A DNA stretch of 64,000 nt from positions 1,984,001-2,048,000 of the forward strand of contig NZ_JAPJDC010000001.1 of NCBI RefSeq assembly GCF_026241855.1, given 5' to 3'. Shown here piece after piece: positions 1-64,000 of this stretch (position 1 is its first letter; each line of letters begins with the position of its first letter). The notes under the pieces are model-generated. The model worked only from the letters and a program-made list of their open reading frames with translations. It did no database searches and was not told the origin of the DNA. Source of the DNA: Curtobacterium flaccumfaciens pv. betae. GTDB taxonomy: Bacteria; Actinomycetota; Actinomycetes; Actinomycetales; Microbacteriaceae. Made by a program: the position numbers and the translations under genes.

Positions 1-657
<657 letters not shown>

Positions 658-1638
658 TCAGGCCCCTTCGAGCTCCTCGGGAACGCTCGCTTCGGTGCCC
701 GGGATGCCAAGGTCGGAGGCCCGCTTGTCGGCCATCGCCAGCAGGCGACGGATGCGGCCGGCGATGGCGTCCTTGGTCATGGGCGGGTCCGCGTGCTGGC
801 CGAGCTCGTCGAGCGACGCGTCGCGGTGCTGCAGGCGCAGCGTGCCGGCGTACTGCAGGTGGTCGGGGACCTCGTCGCCGAGGATCTCGAGCGCACGCTC
901 GACCCGGGCGCAGGCGGCCACGGCGGCCTGCGCGGAACGGCGGAGGTTCGCGTCGTCGAAGTTGACCAGGCGGTTCGCGGTCGCGCGGACCTCGCGACGC
1001 TGGCGCATCTCCTCCCAGTCGGCGGTGGTGCGCGCGGCACCCATGACGGTCAGCATCTGACCGATGGCCTCGCCGTCGCGGATGACGACGCGGTGCACCC
1101 CGCGGACCTCGCGGCCCTTGGCGGCGACCCCGAGACGCGACGCGGCACCGACGAGGGCCATCGCGGCCTCGTTGCCGGGGCAGGTGACCTCGAGCGCTGC
1201 GGCCCGACCCGGGTCGGTCAGGGTGCCGGAGGCCAGGAAGGCGCCGCGCCAGATGGCGGCGAGGTCCTCACGGTTGCCCGTGGTGAGGCGGTTCGGCAGC
1301 CCGCGGACGGGGCGGCGACGGGCGTCCATCAGGCCGGTCTGTCGGGCGAGGGTCTCCCCCGCCTCGAGCACGCGCACCAGGTAGCGGGTGCCACGGCGGG
1401 CGGACGCGGACGACCCCACCGAAGCCTCGCTGCGCACGCCGTAGAGCTCGGCGAGGTCCTTGCGGACCCGGTGCACGATGATCCGGGTGTCGAGCTCGAC
1501 CTCGACCGCGATGCGGCCCGAGATGACGTGCAGACCACCTGCGAACCGGAGGATCGTGGCCAGTTCGGCGGCGCGGACCGTGTTGCGGTTCACGGCGACC
1601 CTGGCCAGTTCGTCCTTGACCTCGGCAGTCAACGGCAC
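658..1638 (-). CDS. whiA: DNA-binding protein WhiA
   Basis: WhiA is a conserved Gram-positive DNA-binding protein, a sporulation and cell-division regulator in Streptomyces; in non-sporulating Actinobacteria its role is less clear. The 326-residue product has the usual family length. It begins [13 protein letters not shown], typical of the WhiA N-terminal domain, which is related to LAGLIDADG homing endonucleases. It ends with the helix-turn-helix region around [14 protein letters not shown]. Start GTG at 1638 with AGGA eight bases upstream. It follows rapZ after 75 bases, the classical rapZ-whiA linkage, but the YvcK/CofD-like gene normally between them is absent. The downstream palindrome probably ends this transcript. 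Confidence 0.96.
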
Positions 1639-1713
1639 AGCATCATTCCTAACGTTCGTTCAGTGGTTCCCGCAGATCCGGCGGCACGGGCGTGGGAGCG
1701 GCCGGAGGGACGG

Positions 1714-2613
1714 TCACTCCCGGCCGAGATCTCGGTTCTTCACACGCACGGCGACGCCTGGCATCCCGCGGAGGAGGTTCGCCAACTCGGCGACGATGGC
1801 GACCGAGCGGTGCTTCCCGCCGGTACAGCCGATGGCGATCGTAGCGTGTCTTTTGTTCTCGCGCTGGTACCCCTCGAACACCGGCTCGAGGACGGAGGCG
1901 TAGCGATCGACGAACGGACGGGCTCCGGCCTGGGCCAGGACGTAGTCCGAGACCGGCTGGTCGAGCCCGGTGTAGGGCCGCAGTTCCGGCACCCAGTAGG
2001 GGTTCGGGAGGAACCGCACGTCGGCCACCATGTCGGCGTCGGCGGGCAGTCCGTACTTGAACCCGAAGCTCATCAGCGTGACCTGGACACCCACGAAGTG
2101 CTCGTCGGCGAAGTGCTCGATCACGGTGTTCGCGAGCTGGTGGATGTTGAGGTCGGAGGTGTCGATCACCACGTCGGACGCCTCGCGGAGGCCGGCGAGA
2201 CGCGCCCGTTCGCGGGCGATGCCGTCGAGCAGGGTGTCCTCGCCCTGGAGCGGGTGGGGTCGACGGACCTGCTCGAAGCGCCGGACCAGCACGGCGTCGG
2301 TGGCCTCGAGGAACAGCACCCGGACGCGCGCGGACGTGCTCGAGCGGACCTGCTCGACCGCGTGCTCGGGGTCGGTGAAGAACCGCCCGCCTCGGACGTC
2401 GACCACCGTGGCGATCTTCGGGATCTTCTCCCCCGCGCGGTCGGCCAGCTCGGTCAGCGGGGCCAGCATCTGCGTGGGCAGGTTGTCGACGACGTACCAG
2501 CCCAGGTCTTCGAGGGCCTTGCCGACGGTGGACCGCCCGGCACCGGACATGCCGGTGACGATGAGGATGTCGTGCTGCGACGCGTGGGTGGTCGCGGTGG
2601 CGCTGTCGGTCAT
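1714..2613 (-). CDS. rapZ: RNase adapter / nucleotide-binding protein RapZ (YvcJ family)
   Basis: P-loop protein of the RapZ/YvcJ family. In Escherichia coli RapZ directs RNase E to a small RNA controlling amino-sugar synthesis; in Gram-positives the role is unclear, though it binds and hydrolyses nucleotides. The 299-residue protein has a Walker A at residues 21-29 (GMSGAGRST, with Arg where most P-loops have Lys, a known actinobacterial variant). It also has the conserved C-terminal motifs FGFKYGLP and [11 protein letters not shown]. It lies between uvrC and whiA, as in most Actinobacteria. The upstream spacer of 103 bases holds a small hairpin and one copy of the dispersed GGGAGGCGCGG motif. 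Confidence 0.96.
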
Positions 2614-2638
2614 CTGGGAGTGGGCTCCGTCGTGGCGG

Positions 2639-2657
2639 CCCGGGCGCGTCGCCCGGG
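2639..2657 (-). terminator. Small GC-rich hairpin between uvrC and rapZ
   Basis: CCCGGGCG and CGCCCGGG form an 8-bp perfect stem with a 3-base loop in the uvrC-rapZ spacer. It may be a partial terminator or processing site; the short stem alone does not decide. Confidence 0.4.
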
Positions 2658-2692
2658 GAGGTCTCGGCTGCCGGACCAGGCTACCGCCCGGT

Positions 2693-2711
2693 GACGGCCG
2701 GGAGGCGCGGG
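2693..2711 (+). repeat. Dispersed intergenic motif, copy 1
   Basis: GACGGCCGGGAGGCGCGGG, 6 bases downstream of the uvrC stop. The same 19 bases occur at 12361-12379, and nearly the same on the other strand at 24962-24987. See the finding on the motif family. Confidence 0.7.
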
Positions 2712-2716
2712 GTTCG

Positions 2717-4747
2717 TCACGACGGTCGCTGCGGACCGTCGTCGGTCACCTCGGGGACCCGCACGGGGCCTCCGGGATCGGTGACGGGTACGGTGTCCGC
2801 GATCGCGTCGGCGTCCGGTTCAGGGGCGCTCGACGCGCTCGTGGCCGGTGCGCTCGTCGGCGTCTGGGCCAGCTTCGAGACCACGGCGGCAGCGGTCGCC
2901 GGGCCGATCCCGTTCACCTCGCCGATGTCCTCGGCCGTGGCCTCGCGCAGCCGGGCGACCGAACCGAAGTGCTTCAGCAGGGCGTTGACGCGGCTCGGGC
3001 CGAGACCGGGGATCTCGGACAACCGCGACCGGACGTCCCGCTTCCGCTTGCTGCGCTGGTGGGTGATCGCGAACCGGTGCGCCTCGTCGCGGATGCGCTG
3101 GATGAGGAAGAGCGCCTCGGAGTTGCGGGGCAGGATGACCGGGAAGTCGTCGTCGGGCAGCCAGAGCTCCTCGAGCCGCTTGGCGATGCCGACCAGGGCG
3201 ATGTCGTGCACGCCGGCTTCGTCCATCGCGCGCTTCGCGGCCTGCACCTGGGGCTGGCCGCCGTCGACGATGAGCAGCTGCGGACGGTACGCGAACCGTT
3301 TCGTCGGCTTCGACCCCTCGACGACCTCGTCGGTCGTGACGTCCGGGACGTCCGGCAGCTCGGCGTCCTCGTCCAGCCGCGCCAGGCGCCGTGAGAGCAC
3401 CTGGTACATGCTGTCGGTGTCGTCGGTGGTCTCGGCGATCGAGTACCGGCGGTACTGGTCCTTGCGCGGCAGACCGTCCTCGAACACCACCATCGACGCG
3501 ACGACGTTCGTCCCCTGCAGGTGCGAGATGTCGTAGCACTCCATGCGGAGCGGCGCCTCGGTCATGCCGAGGGCGTCCTGGATGTCGGCCAGTGCCGCGG
3601 CCCGGGTGGTGTAGTCGGCCGAACGCTTGGTCTTGTAGAGCATGAGCGCCTGCCCGGCGTTCTGCGCGGCCGTCCGCGCGAGACCGGCACGATCGCCGCG
3701 CTGTGCCGTGCTGAGCTTCGTGCCGCGCCCGTTCCGACGCTTGCTGAGCCACTCCTGGAGCGCGTCCGCGTCCTCCGGCAGTTCGGGGACGACGACCTCG
3801 CGCGGGGGCTCGTCGGTGACGTAGACGCCCTGCACGATCTGCTCGACGAGGTCGCCCGTGGCGATGTCGAGCTCCTTGTCGACCACCCAGCCGCGGACAC
3901 CGCGGATGCGGCCACCACGGACGGAGAACAGCTGCACGGCCGCGGCGAGCTCGTCCTCCGCGATGCCGAACAGGTCGAGGTCGACCGAGTCGCGGAGCAC
4001 CACGGCGGACTTCTCGAGCACGGCTTCGAGCGCCTCGACCTGGTCGCGGTACTTCGCGGCCTGCTCGTACTGCATCGCGTCGGCCGAGGCCCCCATGCGC
4101 TGCCGGAGCTCGGTGATGACCCGACGGTCGTACGAGTTCATGAAGCGCACGAACTCCTCGACGAGGGCACGGTGCTCCTCGATGGTGACCTTCTGCGAGC
4201 AGGGGCCCCCGCACTTGCCGATCTGCCCCGGGAAGCACGGGCGGCCCGTCTGCATCGCCTTCTTGTACGACGAGTCCGAGCACGTCCGGATCGGGAAGAC
4301 CTTGATCATCAGGTCGATGGTGTCGTGCACCGCCCAGATCTTCGGGTACGGACCGAAGTACTTCGCGCCCTTGATCTTGCGGTTGCGCGTCACCATCACC
4401 CGCGGCGCCTCGTCACCCAGGGTGACCGCCATGTACGGGTACGACTTGTCGTCGCGGAACTTGACGTTGAACGGCGGGTCGAACTCCTTGATCCAGGTGT
4501 ACTCCAGCTGGAGCGCCTCGATCTCGGAGCCGACCGTCGTCCACTCGACACTGCGCGCCGTCAGGACCATGCGCCGCGTGCGCTCGTGCAGGGTCGGCAG
4601 CGGCGCGAAGTAGTTGCTCAGCCGGGCGCGGAGGTTCTTCGCCTTGCCGACGTAGAGCACCCGACCGGCTTCGTCACGCCAGCGGTAGACGCCCGGGTCG
4701 GTCGGGATCTCCCCCGCCTTCGGACGCCACGGGACGGTGTCCGCCAC
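2717..4747 (-). CDS. uvrC: Excinuclease ABC subunit UvrC
   Basis: UvrC makes the two incisions flanking a UvrA/UvrB-recognised lesion in nucleotide excision repair. The 676-residue protein has all expected parts: an N-terminal GIY-YIG nuclease ([21 protein letters not shown], residues about 17-37); a Cys-containing region [12 protein letters not shown]; a central UVR helix pair binding UvrB (about 205-240); the RNase H-like second nuclease ([22 protein letters not shown]); and a C-terminal double helix-hairpin-helix ([17 protein letters not shown]). An acidic tail of about 40 residues follows. The start is GTG at 4747, directly abutting the uvrA TAG stop, so uvrC is probably translated by coupling to uvrA. 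Confidence 0.98.
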
Positions 4748-7789
<3,042 letters not shown>

Positions 7790-7797
7790 CGTCGTCG

Positions 7798-7803
7798 ATT
7801 CTA
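7798..7803 (-). promoter_or_regulatory. -10 box of uvrA, probably leaderless
   Basis: TAGAAT on the minus strand, eight bases before the uvrA ATG, with no Shine-Dalgarno between. Transcription would start within a few bases of the start codon. Confidence 0.55.
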
Positions 7804-7837
7804 CGAAGCGGCACCGACATTCGGCCGGGATGGAGGG

Positions 7838-8755
7838 TCAGACGAGTGCGTCGAGAGCGAACGCGACACCGGATGCGCGCTCGCTCGCCGCCCAGAGCTG
7901 GGCTGCGACCGTCCGGTCGTGCGCCCGTGGTTCGGCCGCGACCACCGTGGCCGGGCCATGGAGCTGCATCCAGCCCGCCGGGCCCCAGTACTCCCCCGAG
8001 CGCACGTCCGCACCGACGGCAGCGTGCACGAGCGGCTGGGCGCCGACGTCCTTGCCCTGGGCGACGATGCGCTGCGCCGGGCGGATCCACTCGGGTTCGG
8101 GTCGCGTCGGGCTGACGTCCGGGCGGGCCGGGGACAGTCGGTCGAGCGACAGGCCGGGGTGTGCGACGACGCTCGACACGGACGACCCCGAGTCGGCCAG
8201 TCGTTGGGCGAGCTCGAAGCCGAACAGCATCACCGCGAGCTTGCTCCTGGCGTACTGGCGGTGACTCGAGTACCGACCGACCCCGAGCGGATCGGTCGCG
8301 TCGAGCTGTGCGAACCGGTGGGCGATCGACCCGAGGTGCACGACCCGGCCGGCTCGTCGTTCGAGCAGGGGCAGGACCAGGGCGGTCCACGCGAAGTGTC
8401 CGAGGTGGTTCGTGCCGATCTGCAGTTCGGTGCCCTGCGCCGTGCTCCCCTGCGTGGACGCCCCGACGACCCCGGCGTTGTTCACGACCGCGTCGACGCC
8501 GTCGGGTTCCAGCGCGGCGAGTTCGTGGGCGGCCGCGTCGACCGAGTCGAGGTCGGCGAGGTCGAGGTGGACGTGGGCGAGCGAGGCCCCGTCGACGTGC
8601 CGCCGGATGCTGCGCTCGGCGGCCTCCGCCCGGTGGCGGTCGCGCGTGGCCAGCACCACACGGTGCCCCGCCGCGGCGAGCTGCTCGGCGGCGTGGTACC
8701 CGAGCCCGGCACTCGCACCGGTCACGACGACCGTGCGGGCGCCGTCAGCTGACAT
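7838..8755 (-). CDS. Short-chain dehydrogenase/reductase (SDR) family oxidoreductase
   Basis: NAD(P)-dependent oxidoreductase of 305 residues; substrate unknown. The Rossmann motif TGASAGLG is at residues 12-19, NNAG at 92-95, the catalytic Ser in LGS at 143, and the Tyr-Lys pair in YARSK at 168-172. The family is therefore secure and the active site intact. The sequence resembles the retinol dehydrogenase/WW-domain oxidoreductase-like group, where functional names are unreliable. Its start overlaps the uvrB stop by 11 bases and uvrA follows 48 bases later, so it is co-transcribed with uvrB. Its conserved-looking position between uvrB and uvrA may be chance, or may link it to the stress response. 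Confidence 0.93.
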
Positions 8756-10829
8756 GCCCGGCCGACTCCATCTGGCGCAGGGCCTTCTTCAGGTCCTGCA
8801 CCTCGTCGCGCAGTCGCGCCGCGAGCTCGAACTTCAGCTCGGCCGCAGCCTGCAGCATCTGGTCGTTCAGGTCAGCGATGGTGGCACCGAGCTGCGTCGC
8901 GCCCTCGCCCGCGATGCCGCCGCGCTTGAGGTTCGGCGTGGGCGACCGACGGCCGTCACTGCCTGGGCGACCCTGCAGGAGGGCCTTCGTGTCGTCGTTC
9001 TCGCGCTGCAGGACCTCGGTGATGTCGGCGATCTTCTTGCGCAGCGGCTGGGGGTCGATACCCCGCTCCAGGTTGTAGGCGACCTGCTTCTCACGACGGC
9101 GATCGGTCTCCTCGATCGCGGTCTTCATCGAGTCGGTCATCTTGTCGGCGTACATGAGCACCTGGCCCGACACGTTGCGGGCAGCGCGACCGATCGTCTG
9201 GATGAGCGACGTCGACGAGCGGAGGAAGCCTTCCTTGTCGGCGTCGAGGATCGCCACGAGCGACACCTCGGGCAGGTCGAGGCCCTCGCGCAGCAGGTTG
9301 ATGCCGACGAGCACGTCGTAGACACCCTGCCGCAGCTCGGTCAGCAGCTCGACGCGCTTGAGGGTGTCGACGTCGGAGTGCAGGTACCGGACGCGCACGC
9401 CCGCGTTCCCGAGGAAGTCGGTGAGTTCCTCGGCCATGCGCTTCGTCAGCGTGGTGACGAGGACGCGCTCGTCCTTCTCGACCCGCTGCTTGATCTCCTC
9501 GAGCAGGTCGTCGATCTGGCCGTCGCTCGGCTTGACCACGATCTCGGGGTCGATCAGGCCGGTCGGGCGGATGATCTGCTCGACCACGCTGTCGGTGACA
9601 CCGAGCTCGTAGCGCCCGGGGGTGGCCGACAGGTAGACCTTCTGCCCGACGCGCTCGAGGAACTCCTCCCACTTCAGGGGGCGGTTGTCCATCGCGCTCG
9701 GCAGGCGGAACCCGTGCTCGACGAGGGTGCGCTTGCGCGAGGCGTCGCCTTCGTACATCGCGCCGATCTGCGGCACGGTGACGTGCGACTCGTCGATGAC
9801 GATGAGGAAGTCGTCGGGGAAGTAGTCGATCAGGCAGTGCGGTGCTTCGCCCGGACCACGGCCGTCCATGTGCCTGGAGTAGTTCTCGATGCCCGAGCAG
9901 AACCCGATCTGCTCCATCATCTCGATGTCGAAGGTGGTGCGCATCCGGAGGCGCTGGGCCTCGAGCAGCTTGCCCTGGCCCTCGAGTTCGGCGAGCCGTT
10001 CCGCGAGTTCTTCCTTGATGGAGGCGATCGCCCGGTGCATCACGTCGGTGTCCGCGACGTAGTGCGAGGCCGGGAAGATCGACACGGCGGGCAGGTCGTC
10101 GATGACGTTGCCGGTGAGGGGGTGCAGCGACGAGAGCGCTTCGATCTCGTCGCCGAACATCTCGATGCGGATCGCGTGCTCTTCGTACATCGGGATGATC
10201 TCGATGGTGTCGCCGCGCACGCGGAACGTGCCCCGGGCGAAGTCGACGTCGTTGCGCTGGTACTGCATGGCGACGAACTTGCGGACGAGCTGGTCGCGCG
10301 AGATCGTCTGGCCGACGTGGAGCGCGACCGATGCGTTCATGTACTGCTCGGGGGTGCCGAGACCGTAGATGCAGGAGACGGTGGACACCACCACGGTGTC
10401 GCGCCGGCTGAGCAGCGAGTTCGTCGTGGAGTGCCGGAGCCGTTCGACCTCGGCGTTGACCGAGGAGTCCTTCTCGATGAAGGTGTCCGTCTGCGGGACG
10501 TACGCCTCGGGCTGGTAGTAGTCGTAGTACGAGACGAAGTACTCGACCGCGTTGTTCGGCATCAGGCTGCGGAACTCGTTGGCGAGCTGCGCCGCGAGGG
10601 TCTTGTTGTGCGCGAGCACCAGCGTCGGCCGCTGCACCTGCTCGATGAGCCACGCGGTCGTCGCCGACTTGCCGGTACCGGTCGCACCCAGCAGCACGAC
10701 GTCGGTCTCACCGGCGTTGATCCGCCCGGCGAGTTCCGCGATGGCCGCGGGCTGGTCGCCACTCGGCGAGTACTCGCTGATGACCTCGAACGGACGCACC
10801 GCTCGGGTCGGTTCGATCGCAACACCCAT
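8745..10829 (-). CDS. uvrB: Excinuclease ABC subunit UvrB
   Basis: Helicase-like damage-verification subunit of nucleotide excision repair. Key features are the Walker A GATGTGKS (residues 48-55), the beta-hairpin region [12 protein letters not shown] that inserts between DNA strands, the Walker B-type VIDESH, and helicase motifs ending in [11 protein letters not shown]-terminal UVR helix pair ([14 protein letters not shown]) binds UvrC. With the ATG at 10829 the protein has 694 residues and begins close to where homologues begin. A GTG at 10859 is an alternative: it adds ten residues and has AGGGGG five bases upstream, the better ribosome site. The stop overlaps the SDR gene. The divergent neighbour is the MFS transporter. 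Confidence 0.97.
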
Positions 10830-10987
10830 GGGGACAACGGTAGTCGGCACCCCTGACACCGAGGCCCCCTGCTCGCCCTCGGCGTATTGTCCGCTGCAAG
10901 CAGGCTCCAAGGCGACTGATGGTGGCCGGGCATACCGTCCGATCCGTTCAGTCACCCGACTCCTTCCCGCTCCCCCGAAGAGGCCTC

Positions 10988-12316
10988 ATGACCACGGCGA
11001 CCCCGGCCGCACCGATCAAGGGCACCCCGTTCCGCGGACGCATCCGCGGGCGCGTGCTCGTCCTGCTCTGCTGCATGTACGCGATCTCGTACATCGACCG
11101 GACGAACATCTCGACCGCGCTGCCGCACATCACCGAGGAGTTCGGGTTCAACGAGGCGACCGCCGGCCTCATCGTCTCCGCGTTCTCGTTGCCGTACGCC
11201 CTGCTGCAGGTGTTCGGCGGCACGATCAGCGAGAAGTTCGGCCCGCGCAGGGCGCTCTTCGTCATCACGGTGATCTGGGGCGTCGCGACGCTCTGGACCG
11301 GGTTCGCGGTCGGCTTCTGGACCCTCTTCGCCGCACGTGCCCTGCTCGGGCTGAGCGAGGCCGCCGCGTTCCCGACGGCCACGCAGGCGATGAGCCGGTG
11401 GATCCCCCGCGACCGGAACGGCTTCGCGCAGGGCGTGGTGCACTCCGCGGCACGGCTCGGCAACGCCCTGGCGCCGCTCATCGTCGCCTGGGTGATCGGC
11501 GCGACGGGCAGCTGGCGCTGGGCGTTCTTCGCCACCGCGGTGCTGTCCCTGGCGTGGGCCGTCGTCTGGTTCGTCTGGTTCCGCGACAAGCCCGAGTCCG
11601 CGAAGGGCATCACGCAGGTCGAGCTCGCCGAGCTCCCGCCGGTCGAGACCCGCGCGACCCGTCCCCCGGTGCCGTGGCGGCAGATGGCGAAGCAGATCCT
11701 GCCGGTCACCTTCGTCGACTTCGGGTACGGCTGGACGCTGTGGGTGTTCCTCACGTGGCTCCCGACGTTCCTCAGCTCCATTTACGGCCTGGAGATCGGC
11801 GACTTCGCGCTGTTCACCACCCTCATCCTGCTGGCCGGTGTCGTCGGGGACACGGTCGGTGGGATGCTCAGCGACCGCATCATCCACCGCGGCGGGAACA
11901 CCAGGAACGCCCGCCGGACCATCCTGGTGATCGGGCTCGGCGGCTCACTCCTCTGCCTCATCCCGCTCGTGATCGGGCAGGGCCTGCTCGTCGCGACGAT
12001 CTCGCTGGCCCTGTCGTTCTTCTTCCTCGAACTCTGCAACGCCAACCTCTGGGCGATCCCGATGGACGTCGCGCCGCAGTGGTCCGGCACGGCCTCGGGC
12101 TTCATGAACACCGGGTTCGGCATCGCCGGTGTGGTCTCGCCCATCGTGTTCGGCCTGCTCATCGACGCCTCGGGCTGGCAGGTGCCCTTCGCGCTCTCCT
12201 GCGTCCTGCTCGGAGCCGCGGCCGTCGTCGCCTGGTTCATGAAGCCGCAGCGGCTGACCTCCACCGACGGCGTGCTCGAGATCGGCACCCCGAAGGCCGA
12301 GCAGCGCCCGGCCTGA
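10988..12316 (+). CDS. MFS transporter, anion:cation symporter (glucarate/phthalate permease) type
   Basis: Inner-membrane secondary transporter of the major facilitator superfamily, 442 residues with about 12 hydrophobic segments in two halves. The first-helix motif YAISYIDRTNIS matches the signature of the anion:cation symporter family (glucarate, hexuronate, tartrate and 4-hydroxyphenylacetate permeases); FGPRRALF is the cytoplasmic loop 2-3 motif. An organic acid substrate is likely but not provable from sequence. ATG at 10988 with GAAGAGG just upstream. It stands alone on the plus strand, divergent from uvrB and convergent with the acyltransferase, and begins the accessory block between uvrB and coaE. 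Confidence 0.92.
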   Translation: MTTATPAAPIKGTPFRGRIRGRVLVLLCCMYAISYIDRTNISTALPHITEEFGFNEATAGLIVSAFSLPYALLQVFGGTISEKFGPRRALFVITVIWGVATLWTGFAVGFWTLFAARALLGLSEAAAFPTATQAMSRWIPRDRNGFAQGVVHSAARLGNALAPLIVAWVIGATGSWRWAFFATAVLSLAWAVVWFVWFRDKPESAKGITQVELAELPPVETRATRPPVPWRQMAKQILPVTFVDFGYGWTLWVFLTWLPTFLSSIYGLEIGDFALFTTLILLAGVVGDTVGGMLSDRIIHRGGNTRNARRTILVIGLGGSLLCLIPLVIGQGLLVATISLALSFFFLELCNANLWAIPMDVAPQWSGTASGFMNTGFGIAGVVSPIVFGLLIDASGWQVPFALSCVLLGAAAVVAWFMKPQRLTSTDGVLEIGTPKAEQRPA

Positions 12317-12360
12317 CGGGCGACGCGCGGAACGTGCGCCGGCCCTGGTGGTCCGCACGC

Positions 12361-12385
12361 GACGGCCGGGAGGCGCGGGTCGGGC
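12361..12385 (+). repeat. Dispersed intergenic motif, copy 2
   Basis: The motif begins 44 bases after the MFS stop. Its last 22 bases match the copy at 24962-24983 exactly (opposite strand) and its first 19 match the copy at 2693. Here GGAGGC can pair with GCCTCC at about 12395-12400, so it may be part of the MFS terminator. Confidence 0.75.
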
Positions 12386-12437
12386 CCGCCACGTGCCTCC
12401 AGGCCGCCCGCCCCGCGTCCACCGCCCCGCACGGCTG

Positions 12438-12498
12438 GTGCGAGGTTCCGGATTCCGTGGGACGGCGTCACCATCGCACCACGGACGGAACCTCGCAC
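12438..12498. terminator. Large stem-loop between convergent MFS and acyltransferase genes
   Basis: The right arm 12479-12498 pairs with 12438-12450 plus 12454-12460 to give 20 base pairs interrupted only by a 3-base bulge (GAT, 12451-12453); the loop is 18 bases. It lies between two convergent genes and could stop transcription from both sides. The size and bulge are unusual for a simple terminator. Confidence 0.65.
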
Positions 12499-12511
12499 GA
12501 GAGCTGCGCGG

Positions 12512-12541
12512 TGCGCGCGGGCGCTCTGCGCGCGGGCGCTC
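12512..12541. repeat. Tandem 15-mer repeat
   Basis: TGCGCGCGGGCGCTC occurs twice in perfect tandem (12512-12526, 12527-12541). The second copy reaches into the stop codon of the acyltransferase gene. Confidence 0.85.
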
Positions 12542-13835
12542 AGCGCGCGGCGCGCCGCCCGACGTCGTCGGTCTCGCCGACGAGGGCGTCGTCCGGCTCA
12601 ACCGGTTCCGGCGACCGCCGGGGCACCGTCGCTCCTGCGGAACGACGCGCCCGCGCCGCTCGCGACGCCCGCGAGGACAACGACGGCCGACCGGTCAGCG
12701 GCACGCTGAGCGGCGTCCACCGGAACAGCTCGGTCACCGCGACGGACAGCACCAGCACGAGCACGTAGGTGACGAGGGTGAGCCACGGCCGCGGCACGAC
12801 CGCCTCGAGCCAGCTGTCGCCGTAGAGCAGGATCCAGATGACGAACGGGTGGCTCAGGAAGATGCCGAACGAGCGATCGGACGCGTAGTCGACGAACCGG
12901 GCGGTGCGGCTGCTGGGTCGCCGGCGGTCCGCCCAGGCGGCGCCGATCGCCAGGAACCCGACGAACACCGCGGTGCTCCAGACCACCTGGATCGGCTGCA
13001 GCGGTGTCCCCGCGGCGTAGAGGGACTGCCCGAGGCCGACCTGCAGCGCCCACACGCCGAGGGTGAGCCCACCGACGCCGGCGAAGGCCCACAGCACCGG
13101 ACGCCGGTGGACCCGGATGAACCGCAGGAACGCGTCCGCGTGGTCGGCGGCGATCGCCCCTGAGACGATGAAGAAGACGTACGAGAAGAAGAACTGCTTC
13201 TGGTACCCCTGCATCCACGCGTCGCTCGCCGGGAAGTACTTGTACCCGGCGAACACCACCAGCTGGACCAGGAACGCCACGACCAGCACGGTGACGTGGT
13301 GCCCGCGGGTCCGGCGCACCAGCCAGACGATCACCGGCAGGAGCAGGTACACCTGCATCGTCACGAGCAGGAAGTACAGGTGGTACCACGAGGTGCCGGT
13401 GACGATGCCCTCGGCCGCGGTGCGCACCAGGTCCGGGACGTCGCCACGGCGGGTCGGGCTCAGCAGCCACGCCGCCGCGACGTAGACGAACGACCACGCC
13501 AGGTACGGCACGCCCACGAGCAGGAACCGCTTCGGCCAGAACTGCGCCATCGGCCGCGGCCGCAACGTGTAGCTGTACACGAGCACGAACGCGGTCAGCG
13601 AGAAGAAGACCAGCCGGGTGAAGTGCAGCAGGGCGAGCAGCGCGTTCAGCCCGACGTCGTCGGCGGCGGCGGTGTGGCTCGTGGTGTGCACCCCGATCAC
13701 GCACGCGAACGTGAGGATGCGGAGCACGTCGACCTCGTACAGGTGCCGGGGCTTGCCCTCGGCCGTGCGCGTCGGCGTCTGCACCCCCGGCTCAGCGCCG
13801 ATCGACGCCGGGGACACGCGTGCTGGTCGGTTCAC
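12540..13835 (-). CDS. Membrane acyltransferase of the acyltransferase 3 (OafA/YrhL) family
   Basis: Integral membrane protein of 431 residues with about ten hydrophobic segments. The family moves acyl groups, usually acetyl or succinyl, from a cytoplasmic acyl donor onto sugars or lipids outside the membrane. It has the early DVLRILTFACVIGVHTT stretch with the conserved His of the family, and long hydrophobic helices such as FLVQLVVFAGYKYF. The C-terminal 50 residues are charged and rich in Arg and Pro, probably cytoplasmic. Start GTG at 13835 overlaps the ligase stop as GTGA, so the two are translated together. This link suggests that the ligase makes the acyl-CoA used here. The acceptor is unknown; a surface glycan is the most likely kind. 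Confidence 0.9.
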   Translation of the reverse strand: MNRPARVSPASIGAEPGVQTPTRTAEGKPRHLYEVDVLRILTFACVIGVHTTSHTAAADDVGLNALLALLHFTRLVFFSLTAFVLVYSYTLRPRPMAQFWPKRFLLVGVPYLAWSFVYVAAAWLLSPTRRGDVPDLVRTAAEGIVTGTSWYHLYFLLVTMQVYLLLPVIVWLVRRTRGHHVTVLVVAFLVQLVVFAGYKYFPASDAWMQGYQKQFFFSYVFFIVSGAIAADHADAFLRFIRVHRRPVLWAFAGVGGLTLGVWALQVGLGQSLYAAGTPLQPIQVVWSTAVFVGFLAIGAAWADRRRPSSRTARFVDYASDRSFGIFLSHPFVIWILLYGDSWLEAVVPRPWLTLVTYVLVLVLSVAVTELFRWTPLSVPLTGRPSLSSRASRAARARRSAGATVPRRSPEPVEPDDALVGETDDVGRRAAR

Positions 13836-15328
13836 GAGGGTCGGGCCATGGTCCGGACCTTCGCGCGCTGCACCTTGCCGGTGGGTGCACGCGGCAGGTC
13901 GGGCACGACGATGACCTCGACCGGTCGGCGGAACCGCGTCAGGTGCGCCTCGGCCCGGGCCACGAGGTCGGCCACGAGGGCTGCGTGGTCGACGGGTTCG
14001 TCGGGCTGCGGGATCACGTAGGCGATGGGGACCGCACCGAGCACGTCGTCGGGGCGGCCGACGACGACCGCCTCGAGCACACGTGGATCGCCGAGCAGGA
14101 CGTCCTCGACCTCGGACGGGTAGACCTTCTCGCCACCGCGGTTGATGACGTCGTCGGAGCGCCCGGCCAGGGACACCCAGCCGTCGGCGCTCACGGAGCC
14201 GACGTCACCGGTGTGGAGCCAGCCGTCGGCGTCGAACCGCTCGGACGCACGGCCCCCGAGGTACCCGCGGACGATCCCCGCACCACGCACCCACAGGGCG
14301 CCGATCTCGTCGGCGGCCAGGAGCGAGCCGTCCTCGCCGCGGACCTGCACCTCGGACCCGACCGGCACCCCGACGGTCCCCGGCCGGGCCGGTTCGTCCA
14401 GCGGGGTCGCCGTGATCTGCGAGGCGCCCTCGGTCATGCCCCAGCTCACGACGAGCGGCACGTCGCCGAGGGCGGCGCGCACGGGATCGGGCAGCGGCGC
14501 CGACGCGCTGCGCACGAACCGCAGGCCCGACGGGAACTCGAGTGGCCCGGTCTTCGCCAGCACGGCCAGGACGGCCGGGACGGCGTTCAGCCAGGTGATC
14601 CGTCGTTCGGCGAGCAGGTCCCAGAAACCGGTGCGACGGAAGCGCCGGTCGAGCACCAGGGTCGCGCCGGCGACGAGCGTCGCGAGCAGCCCGACCACCT
14701 CGGCGTTGACGTGGAACAGCGGCAGCGAGTTGAACCCGCGGTCGTCCGGCACCAGCCGGTTGTGCCGCGCGACGGCCCGGGCGACGAACAGCAGCTGCGT
14801 CTCGGGCAGCTCGACGCCCTTCGGCGTGCCGGTCGACCCGGAGGTGAACAGCACGACGGACCCCTGACCCGGCGCGTGCGGGCTGTCGGCGGGCAGGTCG
14901 CCGTCACGGACGGCGGTCGGGAGGAACGTGGCGGGGTCGATCCCGCTGGCCGGCGCCCCGGGGACGGTCGCGTCCACCGCGCGGTCGGACACGACGATGG
15001 ACGCGCCGCCGATCAGGTCGGCGAGACGGCCGGGCTCGGTGGCCGGCTGGCCGGTGTCGACGGGGATCGCCCGGAGACCTGCGGCGACGGCGCTCAGGTG
15101 CACGACCGCGAACGCGAGCGGGTCACCCACGTCGACCAGGACGGCACCCGACGGGGCGATGCCGATCGCGTCGAAGGTCCGCGACCAGGCGGTGACCGCG
15201 TCGTCCAGCGCACGGTACGTCAGGACGCGGTCGGAGCGAGCGTCCTCGAGGAAGTGGCGCTCGCCCCCGTCGGCCGCACGGGCCCGGATGAGCGAGCGCA
15301 GGTCGGGTTCATCGCGAACGGGCTGCAC
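13832..15328 (-). CDS. Class I adenylate-forming enzyme (acyl-CoA ligase/synthetase)
   Basis: Activates a carboxylic acid with ATP to an acyl-AMP and transfers it to CoA. The 498-residue protein has the phosphate-binding motif FTSGSTGTPKG (residues 161-171), the A5 motif SWGMTEGASQIT, the A7 motif HTGDVG, A8 GRSDDVINRGGEKVYP, and the catalytic Lys in RAPTGKVQR near the C-terminus. All are intact, so it is an active ligase; no carrier-protein domain is attached. The substrate cannot be read from sequence; malonyl-CoA synthetase and FadD-like ligases are the nearest families. Start GTG at 15328 has no Shine-Dalgarno, but a TAGCCT box lies six bases upstream, suggesting a leaderless transcript covering ligase and acyltransferase. 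Confidence 0.93.
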   Translation of the reverse strand: MQPVRDEPDLRSLIRARAADGGERHFLEDARSDRVLTYRALDDAVTAWSRTFDAIGIAPSGAVLVDVGDPLAFAVVHLSAVAAGLRAIPVDTGQPATEPGRLADLIGGASIVVSDRAVDATVPGAPASGIDPATFLPTAVRDGDLPADSPHAPGQGSVVLFTSGSTGTPKGVELPETQLLFVARAVARHNRLVPDDRGFNSLPLFHVNAEVVGLLATLVAGATLVLDRRFRRTGFWDLLAERRITWLNAVPAVLAVLAKTGPLEFPSGLRFVRSASAPLPDPVRAALGDVPLVVSWGMTEGASQITATPLDEPARPGTVGVPVGSEVQVRGEDGSLLAADEIGALWVRGAGIVRGYLGGRASERFDADGWLHTGDVGSVSADGWVSLAGRSDDVINRGGEKVYPSEVEDVLLGDPRVLEAVVVGRPDDVLGAVPIAYVIPQPDEPVDHAALVADLVARAEAHLTRFRRPVEVIVVPDLPRAPTGKVQRAKVRTMARPS

Positions 15329-15334
15329 GCAGGA

Positions 15335-15340
15335 AGGCTA
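15335..15340 (-). promoter_or_regulatory. -10 box of the acyl-CoA ligase gene, probably leaderless
   Basis: TAGCCT, six bases before the GTG start, in the 22-base gap after the hydrolase gene. It gives the ligase-acyltransferase pair its own promoter. Confidence 0.5.
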
Positions 15341-15350
15341 TTGCGCGACC

Positions 15351-16394
15351 CTATGAGCGGTCGGAGGGAACAGCGGGATCTGTGGAGAACCGGTGCAGCA
15401 TCCACTGCCAGAGCGGGAGCATCCGGGGAACGCCCTCACGGGTGAGCGGTGTCGAGTCCTTGATGATCAGGGAGTGCGCCTTGCCGTCGCCGCCGAGGTC
15501 GGTGAGGATCGCGTGCGGGTCCGCGCCGGCGAGGGGCGGGGTGGTGTCCGTCTCGAACGGCCCGGACACGCCACTCAGCCCGAGGACGTCCCACGAGCCG
15601 GTGATGCGGGGGCCGAACGTGTCACGGACGTCGTCGATGGCGTACATCCGGTCGACCGGTGTCCGGCCAGGGCGGTCCATCCACGCTGCGTGCGACGGCC
15701 CACGGGACTCGACGGGCGAGGAGAACATAAGCGCGCCGTGGACACTGCGGATGTGCGCGATGTACGCCGCCTCTCCGCCGCCCTGCGAGTGTCCGGCCAC
15801 GACGACGTCGTTCCAGACGATGCGGTCGTCGCCCTGGACGAACCGCCCCCAGCCGCCGTCGGGGTCGTGGTCGTCGAGGTAGGCGACGGCGTCGCGGAAG
15901 CGCGAGACGATGGACCCGGCCGGACTGACCGCGCTGAACTCCGACGGCCGGGTGCCGTCGAAGCGGTTCCGCTGGACCATGCCGTAGCAGCGCGCGTCCG
16001 CCTCGCACGTGCCGGACAGCGTGCGACCGAGGTTCCAGTAGTCGAGGCCGAGCACGTGGTAGCCGTCGGCCAACGCGGCCCCGAGGAACCGCTGGTACTC
16101 GGCCGGACGGGCCCGGGTCGCGGGCAGGAACAACAGGAGCGGACCGTCGGCCGACGTGCGCGCGGCGAAGTCGTCGCGGTTCGGGGTGAGCCGCTCACCG
16201 TTCACCGTGCCGAGCCGGAACCGGTGGAACTCGCCGTCAGGACCGTGTTCGTCACCGGACGGCCGCTCGTGCGCCGCGACCCGGCCGTTGTCCGCCACAC
16301 GCTGGGCACCGAGGACGTTCGCGGCGACGAGCGAACCGGCCCCGATCGCCACGAGGACGATCGCGGCGAGGACCAGCAGCAGACGGTGGCTCAT
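15351..16394 (-). CDS. Membrane-anchored alpha/beta hydrolase
   Basis: Protein of 347 residues with a hydrophobic N-terminal segment (HRLLLVLAAIVLVAIGAGSL, residues 3-22) that should act as signal anchor, placing the enzyme outside the membrane. The catalytic nucleophile lies in GHSQGG near residue 200, the GxSxG of alpha/beta hydrolases, with an Asp/His-containing C-terminal half. Cys residues in TCEADARCYG may form an extracytoplasmic disulphide. Substrate unknown: an esterase, lipase or deacylase are possible. I chose ATG at 16394 because it overlaps the coaE stop as ATGA and places the hydrophobic segment at the N-terminus. Translational coupling to coaE is odd for an exported enzyme and suggests recent insertion. 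Confidence 0.85.
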   Translation of the reverse strand: MSHRLLLVLAAIVLVAIGAGSLVAANVLGAQRVADNGRVAAHERPSGDEHGPDGEFHRFRLGTVNGERLTPNRDDFAARTSADGPLLLFLPATRARPAEYQRFLGAALADGYHVLGLDYWNLGRTLSGTCEADARCYGMVQRNRFDGTRPSEFSAVSPAGSIVSRFRDAVAYLDDHDPDGGWGRFVQGDDRIVWNDVVVAGHSQGGGEAAYIAHIRSVHGALMFSSPVESRGPSHAAWMDRPGRTPVDRMYAIDDVRDTFGPRITGSWDVLGLSGVSGPFETDTTPPLAGADPHAILTDLGGDGKAHSLIIKDSTPLTREGVPRMLPLWQWMLHRFSTDPAVPSDRS

Positions 16395-16993
16395 GCCGTG
16401 ATCCGCGCCCACACCTCGTCAGCGGAGCGGATCGTCTGCTCGAGCGTCCCGGTGGCGTCGACGACGTGGTCGGCGAGGGCGAGACGGTCGGCATCGCTCG
16501 CCTGGGCGGCGACGCGACGCTCGGCCTCGTCACGGGGCATCCCGCGGTGCTCGACGAGCCGTTCGATGCGCTGCGCCGCGGGGGCGTCGACCACCACGAC
16601 CGCGTCGAACCGGAGCGGGCGCGAGCCGCGGGCCTCGGCGAGCAACGGCACGTCGTAGACCACCACGGCGTCGGGGTCGGCGGCCTCGGCGGCGTCGAAC
16701 GCCTGCTGCGCGAGCCGCCAGACCTCGGGGTGCGTGATGGCTTCGAGGTCCTTCCGCGCCGCGGGGTCCGCGAACACGATCGACCCGAGCGCCGGCCGGT
16801 CGAGGGAACCGTCGGCGGCGATCACCGACGGCCCGAACCGCTCGGCGACCTGCGCCAGGCCCGGGCTGCCGGGTGCCACGGCGTCCCGCGCGAGTCGGTC
16901 GGCGTCGACCACGACGGCCCCCTGCTCGGTCCAGCGCCGGGAGACGGTCGACTTGCCCGCGGCGATGCCGCCCGTGAGTCCGATGATGTGCAC
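16391..16993 (-). CDS. coaE: Dephospho-CoA kinase
   Basis: Last step of coenzyme A synthesis: phosphorylates the 3' hydroxyl of dephospho-CoA. The 200-residue protein has the usual length, with P-loop GLTGGIAAGKST (residues 5-16), the conserved DADRLARD, and the VYDVPLLAEA and RFDAVVVVDAP stretches of the family. Start GTG at 16993 is preceded by a TACCCT box at six bases and no Shine-Dalgarno, so the message is probably leaderless. rpsA lies immediately upstream, ended by a strong terminator, the order found in most Actinobacteria. There uvrB normally follows coaE; here a 5-kb accessory block separates them. Confidence 0.97.
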   Translation of the reverse strand: MHIIGLTGGIAAGKSTVSRRWTEQGAVVVDADRLARDAVAPGSPGLAQVAERFGPSVIAADGSLDRPALGSIVFADPAARKDLEAITHPEVWRLAQQAFDAAEAADPDAVVVYDVPLLAEARGSRPLRFDAVVVVDAPAAQRIERLVEHRGMPRDEAERRVAAQASDADRLALADHVVDATGTLEQTIRSADEVWARITA

Positions 16994-16999
16994 GGCAAC

Positions 17000-17005
17000 A
17001 GGGTA
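17000..17005 (-). promoter_or_regulatory. -10 box of coaE, probably leaderless
   Basis: TACCCT, six bases before the coaE GTG, just after the rpsA terminator. Confidence 0.5.
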
Positions 17006-17027
17006 ACGACCCCGATGCCCGGAAACG

Positions 17028-17067
17028 CCGGAAGCCCGGCACCCTGTCAGGGGTGCCGGGCTTCCGG
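17028..17067 (-). terminator. rpsA terminator
   Basis: A 17-bp perfect stem (17028-17044 with 17051-17067) with the loop TGTCAG, 18 bases beyond the rpsA stop. Stability and position make it a convincing intrinsic-type terminator despite the weak U-tract. Confidence 0.85.
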
Positions 17068-17085
17068 TCGGGACGAACCGCTCGA

Positions 17086-18561
17086 TCAGTTGTTGGTCGA
17101 GCTGAGCTTCTCGCGGAGTGCAGCGAGCGACGCGTCGTCGGCCAGGGGGCTTGCGCCACCCGTCTCGCCGGCGAACGACGAGGTCGACGACGACGAGGAA
17201 GCCGTGGCCGGGAGGTCGAAGCCACCCTGCGCCTCGTCGGCGATGGTCTTCGCGACCTGCGCCTTGTGGGCTTCCCAACGCGCCTGGGCGGCCGCGTACT
17301 GGCCCTCCCACTCGGTGCGCTGCGTGTCGTAGCCCTCGAGCCACTCGTTGGTCTCCGGGTCGAAGCCCTCGGGGTACTTGTAGTCACCCTTGTCGTCGTA
17401 CTCGGTCGGCATGCCGTAGAGCGCCGGGTCGAACTCGTCGCTCTCCGGGTCCACGCCCTCGTTCGCCTGCTTGAGGCTGAGCGAGATGCGGCGACGGTCG
17501 AGGTCGATGTCGATGATCTTGACGAAGACCTCGTCGTTGACCGACACGACCTGCTCGGCGAGCTCGACGTGCTTGTTCGAGAGCTCCGAGATGTGCACGA
17601 GACCCTCGATGCCGTCGGCAACGCGGACGAAGGCACCGAACGGGACGAGCTTCGTGACCTTGCCCGGTGCGATCTGACCGATCGCGTGGGTGCGGGCGAA
17701 GACCTGCCACGGGTCCTCCTGCGTCGCCTTGAGCGAGAGCGACACGCGCTCGCGGTCCAGGTCGACCTCGAGGATCTCGACGGTGACTTCCTGACCGACC
17801 TCGACGACCTCGCTGGCGTGCTCGATGTGCTTCCAGCTGAGCTCGGAGACGTGGACGAGACCGTCGACGCCGCCGAGGTCCACGAACGCACCGAAGTTGA
17901 CGATCGAGGACACGATGCCCTTGCGGACCTGGCCCTTGTGGAGGTTGTTGAGGAACGTCGTCCGGGACTCGGACTGCGTCTGCTCGAGGAGCGCACGGCG
18001 CGACAGGACCACGTTGTTGCGGTTCTTGTCGAGCTCGAGGATCTTGGCCTCGATCTCCTGGCCGAGGTACGGCGTGAGGTCGCGGACACGACGGAGCTCG
18101 ATGAGCGAGGCGGGGAGGAAGCCACGGAGGCCGATGTCGACGATGAGACCGCCCTTGACGACCTCGATGACCGTCCCGGTCACGACGCCGTCGGACTCCT
18201 TGATCTTCTCGACGTCGCCCCACGCACGCTCGTACTGCGCGCGCTTCTTCGACAGGATGAGGCGGCCTTCCTTGTCCTCCTTCTGGAGAACCAGGGCCTC
18301 GACCTCGTCGCCGACCTCGACGACCTCGTTGGGGTCGACGTCGTGCTTGATCGAGAGCTCGCGCGAGGGGATGACGCCCTCGGTCTTGTAACCGACGTCG
18401 AGGAGGACCTCGTCGCGGTCGATCTTCACGACGGTGCCGGAGATGAGATCACCGTCGTTGAAGAACTTCAGGGTCTTCTCGACCTCGGCCAGGAAGTCAT
18501 CAGCCGAACCGATGTCGTTGATGGCGACCTGCTTAGGAGCCTTGGTCGTAGTGGTTGTCAT
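17086..18561 (-). CDS. rpsA: 30S ribosomal protein S1
   Basis: Ribosomal protein that helps bind mRNA on the 30S subunit. The 491-residue protein has four S1 RNA-binding repeats (about residues 36-105, 122-190, 208-276 and 293-362), shown by repeating stretches such as GLVHVSELS and GLVHISELS with FGAFV. A C-terminal 130 residues rich in Gly, Glu, Tyr and Ser replaces further repeats, as is usual for Actinobacteria. I place the start at ATG 18561 (TTTTTKAPKQ), with GGAG nine bases upstream; in-frame codons reach farther upstream but do not fit the family start. The 5' leader is about 100 bases and could carry autoregulation. Confidence 0.97.
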   Translation of the reverse strand: MTTTTTKAPKQVAINDIGSADDFLAEVEKTLKFFNDGDLISGTVVKIDRDEVLLDVGYKTEGVIPSRELSIKHDVDPNEVVEVGDEVEALVLQKEDKEGRLILSKKRAQYERAWGDVEKIKESDGVVTGTVIEVVKGGLIVDIGLRGFLPASLIELRRVRDLTPYLGQEIEAKILELDKNRNNVVLSRRALLEQTQSESRTTFLNNLHKGQVRKGIVSSIVNFGAFVDLGGVDGLVHVSELSWKHIEHASEVVEVGQEVTVEILEVDLDRERVSLSLKATQEDPWQVFARTHAIGQIAPGKVTKLVPFGAFVRVADGIEGLVHISELSNKHVELAEQVVSVNDEVFVKIIDIDLDRRRISLSLKQANEGVDPESDEFDPALYGMPTEYDDKGDYKYPEGFDPETNEWLEGYDTQRTEWEGQYAAAQARWEAHKAQVAKTIADEAQGGFDLPATASSSSSTSSFAGETGGASPLADDASLAALREKLSSTNN

Positions 18562-18669
18562 GTAGAGATTGCTCCGAACGGACATGAGTCGGGCCATGGC
18601 GTGCGGGGACTCGGCCCCCGTGGTGCACCGCCGTGGCGATTGATTGAGTGGCGCGGATTGCGCCGCACA

Positions 18670-18675
18670 AGTCTA
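18670..18675 (-). promoter_or_regulatory. -10 box of rpsA
   Basis: TAGACT on the minus strand, 108 bases upstream of the rpsA ATG. It is the best -10 match in the 158-base spacer and implies a leader of about 100 bases, in which GGCGC and GCGCC can form a small hairpin near its 5' end. Confidence 0.45.
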
Positions 18676-18719
18676 ACCGCACCGGCGGAGGCCCCACAAC
18701 CGGGCGTGTCGACGGCGCG

Positions 18720-20399
18720 TCACCCGACCAGCGCGGTCCGGAGGGTGTCGAGGCCGATGCTGCCGAGCGAGAGCGCCCGGTGGTGGAACGCCTTCAGGTC
18801 GAAGTCGGCTCCCTCGCGCGCGGCGACCTCGTCGCGGATGGACTCCCAGACGCGCTGGCCGACCTTGTACGAGGGTGCCTGCCCCGGCCACCCGAAGTAC
18901 CGGGCGACCTCGAACCGGACGAACGCCGGGTCCATGTTGACGTTCTGCCCCATGAAGTCGAGCGCGTACTCCCACGTCCAGCCGCCGCCGTCGGGGTTCG
19001 TCTTCTGCAGGTGCACGCCGATGTCGAGCACGACGCGGGCCGCACGCATCCGCTGCCCGTCGAGCATGCCGAGCCGGTCGCCGTCGTCGTCGAGGAACCC
19101 GAGCTGCTCCATCAGGCGCTCGGCGTACAGTGCCCAGCCCTCGACGTGTCCGGAGGACCCGGACAGCTGCCGGCGCCAGGTGTTCAGCTCACCGCGGTTG
19201 TAGACGCCCTGGCTGATCTGCAGGTGGTGTCCGGGGACGCCCTCGTGGTAGACCGTGGTCTTCTCGCGCCAGGTGCCGAACTCGGTGACGCCCTCGGGCA
19301 CGGACCACCACATGCGTCCGGCACGGGAGAAGTCGTCGGAGGGGCCGCTGTAGTAGATGCCGCCCTCCTGCGTGGGGGCGATCCGGCACTCCAGGCGACG
19401 GATCGGGTCCGGGATGTCGAAGTAGGTCCCGGCCATCGCGGCGATCGACGCGTCACTCGTCTCCTGCATCCACCGCTGCAGCGCGTCGGTTCCGTGCAGG
19501 ATCCGGGACGGGTCGGTGTCGAGCACCTCGATCGCCCGGGCGACGCTCGCGCCGGACTCGATGCGGTCGGCGATGCGCTCCTGCTCGTCCCGCATGCGCG
19601 CCAGTTCCTCGAGGCCCCACTCGTACGTCTCGTCGAGGTCGACGACCGCACCGAGGAACCGGCGCGAGTGCAGCTCGTAGGCTTCGCGACCGACGGCGTC
19701 CACCGGGGTGGCGAGCGGCAGCAGCTCGTGCTCCAGGAACTGCCCGAGCGAGCGGTACGCGGCCGAGGCGACCTGGGCTCCGCGGGTGAGCTCGGCGCGG
19801 AGCGTGTCCGGCACCGGCGAACCGTCGTCGAACGCGGCGCCGTCGGCGAGGCGCGCGAAGAAGCCGTCCTCGGCGCCGTTCCGGGCTGCCTGCTCGGCGA
19901 CCAGGGCGACCTGGCGCTTGGCCGGGGTGACGTCTTCGCGGGTGCCCTCGAGCAGGGTCTCGCGGATGCCCTCGAGGGCGTCCGGCAGCGCGTGCAGCCG
20001 GCTCGCGATGTCCTGCCAGTCGCCCTCGGTCGCGGTCGGCATCAGGTCGATGATCTCGCGGACCGACTGCGCCGGGCTCGCGATGACGTTGAGGTCGCGG
20101 AGGTGCAGCTTGCGCTCGTACGACTCCTGCACCAGGTCCAGCTCGGCGCCGAGGTCGGCCTTCGTCACCTGGTCCACGGAGTCGACGGCGGGAGCGGCGT
20201 CGAGCGCACGCTTCGCACCGCGCGCGGCCTCGGCCATCGCGGCGGCACCGGCGGGCGAGGTGTCGCCGTACTCCCCCGTGCGCCCCGGGACGCCGATGTA
20301 CGTGGCGGTCGTCGGGTCGAGGTCGACGAGGGTGGTGACCCAGTCCTCGGCGACGCGGTCGACGGCGGACGGCTGGCGGACAGGACGCTCTTCGCTCAT
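18720..20399 (-). CDS. DUF885 family protein, putative zinc-dependent peptidase
   Basis: Cytoplasmic protein of 559 residues belonging to the DUF885 family, which is common in Actinobacteria and looks like metallopeptidases. The key motif VYHEGVPGHHLQ lies near residue 387 and resembles the HExxH-type zinc site; a second conserved stretch (WALYAERLM) follows. No signal peptide is visible. The molecular function has not been established for most members, so the peptidase role is inference. ATG at 20399 lies six bases after a TAGGGT box, suggesting a leaderless transcript separate from polA. Confidence 0.9.
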   Translation of the reverse strand: MSEERPVRQPSAVDRVAEDWVTTLVDLDPTTATYIGVPGRTGEYGDTSPAGAAAMAEAARGAKRALDAAPAVDSVDQVTKADLGAELDLVQESYERKLHLRDLNVIASPAQSVREIIDLMPTATEGDWQDIASRLHALPDALEGIRETLLEGTREDVTPAKRQVALVAEQAARNGAEDGFFARLADGAAFDDGSPVPDTLRAELTRGAQVASAAYRSLGQFLEHELLPLATPVDAVGREAYELHSRRFLGAVVDLDETYEWGLEELARMRDEQERIADRIESGASVARAIEVLDTDPSRILHGTDALQRWMQETSDASIAAMAGTYFDIPDPIRRLECRIAPTQEGGIYYSGPSDDFSRAGRMWWSVPEGVTEFGTWREKTTVYHEGVPGHHLQISQGVYNRGELNTWRRQLSGSSGHVEGWALYAERLMEQLGFLDDDGDRLGMLDGQRMRAARVVLDIGVHLQKTNPDGGGWTWEYALDFMGQNVNMDPAFVRFEVARYFGWPGQAPSYKVGQRVWESIRDEVAAREGADFDLKAFHHRALSLGSIGLDTLRTALVG

Positions 20400-20405
20400 G
20401 CCCCG

Positions 20406-20411
20406 ACCCTA
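20406..20411 (-). promoter_or_regulatory. -10 box of the DUF885 gene, probably leaderless
   Basis: TAGGGT, six bases before the ATG. A 16-base perfect palindrome directly abuts it upstream. Confidence 0.5.
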
Positions 20412-20427
20412 CCGACCCGCGGGTCGG
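20412..20427. promoter_or_regulatory. 16-base palindrome between polA and the DUF885 gene
   Basis: CCGACCCGCGGGTCGG is a perfect palindrome 22 bases beyond the polA stop and directly upstream of the DUF885 -10 box. It could end polA transcription as a hairpin or be an operator in the spacer of the DUF885 promoter. Confidence 0.5.
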
Positions 20428-20449
20428 CAGGACCCCCGGGCCGCCCGGG

Positions 20450-23119
20450 TCAGTGGGCAGCGCTCTCCCAGTTCGGCCCCACGCCGACCGAGACGTCGAG
20501 CGGGACGCTCAGCTCGGCAGCGCTGCCCATTCGGGTGCGGAGGATCTCCTCCACACGCTCCTGCTCACCGGGTGCGACCTCGAGGATGAGCTCGTCGTGC
20601 ACCTGGAGCAGCAGGTGGGACTGCAGCTCGCCCTCGCGCAGGTCGTCGGCGACCCCGAGCATCGCGATCTTGATGATGTCGGCGGCCGAACCCTGGATCG
20701 GGGCGTTCAGCGCGGCGCGTTCGGCGTTCTCACGCAGGACCCGGTTCGGGCTCTTCAGATCGGGGAACGGGCGACGACGACCGAAGATCGTCTCGGTGTA
20801 GCCGTCCTCGCGCGCCTGCTCGACGACGTTGCGCAGGTAGTCGCGCACCGCACCGAAGCGGGCGAAGTACTCGGTCATCAGGGTGCGGGCCTCGGACTGC
20901 TCGATGCGCAGCTGCTTCGACAGACCGAAGGCACTCAACCCGTAGGCCAGGCCGTAGGACATCGCCTTGACCTTGGTGCGCATCTCGTTGGAGACCTCGG
21001 ACGGGTCGACGCCGAACACCCGGGCGCCGACGAAGCGGTGCAGGTCCTCGCCCTCGTTGAAGGCCTGGATGAGCCCCGGGTCGCCGGAGAGGTGCGCCAT
21101 GATCCGCATCTCGATCTGCGAGTAGTCGGCGGTCACGAGCGTCGTGTACGGCTCGGCGACCGCGAACGCCGACCGGATCCGGCGTCCGACGGCCGTCTTC
21201 ACCGGGATGTTCTGCAGGTTCGGGTCGGTCGACGAGACCCGGCCGGTGCTCGTTCCGGTCTGCTCGTAGCGGGTGTGGATGCGCCCGTCGACCACGGCGG
21301 CGTCGAGCGTGTCGACGATCTGCCGGAGCTTCGTGGCGTCGCGGTGCTGCAGCAGGAGCCCGAGGAACGGGTGCGGGTGCTGTTCCTGCAGGTCGGCCAG
21401 GCTCGCGGCGTCGGTCGAGAACCCGGTCTTGGTCTTGCGGGTCTTCGGCATCGCGAGCTCGGTGAACAGGACTTCCTGCAGCTGCTTCGGCGACCCGAGG
21501 TTGACCTCGTGCCCGATCTCGGCGAAGGCCTGCTGCGCGAGTTCGGCGGCGCGCTCCCCGAGTTCCTTCGACAGGCCGGTGAGCACCGGGCGGTCGATGC
21601 CGACACCGATGGTCTCCATGCCGGCCAGCACCGACACGAGCGGCAGCTCGATGTCGTCGAGGACCTGCAGCGAGGACGCGTCGATCCGGGCGCGCAGGGC
21701 CGTGGTGACGCGGAGCACGAACCACGCGTGCACCCCGACGTTGACCGGATCGGTCTCGGGGACCAGCTGGTTCGGGTCGGCCGTCGGCAGTTCTTCGCCG
21801 AGCTCCTGGTAGACGAGGTCGGACAGCGGCTGCCCCTGCTTGCCGGGCTGCGCGAGCCACCCCATGATCCGGGCGTCACCGGCGATGCCGTTCACGACGA
21901 AGCCGGCGGTGCCGAGCGCCTTGATGGCGGCCTTGGCGTCGTGGAAGTGCTTCGGGGCGTCGGAGGCGAACCAGGCCGAGAGCTGCTCGTAGTCCTTCGC
22001 GCCGCTGCCGCCCGGCACCAGCACGGCGTCGTCGTGGGTCGCGATGCCGATGGCGCTGAGGCGTCCGTCGATGACCTCGACCGCGACGCCGTAGCCGTTC
22101 GCCGCCTCGGTCGCGTTGCGGCGCTCGAGCCAGTAGCCGAGTTCTTCGTCGATCAGGGTCTTGACGGGCGGCGGGGTCGGCGCGCCGTCGGTGACGGTGC
22201 CCTCGGCCGCCGGCTCGGCGGGGTCGCCCGACCCGGCCACCTTGAAGACGCGGTCGAGCAGCGTGCGGAACTGCAGCTTGGCGAAGAGCTCGCGCACCGC
22301 GGTCTCGTCGACCGGGCGGAGCGCGACGTCGGCGGGACCGACGGGCAGCTCGACGTCGGTGACCAGGCGGTTGAGCCGGCGGTTCCGGATCGCCCGGTCC
22401 TGCTGCTCGCGCAGGTTGTTGCCGACGACGCCCTTGATCTCGTCGGCGTGCTCGAGGACGCCGTCGAGCGACCCGTACTGGGTCACCCACTTGACCGCGG
22501 TCTTCTCGCCGACCTTGTCGATGCCGATCAGGTTGTCGCTGGTCTCGCCGACCAGGGCCGCGATGTCCGGGTACTGGTGGGGCTCGATGCCGTACCGCTC
22601 GTAGACCTTGTCGCGGTCGTAGCGAGTGAGTTCGGAGACACCGCGGACCGACGGGTAGAGCAGCGTGACGTCGTCGTTGACGAGCTGGATCGAGTCGCGG
22701 TCACCGGAGACCACGTAGACCGTGAAGCCCTGGTCGGCGCCCTGCTTGGAGAGGGTCGCGAGGATGTCGTCGGCCTCGTAGTCCTCTTTCGTGACGGTGG
22801 TGATGCCCATCGCCTCGAGCGCCTGCTGCAGGAGCGGGATCTGTCCCTTGAACTCGGCCGGGGTCTCGGAGCGGGTGCCCTTGTACTCGGCGTACTCACG
22901 CGTGCGGAACGAGAACCGGGAGATGTCGAACGCCACCGCCAGGTGGGTGGGCTTCTCGCGCTGCAGGAGCATCAGCAGCATCGAGATGAAGCCGTGGATC
23001 GCGTTGGTGTGCTGCCCCTCGCGGTTCACGAAGCTGTCGACCGGCAGCGCGTAGAAGGCCCGGAAGGCGAGCGAGTGGCCGTCGATGACCATGAGGGTAG
23101 GCTTTGCGGAGTCCGACAC
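20450..23119 (-). CDS. polA: DNA polymerase I
   Basis: Repair and Okazaki-fragment-processing polymerase, 889 residues. The N-terminal 5'-3' exonuclease begins LMVIDGHSLAFRAFYALP and carries the acidic metal ligands (YEADDILATL, VVSGDRDSIQLV). The middle exonuclease-like domain lacks the acidic proofreading residues (VAVEV where Escherichia coli has D-x-E), as in other actinobacterial Pol I. The polymerase domain has motif A DYSQIEMR (about 663), motif B around KAMSYGLAYG (about 715) and motif C VHDEL (about 840). Start GTG at 23119 with a TAGGCT box six bases upstream, so probably leaderless. It is divergent from the thioesterase gene. Confidence 0.98.
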   Translation of the reverse strand: MSDSAKPTLMVIDGHSLAFRAFYALPVDSFVNREGQHTNAIHGFISMLLMLLQREKPTHLAVAFDISRFSFRTREYAEYKGTRSETPAEFKGQIPLLQQALEAMGITTVTKEDYEADDILATLSKQGADQGFTVYVVSGDRDSIQLVNDDVTLLYPSVRGVSELTRYDRDKVYERYGIEPHQYPDIAALVGETSDNLIGIDKVGEKTAVKWVTQYGSLDGVLEHADEIKGVVGNNLREQQDRAIRNRRLNRLVTDVELPVGPADVALRPVDETAVRELFAKLQFRTLLDRVFKVAGSGDPAEPAAEGTVTDGAPTPPPVKTLIDEELGYWLERRNATEAANGYGVAVEVIDGRLSAIGIATHDDAVLVPGGSGAKDYEQLSAWFASDAPKHFHDAKAAIKALGTAGFVVNGIAGDARIMGWLAQPGKQGQPLSDLVYQELGEELPTADPNQLVPETDPVNVGVHAWFVLRVTTALRARIDASSLQVLDDIELPLVSVLAGMETIGVGIDRPVLTGLSKELGERAAELAQQAFAEIGHEVNLGSPKQLQEVLFTELAMPKTRKTKTGFSTDAASLADLQEQHPHPFLGLLLQHRDATKLRQIVDTLDAAVVDGRIHTRYEQTGTSTGRVSSTDPNLQNIPVKTAVGRRIRSAFAVAEPYTTLVTADYSQIEMRIMAHLSGDPGLIQAFNEGEDLHRFVGARVFGVDPSEVSNEMRTKVKAMSYGLAYGLSAFGLSKQLRIEQSEARTLMTEYFARFGAVRDYLRNVVEQAREDGYTETIFGRRRPFPDLKSPNRVLRENAERAALNAPIQGSAADIIKIAMLGVADDLREGELQSHLLLQVHDELILEVAPGEQERVEEILRTRMGSAAELSVPLDVSVGVGPNWESAAH

Positions 23120-23125
23120 CCGGAC

Positions 23126-23131
23126 AGCCTA
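23126..23131 (-). promoter_or_regulatory. -10 box of polA, probably leaderless
   Basis: TAGGCT, six bases before the polA GTG; no Shine-Dalgarno in between. Confidence 0.55.
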
Positions 23132-23166
23132 CCGACGCCCGCTGACACGGAAGGTCGACGCAGACC

Positions 23167-23664
23167 GTGACCGACGACACCACATCGACCACGATCGATC
23201 CCCGCATCGACGAACGCGGCATTGGCGAGCTTGCCGAGAAGATGGGCATGGTCATCACCGAGCTCTCGGCCGAGCGCGCGGTCGGTTCGATCCCCGTCGA
23301 GGGCAACCGTCAGCCGGTCGGCCTGCTGCACGGCGGTGCCTACGTCGTCCTCGCGGAGAGCCTCGGTTCGATGGCCGCGAACGTGCACGCCGGGCCCGGC
23401 CGCTACGCCGTCGGCATCGAGCTCAGCGCCTCGCACTCCCGGAGCGCCACGAGCGGCATCGTCACGGGCACGTGCACCGCCATCCACCTGGGCGGCACGC
23501 TCACCACCCACGAGATCGTCCTGACCGACGACCAGGGTCGCCGGTGCTCCACCGTCCGGATCACGAACATGATCCGCGAGTCGCTGACCGACGGACCGAC
23601 GGCTCAGTCCTCGGGCGGACGCTGCAGCAACAGGCGGGCGTCGCCGAACCCGAGCCTCCGGTAG
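23167..23664 (+). CDS. PaaI-like hotdog-fold thioesterase
   Basis: Probable acyl-CoA thioesterase. The 165-residue protein has the hotdog core with the family motif GLLHGGAYVVLAES (catalytic region near residue 57) and the strand IELSASHSRSA. Family members end at about 135-140 residues; here the frame runs about 25 residues past the fold, into the 3' end of the convergent GNAT gene (61-base overlap). The tail is Arg/Ser-rich and looks like antisense-derived sequence. GTG at 23167 with AAGG 13-16 bases upstream. A thioesterase divergent from polA is a common actinobacterial arrangement; the physiological substrate is unknown. Confidence 0.9.
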   Translation: MTDDTTSTTIDPRIDERGIGELAEKMGMVITELSAERAVGSIPVEGNRQPVGLLHGGAYVVLAESLGSMAANVHAGPGRYAVGIELSASHSRSATSGIVTGTCTAIHLGGTLTTHEIVLTDDQGRRCSTVRITNMIRESLTDGPTAQSSGGRCSNRRASPNPSLR

Positions 23665-24074
23665 AGCCGCTCGCCGTCCACGCTCGAGTGCACCGACGTC
23701 CGCTCCACGCCGAGTTCGTCGGCGAGCTCCAGCAGGGCCGTGACGAGCCGTCCGGCGACGCCGGAACCGCGCAGCTGCGGGTGCACGTAGACCGTCTGCA
23801 GCTCAGCGGCGAACCGGTCGCCGTCGACGTGCGGCGCCGGCGGTCGCGGGTTGACCGCCAGCCACGCCATGCCGAGCACCACACCGTCCCGCTCGGCGAC
23901 GACGCACCGGTGCGACTCCCGGTGGTCGACCGCGAACTCCGTCATCGCACGGCGGTACTCGTCCGGCGTCTGCACCGGCGTGCGGCCGTCCTCGTCGACG
24001 CTCCACCGCCACCGCAGGTCGGCCACCGCCGGCATGTCGTCAGGCCGGGAGGCCCGGATCACCACGTCGTCCAT
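23604..24074 (-). CDS. GNAT family N-acetyltransferase
   Basis: Transfers an acetyl group from acetyl-CoA to an unknown amine. The 156-residue protein has the GNAT fold: QTVYVHPQLRGSGVAGRLV contains the R/Q-x-x-G-x-G/A acetyl-CoA loop (RGSGVA), and RLYRRLGFGDA is the typical C-terminal beta-bulge segment. ATG at 24074 with GGAG three bases upstream. The 3' end overlaps the thioesterase gene by 61 bases in the opposite direction. Upstream lies the terminator of the response regulator gene, so it is a separate transcript. Confidence 0.9.
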   Translation of the reverse strand: MDDVVIRASRPDDMPAVADLRWRWSVDEDGRTPVQTPDEYRRAMTEFAVDHRESHRCVVAERDGVVLGMAWLAVNPRPPAPHVDGDRFAAELQTVYVHPQLRGSGVAGRLVTALLELADELGVERTSVHSSVDGERLYRRLGFGDARLLLQRPPED

Positions 24075-24122
24075 GGCTCCAGCCTGCCAGGTGGTCGCGG
24101 CACACGCCCCGCCCCGGACGCA

Positions 24123-24157
24123 GGAACGCCGCCGACCCAGGGGGCCGGCGGCGTTCC
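24123..24157 (-). terminator. Terminator of the ANTAR response regulator gene
   Basis: A 12-bp perfect stem (GGAACGCCGCCG, 24123-24134, with 24146-24157), 24 bases beyond the stop codon of the regulator. Confidence 0.8.
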
Positions 24158-24180
24158 GTGAGCGACGGTGGAGCGCTGGA

Positions 24181-24786
24181 CTACTTCTTGGCGCTGAGCT
24201 GCTCGATGATCGCCTTCGCGACGTCGTGCATGGTCAGGCGGCGGTCCATCGAGGCCTTCTGGATCCAGCGGAACGCCTCGGGCTCGGTGAGGCCCATCTT
24301 CTCGTTCAGCAGGCCCTTGGCGCGGTCGACGAGCTTGCGGGTCTCGAAGCGTTCGACGAGGTCGGCGACCTCGGCTTCGAGCGTGATGATCTGCTGGTAC
24401 CGCGAGAGGGCGATCTCGATCGCGGGGAGCAGGTCGTTCGGGGTGAAGGGCTTGACCACGTAGGCCAGCGCGCCGGCCTCGGTGGCACGCTCGACGAGGT
24501 CCTTCTGGCTAAACGCGGTCAGCAGGACGACGGGCGCGATGTGGTTCTTGGACAGCTTCTCGGCTGCGGAGATGCCGTCGAGCTGGGGCATCTTGACGTC
24601 CATCACGACGAGGTCGGGACGGAGGTCGGTCGCGAGCTGGACGGCGGTCTCACCGTCACCGGCTTCACCGACCACGTCGAACCCGTTGTCGCGGAGGATC
24701 TCCACGATGTCGAGGCGGATGAGCGACTCGTCCTCGGCGACGACGACGCGACGGGGTGCTGGTGCTGTTGCTTCTGTGTCACTCAC
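24181..24786 (-). CDS. pdtaR: ANTAR-domain response regulator, PdtaR type
   Basis: Response regulator whose output domain binds RNA to act by antitermination. The 201-residue protein has a receiver domain with acidic pocket Glu18/Asp19, phosphoryl acceptor Asp63 in VVMDVKMP and the conserved Lys in YVVKPF. A coiled linker and the ANTAR domain follow (about 140-195, with AKGLLNEKMGLTEPEAFRWIQ). It matches Mycobacterium PdtaR (Rv1626) in architecture and in position near polA. Its cognate kinase PdtaS is not in the window. Start GTG at 24786 (SDTEATAP) with a TAGGCT box seven bases upstream, so probably leaderless. Confidence 0.94.
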   Translation of the reverse strand: MSDTEATAPAPRRVVVAEDESLIRLDIVEILRDNGFDVVGEAGDGETAVQLATDLRPDLVVMDVKMPQLDGISAAEKLSKNHIAPVVLLTAFSQKDLVERATEAGALAYVVKPFTPNDLLPAIEIALSRYQQIITLEAEVADLVERFETRKLVDRAKGLLNEKMGLTEPEAFRWIQKASMDRRLTMHDVAKAIIEQLSAKK

Positions 24787-24793
24787 GGACGAA

Positions 24794-24799
24794 AGCCTA
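24794..24799 (-). promoter_or_regulatory. -10 box of the ANTAR regulator gene, probably leaderless
   Basis: TAGGCT, seven bases before the GTG start. Confidence 0.55.
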
Positions 24800-24857
24800 C
24801 TAGACGACGGAAGTGCCGTATCCCAGACCACGCAGATCGATCAGTCTGACGAGTGCT

Positions 24858-24942
24858 TGGTACGAGTGGCGGGACTTGAACCCGCACGCCGTGAGGCAGA
24901 GCATTTTGAGTGCCCCGTGTCTGCCGATTCCACCACACTCGC
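24858..24942 (-). tRNA. tRNA-Leu (anticodon CAA)
   Basis: An 85-base gene with encoded CCA end. The acceptor arm GCGAGTG pairs with CACTCGT (first pair G-U). The D-arm region is GGTGGAATCGGCAGACAC, the anticodon loop CTCAAAA gives CAA, a class II long variable arm follows, and the T arm is GCGGGTTCAAGTCCCGC. It reads the rare (in this GC-rich genome) UUG codon. It stands between the response regulator and the GAF regulator, all on the minus strand. Confidence 0.96.
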
Positions 24943-24952
24943 GAGGAGGCCA

Positions 24953-24958
24953 ACACTA
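24953..24958 (-). promoter_or_regulatory. -10 box of tRNA-Leu
   Basis: TAGTGT, ten bases before the first base of the mature tRNA, leaving a 5' leader of only a few bases. Confidence 0.45.
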
Positions 24959-24961
24959 CCA

Positions 24962-24987
24962 GCCCGACCCGCGCCTCCCGGCCCGTC
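24962..24987 (-). repeat. Dispersed intergenic motif, copy 3
   Basis: Minus-strand GACGGGCCGGGAGGCGCGG followed by GTCGGGC, beginning 11 bases after the GAF regulator stop. It shares 22 consecutive bases with the copy at 12361. GGAGGC can pair with GCCTCC 22 bases further, so it probably forms part of a terminator. Confidence 0.75.
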
Positions 24988-24997
24988 GTCGACCGTC

Positions 24998-26167
24998 TCA
25001 GGAGCCCTCGAGCGCCTCGATCGCCGCCACGAGACCGGCCCGTCGCGGCGACCGCCGCGGCAGCACCGCGAGCAGCGCGCGGAGCACGAGCGCGTCGGTC
25101 GCACCGTCCGGGGTGCGCGCCCACGCGAGCAGGGCGTCGACGCCGCCGTCGGCGACGACCGACTCGCGGAACCGCAGCCGCACCAGGTCACGGACCGCGT
25201 CGACGCCGGGTGCGGCGGAACCCGGCAGGACCGGTCCGGCGTACCGGTCGACGGCCTGGAGGCGCGCCCCGCGTTCGAGCGCGGACAGCACGCCGTCGAC
25301 GTCGGTCCGGACCCCGGTCACCCGGTACGGCCGCGACGTCACGGTCACGTCCGGCGCGTGCTGCGCGAGGAACCGTCGGAGCCGGACGACCTCGGCGCGC
25401 AGGGTGACGACCGAGCGCGGGTCTCCGTAGACCGCGGCAGCGAGGTCGGTCGCCGCGAGGCCGTCGGGGTGTGCGGCGAGCACGACGAGCAGTTCGGAGT
25501 GCCGGGCGGACAGCTCGACCCGGCGGTCGGCGATCCGGAGCACGGCGGTGTCGGTCCCGAGCACGGTCAGCTCGGCCGACGGCACGCGGGGCGTCCGCGC
25601 GCGTGGGCGGACCGCGGCCAGGGCCAGCTGGGCCTCGGCGGCGGCGACCGTGGCGGCGAGCAGCGACAGCGTGTGCCGCTCGACGGCGCGGTCGTCCCCC
25701 GTCAGGTCGAGCACCCCGACCGTGGCGCCGCTCGCGTCGTGCACCGGGACGGAGGTGCACGAGAACGGCTTGACGGCGTTCGCGTAGTGCTCGTCGGACC
25801 GGATCTGCACCGGGCGGTCCAGACGCAGTGCCGTGCCGGGCGCGCTGGTGCCGACGCGGTCCTCCGACCAGTCGGCTCCGGGGACGAAGCCCATGTCCTC
25901 GGCGGCGCGACGCGTGGAGCGGGCGCCGTCGACCCAGACGAGACGACCCGCGGCGTCCGCGACGGCGACGACGCACCCGGCCGAGCGGGAGTCTTCGAGC
26001 AGCAGCCGACGGACCACCGGCAGCAGGGTGGCGAAGGGGCCGTCGTGCCGTACGGCGTCGAGTTCGTCGTCGTCGAGGGCGAGGACCGGGGTGGCGTCGG
26101 GGTCGACCCGGGCGGACCGCTGCCACGACGCGGCGACGAGCGGGCGGAGCCGACCGGGTGCGCGCAT
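24998..26167 (-). CDS. GAF-domain transcriptional regulator with winged-helix DNA-binding domain
   Basis: Likely activator of the neighbouring aldehyde dehydrogenase genes. The 389-residue protein has an N-terminal AcoR-like segment (VAASWQRS), a GAF sensor domain (about 55-185, with SEDRVGTSAPGTAL and GVLDLTG), and a winged helix of OmpR/SARP type (about 205-290, with SARHSELLVVLAAHPDGL and VTLRAEVVRLRRFL). A helical tail follows. It lacks the sigma-54 AAA+ domain of true AcoR. Linkage of this architecture with DUF779 and an aldehyde dehydrogenase recurs in Actinobacteria. The inducer, probably an alcohol or aldehyde, is inferred. Start ATG at 26167. Confidence 0.88.
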   Translation of the reverse strand: MRAPGRLRPLVAASWQRSARVDPDATPVLALDDDELDAVRHDGPFATLLPVVRRLLLEDSRSAGCVVAVADAAGRLVWVDGARSTRRAAEDMGFVPGADWSEDRVGTSAPGTALRLDRPVQIRSDEHYANAVKPFSCTSVPVHDASGATVGVLDLTGDDRAVERHTLSLLAATVAAAEAQLALAAVRPRARTPRVPSAELTVLGTDTAVLRIADRRVELSARHSELLVVLAAHPDGLAATDLAAAVYGDPRSVVTLRAEVVRLRRFLAQHAPDVTVTSRPYRVTGVRTDVDGVLSALERGARLQAVDRYAGPVLPGSAAPGVDAVRDLVRLRFRESVVADGGVDALLAWARTPDGATDALVLRALLAVLPRRSPRRAGLVAAIEALEGS

Positions 26168-26218
26168 GCGTCCTCCGATCGACCCACCCGCCGCTCCGTC
26201 GCGACGCGTGCGGTCAGC

Positions 26219-26616
26219 CTACGTCCGGGCCACCCGCGGGACCAGGCCGAGATCGGCGAGCTCGGCGTCGTCGATCATCCGCGACCGGGTGAGGAACCGT
26301 TTGCCCTCCGGGACCTCGACCGAGAACCCGCCGCCGCGACCGTCGACGACGTCGATCGTCAGGTGCGTGTACTTCCAGTACTCGAACTGCGACACCGACA
26401 TGTAGACCTCGACCGGGTCCAGCCCGTCGACACGCAACGCGCCGAGCAGGACGTCCCCCGGGCCGGTCCGGAACATGCCGACGGGGTAGCACATCGGGCT
26501 CGAGCCGTCGCAGCAGCCGCCGGACTGGTGGAACATCAGCGGGCCGTGCCGGGCGGTGAGGGTGCCGAGGAGCTCCCCCGCCGCCGTCGTCACCGCGACG
26601 CGTGCGGTGTCGGGCA

Positions 26617-26617
<1 letters not shown>
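26219..26617 (-). CDS. DUF779 family protein
   Basis: Small cytoplasmic protein of 132 residues, function unknown, almost always encoded beside an aldehyde dehydrogenase. It has a clear Cys cluster (FHQSGGCCDGSSPMC; Cys35, Cys36, Cys43) that may bind metal or be redox-active. Its ATG at 26617 shares one base with the stop of the dehydrogenase gene (TGATG), so the two are translated together. This coupling supports a helper role for the dehydrogenase, such as assembly or protection of its Cys nucleophile, but that is inference. Confidence 0.92.
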
Positions 26618-28158
<1,541 letters not shown>

Positions 28159-28230
28159 GGTGGTGCCCTTTCGACGACGCTGTCGGGGCGCACGGGTCGC
28201 GCGCCTGCTCCGCACGGTACGACCGCGGGG

Positions 28231-28246
28231 GTTGCAGGTCGTTGCA
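28231..28246. promoter_or_regulatory. Direct repeat in the divergent aldehyde dehydrogenase promoter region
   Basis: GTTGCA occurs at 28231-28236 and 28241-28246, exactly ten bases apart, about 75 bases upstream of the dehydrogenase start. Candidate operator for the GAF-domain regulator encoded nearby. Confidence 0.3.
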
Positions 28247-28309
28247 CGGTCCGGGGCTCCGACGGGTAGCGTGCTGGACACCAGCGCTGGCGATCAGGGA
28301 GGAGCGCTC

Positions 28310-28849
28310 GTGGATTCTCGTGCCGTCAGGACGTTCCGGGTGTTCGTCGTCGTCACCGCCGTCGTCGCCATCGCACTGGGCATCGTGGCCATCGTCTGGC
28401 CCCGCCCGTCGCTCGTGCTCGTGGCGCTGCTGTTCGGCGTGTACCTCGTCGTGGCCGGGGCACTGCGCGTCTTCGCCGCGGTGCGGGGCCACGGCACCCG
28501 CCCGGTGTGGCGGTGGACGTCCGGCATCGTCGGCGGCCTGGTCGCGGTGGCGGGGCTCGTGACGCTGCTCGACCCGGCGATCCCGCTCGTCGTCTACGCC
28601 GTGCTCGCCGGGGTCGGGTTCCTGATCGAGGGGGTCGCCGCGATCGTCGGCGGCTTCGTCGGCCACCCGGGATCATCTCGCGTCCCGACCGTCGTCAGCG
28701 GCGTGCTGTCGATCATCGGGGGCATCGTCGTGCTCGTCGCGCCCGGACTCGCGCTCACCGTCTTCATGGTCTTCGCGGGCATCGCGCTCATCGTCGTCGG
28801 GGCCGCGGCCCTGCTGCTCCTGCCGCCGCGGGCCGCCGTCCGCCGGTAG
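28310..28849 (+). CDS. HdeD/DUF308-family membrane protein
   Basis: Integral membrane protein of 179 residues with six hydrophobic segments and almost no soluble part, the pattern of the DUF308 family, which includes Escherichia coli HdeD (acid resistance). The start is GTG at 28310, chosen for the excellent GGGAGGAG six bases upstream. The function is unknown; a role in stress at the membrane is inference from HdeD only. It converges on the ferritin/VIT gene with a 23-base gap. A 14-base sequence around its stop codon is repeated 27 bases later. Confidence 0.88.
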   Translation: MDSRAVRTFRVFVVVTAVVAIALGIVAIVWPRPSLVLVALLFGVYLVVAGALRVFAAVRGHGTRPVWRWTSGIVGGLVAVAGLVTLLDPAIPLVVYAVLAGVGFLIEGVAAIVGGFVGHPGSSRVPTVVSGVLSIIGGIVVLVAPGLALTVFMVFAGIALIVVGAAALLLLPPRAAVRR

Positions 28850-28872
28850 CCGCGGCGTGCCGCCGTCCGCCG
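28832..28872. repeat. Direct repeat in convergent 3' ends
   Basis: GCCGCCGTCCGCCG occurs at 28832-28845 and 28859-28872, each followed by a TAG-containing sequence. The first encodes the C-terminus of the HdeD-like protein, the second abuts the stop of the convergent gene. Confidence 0.7.
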
Positions 28873-29967
28873 CTAGGCCGACCCGGTGCCGAAGAGCAGC
28901 CCGAGTGCGTAGGTGACGATCGCCGCACCGAACCCGATGGCGAGCTGCCGGAAGGCACGCTTGCCGGGAGACGCTCCGCTCAGCACGCCGACGACGGCAC
29001 CGGTGCCGAGCAGGGCGATGCCCACCAGCCCGCCGGCCACCGCGATCGCCGGCCACCCCTGCATGCCGAACAGGAACGGCAGCACCGGGATGATCGCGCC
29101 CGAGGCGAAGAAGCAGAAGCTCGACACCGCGGCGCTCAGGCCGGTGCCGACCGCCTCGTGGTCGTCCGTGACCGCGGTGGAACCGGTCGCCGGACGCCGC
29201 TCACCGATGCCGGACAGCACCTGTGCGGCGTGCTCGGTCGCCTCGGCCTCCGACATCCCGCGCGCCCGGTAGACCAGGGCGAGCTCGTTCGCGTCGACGT
29301 CGAGGTCCGACACCGCCCTGCCGGCCTCGGGGTGCGGCGCGGACGCCTCGAGCAGCTCGCGCTGCGACCGGACGGAGACGTACTCCCCCGCCCCCATCGA
29401 CAAGGCGCCGGCCAGCAGGCCGGCGATGCCGCTCAGCAGCACGAAGTGCCGGTCCGCACCGGACGCGCTGATGCCGATGATGAGCGCCAGGTTGGACACC
29501 AGGCCGTCGTTCGCGCCGAACACCGCCGCCCGGAACGTGCCGGACAGCCGCATCCGGCCGCGGTTCGCGAGCCCGCGCACGACCTCGCCGTGGATCCGCT
29601 CGTCGGCGGCCATCCGCGCGGTCGCGTCCGAGTCGTCGGCGTACGGCGAGCGGTCCTCGGCGCGCTGCATGAGCGCGAGGACGAAGACCGACCCGAACCG
29701 CTTGGCCAGCACCGCGAGCACCCGGGTGCGCAGGCTCCCCCGCCGCGGCCGTCCGACGTCGTCGCCGAGCAGGTCGAGCCAGTGGTCGGCGTGCCGTCCC
29801 TCGGCCTCGGCCAGCGCGGCGAGGATCTCGCGCTCCTCGCCGGAACGGCGGGCGGCGAGGTTGCGGTACACGGCCGCCTCGGCACGTTCGTCGGCCAGGT
29901 AGCGACGCCAGCGGCGGACGTCGGCGCGCGGCGCCGGGGTGTCGGATCGGAGGCTCACAGCGACCAT
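28873..29967 (-). CDS. Ferritin-like/VIT1-family iron transporter (MbfA-like)
   Basis: A 364-residue two-domain protein. The N-terminal 150 residues form a ferritin/rubrerythrin-like helical domain with Glu and His ligands (YLADERAEAAVYRNLA, EAEGRHADHW). The C-terminal part is a VIT1/CCC1 membrane domain with five hydrophobic segments, starting at FGANDGLVSNLALIIG. This matches the MbfA family (membrane-bound ferritin), which exports iron and protects against peroxide in alphaproteobacteria; iron or manganese export is therefore likely. The start may be ATG at 29967 or GTG at 29958; neither has a clear ribosome site. It stands alone between HdeD-like (convergent) and pyk. Confidence 0.9.
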   Translation of the reverse strand: MVAVSLRSDTPAPRADVRRWRRYLADERAEAAVYRNLAARRSGEEREILAALAEAEGRHADHWLDLLGDDVGRPRRGSLRTRVLAVLAKRFGSVFVLALMQRAEDRSPYADDSDATARMAADERIHGEVVRGLANRGRMRLSGTFRAAVFGANDGLVSNLALIIGISASGADRHFVLLSGIAGLLAGALSMGAGEYVSVRSQRELLEASAPHPEAGRAVSDLDVDANELALVYRARGMSEAEATEHAAQVLSGIGERRPATGSTAVTDDHEAVGTGLSAAVSSFCFFASGAIIPVLPFLFGMQGWPAIAVAGGLVGIALLGTGAVVGVLSGASPGKRAFRQLAIGFGAAIVTYALGLLFGTGSA

Positions 29968-30018
29968 CCTGCCGCCTGCGGCCGACGTCCGGTCACCACC
30001 AGGGCCGTGGAGACGCGG

Positions 30019-30077
30019 CAGGGCGCGGACCGGAAGCGGTCGGTGCTGCTCGCACCGGGCCTCCAGTCCGCGCCCTG
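30019..30077 (-). terminator. pyk terminator
   Basis: CAGGGCGCGGAC (30019-30030) is a perfect complement of 30066-30077, giving a 12-bp stem with a long 35-base loop that can fold further. It lies 20 bases after the pyk stop. Confidence 0.6.
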
Positions 30078-30097
30078 GTGGCGACGGATCCTCGGGA

Positions 30098-31543
30098 TCA
30101 GTCCCGGACGTACGCCGGCGCGGCCTCGGCGTGGGCGTCGCCCACCCGGTGCACGCGCAGGTCGTTCGTCGAACCCTCGATGCCGGGAGGGGACCCGGCC
30201 GTCACGATGACGCGGTCGCCGGGGGCGGCCAGGCCGTTCTCGAGGAGGACGTCGTCCACCTGCGAGAAGAGCTCGTCGGTGTGGGTCTTCCGCTCCACCA
30301 GGAACGAACGGACACCCCACGTGAGGGCCATCCGGCGGCGCGTGGCCTCGTTCGGGGTGAAGGCGATGATCGGCAGACCGTGGCGCAGGCGCGACATGCG
30401 GCGGGCCGAGTCGCCGGACTCGGTGAAGACGCAGAGGTACGACGCCTCGGTGAACTCGGCGATCTCGACGGCGGCGAGGGTGATCGCTCCGCCGAGGGTG
30501 CGCGGCTTGGTGCCGAGCGGGGCGATGCGCTCGAGCCCGTGGTCCTCGGTGGACTCGACGATGCGCGCCATGGTGCGGACGGTCTGCACCGGGTACTCAC
30601 CGACGCTCGTCTCACCGGACAGCATGACCGCGTCGGCACCGTCGAGGACGGCGTTGGCGACGTCGGACGTCTCGGCGCGGGTGGGGATCGGCGACGAGAT
30701 CATCGACTCGAGCATCTGCGTCGCGACGATGACCGGCTTCGCCATGCGGCGGGACAGCTCGACGGCGCGCTTCTGCACGATCGGGACGGCCTCGAGCGGG
30801 AGCTCGACGCCGAGGTCACCGCGGGCGACCATGATGCTGTCGAAGGCGTCGATGATCTCCTCGAGGGCGTCGACGGCCTGGGGCTTCTCGACCTTGGCGA
30901 TGACCGGCAGGCGCTTGCCCTCTTCGTCCATGATCTCGTGGGCACGCACGACGTCGCTCGCGTTGCGCACGAACGACAGCGCGATGAGGTCGGCACCCTG
31001 GCGGATGGCCCAGCGCAGGTCGGCCTCGTCCTTCTCGCTGAGCGCGGGGACGTTGACGGCGACACCGGGCAGGTTGATGCCCTTGTTGTTGGACACCGTG
31101 CCCGGGACGACCACCTCGGTGCGGACCCGCACGCCGTCGGTGTCGAGGACACGGAGGCGGACACGGCCGTCGTCGATGAGCAGCGGGTCACCGGGCTTGA
31201 CGTCCTGCGGCAGGCCCTTGAACGTCGTGCCGCAGATCTCCTTCGAGCCGGGGACGTCCTCGGTCGTGATGGTGAAGATGTCACCGACCGCCAGGTCGTG
31301 CGGGCCGTCGGCGAACCGAGCCAGACGGATCTTCGGACCCTGCAGGTCGACGAGGATCGCGACGGGCTTGCCGAGTTCTTCGGCGGCACGACGGACGTTG
31401 ACGTAGTTGGCCTCGTGGACGCTGTAGTCACCGTGGCTGAGGTTGAGGCGGGCGACGTCGACGCCCGCTTCGATAATCTCCTTGACGGTCTCGTAGTCCG
31501 ACGTTGCCGGTCCGAGCGTCGAAACGATCTTTGCGCGTCTCAA
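30098..31543 (-). CDS. pyk: Pyruvate kinase
   Basis: Last step of glycolysis: phosphoenolpyruvate plus ADP to pyruvate plus ATP. The 481-residue protein starts RRAKIVSTLGPAT, the conserved substrate and Mg2+ region. It continues with LNLSHGDY, the active-site IAKVEKPQAVDALEEIID containing the catalytic Lys, MVARGDLGVELP and the KPVIVATQMLESM stretch. The C-terminal regulatory domain ends normally. The start is TTG at 31543 with AAGGA six bases upstream; gap uses TTG in almost the same context. It lies beyond gltD, from which a strong terminator separates it. Confidence 0.98.
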   Translation of the reverse strand: MRRAKIVSTLGPATSDYETVKEIIEAGVDVARLNLSHGDYSVHEANYVNVRRAAEELGKPVAILVDLQGPKIRLARFADGPHDLAVGDIFTITTEDVPGSKEICGTTFKGLPQDVKPGDPLLIDDGRVRLRVLDTDGVRVRTEVVVPGTVSNNKGINLPGVAVNVPALSEKDEADLRWAIRQGADLIALSFVRNASDVVRAHEIMDEEGKRLPVIAKVEKPQAVDALEEIIDAFDSIMVARGDLGVELPLEAVPIVQKRAVELSRRMAKPVIVATQMLESMISSPIPTRAETSDVANAVLDGADAVMLSGETSVGEYPVQTVRTMARIVESTEDHGLERIAPLGTKPRTLGGAITLAAVEIAEFTEASYLCVFTESGDSARRMSRLRHGLPIIAFTPNEATRRRMALTWGVRSFLVERKTHTDELFSQVDDVLLENGLAAPGDRVIVTAGSPPGIEGSTNDLRVHRVGDAHAEAAPAYVRD

Positions 31544-31606
31544 TGGATTCCTTCGTGGTGGTGGATGGAGCTTGGGTTTCCGCGCTGTGGGGCCGCGCGG
31601 AACGAA

Positions 31607-31646
31607 GCGAGGCCACCAGCACCCTACCGAGTGCTGGTGGCCTCGC
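31607..31646 (-). terminator. gltD terminator
   Basis: A 16-bp perfect stem (GCGAGGCCACCAGCAC, 31607-31622, with 31631-31646) and an 8-base loop, between gltD and pyk. It should end the gltBD transcript. Confidence 0.85.
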
Positions 31647-31722
31647 GCTCACGGGAGCGTGAGCATCTGGTGGAGACGGTCCGCCGTCTGGCGGCGGCCC
31701 GACATCTGGTGCGCGTCCGACA

Positions 31723-33180
31723 TCAGACGGAGATCGCCCGGTCGGTCGCCTTGACCGGTGCCGGCAGGATCGTGGAGCCCTCGAGGTACTCGTCGACCTG
31801 TGCGGCCGCGGCACGGCCCTCGGCGATCGCCCACACGATGAGCGACTGCCCACGACCCGCGTCGCCGGCGACGAACACGCCGGCCTCGTTGGTCGCGTAG
31901 TCGGCACGGCGGTCGAGCGCCCCGGAGACCGTGGTCGGCAGACCGAGCTGCGGCTCGATCGTGTCCGACTCGGGGCCGGTGAAGCCCATCGCGATGAGGA
32001 CGAGGTCGGCCGGGATCTCCCGCTCGCTGCCCGCCTTCGGGACCCGTCGGCCGTCGAGGTACTCGGTCTCGGCGACCCGCAGTGCTCGGACCTCGCCGGC
32101 GTCGTTCGACAGGAACTCGACGGTGGAGGCGAGGAAGTGCCGCTCGCCGCCCTCTTCGTGGGCGCTCGTGATCTCGAACACGGTCGGGAACATCGGCCAC
32201 GGCTGGTCGGACGGACGCTCGAGCGGCGGCTGCTTGCCGATCGCCAGGTTCGTCACGCTCAACGCGCCCTGGCGGTGGGCGGTACCGATGCAGTCCGCGC
32301 CGGTGTCGCCGCCGCCGATGACGACGACGTGCTTGCCCTCGGCCGTGATCTGGTTGTCGACCGTCGTGCCCGCGTTCGCCTTGTTCTGCTGGACCAGGTA
32401 GTCCATGGCGAAGTGCACGCCCTCGAGATCGCGCCCCGGGATCGGCAGGTCGCGCGGCACCGTGGCACCGGTGGCGACGACGACCGCGTCGTAGCGCGAC
32501 TTCAGGTCGTCCCAGGTGATGTCCCTGCCGACCTCGACCCCGGCACGGAACCGGGTGCCCTCGGCCTGCATCTGGGCGAGGCGCGCGTCGATCTGGCGCT
32601 TCTCCATCTTGAAGTCCGGGATGCCGTAGCGGAGCAGGCCGCCGATGCGGTCGTCCCGCTCGTAGACGGCGACGGTGTGGCCGGCACGCGTGAGCTGCTG
32701 CGCGGCGGCGAGTCCGGCGGGGCCGGAGCCCACGACGGCGACGGTCTTGCCCGTCAGGCGCTCCGGCGGGTGCGGCGTGACCCAGCCGTTCTGGAACGCC
32801 TGGTCGATGATCGAGACCTCGACCTGCTTGATCGTCACAGGGGGCTGGTTGATGCCGAGCACGCACGACGACTCGCACGGGGCGGGGCAGAGCCGACCCG
32901 TGAACTCCGGGAAGTTGTTCGTCTCGTGCAGGCGCTCGATCGCCTGCCGGCCCTCACCGCGCCAGGTCAGGTCGTTCCACTCCGGGATCAGGTTGCCGAG
33001 CGGGCAGCCCTGGTGGCAGAACGGCACGCCGCAGTCCATGCAGCGGCCGGCCTGGCGCTTCAGGACACCGGACTCCTGCTGCTCGTAGACCTCTTTCCAG
33101 TCCATGAGCCGCACGGGCACGGGTCGCCGGGGCGGGAGTTCGCGTTCCTGGACCTTCAGGAATCCCTTGGGGTCAGCCAC
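31723..33180 (-). CDS. gltD: Glutamate synthase (NADPH), small subunit
   Basis: Supplies electrons from NADPH to the large subunit for glutamate formation from glutamine and 2-oxoglutarate. The 485-residue protein has the N-terminal Cys motif GRCMDCGVPFCHQGCPLGN that binds 4Fe-4S clusters, the FAD-binding GSGPAGLAAA, the NADPH-binding VIGGGDTGADC and the C-terminal FVAGDAGRGQSL. The start is GTG at 33180 with GGAGGTGA upstream. It follows gltB after 53 bases. The 21 bases spanning its ribosome site and start are repeated exactly at the 3' end of gltB. Confidence 0.97.
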   Translation of the reverse strand: MADPKGFLKVQERELPPRRPVPVRLMDWKEVYEQQESGVLKRQAGRCMDCGVPFCHQGCPLGNLIPEWNDLTWRGEGRQAIERLHETNNFPEFTGRLCPAPCESSCVLGINQPPVTIKQVEVSIIDQAFQNGWVTPHPPERLTGKTVAVVGSGPAGLAAAQQLTRAGHTVAVYERDDRIGGLLRYGIPDFKMEKRQIDARLAQMQAEGTRFRAGVEVGRDITWDDLKSRYDAVVVATGATVPRDLPIPGRDLEGVHFAMDYLVQQNKANAGTTVDNQITAEGKHVVVIGGGDTGADCIGTAHRQGALSVTNLAIGKQPPLERPSDQPWPMFPTVFEITSAHEEGGERHFLASTVEFLSNDAGEVRALRVAETEYLDGRRVPKAGSEREIPADLVLIAMGFTGPESDTIEPQLGLPTTVSGALDRRADYATNEAGVFVAGDAGRGQSLIVWAIAEGRAAAAQVDEYLEGSTILPAPVKATDRAISV

Positions 33181-33253
33181 CGGTCACCTCCAGGGTTGTG
33201 ATGAGCTCTGTCGATTCCGGACGTGCGTGACGGTCAGCCACCGGTCACCTCCA
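33173..33253. repeat. Exact 21-base direct repeat at the gltB-gltD junction
   Basis: 33173-33193 and 33233-33253 are identical. The first copy forms the gltD ribosome site and start codon; the second encodes the gltB C-terminus EVTGG and its stop. The copies are 60 bases apart. Confidence 0.9.
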
Positions 33254-36200
33254 TGATCCGATTCCAAACGATGTCACCGTCGGGGTCGAGCCCCTCGTCG
33301 ACGGCCTGTCTGCGCGTCTCGAGCACCGCCGCGTAGTCGCGCGGCAGCACCTTGACGAAGTCGCTCAGGTCTCCGGACGCCAGCAGGTCGGACGCGAGCG
33401 TCGACCCCGTCTCGTCGGCGTGCCGGGTGAGCAGGTCGGTGACGATCTCGACGTCGGCGCTGTCGAGCGCCTCGAGCCGGAGTTCGCCGGACGCCAGGGC
33501 GTCGGTGTTGACGTGCTCCTCGCGGAGCCCACGGACGTACGCCGTCCCACCGGACATGCCGGCACCGAGGTTCCGGCCGGTCTCGCCGAGGATGAGCGCG
33601 AGCCCGCCCGTCATGTACTCGAGCGCGTGGTCGCCCACGCCCTCGACGACGGCCGTGGCACCGGAGTTCCGCACCAGGAACCGCTCGCCCACGATGCCGC
33701 GGATGAACATGCTGCCCTGGGTGGCGCCGTACCCGATGACGTTGCCGGCGATGACGTTCTCGGCGGGGTCGAAGCCCGAACCGGCGTCGGGGCGGACGAC
33801 GATCTGGCCGCCGGAGAGCCCCTTGCCGACGTAGTCGTTGCTGTCGCCGATGAGTCGCAGCGTGATGCCCGCCGGCAGGAACGCGCCGAGCGACTGCCCG
33901 GCGGAACCGCGCAGCGTCACGTCGATCGAACCGTTCGGCAGACCGTGCTCGCCGTGTCGCAGGGTCACCTGGTGGCCGAGCATGGTGCCGACGGCGCGCT
34001 CGGTGTTGCGGATGGGCAGGTCGAGCGCGATCGAACCGCCGTGGTCGAGCACGTCCGCGGTCTGCTGGATGAGCTGCACGTCGAAGTGCTGGTCCAGCTC
34101 GTGGTCCTGCTCGCGGTGGTGGCGGCGCGGTTCGGCGTCGTCGAAGTGCGGTCCCTTGAGCACGGGCGCGAGGTCGAGCCCCGAGGCCTTCCAGTGCTCG
34201 ACGGCACGGTCGACGTCGAGCGCGTCGGTCTGCCCGATGGCCTCGTCGAGGCTGCGGAAGCCGAGCTCGGCGAGGAGCTCGCGGACCTCCTGCGCGATGA
34301 ACTCGAAGAAGTTCACGACGAACTCGGGCTTGCCGGAGAACCGCTTGCGGAGCTCGGGGTTCTGCGTGGCGACGCCGACCGGGCAGGTGTCCAGGTGGCA
34401 GACGCGCATCAGGATGCAGCCCTCGACCACGAGCGGCGCGGTCGCGAAGCCGTACTCCTCGGCACCGAGCAACGCGGCCACGACGACGTCGCGCCCGGTC
34501 TTCATCTGCCCGTCGACCTGCACGACGACGCGGTCGCGCATGCCGTTCAGCATGAGCGTCTGCTGGGTCTCGGCCAGGCCGATCTCCCACGGGGTGCCGG
34601 CGTGCTTGAGCGAGTTCAGCGGGCTCGCGCCGGTGCCGCCGTCGTGGCCGGACACGAGCACGACGTCGGCCAGGGCCTTCGTCACACCGGCTGCTACCGC
34701 ACCGATGCCGGACTGGCTCACGAGCTTCACGTGGACGCGGGCGGCCGGGTTGGCGCGCTTGACGTCGAAGATCAGCTGCTTGAGGTCCTCGATGGAGTAG
34801 ATGTCGTGGTGCGGCGGCGGCGAGATGAGGCCGACGCCCGCGGTGGCGTGCCGGGTGCGGGCCACCCACGGGTAGACCTTCGCCGGGGGCAGCTGACCGC
34901 CCTCGCCGGGCTTCGCGCCCTGCGCCATCTTGAGCTGGATGTCGGTGGCGTGCGTGAGGTACATGCTCGTCACGCCGAACCGGCCGGAGGCGACCTGCTT
35001 GATCGCGCTGCGGCGCTCGGGGTCGAGGAGCCGGTCGACGTCCTCGCCGCCCTCGCCCGTGTTCGATCGCCCACCGAGCCGGTTCATCGCGATGGCGAGC
35101 GTCTCGTGGGCCTCCTTCGAGATGGACCCGTAGGACATCGCACCGGTGTTGAACCGCTTGACGATCGACTCGATCGACTCGACCTCGTCGAGCGCGATGG
35201 GCTTCCGGGCGCCCTGCTTGAACCGGAACAGCCCGCGGAGCGTCATGAGCTGCTCGGACTGGTCGTCCACGGCGCTCGAGTACTCGCGGAAGATGTCGTA
35301 CCGGCGGGCACGTGTGGCGTGCTGCAGGCGGAACACCGTGTCCGGGTTGAACAGGTGCGGCGGGCCCTGACGGCGCCACTGGTACTCGCCACCGATCTGC
35401 AGCCGCTCGTGCGAGAGCACGGCACCGTCCTGCGGGTACGCCTGGGCGTGCCGCTCGGCGTTCTCCTTGGCGATGACGTCGATGTCGACGCCGCCCAGGA
35501 TCGACGAGGTGCCCGTGAAGTACTTGTCGACGAACTCCTGGCTGAGCCCGACGGCCTCGAACGCCTGCGCACCGGCGTAGCTGGACACCGTGGAGATGCC
35601 CATCTTCGACATGATCTTCAGCACGCCCTTGCCGAGCGCCTTGATGACGTTCTTGACGGCCTGCTCCGGGGTGATCCCGGGGATCATGCCGGCGCGGACC
35701 AGGTTCTCGCAGGTCTCCATCGCCAGGTACGGGTTGATCGCCGAGGCGCCGTACCCGATGAGGGTCGCCACGTGGTGGACCTCGCGCACGTCGCCGGCCT
35801 CGACGATGAGCCCGACCTTCATGCGCTGCTCGGTGCGGATCAGGTGGTGGTGGACCGCGGCGAGGAGCAGGAGGCTCGGCACCGGTGCCTGCTCGGAGTT
35901 GCCGTCGCGGTCGGACAGCACGATGAACTGCTTGCCGGACTCGATCGCGGCGTCGACCTCGTCGCACACGGCGGCGATGCGCTTCTGCATCGCCTTCTTG
36001 CCGGCGTCGACGCGGTACAGGCCCTTGATCGTGACGGTCAGGTGGCGACCCGACTCGGTCTCGAAGTGCTGGACCTTGGCGAGCTGGTCGTTGTCGATCA
36101 CCGGGAAGTCGAGCGTAATCTGCTTCGCGTGCTCCGGACCGGCGGAAAGCAGGTTGCGCTCCGGACCGAGCCCCATCCCCATCGAGGTGATGACCTGCTC

Positions 36201-37838
36201 ACGAATCGAGTCGAGCGGCGGGTTGGTCACCTGCGCGAACTGCTGCGTGAAGTAGTCGAAGAGCAGTCGCGGACGCTCCGACAGCACGGCGATCGGGGTG
36301 TCCGAGCCCATCGCGCCGAGGGGTTCGGCCCCCGCTGCCGCCATCGGGCGCAGCAGGATCCGGACCTCTTCTTCGGTGTACCCGAACGCGCGCTGCCGAC
36401 GGGTGACCGAGGCCGGGGTGTGCACGATGTGCTCGCGCTCCGGCAGGTCGTTGAGGTTGATGCGGCCGGCTTCGAGCCAGTCACCCCAGGGACCCGAGGC
36501 GGCGAGTTCGCGCTTGACCTCGTCGTCCTCGATGATGCGGCCGGCCTCGGTGTCCACCAGGAACATCCGGCCCGGACGCAGGCGCCCCTTGCGCACGACC
36601 TTGGCGGCCGGCACGTCGATGACCCCGGTCTCGGAGCCCATCACGATGAGGCCGTCGTCCGTGACCAGGAAGCGTCCGGGGCGCAGGCCGTTGCGGTCGA
36701 GGGTGGCGCCGACGAGCGAGCCGTCGGTGAAGGTGATCGCAGCGGGGCCGTCCCACGGCTCCATGAGCATCGAGTGGTACTCGTAGAACGCGCGGAGGTC
36801 CGGGTCCATCCCGACCTGGTTCTCCCACGCCTCTGGCACCATCATCGACACGGCGTGCGGCAGGGTCCGGCCGGTCAGGGTCAGCAGCTCGAGGACCTCG
36901 TCGAACGAGGCCGAGTCGCTCGCCCCCGGGCTCACGATGGGCAGGAGCGGGGTCATGTCGCCGAGCAGTTCGCTCTCGAGCTGCGACTGGCGGGCGCGCA
37001 TCCAGTTGCGGTTGCCGCGCACGGTGTTGATCTCACCGTTGTGGGCGATCGTCCGGAACGGCTGCGCGAGCGGCCACGACGGGAACGTGTTGGTGGAGTA
37101 GCGCGAGTGCACGATCGCGAGCTTCGACGCGAAGCGCTCGTCGCTGAGGTCCGGGTAGAACGGCTCGAGCTGGAGCGTCGTGACCATGCCCTTGTAGACC
37201 ATGGTGCGGCTCGACAGCGACATGAAGTACAGGTCGTTGTCGTGCTCGGCGCGCTTGCGGAGCCGGAAGGCCTGGCGGTCGAGCGCGATGCCGCTCCACG
37301 AGGCACCGTGCACGTCGTGCCGGATGGAGGCGACGAACAGCTGCTCGAACGCCGGCATCGCGGCACGGGCGAGCGTGCCGAGGACCTCCGGACGCACCGG
37401 GACCTCGCGCCACCCGAGGACCTTCAGGCCCTCTTCGCGGGCGAGCCGCTCGACGGCACCCTTCACCGCGTGGCGCGCGTCGTCGTCCAGGGGCAGGTAG
37501 GCGGTACCGACGGCGTACTCCCCCGCGGCCGGCAGCTCGAAGGGCACGACGGCCCGGAGGAACTCGTCGGGCACCTGGCACAGGATGCCCGCGCCGTCAC
37601 CGGTGCCCGCGTCGGAGCCCACGGCACCGCGGTGCTCGAGGTTCCGGAGCGCACCGAGTGCGGCGTCGACGATGTCGTGACCGGGTGTGCCGCGCAGGGT
37701 CGCGACCATCGCGAGTCCGCAGGCGTCCTTCTCGTTCGCCGGGTCGTACATGCCCGTGGCGTCCGGGATCGCGGAGAAGCGGCGGTGCGGCGGCACGAGG
37801 CTCGTCGGTGCCGAGGGCTGGGTTGGCTGGAGCGCCAT
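33234..37838 (-). CDS. gltB: Glutamate synthase (NADPH), large subunit
   Basis: Amidotransferase/synthase subunit of 1534 residues, the usual length. A propeptide of 39 residues precedes the nucleophile Cys40 in KDACGLAM, which becomes the N-terminus after cleavage. The class II glutaminase region is followed by the central domain, the FMN-binding synthase domain ([27 protein letters not shown]), the 3Fe-4S site CHLDTCPVG, and the C-terminal beta-helix domain (GGTAYVRGL). ATG at 37838 with GAGGACGG upstream. The 221-base leader region has no recognised riboswitch. gltB and gltD form an operon that ends in the strong terminator before pyk. Confidence 0.98.
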
Positions 37839-38059
37839 GGGGAACCGTCCTCACGAGGAAGTGGAACAGGGACAGCGGTGGCCCGGTGGTGCGTTCCGCC
37901 CGAGCGGGCGGGACTGGTGCCCGTGCCCGCCGTCAGTGAGTTGCCCTGCCGGGCGGCGAGGTTGCTGGGCCCCGCTTGTGGCGGAGACCGTCTGGTGCTG
38001 CTGCTGGTGGTGCTGCACGTGACCGGTGGTCGTCGGGAGCGGGTGCTCCCACCACGGGA
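37839..38059 (-). other. gltB upstream region
   Basis: This 221-base spacer between lgt and gltB holds a 6-bp hairpin that could weakly terminate lgt (38035-38050), a CAC/CAG-rich stretch, and a possible hairpin CCGCCcgctcGGGCGG near 37900. I recognise no riboswitch, leader peptide or -10 box of good quality, although gltB must be transcribed from here or from the lgt side. Confidence 0.4.
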
Positions 38060-39046
38060 TCAGCGAGTGGTCGTGACCGGTTCGTCGCTCGTGACGCCGT
38101 CTGCTGCGTCGTCGTCGTGCTCCGAGAAGGTGTCCTCGGAGTCTACAACGGAGGTCGGACGGGGCCCGCGACCCGGCAGGTACGGGCTCGGCTCCTTGCC
38201 GGTGTGCCGGCGGCTCTGCACCACGAAGATCAGGATGCCGATGACGACCGCGGTGAGGGCCACCCACACGTTGGTGCGGACCCCGAAGAAGGTCTCGCTC
38301 GTGTCGACGCGGATGGACTCGAGCACCGAGCGTCCGGCGCCGTACCAGATCAGGTACAGGCCGAGGACCTTGCCCCACTGCAGCGTGAACTTGCGCGCGA
38401 GGAACAGGATGACGACGACACCGAGGACGTTCCAGATGATCTCGTACAGGAACGTCGGGTGGAACAGCGTGCCCTCGGGCAGACCCTTCGGGAACGCGGC
38501 GTTGCTCGAGTCGATCTCGAGGCCCCAGGGCAGGCTCGTCGGCATGCCGAAGAGCTCCTGGTTGAAGTAGTTGCCCAGGCGGCCGAACGCCTGTGCGAGC
38601 AGGACGCCCGGCACCACGGCGTCGATGAACGACGTGAAGCGCAGGCCCACCTGGCGGCAGCCGATCCACGCGCCGACCGACCCGAGGATGAGCGCGCCGA
38701 AGATGGCGAGCCCGCCCTCCCAGATGTACAGGAAGGACAGCGGGTCGATGCCGGGGCCGAAGTAGTCGGACACGTGGGTGAACACGTGGAAGAGGCGACC
38801 GCCGATGATGCCGGCGGGCACGGCCCAGATCGCGATGTCGATGATGATCCAGCGCTCGACGCCGCGGGCGTTGAGTCGGCGGTTCGCCAGGACGACCGCG
38901 GCCACGATCCCGATCAGGATGCAGATCGCGTACGCGTGGATGCGGAAGTCGAGGGGCAGCGACCAGCCGAACGCGTCGCGCAGCCAGGCGGTCAGGTCGA
39001 AGTACTGCCAGGCGGTGCTCGGGCTCGGGATGCTCAGGAGGGGCAT
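38060..39046 (-). CDS. lgt: Prolipoprotein diacylglyceryl transferase
   Basis: Inner-membrane enzyme that attaches diacylglycerol to the lipobox Cys of prelipoproteins. The 328-residue protein has about seven hydrophobic segments, and the family signatures GGRLFHVFTH and AFGRLGNYFNQELFG carrying the catalytic His/Arg/Asn residues. The C-terminal 70 residues are charged and Asp/Glu-rich, a cytoplasmic extension seen in Actinobacteria. ATG at 39046 with AAAGGCG upstream. The trpA-lgt-gltB order is conserved among Actinobacteria. A TACAGT box at 39107 could give it its own promoter. Confidence 0.97.
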   Translation of the reverse strand: MPLLSIPSPSTAWQYFDLTAWLRDAFGWSLPLDFRIHAYAICILIGIVAAVVLANRRLNARGVERWIIIDIAIWAVPAGIIGGRLFHVFTHVSDYFGPGIDPLSFLYIWEGGLAIFGALILGSVGAWIGCRQVGLRFTSFIDAVVPGVLLAQAFGRLGNYFNQELFGMPTSLPWGLEIDSSNAAFPKGLPEGTLFHPTFLYEIIWNVLGVVVILFLARKFTLQWGKVLGLYLIWYGAGRSVLESIRVDTSETFFGVRTNVWVALTAVVIGILIFVVQSRRHTGKEPSPYLPGRGPRPTSVVDSEDTFSEHDDDAADGVTSDEPVTTTR

Positions 39047-39106
39047 GGAGGTGCTGTCGCCTTTCGGAACTGACGGGGCGCGGTCGACGTGGCGTCGGCC
39101 TCGCTC

Positions 39107-39112
39107 ACTGTA
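39107..39112 (-). promoter_or_regulatory. Possible -10 box of lgt
   Basis: TACAGT in the trpA-lgt spacer, 60 bases before the lgt ATG; no clear -35 element. Confidence 0.35.
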
Positions 39113-39142
39113 GCGCGGGTCGCGGGCCCGACAGGAACTGGA

Positions 39143-39937
39143 CTAGCGGCGGCGGGCGCCGGTGGCGAGGTCGGCGGCACGGTCGGCCACACCCTGCACA
39201 CCGAGGTCGGCCAGCGCGCGGACGAACGCGGACCCGACGATGGCGCCGTCGGCGTACTCGAGCACCTCGCCGACCTGCTCGGCCGTCGAGATCCCGAGAC
39301 CCACGCAGGTGCGCTCGACCCCGGCGTCGCGCAGGCGCGACACCACCGTGCGTGCGGCGACGTCGACCCCGGCCCGGGCACCGGTCACACCCATCGTGGA
39401 GACGGCGTAGACGAACCCACGGCTGGCCTCGACCGCCTGGCGCATGCGCTCGTCCGACGAGGACGGTGCCGCGAGGAAGACCCGGTCGAGCCCGGTCCGC
39501 TCGGAGGCCTCGGTCCACGCGGAGGCCTCGTCGGGGATGAGGTCGGGCGTGATGAGGCCGGCGGCTCCGGCGGCGACGAGGTCGTCGGCGAAGCGGTCCA
39601 CGCCGTAGCGCAGCACCGGGTTCCAGTACGTCATGACGAGCACCGGCACGTCGGCCCGCTCGGTGATCTGCTGCACGGCGTCGAAGACCTGTGCGACCCG
39701 GAAGCCGTTCGCCAGGCTCTCCTCGGCCGCCCGCTGGATCACGGGGCCGTCCATCACCGGGTCCGAGTACGGCAGGCCGAACTCGATGACGTCCACGCCG
39801 TTCTCGGCGAGGGCGACGGCTGCGTCGACGCTCGTCTGCAGGTTCGGGTACCCGGCGGGCAGGTAGCCGACGACGGCTCCGGCGCGCTCGGCGTTGGCGG
39901 TGTCGATCGTCGTGGCGACGGTCCGGTTCGTGGTCAC
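39143..39937 (-). CDS. trpA: Tryptophan synthase alpha subunit
   Basis: Cleaves indole-3-glycerol phosphate to indole, which is channelled to TrpB. The 264-residue protein has the usual length, with GYLPAGYPN, the catalytic Glu and Asp in [16 protein letters not shown], and the phosphate-binding VGLGIST near the C-terminus. The start is GTG at 39937, overlapping the trpB stop as GTGA, consistent with the alpha-beta complex being made in equal amounts. Last gene of the trp block. Confidence 0.97.
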
Positions 39938-41148
39938 AGCTGCACCGCGTTCTCGTCGAGGATGCCGAAGTAGCGACTGGCGGACGCGACGTCCTTGTCG
40001 CCCCGGCCGGACAGGTTCACGAGCACGACGCCCTCGGGGCCGAGCTCCTTGCCGAGCTTCATGGCACCGGCGAGGGCGTGGGACGACTCGATCGCCGGGA
40101 TGATGCCCTCGGTCTGGCTCAGCAGGCGGAACGCCTCCATCGCCTCGGTGTCGGTGATCGGCTGGTACTTCGCGCGGCCGATCGACGCCAGGTACGCGTG
40201 CTCCGGTCCGACGCTCGGGTAGTCGAGTCCGGCGGAGATGCTGTGGCTCTCGATCGTCTGGCCGTCCTCGTCCTGCATCAGGTACGACTTCGCGCCCTGC
40301 AGCACGCCCTCGCGACCGAGCGTGATGCTCGCCGCGTGCCGACCGGTCTCGACGCCGTCGCCGCCGGCCTCGAAGCCGTGCAGCGCGACGGATTCGTCGT
40401 CGAGGAACGCCTCGAAGATACCCATCGCGTTCGATCCACCGCCCACGCAGGCCGCGACGGCGTCCGGCAGGCGTCCGACGCGGTCGAGGACCTGCTGGCG
40501 CGCTTCCTCGCCGATGACCTTGTGGAACTCGCGCACCATCTCGGGAAACGGGTGCGGACCGGCGACCGTGCCGAGCAGGTAGTGCGTCGACTCGACGTTG
40601 GCGACCCAGTCGCGCAGGGCGTCGTTGATGGCGTCCTTCAGGGTGCGCGAACCGGTCTCGACGGGGATGACCTCGGCGCCGAGCAGGCGCATCCGGGCCA
40701 CGTTGAGGGCCTGTCGCTCGGTGTCCACGGCGCCCATGTAGACGACGCACTCCATGCCGAACAGTGCGGCAGCGGTCGCGGTGGCGACGCCGTGCTGGCC
40801 GGCACCGGTCTCGGCGATCAGGCGGGTCTTGCCGAGCCGACGGGCGACGAGGGCCTGGCCGAGGACGTTGTTGATCTTGTGGGAACCGGTGTGGTTCAGG
40901 TCCTCGCGCTTCAGGATCACCCGGGCACCACCGGCGTGCTTCGCGAACCGCGGCACCTCGGTGATGATCGAGGGGCGCCCGGTGTAGTCGCGCTGCAGCT
41001 CGTCGAGCTCCGCACGGAACGCCGGGTCGGCCCAGGCCTGGCGGAAGGCGGCCTCGAGCTCGTCGAGCGCGAGGACGAGGGACTCGGGGACGAAACGTCC
41101 GCCGAAGTCACCGAAGTAGGGGCCGTGCAGGTCGCGGAGTGAGGTCAC
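39934..41148 (-). CDS. trpB: Tryptophan synthase beta subunit
   Basis: Pyridoxal phosphate enzyme that condenses indole with serine. The 404-residue protein starts with the [11 protein letters not shown] region, has the PLP Lys in [10 protein letters not shown], the substrate stretch [12 protein letters not shown] and the phosphate-binding GGGSNAMG. The start is GTG at 41148 with GGGAGA upstream. It is separated from trpC by 127 bases holding two strong hairpins, unlike the tight spacing elsewhere in the block. Confidence 0.98.
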
Positions 41149-41167
41149 GATGTGTCTCCCGGGACGA

Positions 41168-41197
41168 GTCCGACGCGGCCGGTGGGCCGCGTCGGAC
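41168..41197 (-). terminator. Strong hairpin between trpC and trpB
   Basis: A 13-bp perfect stem (GTCCGACGCGGCC, 41168-41180, with 41185-41197) and a 4-base loop, 20 bases before the trpB start. It may be a partial terminator or an RNA-processing site inside the operon. Confidence 0.6.
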
Positions 41198-41243
41198 GGG
41201 TGGAACGTGCGGCCGCGGTCGGCGGCCTCGATGCGTGGGCGGT

Positions 41244-41267
41244 CCGGGCCGCCGGTCAGCGGCCCGG
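41244..41267 (-). terminator. Second hairpin between trpC and trpB
   Basis: A 9-bp stem (CCGGGCCGC with GCGGCCCGG) and a 6-base loop, nine bases after the trpC stop. Confidence 0.5.
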
Positions 41268-41275
41268 TGAGCCGG

Positions 41276-42070
41276 TCAGGCCTGGTCGGCGGCGTCGACG
41301 AACGACGCCAGGGTCGCGGCGGGGTCGTCACCCGTCACGAGCGCTTCGCCGACCAGCACGACGTCGGCGCCGGCTGCCCGGTAGTGGGCGACGTCGGCCG
41401 GACCGGAGACCGCGGACTCGGCGACCCGCACGACCCCGGTGGGGATGCGGTCGGCGAGCGACCCGAACAGGTCGCGGTCGAGCGAGAAGTCGGTCAGGTC
41501 ACGGGCGTTGACGCCGAGGATGCGGGCGCCGGCGTCGAGGCCACGCGTGACCTCGTCACCGGAGTGCGCCTCGACCAGCACGCGCATGCCGAGTTCTTCG
41601 GCCAGGGTGTGCAGTTCGACCAGGCGGGCCTGGTCGAGCGCCGCCACGATGAGCAGCACGACGTCGGCTCCGGATGCCCGGGCCTCGATCACCTGGTACG
41701 GGTCGGCGATGAAGTCCTTGCGGAGCACGGGGACCCCGACGCGGGCCTTCACGGCTTCGAGGTCGGCGAGGCTGCCGAGGAACTTGCGGCCCTCGGTCAG
41801 GACGCTGATCGTCGAGGCCCCACCACGCTCGTAGTCGGCGGCGAGGGCAGCCGGGTCGGCGATCGCGGCCATCGACCCGCGGGACGGGCTGGCGCGCTTG
41901 ACCTCGGCGATGATCTTCACCCGGCCACCCGGGCTCAGGAATGCGAGGGCGTCGAGCGGCGACGCCACCCGGTCGAGGTCGCGTTCGACGTCCGAGTACG
42001 GACGGTCGACACGACGGGCGGCGGCGTCCTCGAGCGCGCCCGCGACGAGGGTCTCGAGCACGTTCGGCAT
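41276..42070 (-). CDS. trpC: Indole-3-glycerol phosphate synthase
   Basis: Closes the indole ring in tryptophan synthesis, converting carboxyphenylaminodeoxyribulose phosphate to indole-3-glycerol phosphate. The 264-residue TIM barrel contains the catalytic Lys residues in [13 protein letters not shown] and [12 protein letters not shown], and the conserved Glu and Asn in VEAHSGDE and GVNARDL. It is not fused to TrpF or TrpD. ATG at 42070, ten bases after the small membrane protein gene. Confidence 0.97.
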
Positions 42071-42080
42071 CGGGAGACCC

Positions 42081-42320
42081 CTACTCGCCGTGGTGCTTGG
42101 GGACGAACTTCGGACCGTCGACGCCGTAGCCGGCCTTCTTCATCACGCCACCGACGATGAGGCCGATGAGGACGACGCCAGCGGAGGCCCAGACGCCCCA
42201 CGGCTGGTCGAACCAGAAGAACAGCGTGCCTGCCGCGAATCCGATCAGCATGATCACGACGGCGGTCCAGGCGGCCGGCGAGTGGCCTTCGCCGAGTTCT
42301 GCGGGCTCAGTGTTGCTCAC
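42081..42320 (-). CDS. Small membrane protein of the trp cluster (HGxxPAAW/DUF6704 type)
   Basis: A 79-residue protein with two hydrophobic segments (TAVVIMLIGFAAGTLFFWF and the stretch from VWASAGVVLIGLIVGGVM). Before the first helix it has GHSPAAWTAV, the signature of a small family encoded between trpE and trpC in Actinobacteria. It ends with a Lys/His-rich tail. The start is GTG at 42320, overlapping the upstream gene as GTGA. Function unknown; the position suggests a role with the TrpE-linked membrane protein. Confidence 0.88.
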   Translation of the reverse strand: MSNTEPAELGEGHSPAAWTAVVIMLIGFAAGTLFFWFDQPWGVWASAGVVLIGLIVGGVMKKAGYGVDGPKFVPKHHGE

Positions 42321-43015
42321 GGTGCTCCTCGTTCTGCTCCGGCGTCGTCGGTCGAGCGACGCCCTGTCGATCCTACCGTGTCGTCACTCGGCGCCCCCGC
42401 GCCCGCGCCGTCGGCGGTGGTCGGGTCCACGCCCGCGCTCAGGTCGTCCCAGTCGACGACCGCGTCGCGCTGGACGGGTGCTGCTGCACGTGCTGCCGCG
42501 GCGGCTCCGGCGGTGGCGGCACCGTACTTCCGGCTCGGGCCGGGCCAGGCGCGCTGGACGACGATGACGACCACGCCGAGCAGCACGGCGAGCACGCCGC
42601 CCGCGATCCCGACGGCGGGCCACGGGCTCACGGAGACGCTCGACACGACACCGCGGACGGCGCCGAGGTCACTGACCCCGGCGACCTCGCCGACGGCACC
42701 GCGTGCGGCGGCGATGGGGTCGCCGAGGGCGGTGATGCCGCTGACGACCACGCCGAGGCCGAGCAGGATCTCGACGGCGGCGAGCACGATGCGCAGCACC
42801 CGTCCCGCGATGGTCATCGCCAGGAAGAGCGCGAGGCTCGCGATCGCCAGCGCGGTGTACTGCGGCACGACCGCCGCCCCGTCGGCCGAGACCGTCGAGG
42901 TGACGGCGGCACCCGCGTGCAGACGGACGGTGAACCAGGTCTGGGTCCAGGCGAGCATGATGACGCCGGCGACCAGCAGCCCGGCGACGACGACGATCGG
43001 ACGCGAGCGCTTCAC
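42317..43015 (-). CDS. Tryptophan biosynthesis-associated membrane protein
   Basis: Integral membrane protein of 232 residues with four hydrophobic segments, matching the family found next to trpE in Actinobacteria (Trp_oprn_chp type). An Ala/Gly/Asp-rich cytoplasmic tail follows the last helix. Its role is unknown; the position suggests tryptophan or precursor transport, or anchoring of pathway enzymes. GTG at 43015 overlaps the trpE stop as GTGA. Confidence 0.88.
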   Translation of the reverse strand: MKRSRPIVVVAGLLVAGVIMLAWTQTWFTVRLHAGAAVTSTVSADGAAVVPQYTALAIASLALFLAMTIAGRVLRIVLAAVEILLGLGVVVSGITALGDPIAAARGAVGEVAGVSDLGAVRGVVSSVSVSPWPAVGIAGGVLAVLLGVVVIVVQRAWPGPSRKYGAATAGAAAAARAAAPVQRDAVVDWDDLSAGVDPTTADGAGAGAPSDDTVGSTGRRSTDDAGAERGAP

Positions 43016-44556
43016 GAGCGGACCTCGCGCATCCGGTTGGCCGTGGCGACGGCACGCAGCGGGGCGGCGGCCTTGTTGACCGCCTCGACGTGCTCGGTCT
43101 CCGGGTCGGAGTCCGCGACGAGTCCGGCACCGGCCTGCACGCGGGCGACGCCGTCCTTGATCAGGGCGGTGCGGATCGCGATCGCCAGGTCGGCGTCACC
43201 GGCGAAGTCGAAGTACCCGACGACACCGGCGTACGTACCGCGCTTCGCCGGCTCGAGCTCGTCGATGATCTCGAGCGCACGCGGCTTCGGCGCGCCCGAG
43301 AGCGTGCCGGCCGGGAACGTCGCCCGGAACACGTCGATCGCCGAGGCGTCGGGACGCATCCGCCCCTCGACGCTCGAAACCAGGTGCATGATGTGGCTGA
43401 ACCGCTCGACGGTCATGAACTCGGTGACGCTGACGGTGCCCGGCTCGCACACCTTCTGCAGGTCGTTGCGGGCGAGGTCGACGAGCATCAGGTGCTCGGC
43501 GCGCTCCTTCGGGTCGCCGAGCAGGTCCTCGCCGAGGTGGACGTCCGCTTCCGGGGTCGCACCACGCGGGCGGGACCCGGCGATCGGGTGCGTGATCGCG
43601 CGGTCGCCCTGCACCTTGACCAGCGCCTCCGGGGAAGCGCCGACGATCCAGAACCGCTCGTCGGCGGTGTCCGCGAGGGCGAGGAAGTACATGTACGGGC
43701 TCGGGTTCAGCGTCCGGAGCACCCGGTAGACGTCGAGCGGGTCGGCCGTGACCTCGTGGTCGAACCGCTGCGAGATGACGACCTGGAACACGTCACCGTC
43801 GCGGATGAAGCCCTTCGAGCGCTCGACGGCCGCCATGTAGTCGGCCGGGCTCGTGCGGTGGGTCGGGGTCGGCTCGGCGATCTCGAACGCCTCGGCGACG
43901 GTCGCGACGCTCGGCTGCACCAGGTCGCCCTGCATGCGGTCGAGGCGCTGCTGCGCGTCCGCCCAGAGGGTGTCCGCGTCGTCGGTGCCGTCGTTCAGCA
44001 CGCTCGCGACCAGCAGCACGAGACCGGTGCGGTGGTCGAGCGCGGCGAGTTCGGAGACGAACGACAGGGCCTGTCCGGGGACGTCGAAGTCGGCCGGCGG
44101 CACGTTCGGCAGGTGCTCGAGCTGCCGCACGGCCTCCCACCCGATGAAGCCGACGGTGCCGCCGACGAGCGGCGGCGAGCCGGGCACCCGCGGTGTGGCC
44201 CAGCGCTCGTGCAACCGTGCGAGGACCTCGAGGGGGGCGCCGTCGAGCGACCCGACGGCGCGCTCGGCGTCGATGCCGGTGTCGATCCAGGCCGCACGGT
44301 CGCCCTCCTGCGTCAGGACGCCGAAGCTCCGCACGCCGACGAACGACCAGCGTGACCACAGGCCACCCTGACCGGCGGACTCGAGCAGGAAGGACCCGGG
44401 GCGGCCGTCGGCGAGTTTGCGGTAGACGCCGACCGGCGTCTCGCTGTCGCCGTACAGCGCGCGGACGACCGGCAGGACGCGGTGGTCGCCGAGCAGGCCG
44501 TCGAACTCCGGTCGGGAGGTCGTGTGCGGGGTCTCGGAGATCGTCGCGGTGGTCAT
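43012..44556 (-). CDS. trpE: Anthranilate synthase component I
   Basis: Converts chorismate to anthranilate with ammonia delivered by TrpG, which is not encoded in the window. The 514-residue protein has the chorismate-binding core: FQVVISQRFDHEV, PSPYMYFL, GASPEALVKV, the ITHPIAGSRPRG stretch, VDLARNDLQKVC, and LSGAPKPRALEIIDELEP. An LLESA motif in the N-terminal part matches the tryptophan feedback site of the family. ATG at 44556 overlaps the hisI stop as ATGA, so his and trp genes are translationally linked. Confidence 0.97.
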   Translation of the reverse strand: MTTATISETPHTTSRPEFDGLLGDHRVLPVVRALYGDSETPVGVYRKLADGRPGSFLLESAGQGGLWSRWSFVGVRSFGVLTQEGDRAAWIDTGIDAERAVGSLDGAPLEVLARLHERWATPRVPGSPPLVGGTVGFIGWEAVRQLEHLPNVPPADFDVPGQALSFVSELAALDHRTGLVLLVASVLNDGTDDADTLWADAQQRLDRMQGDLVQPSVATVAEAFEIAEPTPTHRTSPADYMAAVERSKGFIRDGDVFQVVISQRFDHEVTADPLDVYRVLRTLNPSPYMYFLALADTADERFWIVGASPEALVKVQGDRAITHPIAGSRPRGATPEADVHLGEDLLGDPKERAEHLMLVDLARNDLQKVCEPGTVSVTEFMTVERFSHIMHLVSSVEGRMRPDASAIDVFRATFPAGTLSGAPKPRALEIIDELEPAKRGTYAGVVGYFDFAGDADLAIAIRTALIKDGVARVQAGAGLVADSDPETEHVEAVNKAAAPLRAVATANRMREVRS

Positions 44557-44951
44557 CGGGTCGGCTCCACGGCCGTGTCCGCCGGCGCGGACATCGTCAC
44601 GGGCGCGAGCGGGTCGACGTCGAAGCACCGGTGCGCACCGGTGTGGCACGCAGCCCCGACCTGCTGCACCGTGACGAGGAGCGTGTCGTCGTCGCAGTCC
44701 AGTGCAGCACCTCGGACGTACTGGGCGTGTCCCGACGTGTCGCCCTTGCGCCAGTACTCGTTCCGCGACCGCGACCAGAAGGTCACACGGCCTTCGGTGA
44801 GGGTGCGGCGGAGGGCTTCCCGGTCCATGTAGCCGAGCATGAGGACGTCCTTCGACGATTCCTCCTGCACGATGGCGGGGAGCAGGCCGTCCGCACCGAA
44901 GTGTGCGCGGTCGAGGACCGCCTCGGTGTCGGTGCTGGTGCTGTCGGTCAT
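44553..44951 (-). CDS. hisI: Phosphoribosyl-AMP cyclohydrolase
   Basis: Third step of histidine synthesis; opens the adenine ring of phosphoribosyl-AMP. The 132-residue protein is the monofunctional form, without a HisE domain. It has the metal-binding Asp cluster DCDDD, the Cys/His motif CHTGAHRCF, and TFWSRSRNEYWRKGDTSGH for substrate binding. ATG at 44951 with AGGAG upstream; a TAGGCT box nine bases before the ATG suggests that a leaderless transcript also starts here. Confidence 0.96.
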   Translation of the reverse strand: MTDSTSTDTEAVLDRAHFGADGLLPAIVQEESSKDVLMLGYMDREALRRTLTEGRVTFWSRSRNEYWRKGDTSGHAQYVRGAALDCDDDTLLVTVQQVGAACHTGAHRCFDVDPLAPVTMSAPADTAVEPTR

Positions 44952-44960
44952 GAGGCTCCT

Positions 44961-44966
44961 AGCCTA
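44961..44966 (-). promoter_or_regulatory. -10 box before hisI
   Basis: TAGGCT in the 25-base hisF-hisI gap, nine bases before the ATG. It could start an internal hisI-trpE transcript. Confidence 0.45.
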
Positions 44967-44976
44967 CGGCGGCGGA

Positions 44977-45747
44977 TCAGCGGACGGTGTGGCCGGTCGC
45001 GCGGAGCGCGGCCTTCACGTCCCCCACGGTCATCTCGCCACGGTGGAAGACACTGGCGGCGAGGACTGCATCCGCTCCCGCGTCGACGGCCGGGGCGAAG
45101 TGCTCGACGCGACCCGCGCCTCCCGAGGCGATCACCGGGACGGACGAGACGGCGCGCACCGCGGCCACGAGTTCGAGGTCGAACCCGTTCTTCGTGCCGT
45201 CGGCGTCGATGGAGTTGACGAGCAGCTCCCCCGCGCCGCGCTCGACGGCCTCGCGTGCCCACGCGATGGCGTCGAGGTCGGACTCGGTCCGCCCGCCGTG
45301 GGTGGTGACCACGAAGCCCGACGGCATCCGGTCGGAGCGCTTGACGTCGAGCGACAGCACGACGGCCTGGGCACCGAACCGGTCGGCGATCTCGCCGATG
45401 AGCTCGTGCCGGGCGATGGCCGCGCTGTTCACGCCGATCTTGTCCGCGCCGCACTGCTGCAGCCGCGAGACGTCGTCGACGCTGCGGACCCCGCCGCCGA
45501 CGGTGAGCGGGATGAAGACCTGCTCGGCCGTCCGGGTCACGGTGTCGTACATCGTCGCCCGGTTCTCGACCGTGGCGCCGACGTCGAGGAAGGTCAGCTC
45601 GTCGGCACCCTGCTCGTAGTACCGAGCCGCGAGTTCGACGGGGTCACCGGCGTCCTGCAGGTCGAGGAAGTTCACGCCCTTGACGACGCGGCCGCCCTTG
45701 ACGTCGAGGCACGGGATGACCCGGACCGACACGCCACCGGGGGTCAC
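44977..45747 (-). CDS. hisF: Imidazole glycerol phosphate synthase subunit HisF
   Basis: Cyclase subunit that, with HisH, makes imidazole glycerol phosphate and AICAR. The 256-residue half-barrel repeat has the catalytic Asp residues in [14 protein letters not shown] and LSLDVKRSD, plus phosphate loops TVGGGVRSV and [10 protein letters not shown]. The start is GTG at 45747, overlapping the hisG stop as GTGA. HisH is not in the window. Confidence 0.97.
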
Positions 45748-46583
45748 AGGCGTGCGGCGTGGATCGGGCTGACGAGGATCGCCCGGGCGCCGAGGTCGTA
45801 GAGCGCGTCCATGATGAGGTTCGCGTCGTCGCGCGGGATCATCACGCGGACCGCGGCCCAGTCACGGTCGTGCAGCGGCGACACCGTGGGTGACTCGATG
45901 CCGGACGCCACCGCGGTCGCCTGCTCGAGCAGGGCCGTGGGGACGTCGTAGTCGAGCATCACGTAGCCACGGGCAACGAGGACGCCCTGCAGGCGTCGGC
46001 GGAGCACGTCGATGCCCGGGATGGTCTCGTCGGTGGAGACGAGCACCGCGGTCGACTCGAGGATCACCGGGCCGAAGATCTCGAGGCCCGCCTGCCGGAG
46101 CGTGCTGCCCGTCGACACGACGTCGGCCACGGCGTCGGCGACCCCGAGCCGCACGGCGCTCTCGACCGCGCCGTCGAGCTTCACGAGCGTCGAGCTGACC
46201 CCGTGCTCGGCGAGGAAGGCACCGACCAGGCCGGGGTAGCTCGTGGCCACGCGGACGCCGTCGAGGTCCTGCAGCGAGGCGAACCGACCGGGCGTGCCGG
46301 CGAACCGGAAGGTGGAGTCGGCGAAGCCGAGCGCGTCGACCTCGTGCGCCTCGGACCCGGAGTCGAGCAGCAGGTCGCGGCCGGTGATGCCGACGTCGAG
46401 CGCGCCGGACCCCACGTACGTGGCGATGTCCCGCGGGCGGAGGAAGAAGAACTCGACGCCGTTGCGCTCGTCGAGCAGGTGCAGCGCCTTCGGGTCGCGG
46501 CGGCCGGCGTACCCGGCCTCCCGCAGCATGTCGGACGCGGTCTCGGACAGGGAGCCCTTGTTGGGCACGGCGATGCGGAGCAT
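45744..46583 (-). CDS. hisG: ATP phosphoribosyltransferase (long form)
   Basis: First, feedback-controlled step of histidine synthesis: ATP plus PRPP to phosphoribosyl-ATP. The 279-residue length includes the C-terminal histidine-binding regulatory domain, so this is the long, HisZ-independent form. The start [14 protein letters not shown] and the stretch VATSYPGLV are characteristic, and the PRPP loop is in [20 protein letters not shown] at 46583. It follows hisE after 58 bases. Confidence 0.97.
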
Positions 46584-46641
46584 CAGTGGGTCTGCTTTCT
46601 GTGGGGTCGTCGGCGGTCGTCGGTGCGCCGGGCGGCGCTTC

Positions 46642-46905
46642 CTACAGATGTCGCCAGACGTCCGCCGGGGTGAGCCCCTTGGCGACCATGAGGACCTGGA
46701 GGTGGTAGATCAGCTGCGAGATCTCCTCCGAGGTACGCTCGTCGCCCTCGTACTCGGCCGCCATCCAGACCTCGGCGGCTTCTTCCACGATCTTCTTGCC
46801 GATCTGGTGCACGCCGGCGTCCAGTTCGGCGACGGTGCCGGAGCCCTCGGGGCGCGTACGCGCCTTCTCGGTGAGCTCCTGGAACAGGTCGTCGAACGTC
46901 TTCAC
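46642..46905 (-). CDS. hisE: Phosphoribosyl-ATP pyrophosphatase
   Basis: Second step of histidine synthesis; removes pyrophosphate from phosphoribosyl-ATP. The 87-residue monofunctional protein has the MazG-like helices with [14 protein letters not shown] carrying the metal-binding Glu residues. I chose GTG at 46905 because the protein then starts [10 protein letters not shown] as in homologues, and a TAGCCT box lies seven bases upstream. An alternative GTG at 47010 overlaps the rpe stop as GTGA and would add a 35-residue low-complexity extension. Confidence 0.93.
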
Positions 46906-46912
46906 GGGGTCC

Positions 46913-46918
46913 AGGCTA
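46913..46918 (-). promoter_or_regulatory. -10 box of hisE, probably leaderless
   Basis: TAGCCT, seven bases before the hisE GTG. If used, it is the first promoter of the his-trp block. Confidence 0.5.
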
Positions 46919-47006
46919 CCGGTCTCCGCCGACGCTGCCGACGCACCGTCCGGACGGGAGGCAGTGGTCGCCTCGGTGACGCCGGTGCGCTCCGGCGCTC
47001 CCCCGG

Positions 47007-47666
47007 TCACGAGCGCGCCCGAGCGGCGGCCTCGCGCAGGTCGGCGATGCGCGCGGCGGGTTCGCCGCCGTACACCGCGGAGCCCGCCACCAGGGTGTCG
47101 GCACCGCTCCGGACGGCCTCGGGCACGGTGTCGACCGCGATCCCGCCGTCCACCTCGAGCCAGACGTCGAGCCCGGACGCGTCGACGGCAGCGCGGGCGT
47201 CGGCGAGCTTCGGCATCACGGACGGCATGAAGGACTGGCCGCCGAACCCGGGCTCGACCGTCATCAGCAGGATCATGTCGTAGGCGTCGAGGTGGTGCAG
47301 CACCTGCGTGATCGGGGTGCCGGGCTTCACTGCGACGGCGGCCCGGGCACCGTTCGACCGGATCGCCGCGGCGGTCGCCACCGGGTCGTCGGCTGCCTCG
47401 AAGTGGAACGTGACGCTCGACGCGCCCGTCTCGGCGTACTTCGGCGCGTTGCGGTCGGCATCGGTGATCATCAGGTGCACGTCGAGCGGCACCGGCGACA
47501 CCTGCTGCAGGCGCTGCACGATCGGCAGCCCGAGCGTCAGGTTCGGGACGAAGTGGTTGTCCATCACGTCGACGTGCACCAGGTCGGCGGTCTCGATGCG
47601 CTGGAGTTCGCGCTCGAGGTTCGCGAAGTCGGCGGACAGGATGCTCGGCGAGATGCGGATCGTCAC
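47007..47666 (-). CDS. rpe: Ribulose-phosphate 3-epimerase
   Basis: Interconverts ribulose 5-phosphate and xylulose 5-phosphate in the pentose phosphate pathway. The 219-residue TIM barrel has the conserved [16 protein letters not shown], the metal ligands in [17 protein letters not shown], the His in DVHLMI, and [12 protein letters not shown]. Start GTG at 47666 with a TAGGCT box six bases upstream and no Shine-Dalgarno. It lies between rsmB and hisE, the order common in Actinobacteria. Confidence 0.97.
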
Positions 47667-47672
47667 CGGGCA

Positions 47673-47678
47673 AGCCTA
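47673..47678 (-). promoter_or_regulatory. -10 box of rpe, probably leaderless
   Basis: TAGGCT, six bases before the rpe GTG; the same hexamer and spacing as in polA. Confidence 0.55.
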
Positions 47679-47701
47679 CCGGCGTGCCGTGGGCCGGGGC
47701 C

Positions 47702-49270
47702 TCAGTCGACGCGACGGAACAGCGCGATGAACATCGCGTCCGTCCCGATCCGGTGCGGCCACAGCTGCGCCGTGGCACCGTCCGCGATCTCGGGGTCGCG
47801 CGCGGCGACACCCCGGACGATCGTGGCGGTGTCGAGCTGCTCGAGCCGGTCCCCGTGCCGCCCCATCAGCGCGTCGACCTGGCCGCGGGTCTCGGCCAGG
47901 TGCGGCGAGCACGTCACGTACGCCAGGGTCCCACCCGGTGCGAGCACCCGGACGGCGGCGTCGAGCAGTTCGGTCTGCAGGGCAGCGAGCTCCTCGACGT
48001 CCTCGGGGAGCTTCCGCCAACGGGCCTCCGGCCGGCGACGCAGCGCGCCGAGCCCGGTGCACGGGGCGTCGAGCAGGATGCGGTCGAAGGTCATCCCGGT
48101 GCCGTCGCGGCCGTACCGACGGGCGTCGCCCTCGACGACCCGCACGTGGTCACCGAACACGCCGAGGGCGTTCCGCACGAGTCCGGCCCGGGCGGGCACG
48201 AGCTCGTTGGCGACCAGGGTCGCCCCGCCCTGCTGCGCCTCGGCGGCGAGCAGCGCGGCCTTGCCGCCGGGCCCGGCGCACATGTCGAGCCATCGCTCCC
48301 CCGCACGCACGTCCGACGAGCGGCTCAGCGCCAGCGCGGCGAGCTGCGACCCCTCGTCCTGCACGCGCAGGCGTCCGGCGGCGACGCCCGGCACGCGCGC
48401 CGGGTCGCCGCTGATGCCGCGGATGCCGACGGGCGACACCGGCGCGGCGTCCGCCTGCACGACGGGCTCGTCAGCCCGGACGGGAGGCACGGTGCCGGTC
48501 GCGCCGTCGGCCTCCGGTTCGTCGTCCGCGGGCACCAGGGCCGCGGGCACGTCGTCCGCACCGGTCGCGTCGGCGAACGCGGCGTCGGTGTCGTCGTCTG
48601 GGGAAGTGCGGGCGGTCGCGGTGGCGATGTCCTCGTCGGTGGCGAGTCCGGGCAGGGCCGCGAGCTGCACCCGGGGTGCGGCGTTGTCGGCGGCGAGCAG
48701 GGCGGCGAGCTCGTCGCGGGAGCGCTCGGCGGCCAGGGCGTCGCGGAGCGCCGAGACGACCCAGACGGGGTGCGACCAGCGGGTGGCGAGCAGGGCGTCC
48801 CCGGCGCGGCCCTCGGTGATCAGGGCGTCCCACTCCTGATCGGTGCGGGCGGCGATCTTGCGCATCACGGCGTTCACGAACCCGGTCGCGCGGCGGGCGC
48901 CGACCTCGCGGGCGAGTTCGACCGTGGCGTCGACGGCGGCGTGCGTCGGCGTGCGCATGGCGAGCAGCTGGTGCGCACCGAGGCGCATCACGTCGAGGAC
49001 GTCCGCCTCGATGTTCTCGGCCCGGCGACCGGAGGCCAGCGCGATGATCACGTCGTAGCGGCCGAGCATCCGGATCGACCCGTAGGTGAGCTCGGTCGCG
49101 AACCCGGCGTCGCGGGCGGTGAGCCCGGCGCGGCGGATGCGCGTCGGCAGCAGCAGGTTCGCGTAGGCGTCGTCCACCTGCACGGCGCGGAGCACGTCGA
49201 ACGCCACGCGGCGGGCACTCGCCGGACGCGGGCCGCGGCGGGCGCCCTGGGGCTTCGTCTGGGGGCTCAT
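47702..49270 (-). CDS. rsmB: 16S rRNA (cytosine-C5)-methyltransferase, RsmB/Sun family
   Basis: Methylates cytosine 967-equivalent in 16S rRNA using S-adenosylmethionine. The 522-residue protein has an N-terminal NusB-like RNA-binding domain (about 18-145), then the methyltransferase with SAM motif [10 protein letters not shown] (329-338), DAPCTGLG (401-408) and the catalytic Cys in TCSPH (453-457). Between the domains lies an acidic, low-complexity segment of about 65 residues (216-282, Asp/Ala/Pro-rich) that homologues lack. ATG at 49270 overlaps the fmt stop as ATGA. Confidence 0.95.
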
Positions 49271-50202
49271 GCGAGGACCTTCCCGTCCAGTTCGCCGAGG
49301 CCACGGGCCCAGGCGGCGGCGTCCATCGCCTTCTTGCCGGCCGGCTGCACCTCGAGCAGCACCAGCGGGGTGTCGGCGGTCCCGACCAGCAGCCGACCGC
49401 CGTGGAGTGCGAGCGCACCCGGCGCGAGCGACGGGGCGGGGTCCTGCGTGCCTCCCGGCTCCGTCCTGCTGCGGAGCAGCTTCACGCGGGTCTCGCCCAG
49501 GTGGGCGTACGCGCCGGGCTCGGGCGTGACCCCGCGCAGCCGCGCGTGCACGACGGTGGCGGGCGCGGCGAAGTCGATGCGGCCGTCGTCGATCGTGAGC
49601 TTCGGGGCGACCGTGGGCTCGCCGGACTGCTCGGTCGCGACGGCGGTGCCGTCGGCGATGGCGTCCACGACGTCCGCCACCACGTCGGCGCCGACCTCGG
49701 CCATCGCCGCGAGGACCTCGCCCGAGGTCGCCTCGGGGTCGATCTCGAAGGGCGGCGCGGCGTAGACCGGGCCGGCGTCGAGCGCCTCGACCAGCTGGAA
49801 GACCGTGGCGGCGGTCCGGGTGTCGCCGGCCATCACCGCACGCTGCACGGGAGCAGCACCGCGGTACGCCGGCAGGTCGGAGAAGTGCAGGTTGATCCAG
49901 CCGTGCCTCGGGGCGTCGAGCGCCGGGCGGCGGAGCAGTGCACCGTAGGCGACGATCACGCCGAGGTCGACGTCGAGGTCCGCGATCCGGGCGGTGACGG
50001 CGTCGTCGACGCGCGAGGCCTCGATGACCGGCAGTCCGAGCTCCGCGGCCACGACGGCCACCGGGGTCGGGGTGAGGACACGCTTGCGGCCCTGCGGGGT
50101 GGCCGGCCGCGTGAGCACCGCGACGATCTCGTGGTCGGACGCCGCCAGACGGCGGAGGGTGGGGACGGCCGCAGCGGGGCTGCCGGCGACGACGAGACGC
50201 AT
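49267..50202 (-). CDS. fmt: Methionyl-tRNA formyltransferase
   Basis: Formylates initiator Met-tRNA with 10-formyltetrahydrofolate. The 311-residue protein starts RLVVAGSPAAAVPTL, has the formyl-donor site VAYGALL, the catalytic Asn-His in NLHFSDLPAYRGAAP and the conserved ATVFQLVEALDAG. The C-terminal tRNA-binding domain (RGVTPEPGAYAHL) is complete. ATG at 50202 with GGGAGGA upstream. The peptide deformylase gene often next to fmt is absent here; the neighbours are two plus-strand genes. Confidence 0.96.
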   Translation of the reverse strand: MRLVVAGSPAAAVPTLRRLAASDHEIVAVLTRPATPQGRKRVLTPTPVAVVAAELGLPVIEASRVDDAVTARIADLDVDLGVIVAYGALLRRPALDAPRHGWINLHFSDLPAYRGAAPVQRAVMAGDTRTAATVFQLVEALDAGPVYAAPPFEIDPEATSGEVLAAMAEVGADVVADVVDAIADGTAVATEQSGEPTVAPKLTIDDGRIDFAAPATVVHARLRGVTPEPGAYAHLGETRVKLLRSRTEPGGTQDPAPSLAPGALALHGGRLLVGTADTPLVLLEVQPAGKKAMDAAAWARGLGELDGKVLA

Positions 50203-50336
50203 GGGCTCGATCCTCCCACGCCGAGGGGCCCACCCGACCCCGACCGCCTGTCCGGAGCACGCGGTGCTCGGCACAGCCTGTGCACCAGCAGAGCGTGGGC
50301 TGCGTACGTTCTGGCGGTATCGACGGAAGGAGCACC

Positions 50337-50666
50337 ATGACCGACCGAGACCTACCCATCCCGGACTTCGACCACGTCCCGCTCGGCAACCTGACGGAGC
50401 ACCTGACGGCCCTCGACCGCGAGCAGCTCGAGGTGCTGCTCGACCACGAGAACGCCCACGGTGCACGGTTGCCGGTGCTGGAGCGGATCCGTCACCGGAT
50501 CGAGGCCCTGGACGGTGGTGCGGAGCCGACCGGTTCCGTGCCGGAGCACCTCCCCGAGACGTCTGCGGGGGCTTCGGCACCAGCGGACGTCACGCCGGCC
50601 ACCGCCGGTCCGACGATCAACCCGCCGTCCCACGGCGTGCCCACCAACCCCGCGCAGCCGCGCTGA
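50337..50666 (+). CDS. Conserved hypothetical protein
   Basis: A 109-residue soluble protein I cannot assign to a function. The first 60 residues look folded and helical (PDFDHVPLGNLTEHLTAL, then LDHENAHGARLPVLERIRHR); the last 45 are Pro/Ala/Gly/Thr-rich and probably disordered. Similar short proteins occur in Microbacteriaceae next to small membrane proteins. ATG at 50337 with GGAAGGAG five bases upstream, a very good ribosome site. Fourteen bases separate it from the DUF4383 gene, so the two form a plus-strand operon inside a minus-strand region. Confidence 0.82.
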   Translation: MTDRDLPIPDFDHVPLGNLTEHLTALDREQLEVLLDHENAHGARLPVLERIRHRIEALDGGAEPTGSVPEHLPETSAGASAPADVTPATAGPTINPPSHGVPTNPAQPR

Positions 50667-50680
50667 GATCAGGAGACACC

Positions 50681-51136
50681 ATGAGTGACGTCACCACCGC
50701 CACCAACCGGTACGCCGGTTCGTCCGTCCAGAAGGCCGCCCTCGTGGTCGGCATCGTGTTCCTGCTCGTCGGGATCGCCGGGTTCGTCCCCGGCATCACG
50801 ACCGGTGACCTGGCCGGGGCCGGACACGAGTCGATGGGCATGCTGCTCGGCATCTTCCAGGTGTCCGTGCTGCACAACATCGTGCACCTGCTGTTCGGCG
50901 TCGTCGGACTGCTCGCCGCCAACCGTGCCTCCGGTTCGCGGATGTACCTGGTGATCGGCGGGATCGTCTACTTCGTGCTGTGGATCTACGGCCTGTTCAC
51001 CGCCGGCCACAGCTCGGGTGCGAACTTCGTCCCGCTGAACAACGCCGACAACTGGCTGCACCTCGTCCTCGCCATCGGCATGGTCGCCCTCGGCGTCGTG
51101 CTGCCGCGGGAGCGTCGCCGGCCCGCCAACGCCTGA
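50681..51136 (+). CDS. DUF4383 family membrane protein
   Basis: Integral membrane protein of 151 residues with four hydrophobic segments: KAALVVGIVFLLVGIAGFVP, the segment around MLLGIFQVSVLHNIVHLLFG with two His residues, VIGGIVYFVLWIYGLF and LHLVLAIGMVALGVVLP. The pattern SVLHNIVHLLFGVVGL and NWLHLVLAIG is characteristic of the DUF4383 family. Function unknown. ATG at 50681 with AGGAGA upstream. It converges on priA, with a shared terminator between them. Confidence 0.9.
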   Translation: MSDVTTATNRYAGSSVQKAALVVGIVFLLVGIAGFVPGITTGDLAGAGHESMGMLLGIFQVSVLHNIVHLLFGVVGLLAANRASGSRMYLVIGGIVYFVLWIYGLFTAGHSSGANFVPLNNADNWLHLVLAIGMVALGVVLPRERRRPANA

Positions 51137-51176
51137 CCGACCCGCACCAGCCGGTCGCCGCACGGCGGCAGACCCC

Positions 51177-51218
51177 GAACGACACCGCCGACGTCCCACG
51201 ACGTCGACGGTGTCGTTC
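51177..51218. terminator. Bidirectional terminator between the DUF4383 gene and priA
   Basis: Arms 51177-51195 and 51200-51218 form a 19-bp stem with one mismatch and a 4-base loop. Its position between convergent genes and near-perfect symmetry suit termination from both sides. Confidence 0.8.
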
Positions 51219-51258
51219 TGCGTCGTGCAGCAATCGGGCCCGCCCGGGCCCGACGGCG

Positions 51259-53241
51259 TCAGACCTCGGAGAACGGTTCGGCGTCGTCCAACCGCACCCG
51301 CAGCGTCGGAGCGGCCCGTCGGCGGTTGCCGCCCTTGAGCACCCGCCGGGTCGACGAGCGCCGGATGACCTCGGCCTTGAGCGTGGCGGCGACCTCGGCC
51401 CCGTGTGCGTACGGGAACCGCACGATCGCCCGGACCGTGCCGGGCAGGGCGTCGTCCTCGACCGGGACCGGGCCGAGCACCGGACCGACGACGGCGTCGC
51501 CGAGCGCTTCGACCGCCGCGGTGACGGCTTCGTCGGTACCGGTCATCGTCGCCACCCGGACCGCCGGCGGGAAGTGGAGTTCGCGGCGGTCCGTCAGCTC
51601 GTCGTGCGCGGGTCCGTCGAGTCGCCACAGGGCCATCGCCGAGGCCAGCCGCCCGCCGATCCCGACCAGGTACACCTCGGCCCCGGGAGACGACTTCGCC
51701 GCCGCGTTCGTCCAGAAGCGCAGGACGTCCTCCTGCACGCGCAGCCCCTCGCGGGCGAGCATCTTCTCACCGTCCAGCAGCAGCACGCAGGCGTAGCCCC
51801 CCGGCACCGACGGCTCGGCCCCACGGGTGGCGACGACGACGGACGGGCGGGCGGGGACCTCGTCGAGCGGGCGCGAGCCGTCGGCGACGACGATCCGGGT
51901 GCCGGGGAACGCCCGCCCGAGTTCGTCGGCGGTCCGTTGCGCTCCCTGACCGACCGGCTTCACGGTGCCGTTGCCGCACGTCGGGCAGCGGAACCCGACG
52001 GCCAGCGCGCCGCAGAAGCGGCACTGGGGCGTGGCGCCACGGTGCGGGCTGCCGAGCGGCCCGCCGCAGACCCGGCAGTGCGCGCGTTCGCCGCACTCGG
52101 CACAGACCAGCCCGGTGCCGAAGCCCGGGCTCGCGACCTGCACCAGGACGGCACCGTGCTGGCTGGCCTCGCGCGCGGCACGCCACGCAGAGCTCGGTAT
52201 GCGCGCCTGCGCGGCGAACCCCTCGGCCCCGGTCTGCTGCACGGTGGGGATGACCTTCGGGGTCTTCACGCGGTACGGCGCGACGTCCTGCAGCCAGTGC
52301 AGCTCGACCAGGCGCTGCACATCGGTGCTGCGCGCGTGTGAGACGAACAGCAGCGCGGCACCGGACTGGGCGGCCCGCACCAGGGCGACGTCGCGCGTGT
52401 GCACGTAGGGCGCCCGCTGCTCGATGAACGAGGCGTCGCCGTCGTCCCACATGGCGATCAGGCCGAGCTCCGTCGCCGGTGCGTACATCGCCGTGCGGTT
52501 GCCGATCGCGACCACCGGGTGCGTGCGGGCCTGCAGCAGTGCCTTCGCGCGCTGCCCGTTCGTCTGCTTCGCGTCGAAGCGCACCACCCGCTCCGGCGGC
52601 AGCACGGCGAGCAGGGCACGCTCGAGGTCGATGACGTCGCGGAAGTCCGGAACGGCGATCACCGCGGACTGCTCGGCCGCCACCGTGTGCGCGGCCGCCT
52701 GGGCGAGCGTGGCGGCCCACCCCGGGACCCAGACCAGCGCGTCCGCGTCACCCATCGCCACGGGCTGGGGCACGGCGGCGACCGCAGCGCGTCCGTGCTC
52801 CGTCACCACGGCCTCCAGGACGCCGTCGGCGTAGCCGGTGACGGGCGGGGCGATCACCGGCGGCGGCGACCACGCGGTGTCACGGGCGAGCCAGGCCTTC
52901 TCGGCGCGCACCTGCCGCGGGGGCACGGCGAGGCGCAGGACGTCGGAGGCGACCCCCGCGGCCCGGTCGGCGACGGCACGCGCGAGGGTCCAGATCTCCG
53001 GCGCCAGGACGGGCACCGGGGACAGGACGGCCTCGATCTGGCTCAACTCACCTGGGTACTCACCCTCGGTGACGATCTCGACGACGTAGCCGTCGGACAT
53101 CCGTGCCCCGGTGCGCAGCGGCACCTTGACGCGGACCCCCGCGACGCAGTCGTCCTCGAGCTCGGCCGGTACCCGGTAGTCGAACAGACGGTCCAACTGC
53201 GGGAGCGGCGAGTCGAGGACGACGCGCGCGACGGTGGTCAC
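51259..53241 (-). CDS. priA: Primosomal protein PriA, helicase-inactive form
   Basis: Replication-restart protein. The 660-residue protein retains the N-terminal 3'-end DNA-binding region (ARVVLDSPLPQLDRLFDY) and four zinc-binding Cys pairs (CAEC, CRVC, CRFC, CPTC; about residues 379-420). It lacks a Walker A motif: the region after VWVPGWAATLAQAAA has no GxxxxGK[ST], and the DExH box is replaced by AMWDDGDAS. This loss is known for actinobacterial PriA, so it is not a recent pseudogene; the frame is intact. The start is GTG at 53241, eight bases after metK; upstream in-frame sequence is the metK end. Confidence 0.94.
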   Translation of the reverse strand: MTTVARVVLDSPLPQLDRLFDYRVPAELEDDCVAGVRVKVPLRTGARMSDGYVVEIVTEGEYPGELSQIEAVLSPVPVLAPEIWTLARAVADRAAGVASDVLRLAVPPRQVRAEKAWLARDTAWSPPPVIAPPVTGYADGVLEAVVTEHGRAAVAAVPQPVAMGDADALVWVPGWAATLAQAAAHTVAAEQSAVIAVPDFRDVIDLERALLAVLPPERVVRFDAKQTNGQRAKALLQARTHPVVAIGNRTAMYAPATELGLIAMWDDGDASFIEQRAPYVHTRDVALVRAAQSGAALLFVSHARSTDVQRLVELHWLQDVAPYRVKTPKVIPTVQQTGAEGFAAQARIPSSAWRAAREASQHGAVLVQVASPGFGTGLVCAECGERAHCRVCGGPLGSPHRGATPQCRFCGALAVGFRCPTCGNGTVKPVGQGAQRTADELGRAFPGTRIVVADGSRPLDEVPARPSVVVATRGAEPSVPGGYACVLLLDGEKMLAREGLRVQEDVLRFWTNAAAKSSPGAEVYLVGIGGRLASAMALWRLDGPAHDELTDRRELHFPPAVRVATMTGTDEAVTAAVEALGDAVVGPVLGPVPVEDDALPGTVRAIVRFPYAHGAEVAATLKAEVIRRSSTRRVLKGGNRRRAAPTLRVRLDDAEPFSEV

Positions 53242-53249
53242 GCGGTGCT

Positions 53250-54461
53250 TCAGACGGTCGCGGCGACGAGTCCTGCGGCGGCGCGGAGTTCCTCGACACG
53301 GTCGAGCTGCTCCCACGTGAACCCGGGGAGCTCGCGGCCGAAGTGGCCGTAGGTCGCGGTCTGCGCGTAGATCGGTCGGAGCAGGTCGAGGTCGCGGATG
53401 ATCGCGGCCGGACGCAGGTCGAACACCTGGCGGATGGCGGCCTCGATCGTGGCGTCGTCGACGTGTCCGGTGCCGAAGGTCTCGACGTAGAGCCCGACGG
53501 GCTTCGCACGGCCGATCGCGTACGCGACCTGCACCTCGAGCCGGTCGGCGAGCCCCGCGGCGACCGCGTTCTTGGCGACCCAGCGCAGCGCGTACGCCGC
53601 CGAACGGTCGACCTTCGACGGGTCCTTGCCGCTGAACGCGCCGCCACCGTGACGGGAGGCCCCGCCGTAGGTGTCGACGATCACCTTGCGGCCGGTGAGC
53701 CCGGCGTCGCCCTGGGGGCCGCCGATCTCGAAGCGGCCGGTCGGGTTCACGATGACGTCGACGTGCGACGAGTCGAGGTCGACCAGGTCGAGGACCGGAC
53801 GGATCACGTGCTCGGTGATCGCGGCGGTGAGCTCGTCGAGCGTGACGCTCGGCGAGTGCTGCGTGGAGAGCACGACGGTCTCGACGGTCTTCGGCACGAC
53901 GCCGTCGTACCCGATGGTGACCTGGGTCTTGCCGTCCGGGCGCAGGAACGACAGCTCGCCCGACTTCCGGACCGCGGCCAGGCGCTCGGCCAGGCGGTGC
54001 GCCAGCCAGATCGCGACCGGCATGTACTCGGGGGTCTCGTTCGTCGCGAAGCCGAACATGATGCCCTGGTCGCCGGCGCCCTGACGGTCGAGCGGGTCGA
54101 CCGCACCGGTGCGGGAGTCGAGCGACTCGTCCACACCCTGCGCGATGTCCGGCGACTGCGCACCGATCGAGACCTCGACACCACAGGTGGCACCGTCGAA
54201 CGAGACGTCCGACGAGTTGTAGCCGATCCCGGTGATGACGTCACGGACGAGCTTGGGGATCTCGACGTAGCCGGAGGTCGTGACCTCGCCGGCGACGTGC
54301 ACGAGCCCGGTGGTCACCATTGTCTCGACGGCGACGCGCGCGTTCGGGTCGACCGTGAGCAGTGCGTCGAGGATGCTGTCCGAGATCTGGTCGCAGATCT
54401 TGTCGGGGTGCCCCTCGGTCACCGACTCGGACGTGAAGAGGCGGAGAGCAGCTGCAGTCAC
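53250..54461 (-). CDS. metK: S-adenosylmethionine synthetase
   Basis: Makes S-adenosylmethionine from methionine and ATP. The 403-residue protein has the signature [20 protein letters not shown] region, [12 protein letters not shown], and the phosphate-binding [19 protein letters not shown]. The start is GTG at 54461, five bases after rpoZ. In many Actinobacteria coaBC lies between rpoZ and metK; it is missing here, so the coaBC gene must lie elsewhere. Confidence 0.98.
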
Positions 54462-54466
54462 CGGGA

Positions 54467-54730
54467 TCAGTCGGTGGGCTGCTGCTGCTTGGTGACGGTG
54501 AGCTTGTCCTCGTTGATCTCGTGGAGCGCGACGGACAGCGGCTTGTCGTCGATCGTCGAGTCGACGAGCGGTCCGACGTTGTCGAAGAGCGAGCCCTCGT
54601 GCAGGTCGGCGTAGTAGTCGTTGATCTGGCGGGCGCGCTTGGACGCGAAGATGACGAGCGCGTACTTCGACTCGACTTTGCTGAGCAGGTCGTCGATGGG
54701 CGGGTCGATGATGCCCTGGGGGTTGGCCAT
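54467..54730 (-). CDS. rpoZ: RNA polymerase omega subunit
   Basis: Small subunit that helps assemble RNA polymerase around the beta' subunit. The 87-residue protein starts [17 protein letters not shown] and has the family core [20 protein letters not shown], with the [11 protein letters not shown]-terminal helix, all typical for actinobacterial omega. ATG at 54730 with GAGGAGA upstream. It follows gmk after 27 bases, the conserved gmk-rpoZ pair. Confidence 0.97.
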
Positions 54731-54757
54731 GGTGTCTCCTCGAAGTCAGTGCACCCG

Positions 54758-55681
54758 TCAGGGCGCAGAGAACAAGTCTACGACCTCACGTGCCGCGGTG
54801 CCGACATCGGAGTTCACGATCCGCACGTCGAACTCGTCCTGGGCGGCCAGCTCGACCTTCGCGGTCTCGAGGCGACGCGCTTGTTCCTCCGCGGATTCGG
54901 TCCCGCGGCCGATGAGCCGGCGCACCAGTTCCTCCCACGTCGGGGGCAGCAGGAACACGAGCACCGCCTCGGGCATGGCGTCGCGGACCTGCCGGGCGCC
55001 CTGCAGGTCGATCTCGAGCATGACCTTCTCGCCGGCGTCGAGCGCGCGGTCGATCGGCGGGCGCGGGGTGCCGTAGCGGTACGAGTTGTGAACGGTCGCC
55101 CACTCGAGCAGCTCGCGGTCGCGGATCATGCGGTCGAACTCGTCGTCGTCCACGAAGTAGTAGTGCACGCCGTCGACCTCGCCGGGGCGCGGCTTCCGGG
55201 TGGTGGCGGAGACGCTGAGGTTGACGTCCGGGTAGTGCTGTCGGATGTGCGCGCTGACCGTGCCCTTGCCGACCGCGGTGGGTCCGGCGAGCACGACGAG
55301 CTTCGAGGCACCACGCTTGCGACCGCGGGCGGCGAGCCAGTCGGCCAGGGCCGCGCGCTGCCGGGTCCCCAGGCCACCGAGGCGCTTCGACGGTGCGATC
55401 CGCAGGGACCCCATGATCGCCTCGGCTCGCGCGGGGCCGATGCCCGGCAGGCTCACCAGCAGGTCACGGACCCGCAGCGAGCGTTCCGCCGAGGTCGTCT
55501 CGACCAGCGAGTCGTCCCACGCAGCACGGGCGACGTCGAGCGCGGAGCGCTCCCCCGACGCGATCGCGGCCTTCACCGCGGCCCGGGCGCGTCGCGCGGC
55601 CACGGCGGCCTTCGCCGCGGCGACGCGGTCGACCTCTGGCGGGGTGCGGTGGGCGGGCAGGCCCTCGTGGTCGTCGGTCAC
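54758..55681 (-). CDS. gmk: Fusion of actinobacterial integration host factor (mIHF) and guanylate kinase
   Basis: A single 307-residue frame with two domains. Residues 20-117 match mIHF, the nucleoid DNA-binding protein of Actinobacteria: [32 protein letters not shown] (helix-two-turns-helix) and [26 protein letters not shown] ending. After a 9-residue linker, residues 127-307 are guanylate kinase (GMP + ATP to GDP + ADP) with P-loop GPTAVGKG (133-140), [11 protein letters not shown], and [10 protein letters not shown]. No in-frame ATG, GTG or TTG lies between the domains upstream of the P-loop, so kinase cannot be made alone from a junction start. GTG at 55681 overlaps the pyrF stop as GTGA. 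In Mycobacterium mihF and gmk are separate adjacent genes. Confidence 0.95.
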
Positions 55682-56573
55682 GCTGCCGCCGCCAGTGCGC
55701 TGCGGATGCGATCGGCGCGGTCGGCGACGAGCGCCGCGGCACCGTCCGGACCGTCGGTCAGCAGGCCGCGCGACTCGCTCACGAGCACCTGCTCGGCACG
55801 CGCGCCGTACAGCGCACGGAGGTCCTCGATGCGAGCGCCCTGGGCACCGAAGCCCGGTGCGAGGACCGGCGCGGTGCCGATCGCGTCCGCGTCGATGCCG
55901 AAGTCGTCGAGGTGAAGGGTCGCGCCGAGCACGAGCCCGACGTCGCCGAGGGCCTGATCGCCCACGGACCGGTTGTCGTCTGCCACGTCCAAGACGATAC
56001 CGGCCGCGACCGTCCGGCCGGTACGCGGTCCCTCGGCGAGCACCGCGGTCTGCAGCACCCGGGCCTCGGGGTTGCTCGTCGCCGCGAGCACGAAGACCCC
56101 GGCACCGTTCCGGCGCGCGACGTCGATCGTGCCCCGGAGCGAGCCGTACCCGAGGTACGGCGACACGGTCATCGCGTCGGCCGCGAACGGCCCGTCGCGG
56201 TCGAGCCACGCGAGCGCGTAGTCGTCACCGGTGGTCCCGATGTCGCCCCGCTTCACGTCGGCGACGACCAGGAGGCCCGCATCGCGTGCCCGGCGGATCG
56301 TCGCGTCGAGCGCACGGTAGCCCGCAACCCCCGCCGCCTCGAAGAAGGCGACCTGCGGCTTCACGATCGCCGCGCGGCCGGCGGCCGCGTCGACCAGCGT
56401 CGCGCCGAATGCCGTGAGGCCCTGCTCGTCGCGGGCGAGCCCCCACGCCGCCAGGGTGGCGGCGTGGGGGTCGATCCCGACGCAGAGCGGTGAACGCTCC
56501 CCCATGGCGGACGCGAGGCGGTCGCCGAAGGAGGCCGGGCCTCCCGACCGGGGCGTGTCCACGATGGCAGCCG

Positions 56574-56577
<4 letters not shown>
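55678..56577 (-). CDS. pyrF: Orotidine 5'-phosphate decarboxylase
   Basis: Last step of UMP synthesis. The 299-residue protein is the longer actinobacterial type: [28 protein letters not shown], and the catalytic Lys/Asp in [12 protein letters not shown] (Asp107, Lys109). The start is GTG at 56577, overlapping the carB stop as GTGA. Confidence 0.97.
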
Positions 56578-59866
<3,289 letters not shown>

Positions 59867-59867
<1 letters not shown>

Positions 59868-61066
59868 CAGTTCGCTTCCTTGGTGATGTCTGCTGCGGGG
59901 GTCGTGGCATCGGCGGTGGCCGCGTCGAGCGGCTCCCCGTCGCGACGCTCGCGCACCATGTCCGCGAACCGGTCGAAGAGGTACATGCTGTCGTGCGGTC
60001 CGGCGGCGGCCTCGGGGTGGTACTGCACGCTGAACGCCGGCACGTCGAGCGCGCGGAGGCCCTCGACCACGTTGTCGTTCAGCGAGTAGTGCGAGACCTC
60101 GACCCGACCGAACCCGGCCGGGGACTCGAGGACCTCGCCGAGGGGTGCGTCGACCGCGAAGCCGTGGTTCTGGCTCGTGATCTCGACCTTGCCCGTGGTC
60201 GTGTCGAGCACCGGCTGGTTGATGCCGCGGTGACCGAAGGGCAGCTTGTAGGTGCCGAAGCCGAGCGCGCGGCCGAGCAGCTGGTTGCCGAAGCAGATGC
60301 CGAAGAACGGCCGGCCGGTGCGCAGGCTGTCCTGCAGCAGTTCGACCTGCGCGTCCGACGCGGCGGGGTCGCCGGGGCCGTTCGAGTAGAACAGGGCGTC
60401 CGGTGCGAGGGCTTCCAGCTCCGGGGCGGAGATGTCCTGCGGCACCACGTGCACCTCGAAGCCGCGGGCGGCGAGGTACCGGGTGGTCGAGGCCTTCACG
60501 CCGAGGTCGAGCACGGCCAGGGTGCCGATCTGCTCGCCCTCGGCGGGGACGACGTAGGTCTCCGGGGTGGACACGACCGCCGAGAAGCTCGCGCCGGCCA
60601 TCGTCGCCTGCGACACGACCGCGTCCAGCTGCTCCGACTCCGGCAGTGCCGCGTCCGCACCGCTGAAGACGCCGCCCTTCATGGCGCCGGCGTCACGGAT
60701 GCGGCGGGTGAGCGCGCGGGTGTCGATGCCAGAGATACCGACGATGCCGTCGCGCACCAGGTGGTCGTCGAGCGTGGCGTTCGCACGGTGGTTCGACACC
60801 ACGCGACTGGGGTCGCGCACGACGTACCCGGCCACCCAGATGCGACGGGACTCGGGGTCCTCGTCGTTCACGCCCGTGTTGCCGATGTGCGGCGCGGTCT
60901 GCACCACGATCTGTCCGGCGTAGGAGGGGTCGGTCAGCGTCTCCTGGTAGCCGGTCATGCCGGTCGCGAAGACCACCTCACCGAGCGTGCGCCCACGGGC
61001 GCCGTAGGCCCAGCCGTCGTACCGGGTGCCGTCTTCGAGGATCAGGACGGCCCGTTCGCGTGTCAT
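59867..61066 (-). CDS. carA: Carbamoyl-phosphate synthase small subunit (glutaminase)
   Basis: Class I glutamine amidotransferase that feeds ammonia to CarB. The 399-residue protein has the N-terminal CarA domain ([30 protein letters not shown]) and the amidotransferase with catalytic Cys in [11 protein letters not shown] (near residue 257) and His-Glu in YHPEAAAG. The C-terminal 25 residues are a low-complexity Ala/Thr/Asp tail. ATG at 61066 with GAAGGGAAG upstream, overlapping the preceding stop as ATGA. Confidence 0.97.
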
Positions 61067-61626
61067 GCTTTCTTCCCTTCGCCCGCGGTTCGCGGAGCAT
61101 CGGCCGCAGTCGCCTGCGGCCCGGTCTCGGTCAGTCCCTGCAGGGCGTGCAGCGCGGCTGCGTCGCCCTCCGGGAACCGGAAGTAGGTGTCCAGGTCCGT
61201 CGCACCTGCGGCGCCGGTCGCCGTCCATCGCAGACGGACCAGTCCCCCGGGTTCGACCACTCGGTCGATCGCCCACGTGGAGCGGTCGGCGCCGCGGACC
61301 GCGTCGCGCACGATCCAGCGGTCGTCGGTGCCGGCGAGGCGCATCACCACGCCGGTCGCGTGGACCGTCACCCCGCCGCGGCCGCGGAACCCGAGGCCGC
61401 CTGCGGTGATGCGTTCCAACGGCTGGTCGGCACGGGTCGTCGCGACGGTGAACCCGTCCCACGACCCGACCAGAGGTGCCAGATCGGCCGGTACCCGGAC
61501 CGGAGGCACGGCTTCCGCCTGCTTCCTGGTCCGCGTCCGCCAGGTGCGCGCCATCGCCACGAACAGGGCGGCGACCGCGAGCAGGATCACCGCGCCGAGG
61601 AGCCAGCGCTGGGCGTCGCCGCTCAT
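61063..61626 (-). CDS. Membrane-anchored PH-like domain protein of the pyr operon
   Basis: A 187-residue protein with one N-terminal hydrophobic segment ([20 protein letters not shown]), then a soluble beta-rich region resembling the PH-like export/membrane proteins found between pyrC and carA in Actinobacteria (as Rv1382 in Mycobacterium). The C-terminal 25 residues are Ala-rich and probably disordered. Function unknown. ATGA overlaps on both sides bind it tightly to pyrC and carA, so it likely serves the pathway or its membrane association. Confidence 0.88.
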
Positions 61627-62981
61627 GCGCGCGCCCCCGTCCGGAGCGCCGCGGCGTGCGCCGCGATCGTCTCCGCGTCGACGACCTGGCCGTCGAGCAC
61701 CGTCGCGTACCCCTGGTGGAAGGTGGCGACGACCCGGCCCGGCAGCGTCATGCCGAGGTACGGCGAGTTCTGCGACTGCCCGGCGAGGTCGGTGACCGCG
61801 AACTCGCGACTGGCCGACGGGTCGTAGAGGGTGATTTCGGCGGGGGCGCCCGCGGCGATCCGCTGCCCGTGCCCCTCGACCTGGCCGATCCGCGCCGGTG
61901 CCTCGGACAGCACCCGCGCGACGTCGGCCCAGTCGAGCCGGCCGTCGTCGACCACCGCGGCCTGCACCACGCTCAGCGCGGACTCGAGGCCGACCATGCC
62001 GTTCGCAGCGGCGGGCCACTCGCAGCACTTCGCCTCGGCGGTGTGCGGTGCGTGGTCGGTCGCGACGATGTCGATGGTGCCGTCGGCCAGGGCCGCGCGG
62101 AGCGCCTCGACGTCCTCGCGGGCGCGGAGCGGCGGGTTCACCTTGTAGCGGGCGTCGTACCCGGGGGCACCGTCGTGGCCGGCGATGAGGTCCTCGGTGA
62201 GCACCAGGTGGTGCGGCGTGACCTCGGCCGTGACGTCGATGCCGCGGGACTTCGCCCACCGGATCACCTCGACGCTGCCGGCCGTCGAGACGTGGCAGAC
62301 GTGCAGGCGTGCTCCGACGTGGTCGGCGAGCAGGACGTCGCGGGCGATGATCGCCTCTTCCGCGACGGCGGGCCAGCCGGCGAGGCCGAGCTCCGAGGAC
62401 AGTCGGCCCTCGTTCATCTGCGCGCCGATGGTCAGCCGGGGCTCCTGGGCGTGCTGCGCGAGCACCCCGCCGAAGCCCTTGATGTACTCGAGTGCGCGGC
62501 GCATGAGCAGCGGGTCGGCCACGCAGGAGCCGTCGTCCGAGAAGACCCGGACCTTCGCCCTGGACGTCGCCATCGCGCCGATCTCGGACAGGTGCGTGCC
62601 CTGCAGCCCTTGTGACACGGCGCCGATCGGGCGGACCGTCACGTAGCCGGCGTCGTCCCCGAGGGCCTGGACCTGCTCGACGACCCCGGCGGTGTCCGCG
62701 ACGGGGCTCGAGTTCGCCATGGCGTTGACGGCGGTGAACCCGCCGGCAGCCGCGGCACGCGACCCGGTGAGGACCGTCTCGGACTCCTCGTGGCCGGGCT
62801 CGCGCAGGTGCGTGTGGAGGTCCACGAGACCGGGCAGGGCGATGAGGCCGTCCGCGTCCACGGTGGTGGCGCCGGCCGTGTCGAGACCGGTCCCGACCGC
62901 GGTGATGCGCCCGCCCTCCAGACGGATGTCGGCACGCGAGCCGTCGACCAGCTGCGCGCCACGGATCAGGTGAGCGGTCAT
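61623..62981 (-). CDS. pyrC: Dihydroorotase
   Basis: Cyclises carbamoyl aspartate to dihydroorotate. The 452-residue, type I amidohydrolase has the metal-binding [10 protein letters not shown] (His56, His58), HVCHVST, and the conserved ATDHAPHT near the C-terminal third. All metal ligands visible are kept, so it is active rather than a PyrC-like pseudoenzyme. ATG at 62981 overlaps the pyrB stop as ATGA. Confidence 0.97.
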
Positions 62982-63952
62982 GCGGCGGACTCCTTCGCGT
63001 CGGTGCCGTTGCCGGCGCTGCCCGTCAGGGCGAGGTAGAGGACGGCCATCCGGACCGAGACGCCGTTCTCGACCTGCTCGACGACGGTCGAGCGGGGGTC
63101 GTCGGCGGCGACACCGGCGATCTCGAGCCCGCGGTTCATCGGACCGGGGTGCATGATCAGCGTGCGCTCGGACAGCCGCCCGAAGCGCGCCGCCGTCAGG
63201 CCCCAGTGCCGCGTGTACTCGCGCGGGTTCGGGAAGAAGGCGTCGTTCATGCGTTCCTGCTGGATGCGGAGCGTCATGACGACGTCCGGGTCCTCGGCCA
63301 GGGCGGTGTCGAGGTCGTGGTGCACCGCGGCGCCGAACGGGGTCGGGGTGGCGGGCAGCAGCGTCGGCGGCGCGGCGAAGGTCACGCTCGCCCCGAGGGT
63401 GCGGAGCAGCCACGCGTTCGACCGGGCGACCCGGCTGTGCAGCACGTCGCCGATGATCAGGACGCGCACGCCGTCGAGGCCCTGGCCGCGTGAGCCGGCG
63501 CCGTGCAGTCGGCGGCGCATGGTGAAGGCGTCGAGCAGCGCCTGCGTCGGGTGCTCGTGGGTCCCGTCACCGGCGTTGACCACGGGGACGTCGATCCAAT
63601 CGGCGTCGGCGAGCACCCGCGGGGCGCCCGAGGCACCGTGGCGCATGACGATGCCGTCGATGCCCATCGCGCCGAGGGTCTGCACGGTGTCCTTCAGGGA
63701 TTCGCCCTTCGAGACGCTCGAGCCCTTCGCGGCGAAGTTCAGGACGTCGGCGGACAGGCGCTTCGCGGCGGCCTCGAACGAGATGCGCGTGCGCGTGGAG
63801 TCCTCGAAGAACAGGTTCACCACGGTCTTGCCGCGCAGGGCCGGGAGCTTCCGGACCTCGCGTGTGTTGACCTCGGCCATCTCCTCGGCGACGTCGAGGA
63901 TGTGGACGGCCTGGTCGCGGGACAGGTCGGCGGTGGAGAGCAGGTGCCGCAT
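62978..63952 (-). CDS. pyrB: Aspartate carbamoyltransferase catalytic subunit
   Basis: Joins carbamoyl phosphate and aspartate, the first committed pyrimidine step. The 324-residue protein has the carbamoyl-phosphate site [13 protein letters not shown] (STRTR at 52-56), the HPTQALLD motif, and [11 protein letters not shown] near the end. No pyrI regulatory subunit is present, as usual for Actinobacteria. ATG at 63952 shares one base with the upstream stop (TGATG); a GTG three bases earlier is possible and would add one Met. Confidence 0.97.
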
Positions 63953-64000
63953 CACGCCACCCCCTGCTCGATGAACACGGTGTCGTCGCCGTCGGTCTCG
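63952..64000 (-). CDS. pyrR: C-terminal end of the upstream gene, probably pyrR
   Basis: Only the last 15 codons and TGA are present ([15 protein letters not shown]). An acidic 'E-x-D-G-x-D' stretch followed by a short beta strand is how PyrR, the pyrimidine-operon attenuation protein/UPRTase, commonly ends, and pyrR precedes pyrB in most Actinobacteria. The rest is outside the window. Confidence 0.55.

Follow-up and report, generated by a model that had tools for sequence, protein, structure and literature searches.

A predicted mIHF-type DNA-binding domain joined in frame to guanylate kinase in Curtobacterium flaccumfaciens and other actinobacteria

Guanylate kinase (Gmk) catalyses the GMP-to-GDP step and is required by cells for making GTP. 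Its inhibition by (p)ppGpp is described for several phyla, with Proteobacteria excepted, in PMC6783271; and PMC5686395 describes such inhibition as evident in most actinobacteria, the M. tuberculosis enzyme being an exception. The nucleoid protein mIHF is reported in PMC10028186 and PMC6155035 to be essential in mycobacteria and to rank among the most abundant M. tuberculosis proteins, the cause of its essentiality being unsettled there. The closest described relatives of the protein considered here are mIHF (Rv1388) and sIHF (SCO1480), typified by NF041260/PF22525; bacterial Gmk (TIGR03263/PF00625), including M. tuberculosis Gmk (PDB 1znw); and the separate mihF-gmk gene pair of other Actinomycetota.

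The window analysed here is a stretch of 64,000 nucleotides from Curtobacterium flaccumfaciens pv. betae. A gene of 307 codons (54758..55681, minus strand, GTG start at 55681) encodes an mIHF domain and a Gmk domain in one frame; the coordinates given for it in an earlier, sequence-only reading proved correct, and the plus strand does not yield the frame. Its GTG overlaps by 4 bases the stop of the upstream neighbour pyrF (55678..56577, minus strand; TIGR02127, 263.3 bits). An ATG occupies the same start place in two further genomes of the genus (L003 and L004), and the start in the window has an SD-like match of only 4-of-6. Downstream lie rpoZ, for RNA polymerase omega (54467..54730, minus strand; TIGR00690, 70.7 bits), and then metK (53250..54461, minus strand; TIGR01034, 553 bits). 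It had been suggested that adjacency to rpoZ bears on (p)ppGpp signalling. The adjacency is real, but the arrangement is ordinary, since in M. tuberculosis too mihF is followed by gmk and rpoZ (PMC6155035), and it therefore carries no evidential weight. No coaBC is present between rpoZ and metK in the window (54461-54467); the coaBC of this genome sits elsewhere (G000:C1:2683146-2684390), and in small-genome relatives the gene follows rpoZ (by profile match in L048, by eye in the others).

Both domains exceed curated cut-offs, which bears out the proposal of two complete domains in one frame. The NCBIfam profile actino_IHF (NF041260) matches residues 18-114 (55340..55630, minus strand) with 75.5 bits against a cut-off of 60, and guanyl_kin (TIGR03263) matches residues 127-304 (54770..55303, minus strand) with 217.7 bits against 160.45. 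In Pfam, H2TH_5 (PF22525) is found at residues 69-113 (53 versus 27) and Guanylate_kin (PF00625) at 126-305. Between the domains lies a short basic linker, residues 115-126 (55304..55339, minus strand), which contains no in-frame ATG, GTG or TTG. The predicted structure of the fusion is confident, and the VIA-align list pairs it with structures of sIHF-DNA and of M. tuberculosis Gmk: the mIHF part is predicted to share the fold of the sIHF DNA complex, and the Gmk part, in addition to matching its curated profile, is predicted to have the guanylate kinase fold, with 50-51% identity to M. tuberculosis Gmk in the structural alignment. The pTM of the model is 0.67, with no firm interface between the two domains. 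Ten residues of the Gmk part (G133, G138, K139, S156, R162, R165, Y174, E193, Y203 and D225), which we take to be the P-loop and substrate-binding residues, are invariant in 23 aligned Microbacteriaceae fusions.

The protein in the window thus resembles mIHF and sIHF in domain, fold, core basic residues and place before gmk, but differs from them in being joined in frame to Gmk, in the replacement of the third Arg of the RR-x-R-GLG loop, and in that no free copy is recognised in the genome. It has the full kinase domain, P-loop and substrate residues of bacterial Gmk, but unlike the M. tuberculosis enzyme it is extended at the N-terminus by 126 residues, which include a domain of DNA-binding type. 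The separate mihF-gmk pairs comprise the same two genes in the same order on the same strand; there, however, a stop codon lies between the genes and two proteins are made.

The sequence-only reading had called for a search of Microbacteriaceae for proteins combining the two domains. With the whole protein as query, both were found in one frame in 115 of the 120 genomes sampled (78 genera), and those relatives that carry a name are annotated simply as guanylate kinase. In the five exceptions (G064, and the small-genome G009, G085, G011 and G087) the match covers Gmk alone, and NF041260 recognises no mIHF in any of these five genomes; their Gmk genes all lie between pyrF and rpoZ (by eye, with profile confirmation in L048). 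In the G064 locus (L046) an Ala/Thr/Pro-rich N-terminus of Gmk replaces the mIHF domain, and measures about 75 residues if MTPSD marks the start. The fusion looks ancestral to Microbacteriaceae, judging from its distribution, and the mIHF part was probably lost more than once within the family, its loss requiring three changes on the Gmk tree, one of them forced by well-supported branches. The Microbacteriaceae fusions do not form one group on the Gmk-domain tree (96 rows, 4 changes). Because five genomes of the family keep Gmk without a recognised mIHF, the mIHF domain is dispensable.

A stand-alone mIHF elsewhere in the genome would have told against the earlier proposal. The N-terminal 122 residues match only one place in the genome containing the window (3.78 Mb, completeness 100), and no second mIHF was recognised there. 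Across the 120 Microbacteriaceae genomes NF041260 matches the fusion in 115, and is above its cut-off in 109 of the 120. One extra weak match occurs in each of 29 genomes (E 4.7e-4 to 0.0092), mostly at profile positions 50-101 and in frames of 128-192 residues; two similar matches in other lineages turned out to be ribosomal protein S13. The weak matches in G094:C18, G100 and G112 differ from the rest in span, and an 876-residue open frame in G052:C70 (L051) contains a weak mIHF-like stretch (E 7.4e-5). As for other nucleoid proteins, HU is present in all ten genomes tested, including the five Microbacteriaceae without mIHF, and Lsr2 in two of the ten, namely the genome of the window (5 places) and G064 (1). 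One of the five Lsr2-type places in the former is on the second contig (G000:C2), the others being on C1. A table in PMC7839047 lists, with no sequence given, a 10-kDa 'integration host factor', maybe an HU protein, in a Clavibacter proteome.

The mIHF part of the fusions is under purifying selection: in nine close Microbacteriaceae pairs its dN/dS is 0.127-0.303, as against 0.046-0.206 for the Gmk part. Of two pairs of fusions from family f39, discussed below, one is near saturation (0.202 for mIHF, 0.084 for Gmk) and the other is undefined. In the 0.3-0.4 bin of Gmk distance, the ratio of mIHF to Gmk change is 1.57 for Microbacteriaceae fusions, 1.35 for separate pairs and 1.31 for f39 fusions. 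All 44 Microbacteriaceae fusions compared have R30, R33, K37 and Q108, and the mIHF part in the window retains the conserved basic residues expected at 30, 33, 37, 99 and 100. Mean net charge is +8.0 in Microbacteriaceae fusions versus +7.6 in 30 separate mIHFs, basic residues having mostly been lost at positions 25, 41, 68 and 83 and gained at 24, 45, 88 and 111.

At residue 102 the window has Gly, where M. tuberculosis and S. coelicolor have the third Arg of the RR-x-R-GLG loop. This Arg presumably corresponds to M. tuberculosis mIHF R173, which is reported to matter for binding DNA. Of 53 fusions 52 have a residue other than K/R there, compared with 5 of 30 separate mIHFs (K/R in 25); with seven further fusions scored by eye the count becomes 55 of 60. 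The idea that this loss marks every fusion was dropped, because four fused loci of genus g223 (L212-L215) keep the Arg, and the loss is thus only partly linked to fusion; a tree-aware sign test of the association had three pairs, too few to reach significance. Nor does the third Arg define the mIHF family, since the five separate proteins also lack K/R. The DNA-binding residues, whose loss had been named as adverse to the earlier proposal, accordingly give a divided answer, the core basic residues and net charge being kept but the third Arg being Gly here. Given selection, basic core and charge on the one hand, and the usual loss of the third Arg on the other, DNA binding by the mIHF part is likely but perhaps altered.

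Whether one product or two would be made was assessed from the junction, scanned from 12 residues before the end of the mIHF profile to 2 past the start of the Gmk profile. The reported lack of a start codon near the junction was confirmed, no in-frame ATG, GTG or TTG being found there in three genomes of the genus of the window (L002-L004). Among 53 fusions, 14 have no junction start at all, 45 have no ATG and 8 have an ATG; no start codon at the junction is conserved across the 53. Nine of them have a start at the junction whose SD-like match reaches 5 or 6 of 6, and 31 have such a candidate near the N-terminus, where a longer stretch was scanned than at the junction. The linkers of Microbacteriaceae fusions remain short and are variable, and inspection by eye revealed no cleavage motif shared among them. 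A single fusion product in the cell is most likely on these grounds.

At 30 loci outside the family where the genes are separate, mihF precedes gmk on the same strand, the median distance between the mihF stop and the Gmk domain being 23 nt; in 16 of the 30 the two share a frame. A locus counted as separate only when the 3-4 kb retrieved for it contained both genes, and the loci were partly chosen for matches running across a stop. Because mihF and gmk are so close, and often in the same frame, one stop loss or a small shift would suffice to join them; and the view that the fusion arose in place is, with mihF just before gmk in these loci, most likely right. At L069 (G238) and L070 (G211), from family f19, mIHF has no Gmk match beside it and no Gmk is listed in the genome, so that these two go against the usual adjacency. 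Conversely, L061-L063 (f4) and several f45, f49 and f22 loci outside Microbacteriaceae have Gmk without mIHF alongside. At L068/L072 (G150) and L116 (G473) gmk runs over two frames or is matched only partially, perhaps through frameshift, divergence or assembly error.

In the order, class and phylum samples part of the first-look candidates was scored, and f4, f19 and some other families were checked apart. Among the matches listed for the order (198 genomes, 15 of the family), no uninterrupted fusion was found outside Microbacteriaceae, every listed match there that spans both domains being broken by one or two stops; nor, among those listed for the phylum (149 genomes), was any found beyond the one in the window itself. 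In the class sample (246 genomes), among the matches listed, the fusion is present in all 23 genomes of family f39 (frames of 291-321 residues, most of them 291-297) and in both genomes of genus g212, which belongs to family f45. The f39 fusion protein of G375 is 100% identical to a protein of OX376642.1, the next best matches being loci of Candidatus Planktophila and Candidatus Nanopelagicaceae, and f39 is probably Nanopelagicaceae. In the order of G472, a g212 genome (118 genomes, to which f39 does not belong) nine genomes carry the fusion: 4/4 in g212, 4/10 in g223 and 1/15 in f48, the last being G546, which is 85% complete. A match in G191 that enters the end of mIHF without a stop was rejected as a fusion, inspection showing a separate pair. 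The sequence-only reading, which set a fusion in this genome against the pair in Mycobacterium, was therefore right about the fusion and too narrow in scope, since the fusion is family-wide and recurs in f39, g212, g223 and f48.

For phylogenetic analysis 96 loci were classified, omitting same-place repeats, L051, the broken or partial gmk of G150 and G473, three f4 loci resembling ones that were kept, and the f19 loci L069 and L070; all trees were of a quick kind. On a tree of the concatenated domains (69 loci, 39 fusions; 14 near-duplicate Microbacteriaceae rows having been removed from 83), the fusion state needs three changes, and the AU test rejects placing the 39 fusions together in one clade (p-AU 0.0051). 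A common clade of Microbacteriaceae and f39 fusions is not rejected (p-AU 0.237); the two are held to be separate because of tree support (SH-aLRT 93 and 99) and because they belong to different orders. A second tree (67 rows), for which 12 loci were added and 14 other family rows dropped, needs six changes, three of them forced by starred branches; on it the long-branched Microbacteriaceae row L033 falls outside its family. From the change counts on both trees and the rejected single clade, the fusion probably had several origins, at least two and probably three to five.

The reading that we favour, with a probability of about 0.7, is a single bifunctional protein in which an active Gmk is joined 1:1 with a DNA-binding domain of low specificity, and which arose by in-place fusion of mihF and gmk. 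Within a pyrF-mihF-gmk-rpoZ operon the adjacent genes would have become one frame when the mihF stop was lost, or by a slight shift, in the ancestor of Microbacteriaceae or earlier. The C-terminal part would be the guanylate kinase of the cell; the N-terminal part, its sole recognised mIHF, would bind duplex DNA with low specificity, and Gmk molecules would by this means be held transiently on the nucleoid. Synthesis of mIHF and Gmk would be locked at 1:1, in a protein presumed to stay intact. Points that weigh against this reading are the usual loss of the third Arg, the five family genomes whose Gmk has no recognised mIHF, the faster change of mIHF relative to Gmk in Microbacteriaceae fusions than in separate pairs, and the modest SD-like match at the start in the window. 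That the mIHF part is instead a decaying relic, or an appendage for folding or solubility that binds no DNA, with HU and Lsr2 serving the nucleoid, is unlikely but has to be reckoned with: the third Arg has gone from most fusions, five of the 120 family genomes have no recognised mIHF (one having the Ala/Thr/Pro-rich tail in its stead), and HU was present in every genome tested, with Lsr2 in two of the ten. Against this stand the purifying selection on the mIHF part, its unvarying basic core and steady net charge, and the fact that 115 of 120 genomes have kept it.

It is distinctly improbable that the joined frame merely couples the synthesis of two proteins, through cleavage or an additional internal start for Gmk; the short, variable linker, the 8 of 53 fusions with an ATG and the 9 of 53 with a well-matched start near the junction are what such a scheme would draw on, but the junction lacks a start in the three genomes of the genus, has none conserved over the 53, and shows by eye no common cleavage motif. 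Doubtful, too, is a regulatory coupling of DNA binding and kinase, by which mIHF would sense the state of the nucleoid or bring Gmk to the places where GTP is used. The join has recurred, in at least two lineages and probably in three or more, and has been kept for long, which suggests that it is tolerated or favoured; the short Microbacteriaceae linkers, as well as the (p)ppGpp inhibition said to be evident in most actinobacteria (PMC5686395), would suit such coupling. Yet neighbouring operon genes may join without regulatory meaning, Gmk is kept in genomes without a recognised mIHF, the model (pTM 0.67) has no firm domain interface, and the same paper describes M. tuberculosis Gmk as insensitive. 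An artefact, in which a sequencing error or a wrong start joins two genes, has next to no probability and was rejected, given the single frame in 115 of 120 genomes and the start at the pyrF overlap, which two further genomes of the genus share. It is tempting to go beyond the bifunctional protein and suppose that selection repeatedly joined mIHF to Gmk, that the enzyme of the GMP-to-GDP step is thereby anchored to the chromosome in Microbacteriaceae and Nanopelagicaceae-like freshwater actinobacteria, and that the supply of guanine nucleotides is tuned by DNA occupancy, or nucleoid binding by guanine nucleotides; this is speculative, and we think it unlikely to hold.

Two known families are joined here in a recurrent and apparently undescribed fusion. 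Both domains already co-occur in precomputed Pfam annotations of matching proteins, and actino_IHF is of NCBIfam class equivalog_domain. No paper or experiment on an mIHF-Gmk fusion was found in searches of open-access papers, and three articles on mIHF (PMC10028186, PMC3724605 and PMC6155035) do not use the word 'guanylate' in their main texts. For annotation, the name guanylate kinase hides the mIHF part. In the sampled Microbacteriaceae mIHF is recognised only within a housekeeping enzyme, the join imposing a 1:1 ratio, and some members have none. The fused, separate and lost states offer natural contrasts for asking what mIHF does and whether the nucleoid can host a nucleotide kinase, and since the fusion recurs in other actinobacteria, it can be tested whether nucleotide supply is linked to the chromosome. 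Genus g223, in which fused and separate mihF-gmk states occur side by side, is a good place for a study of fusion and fission.
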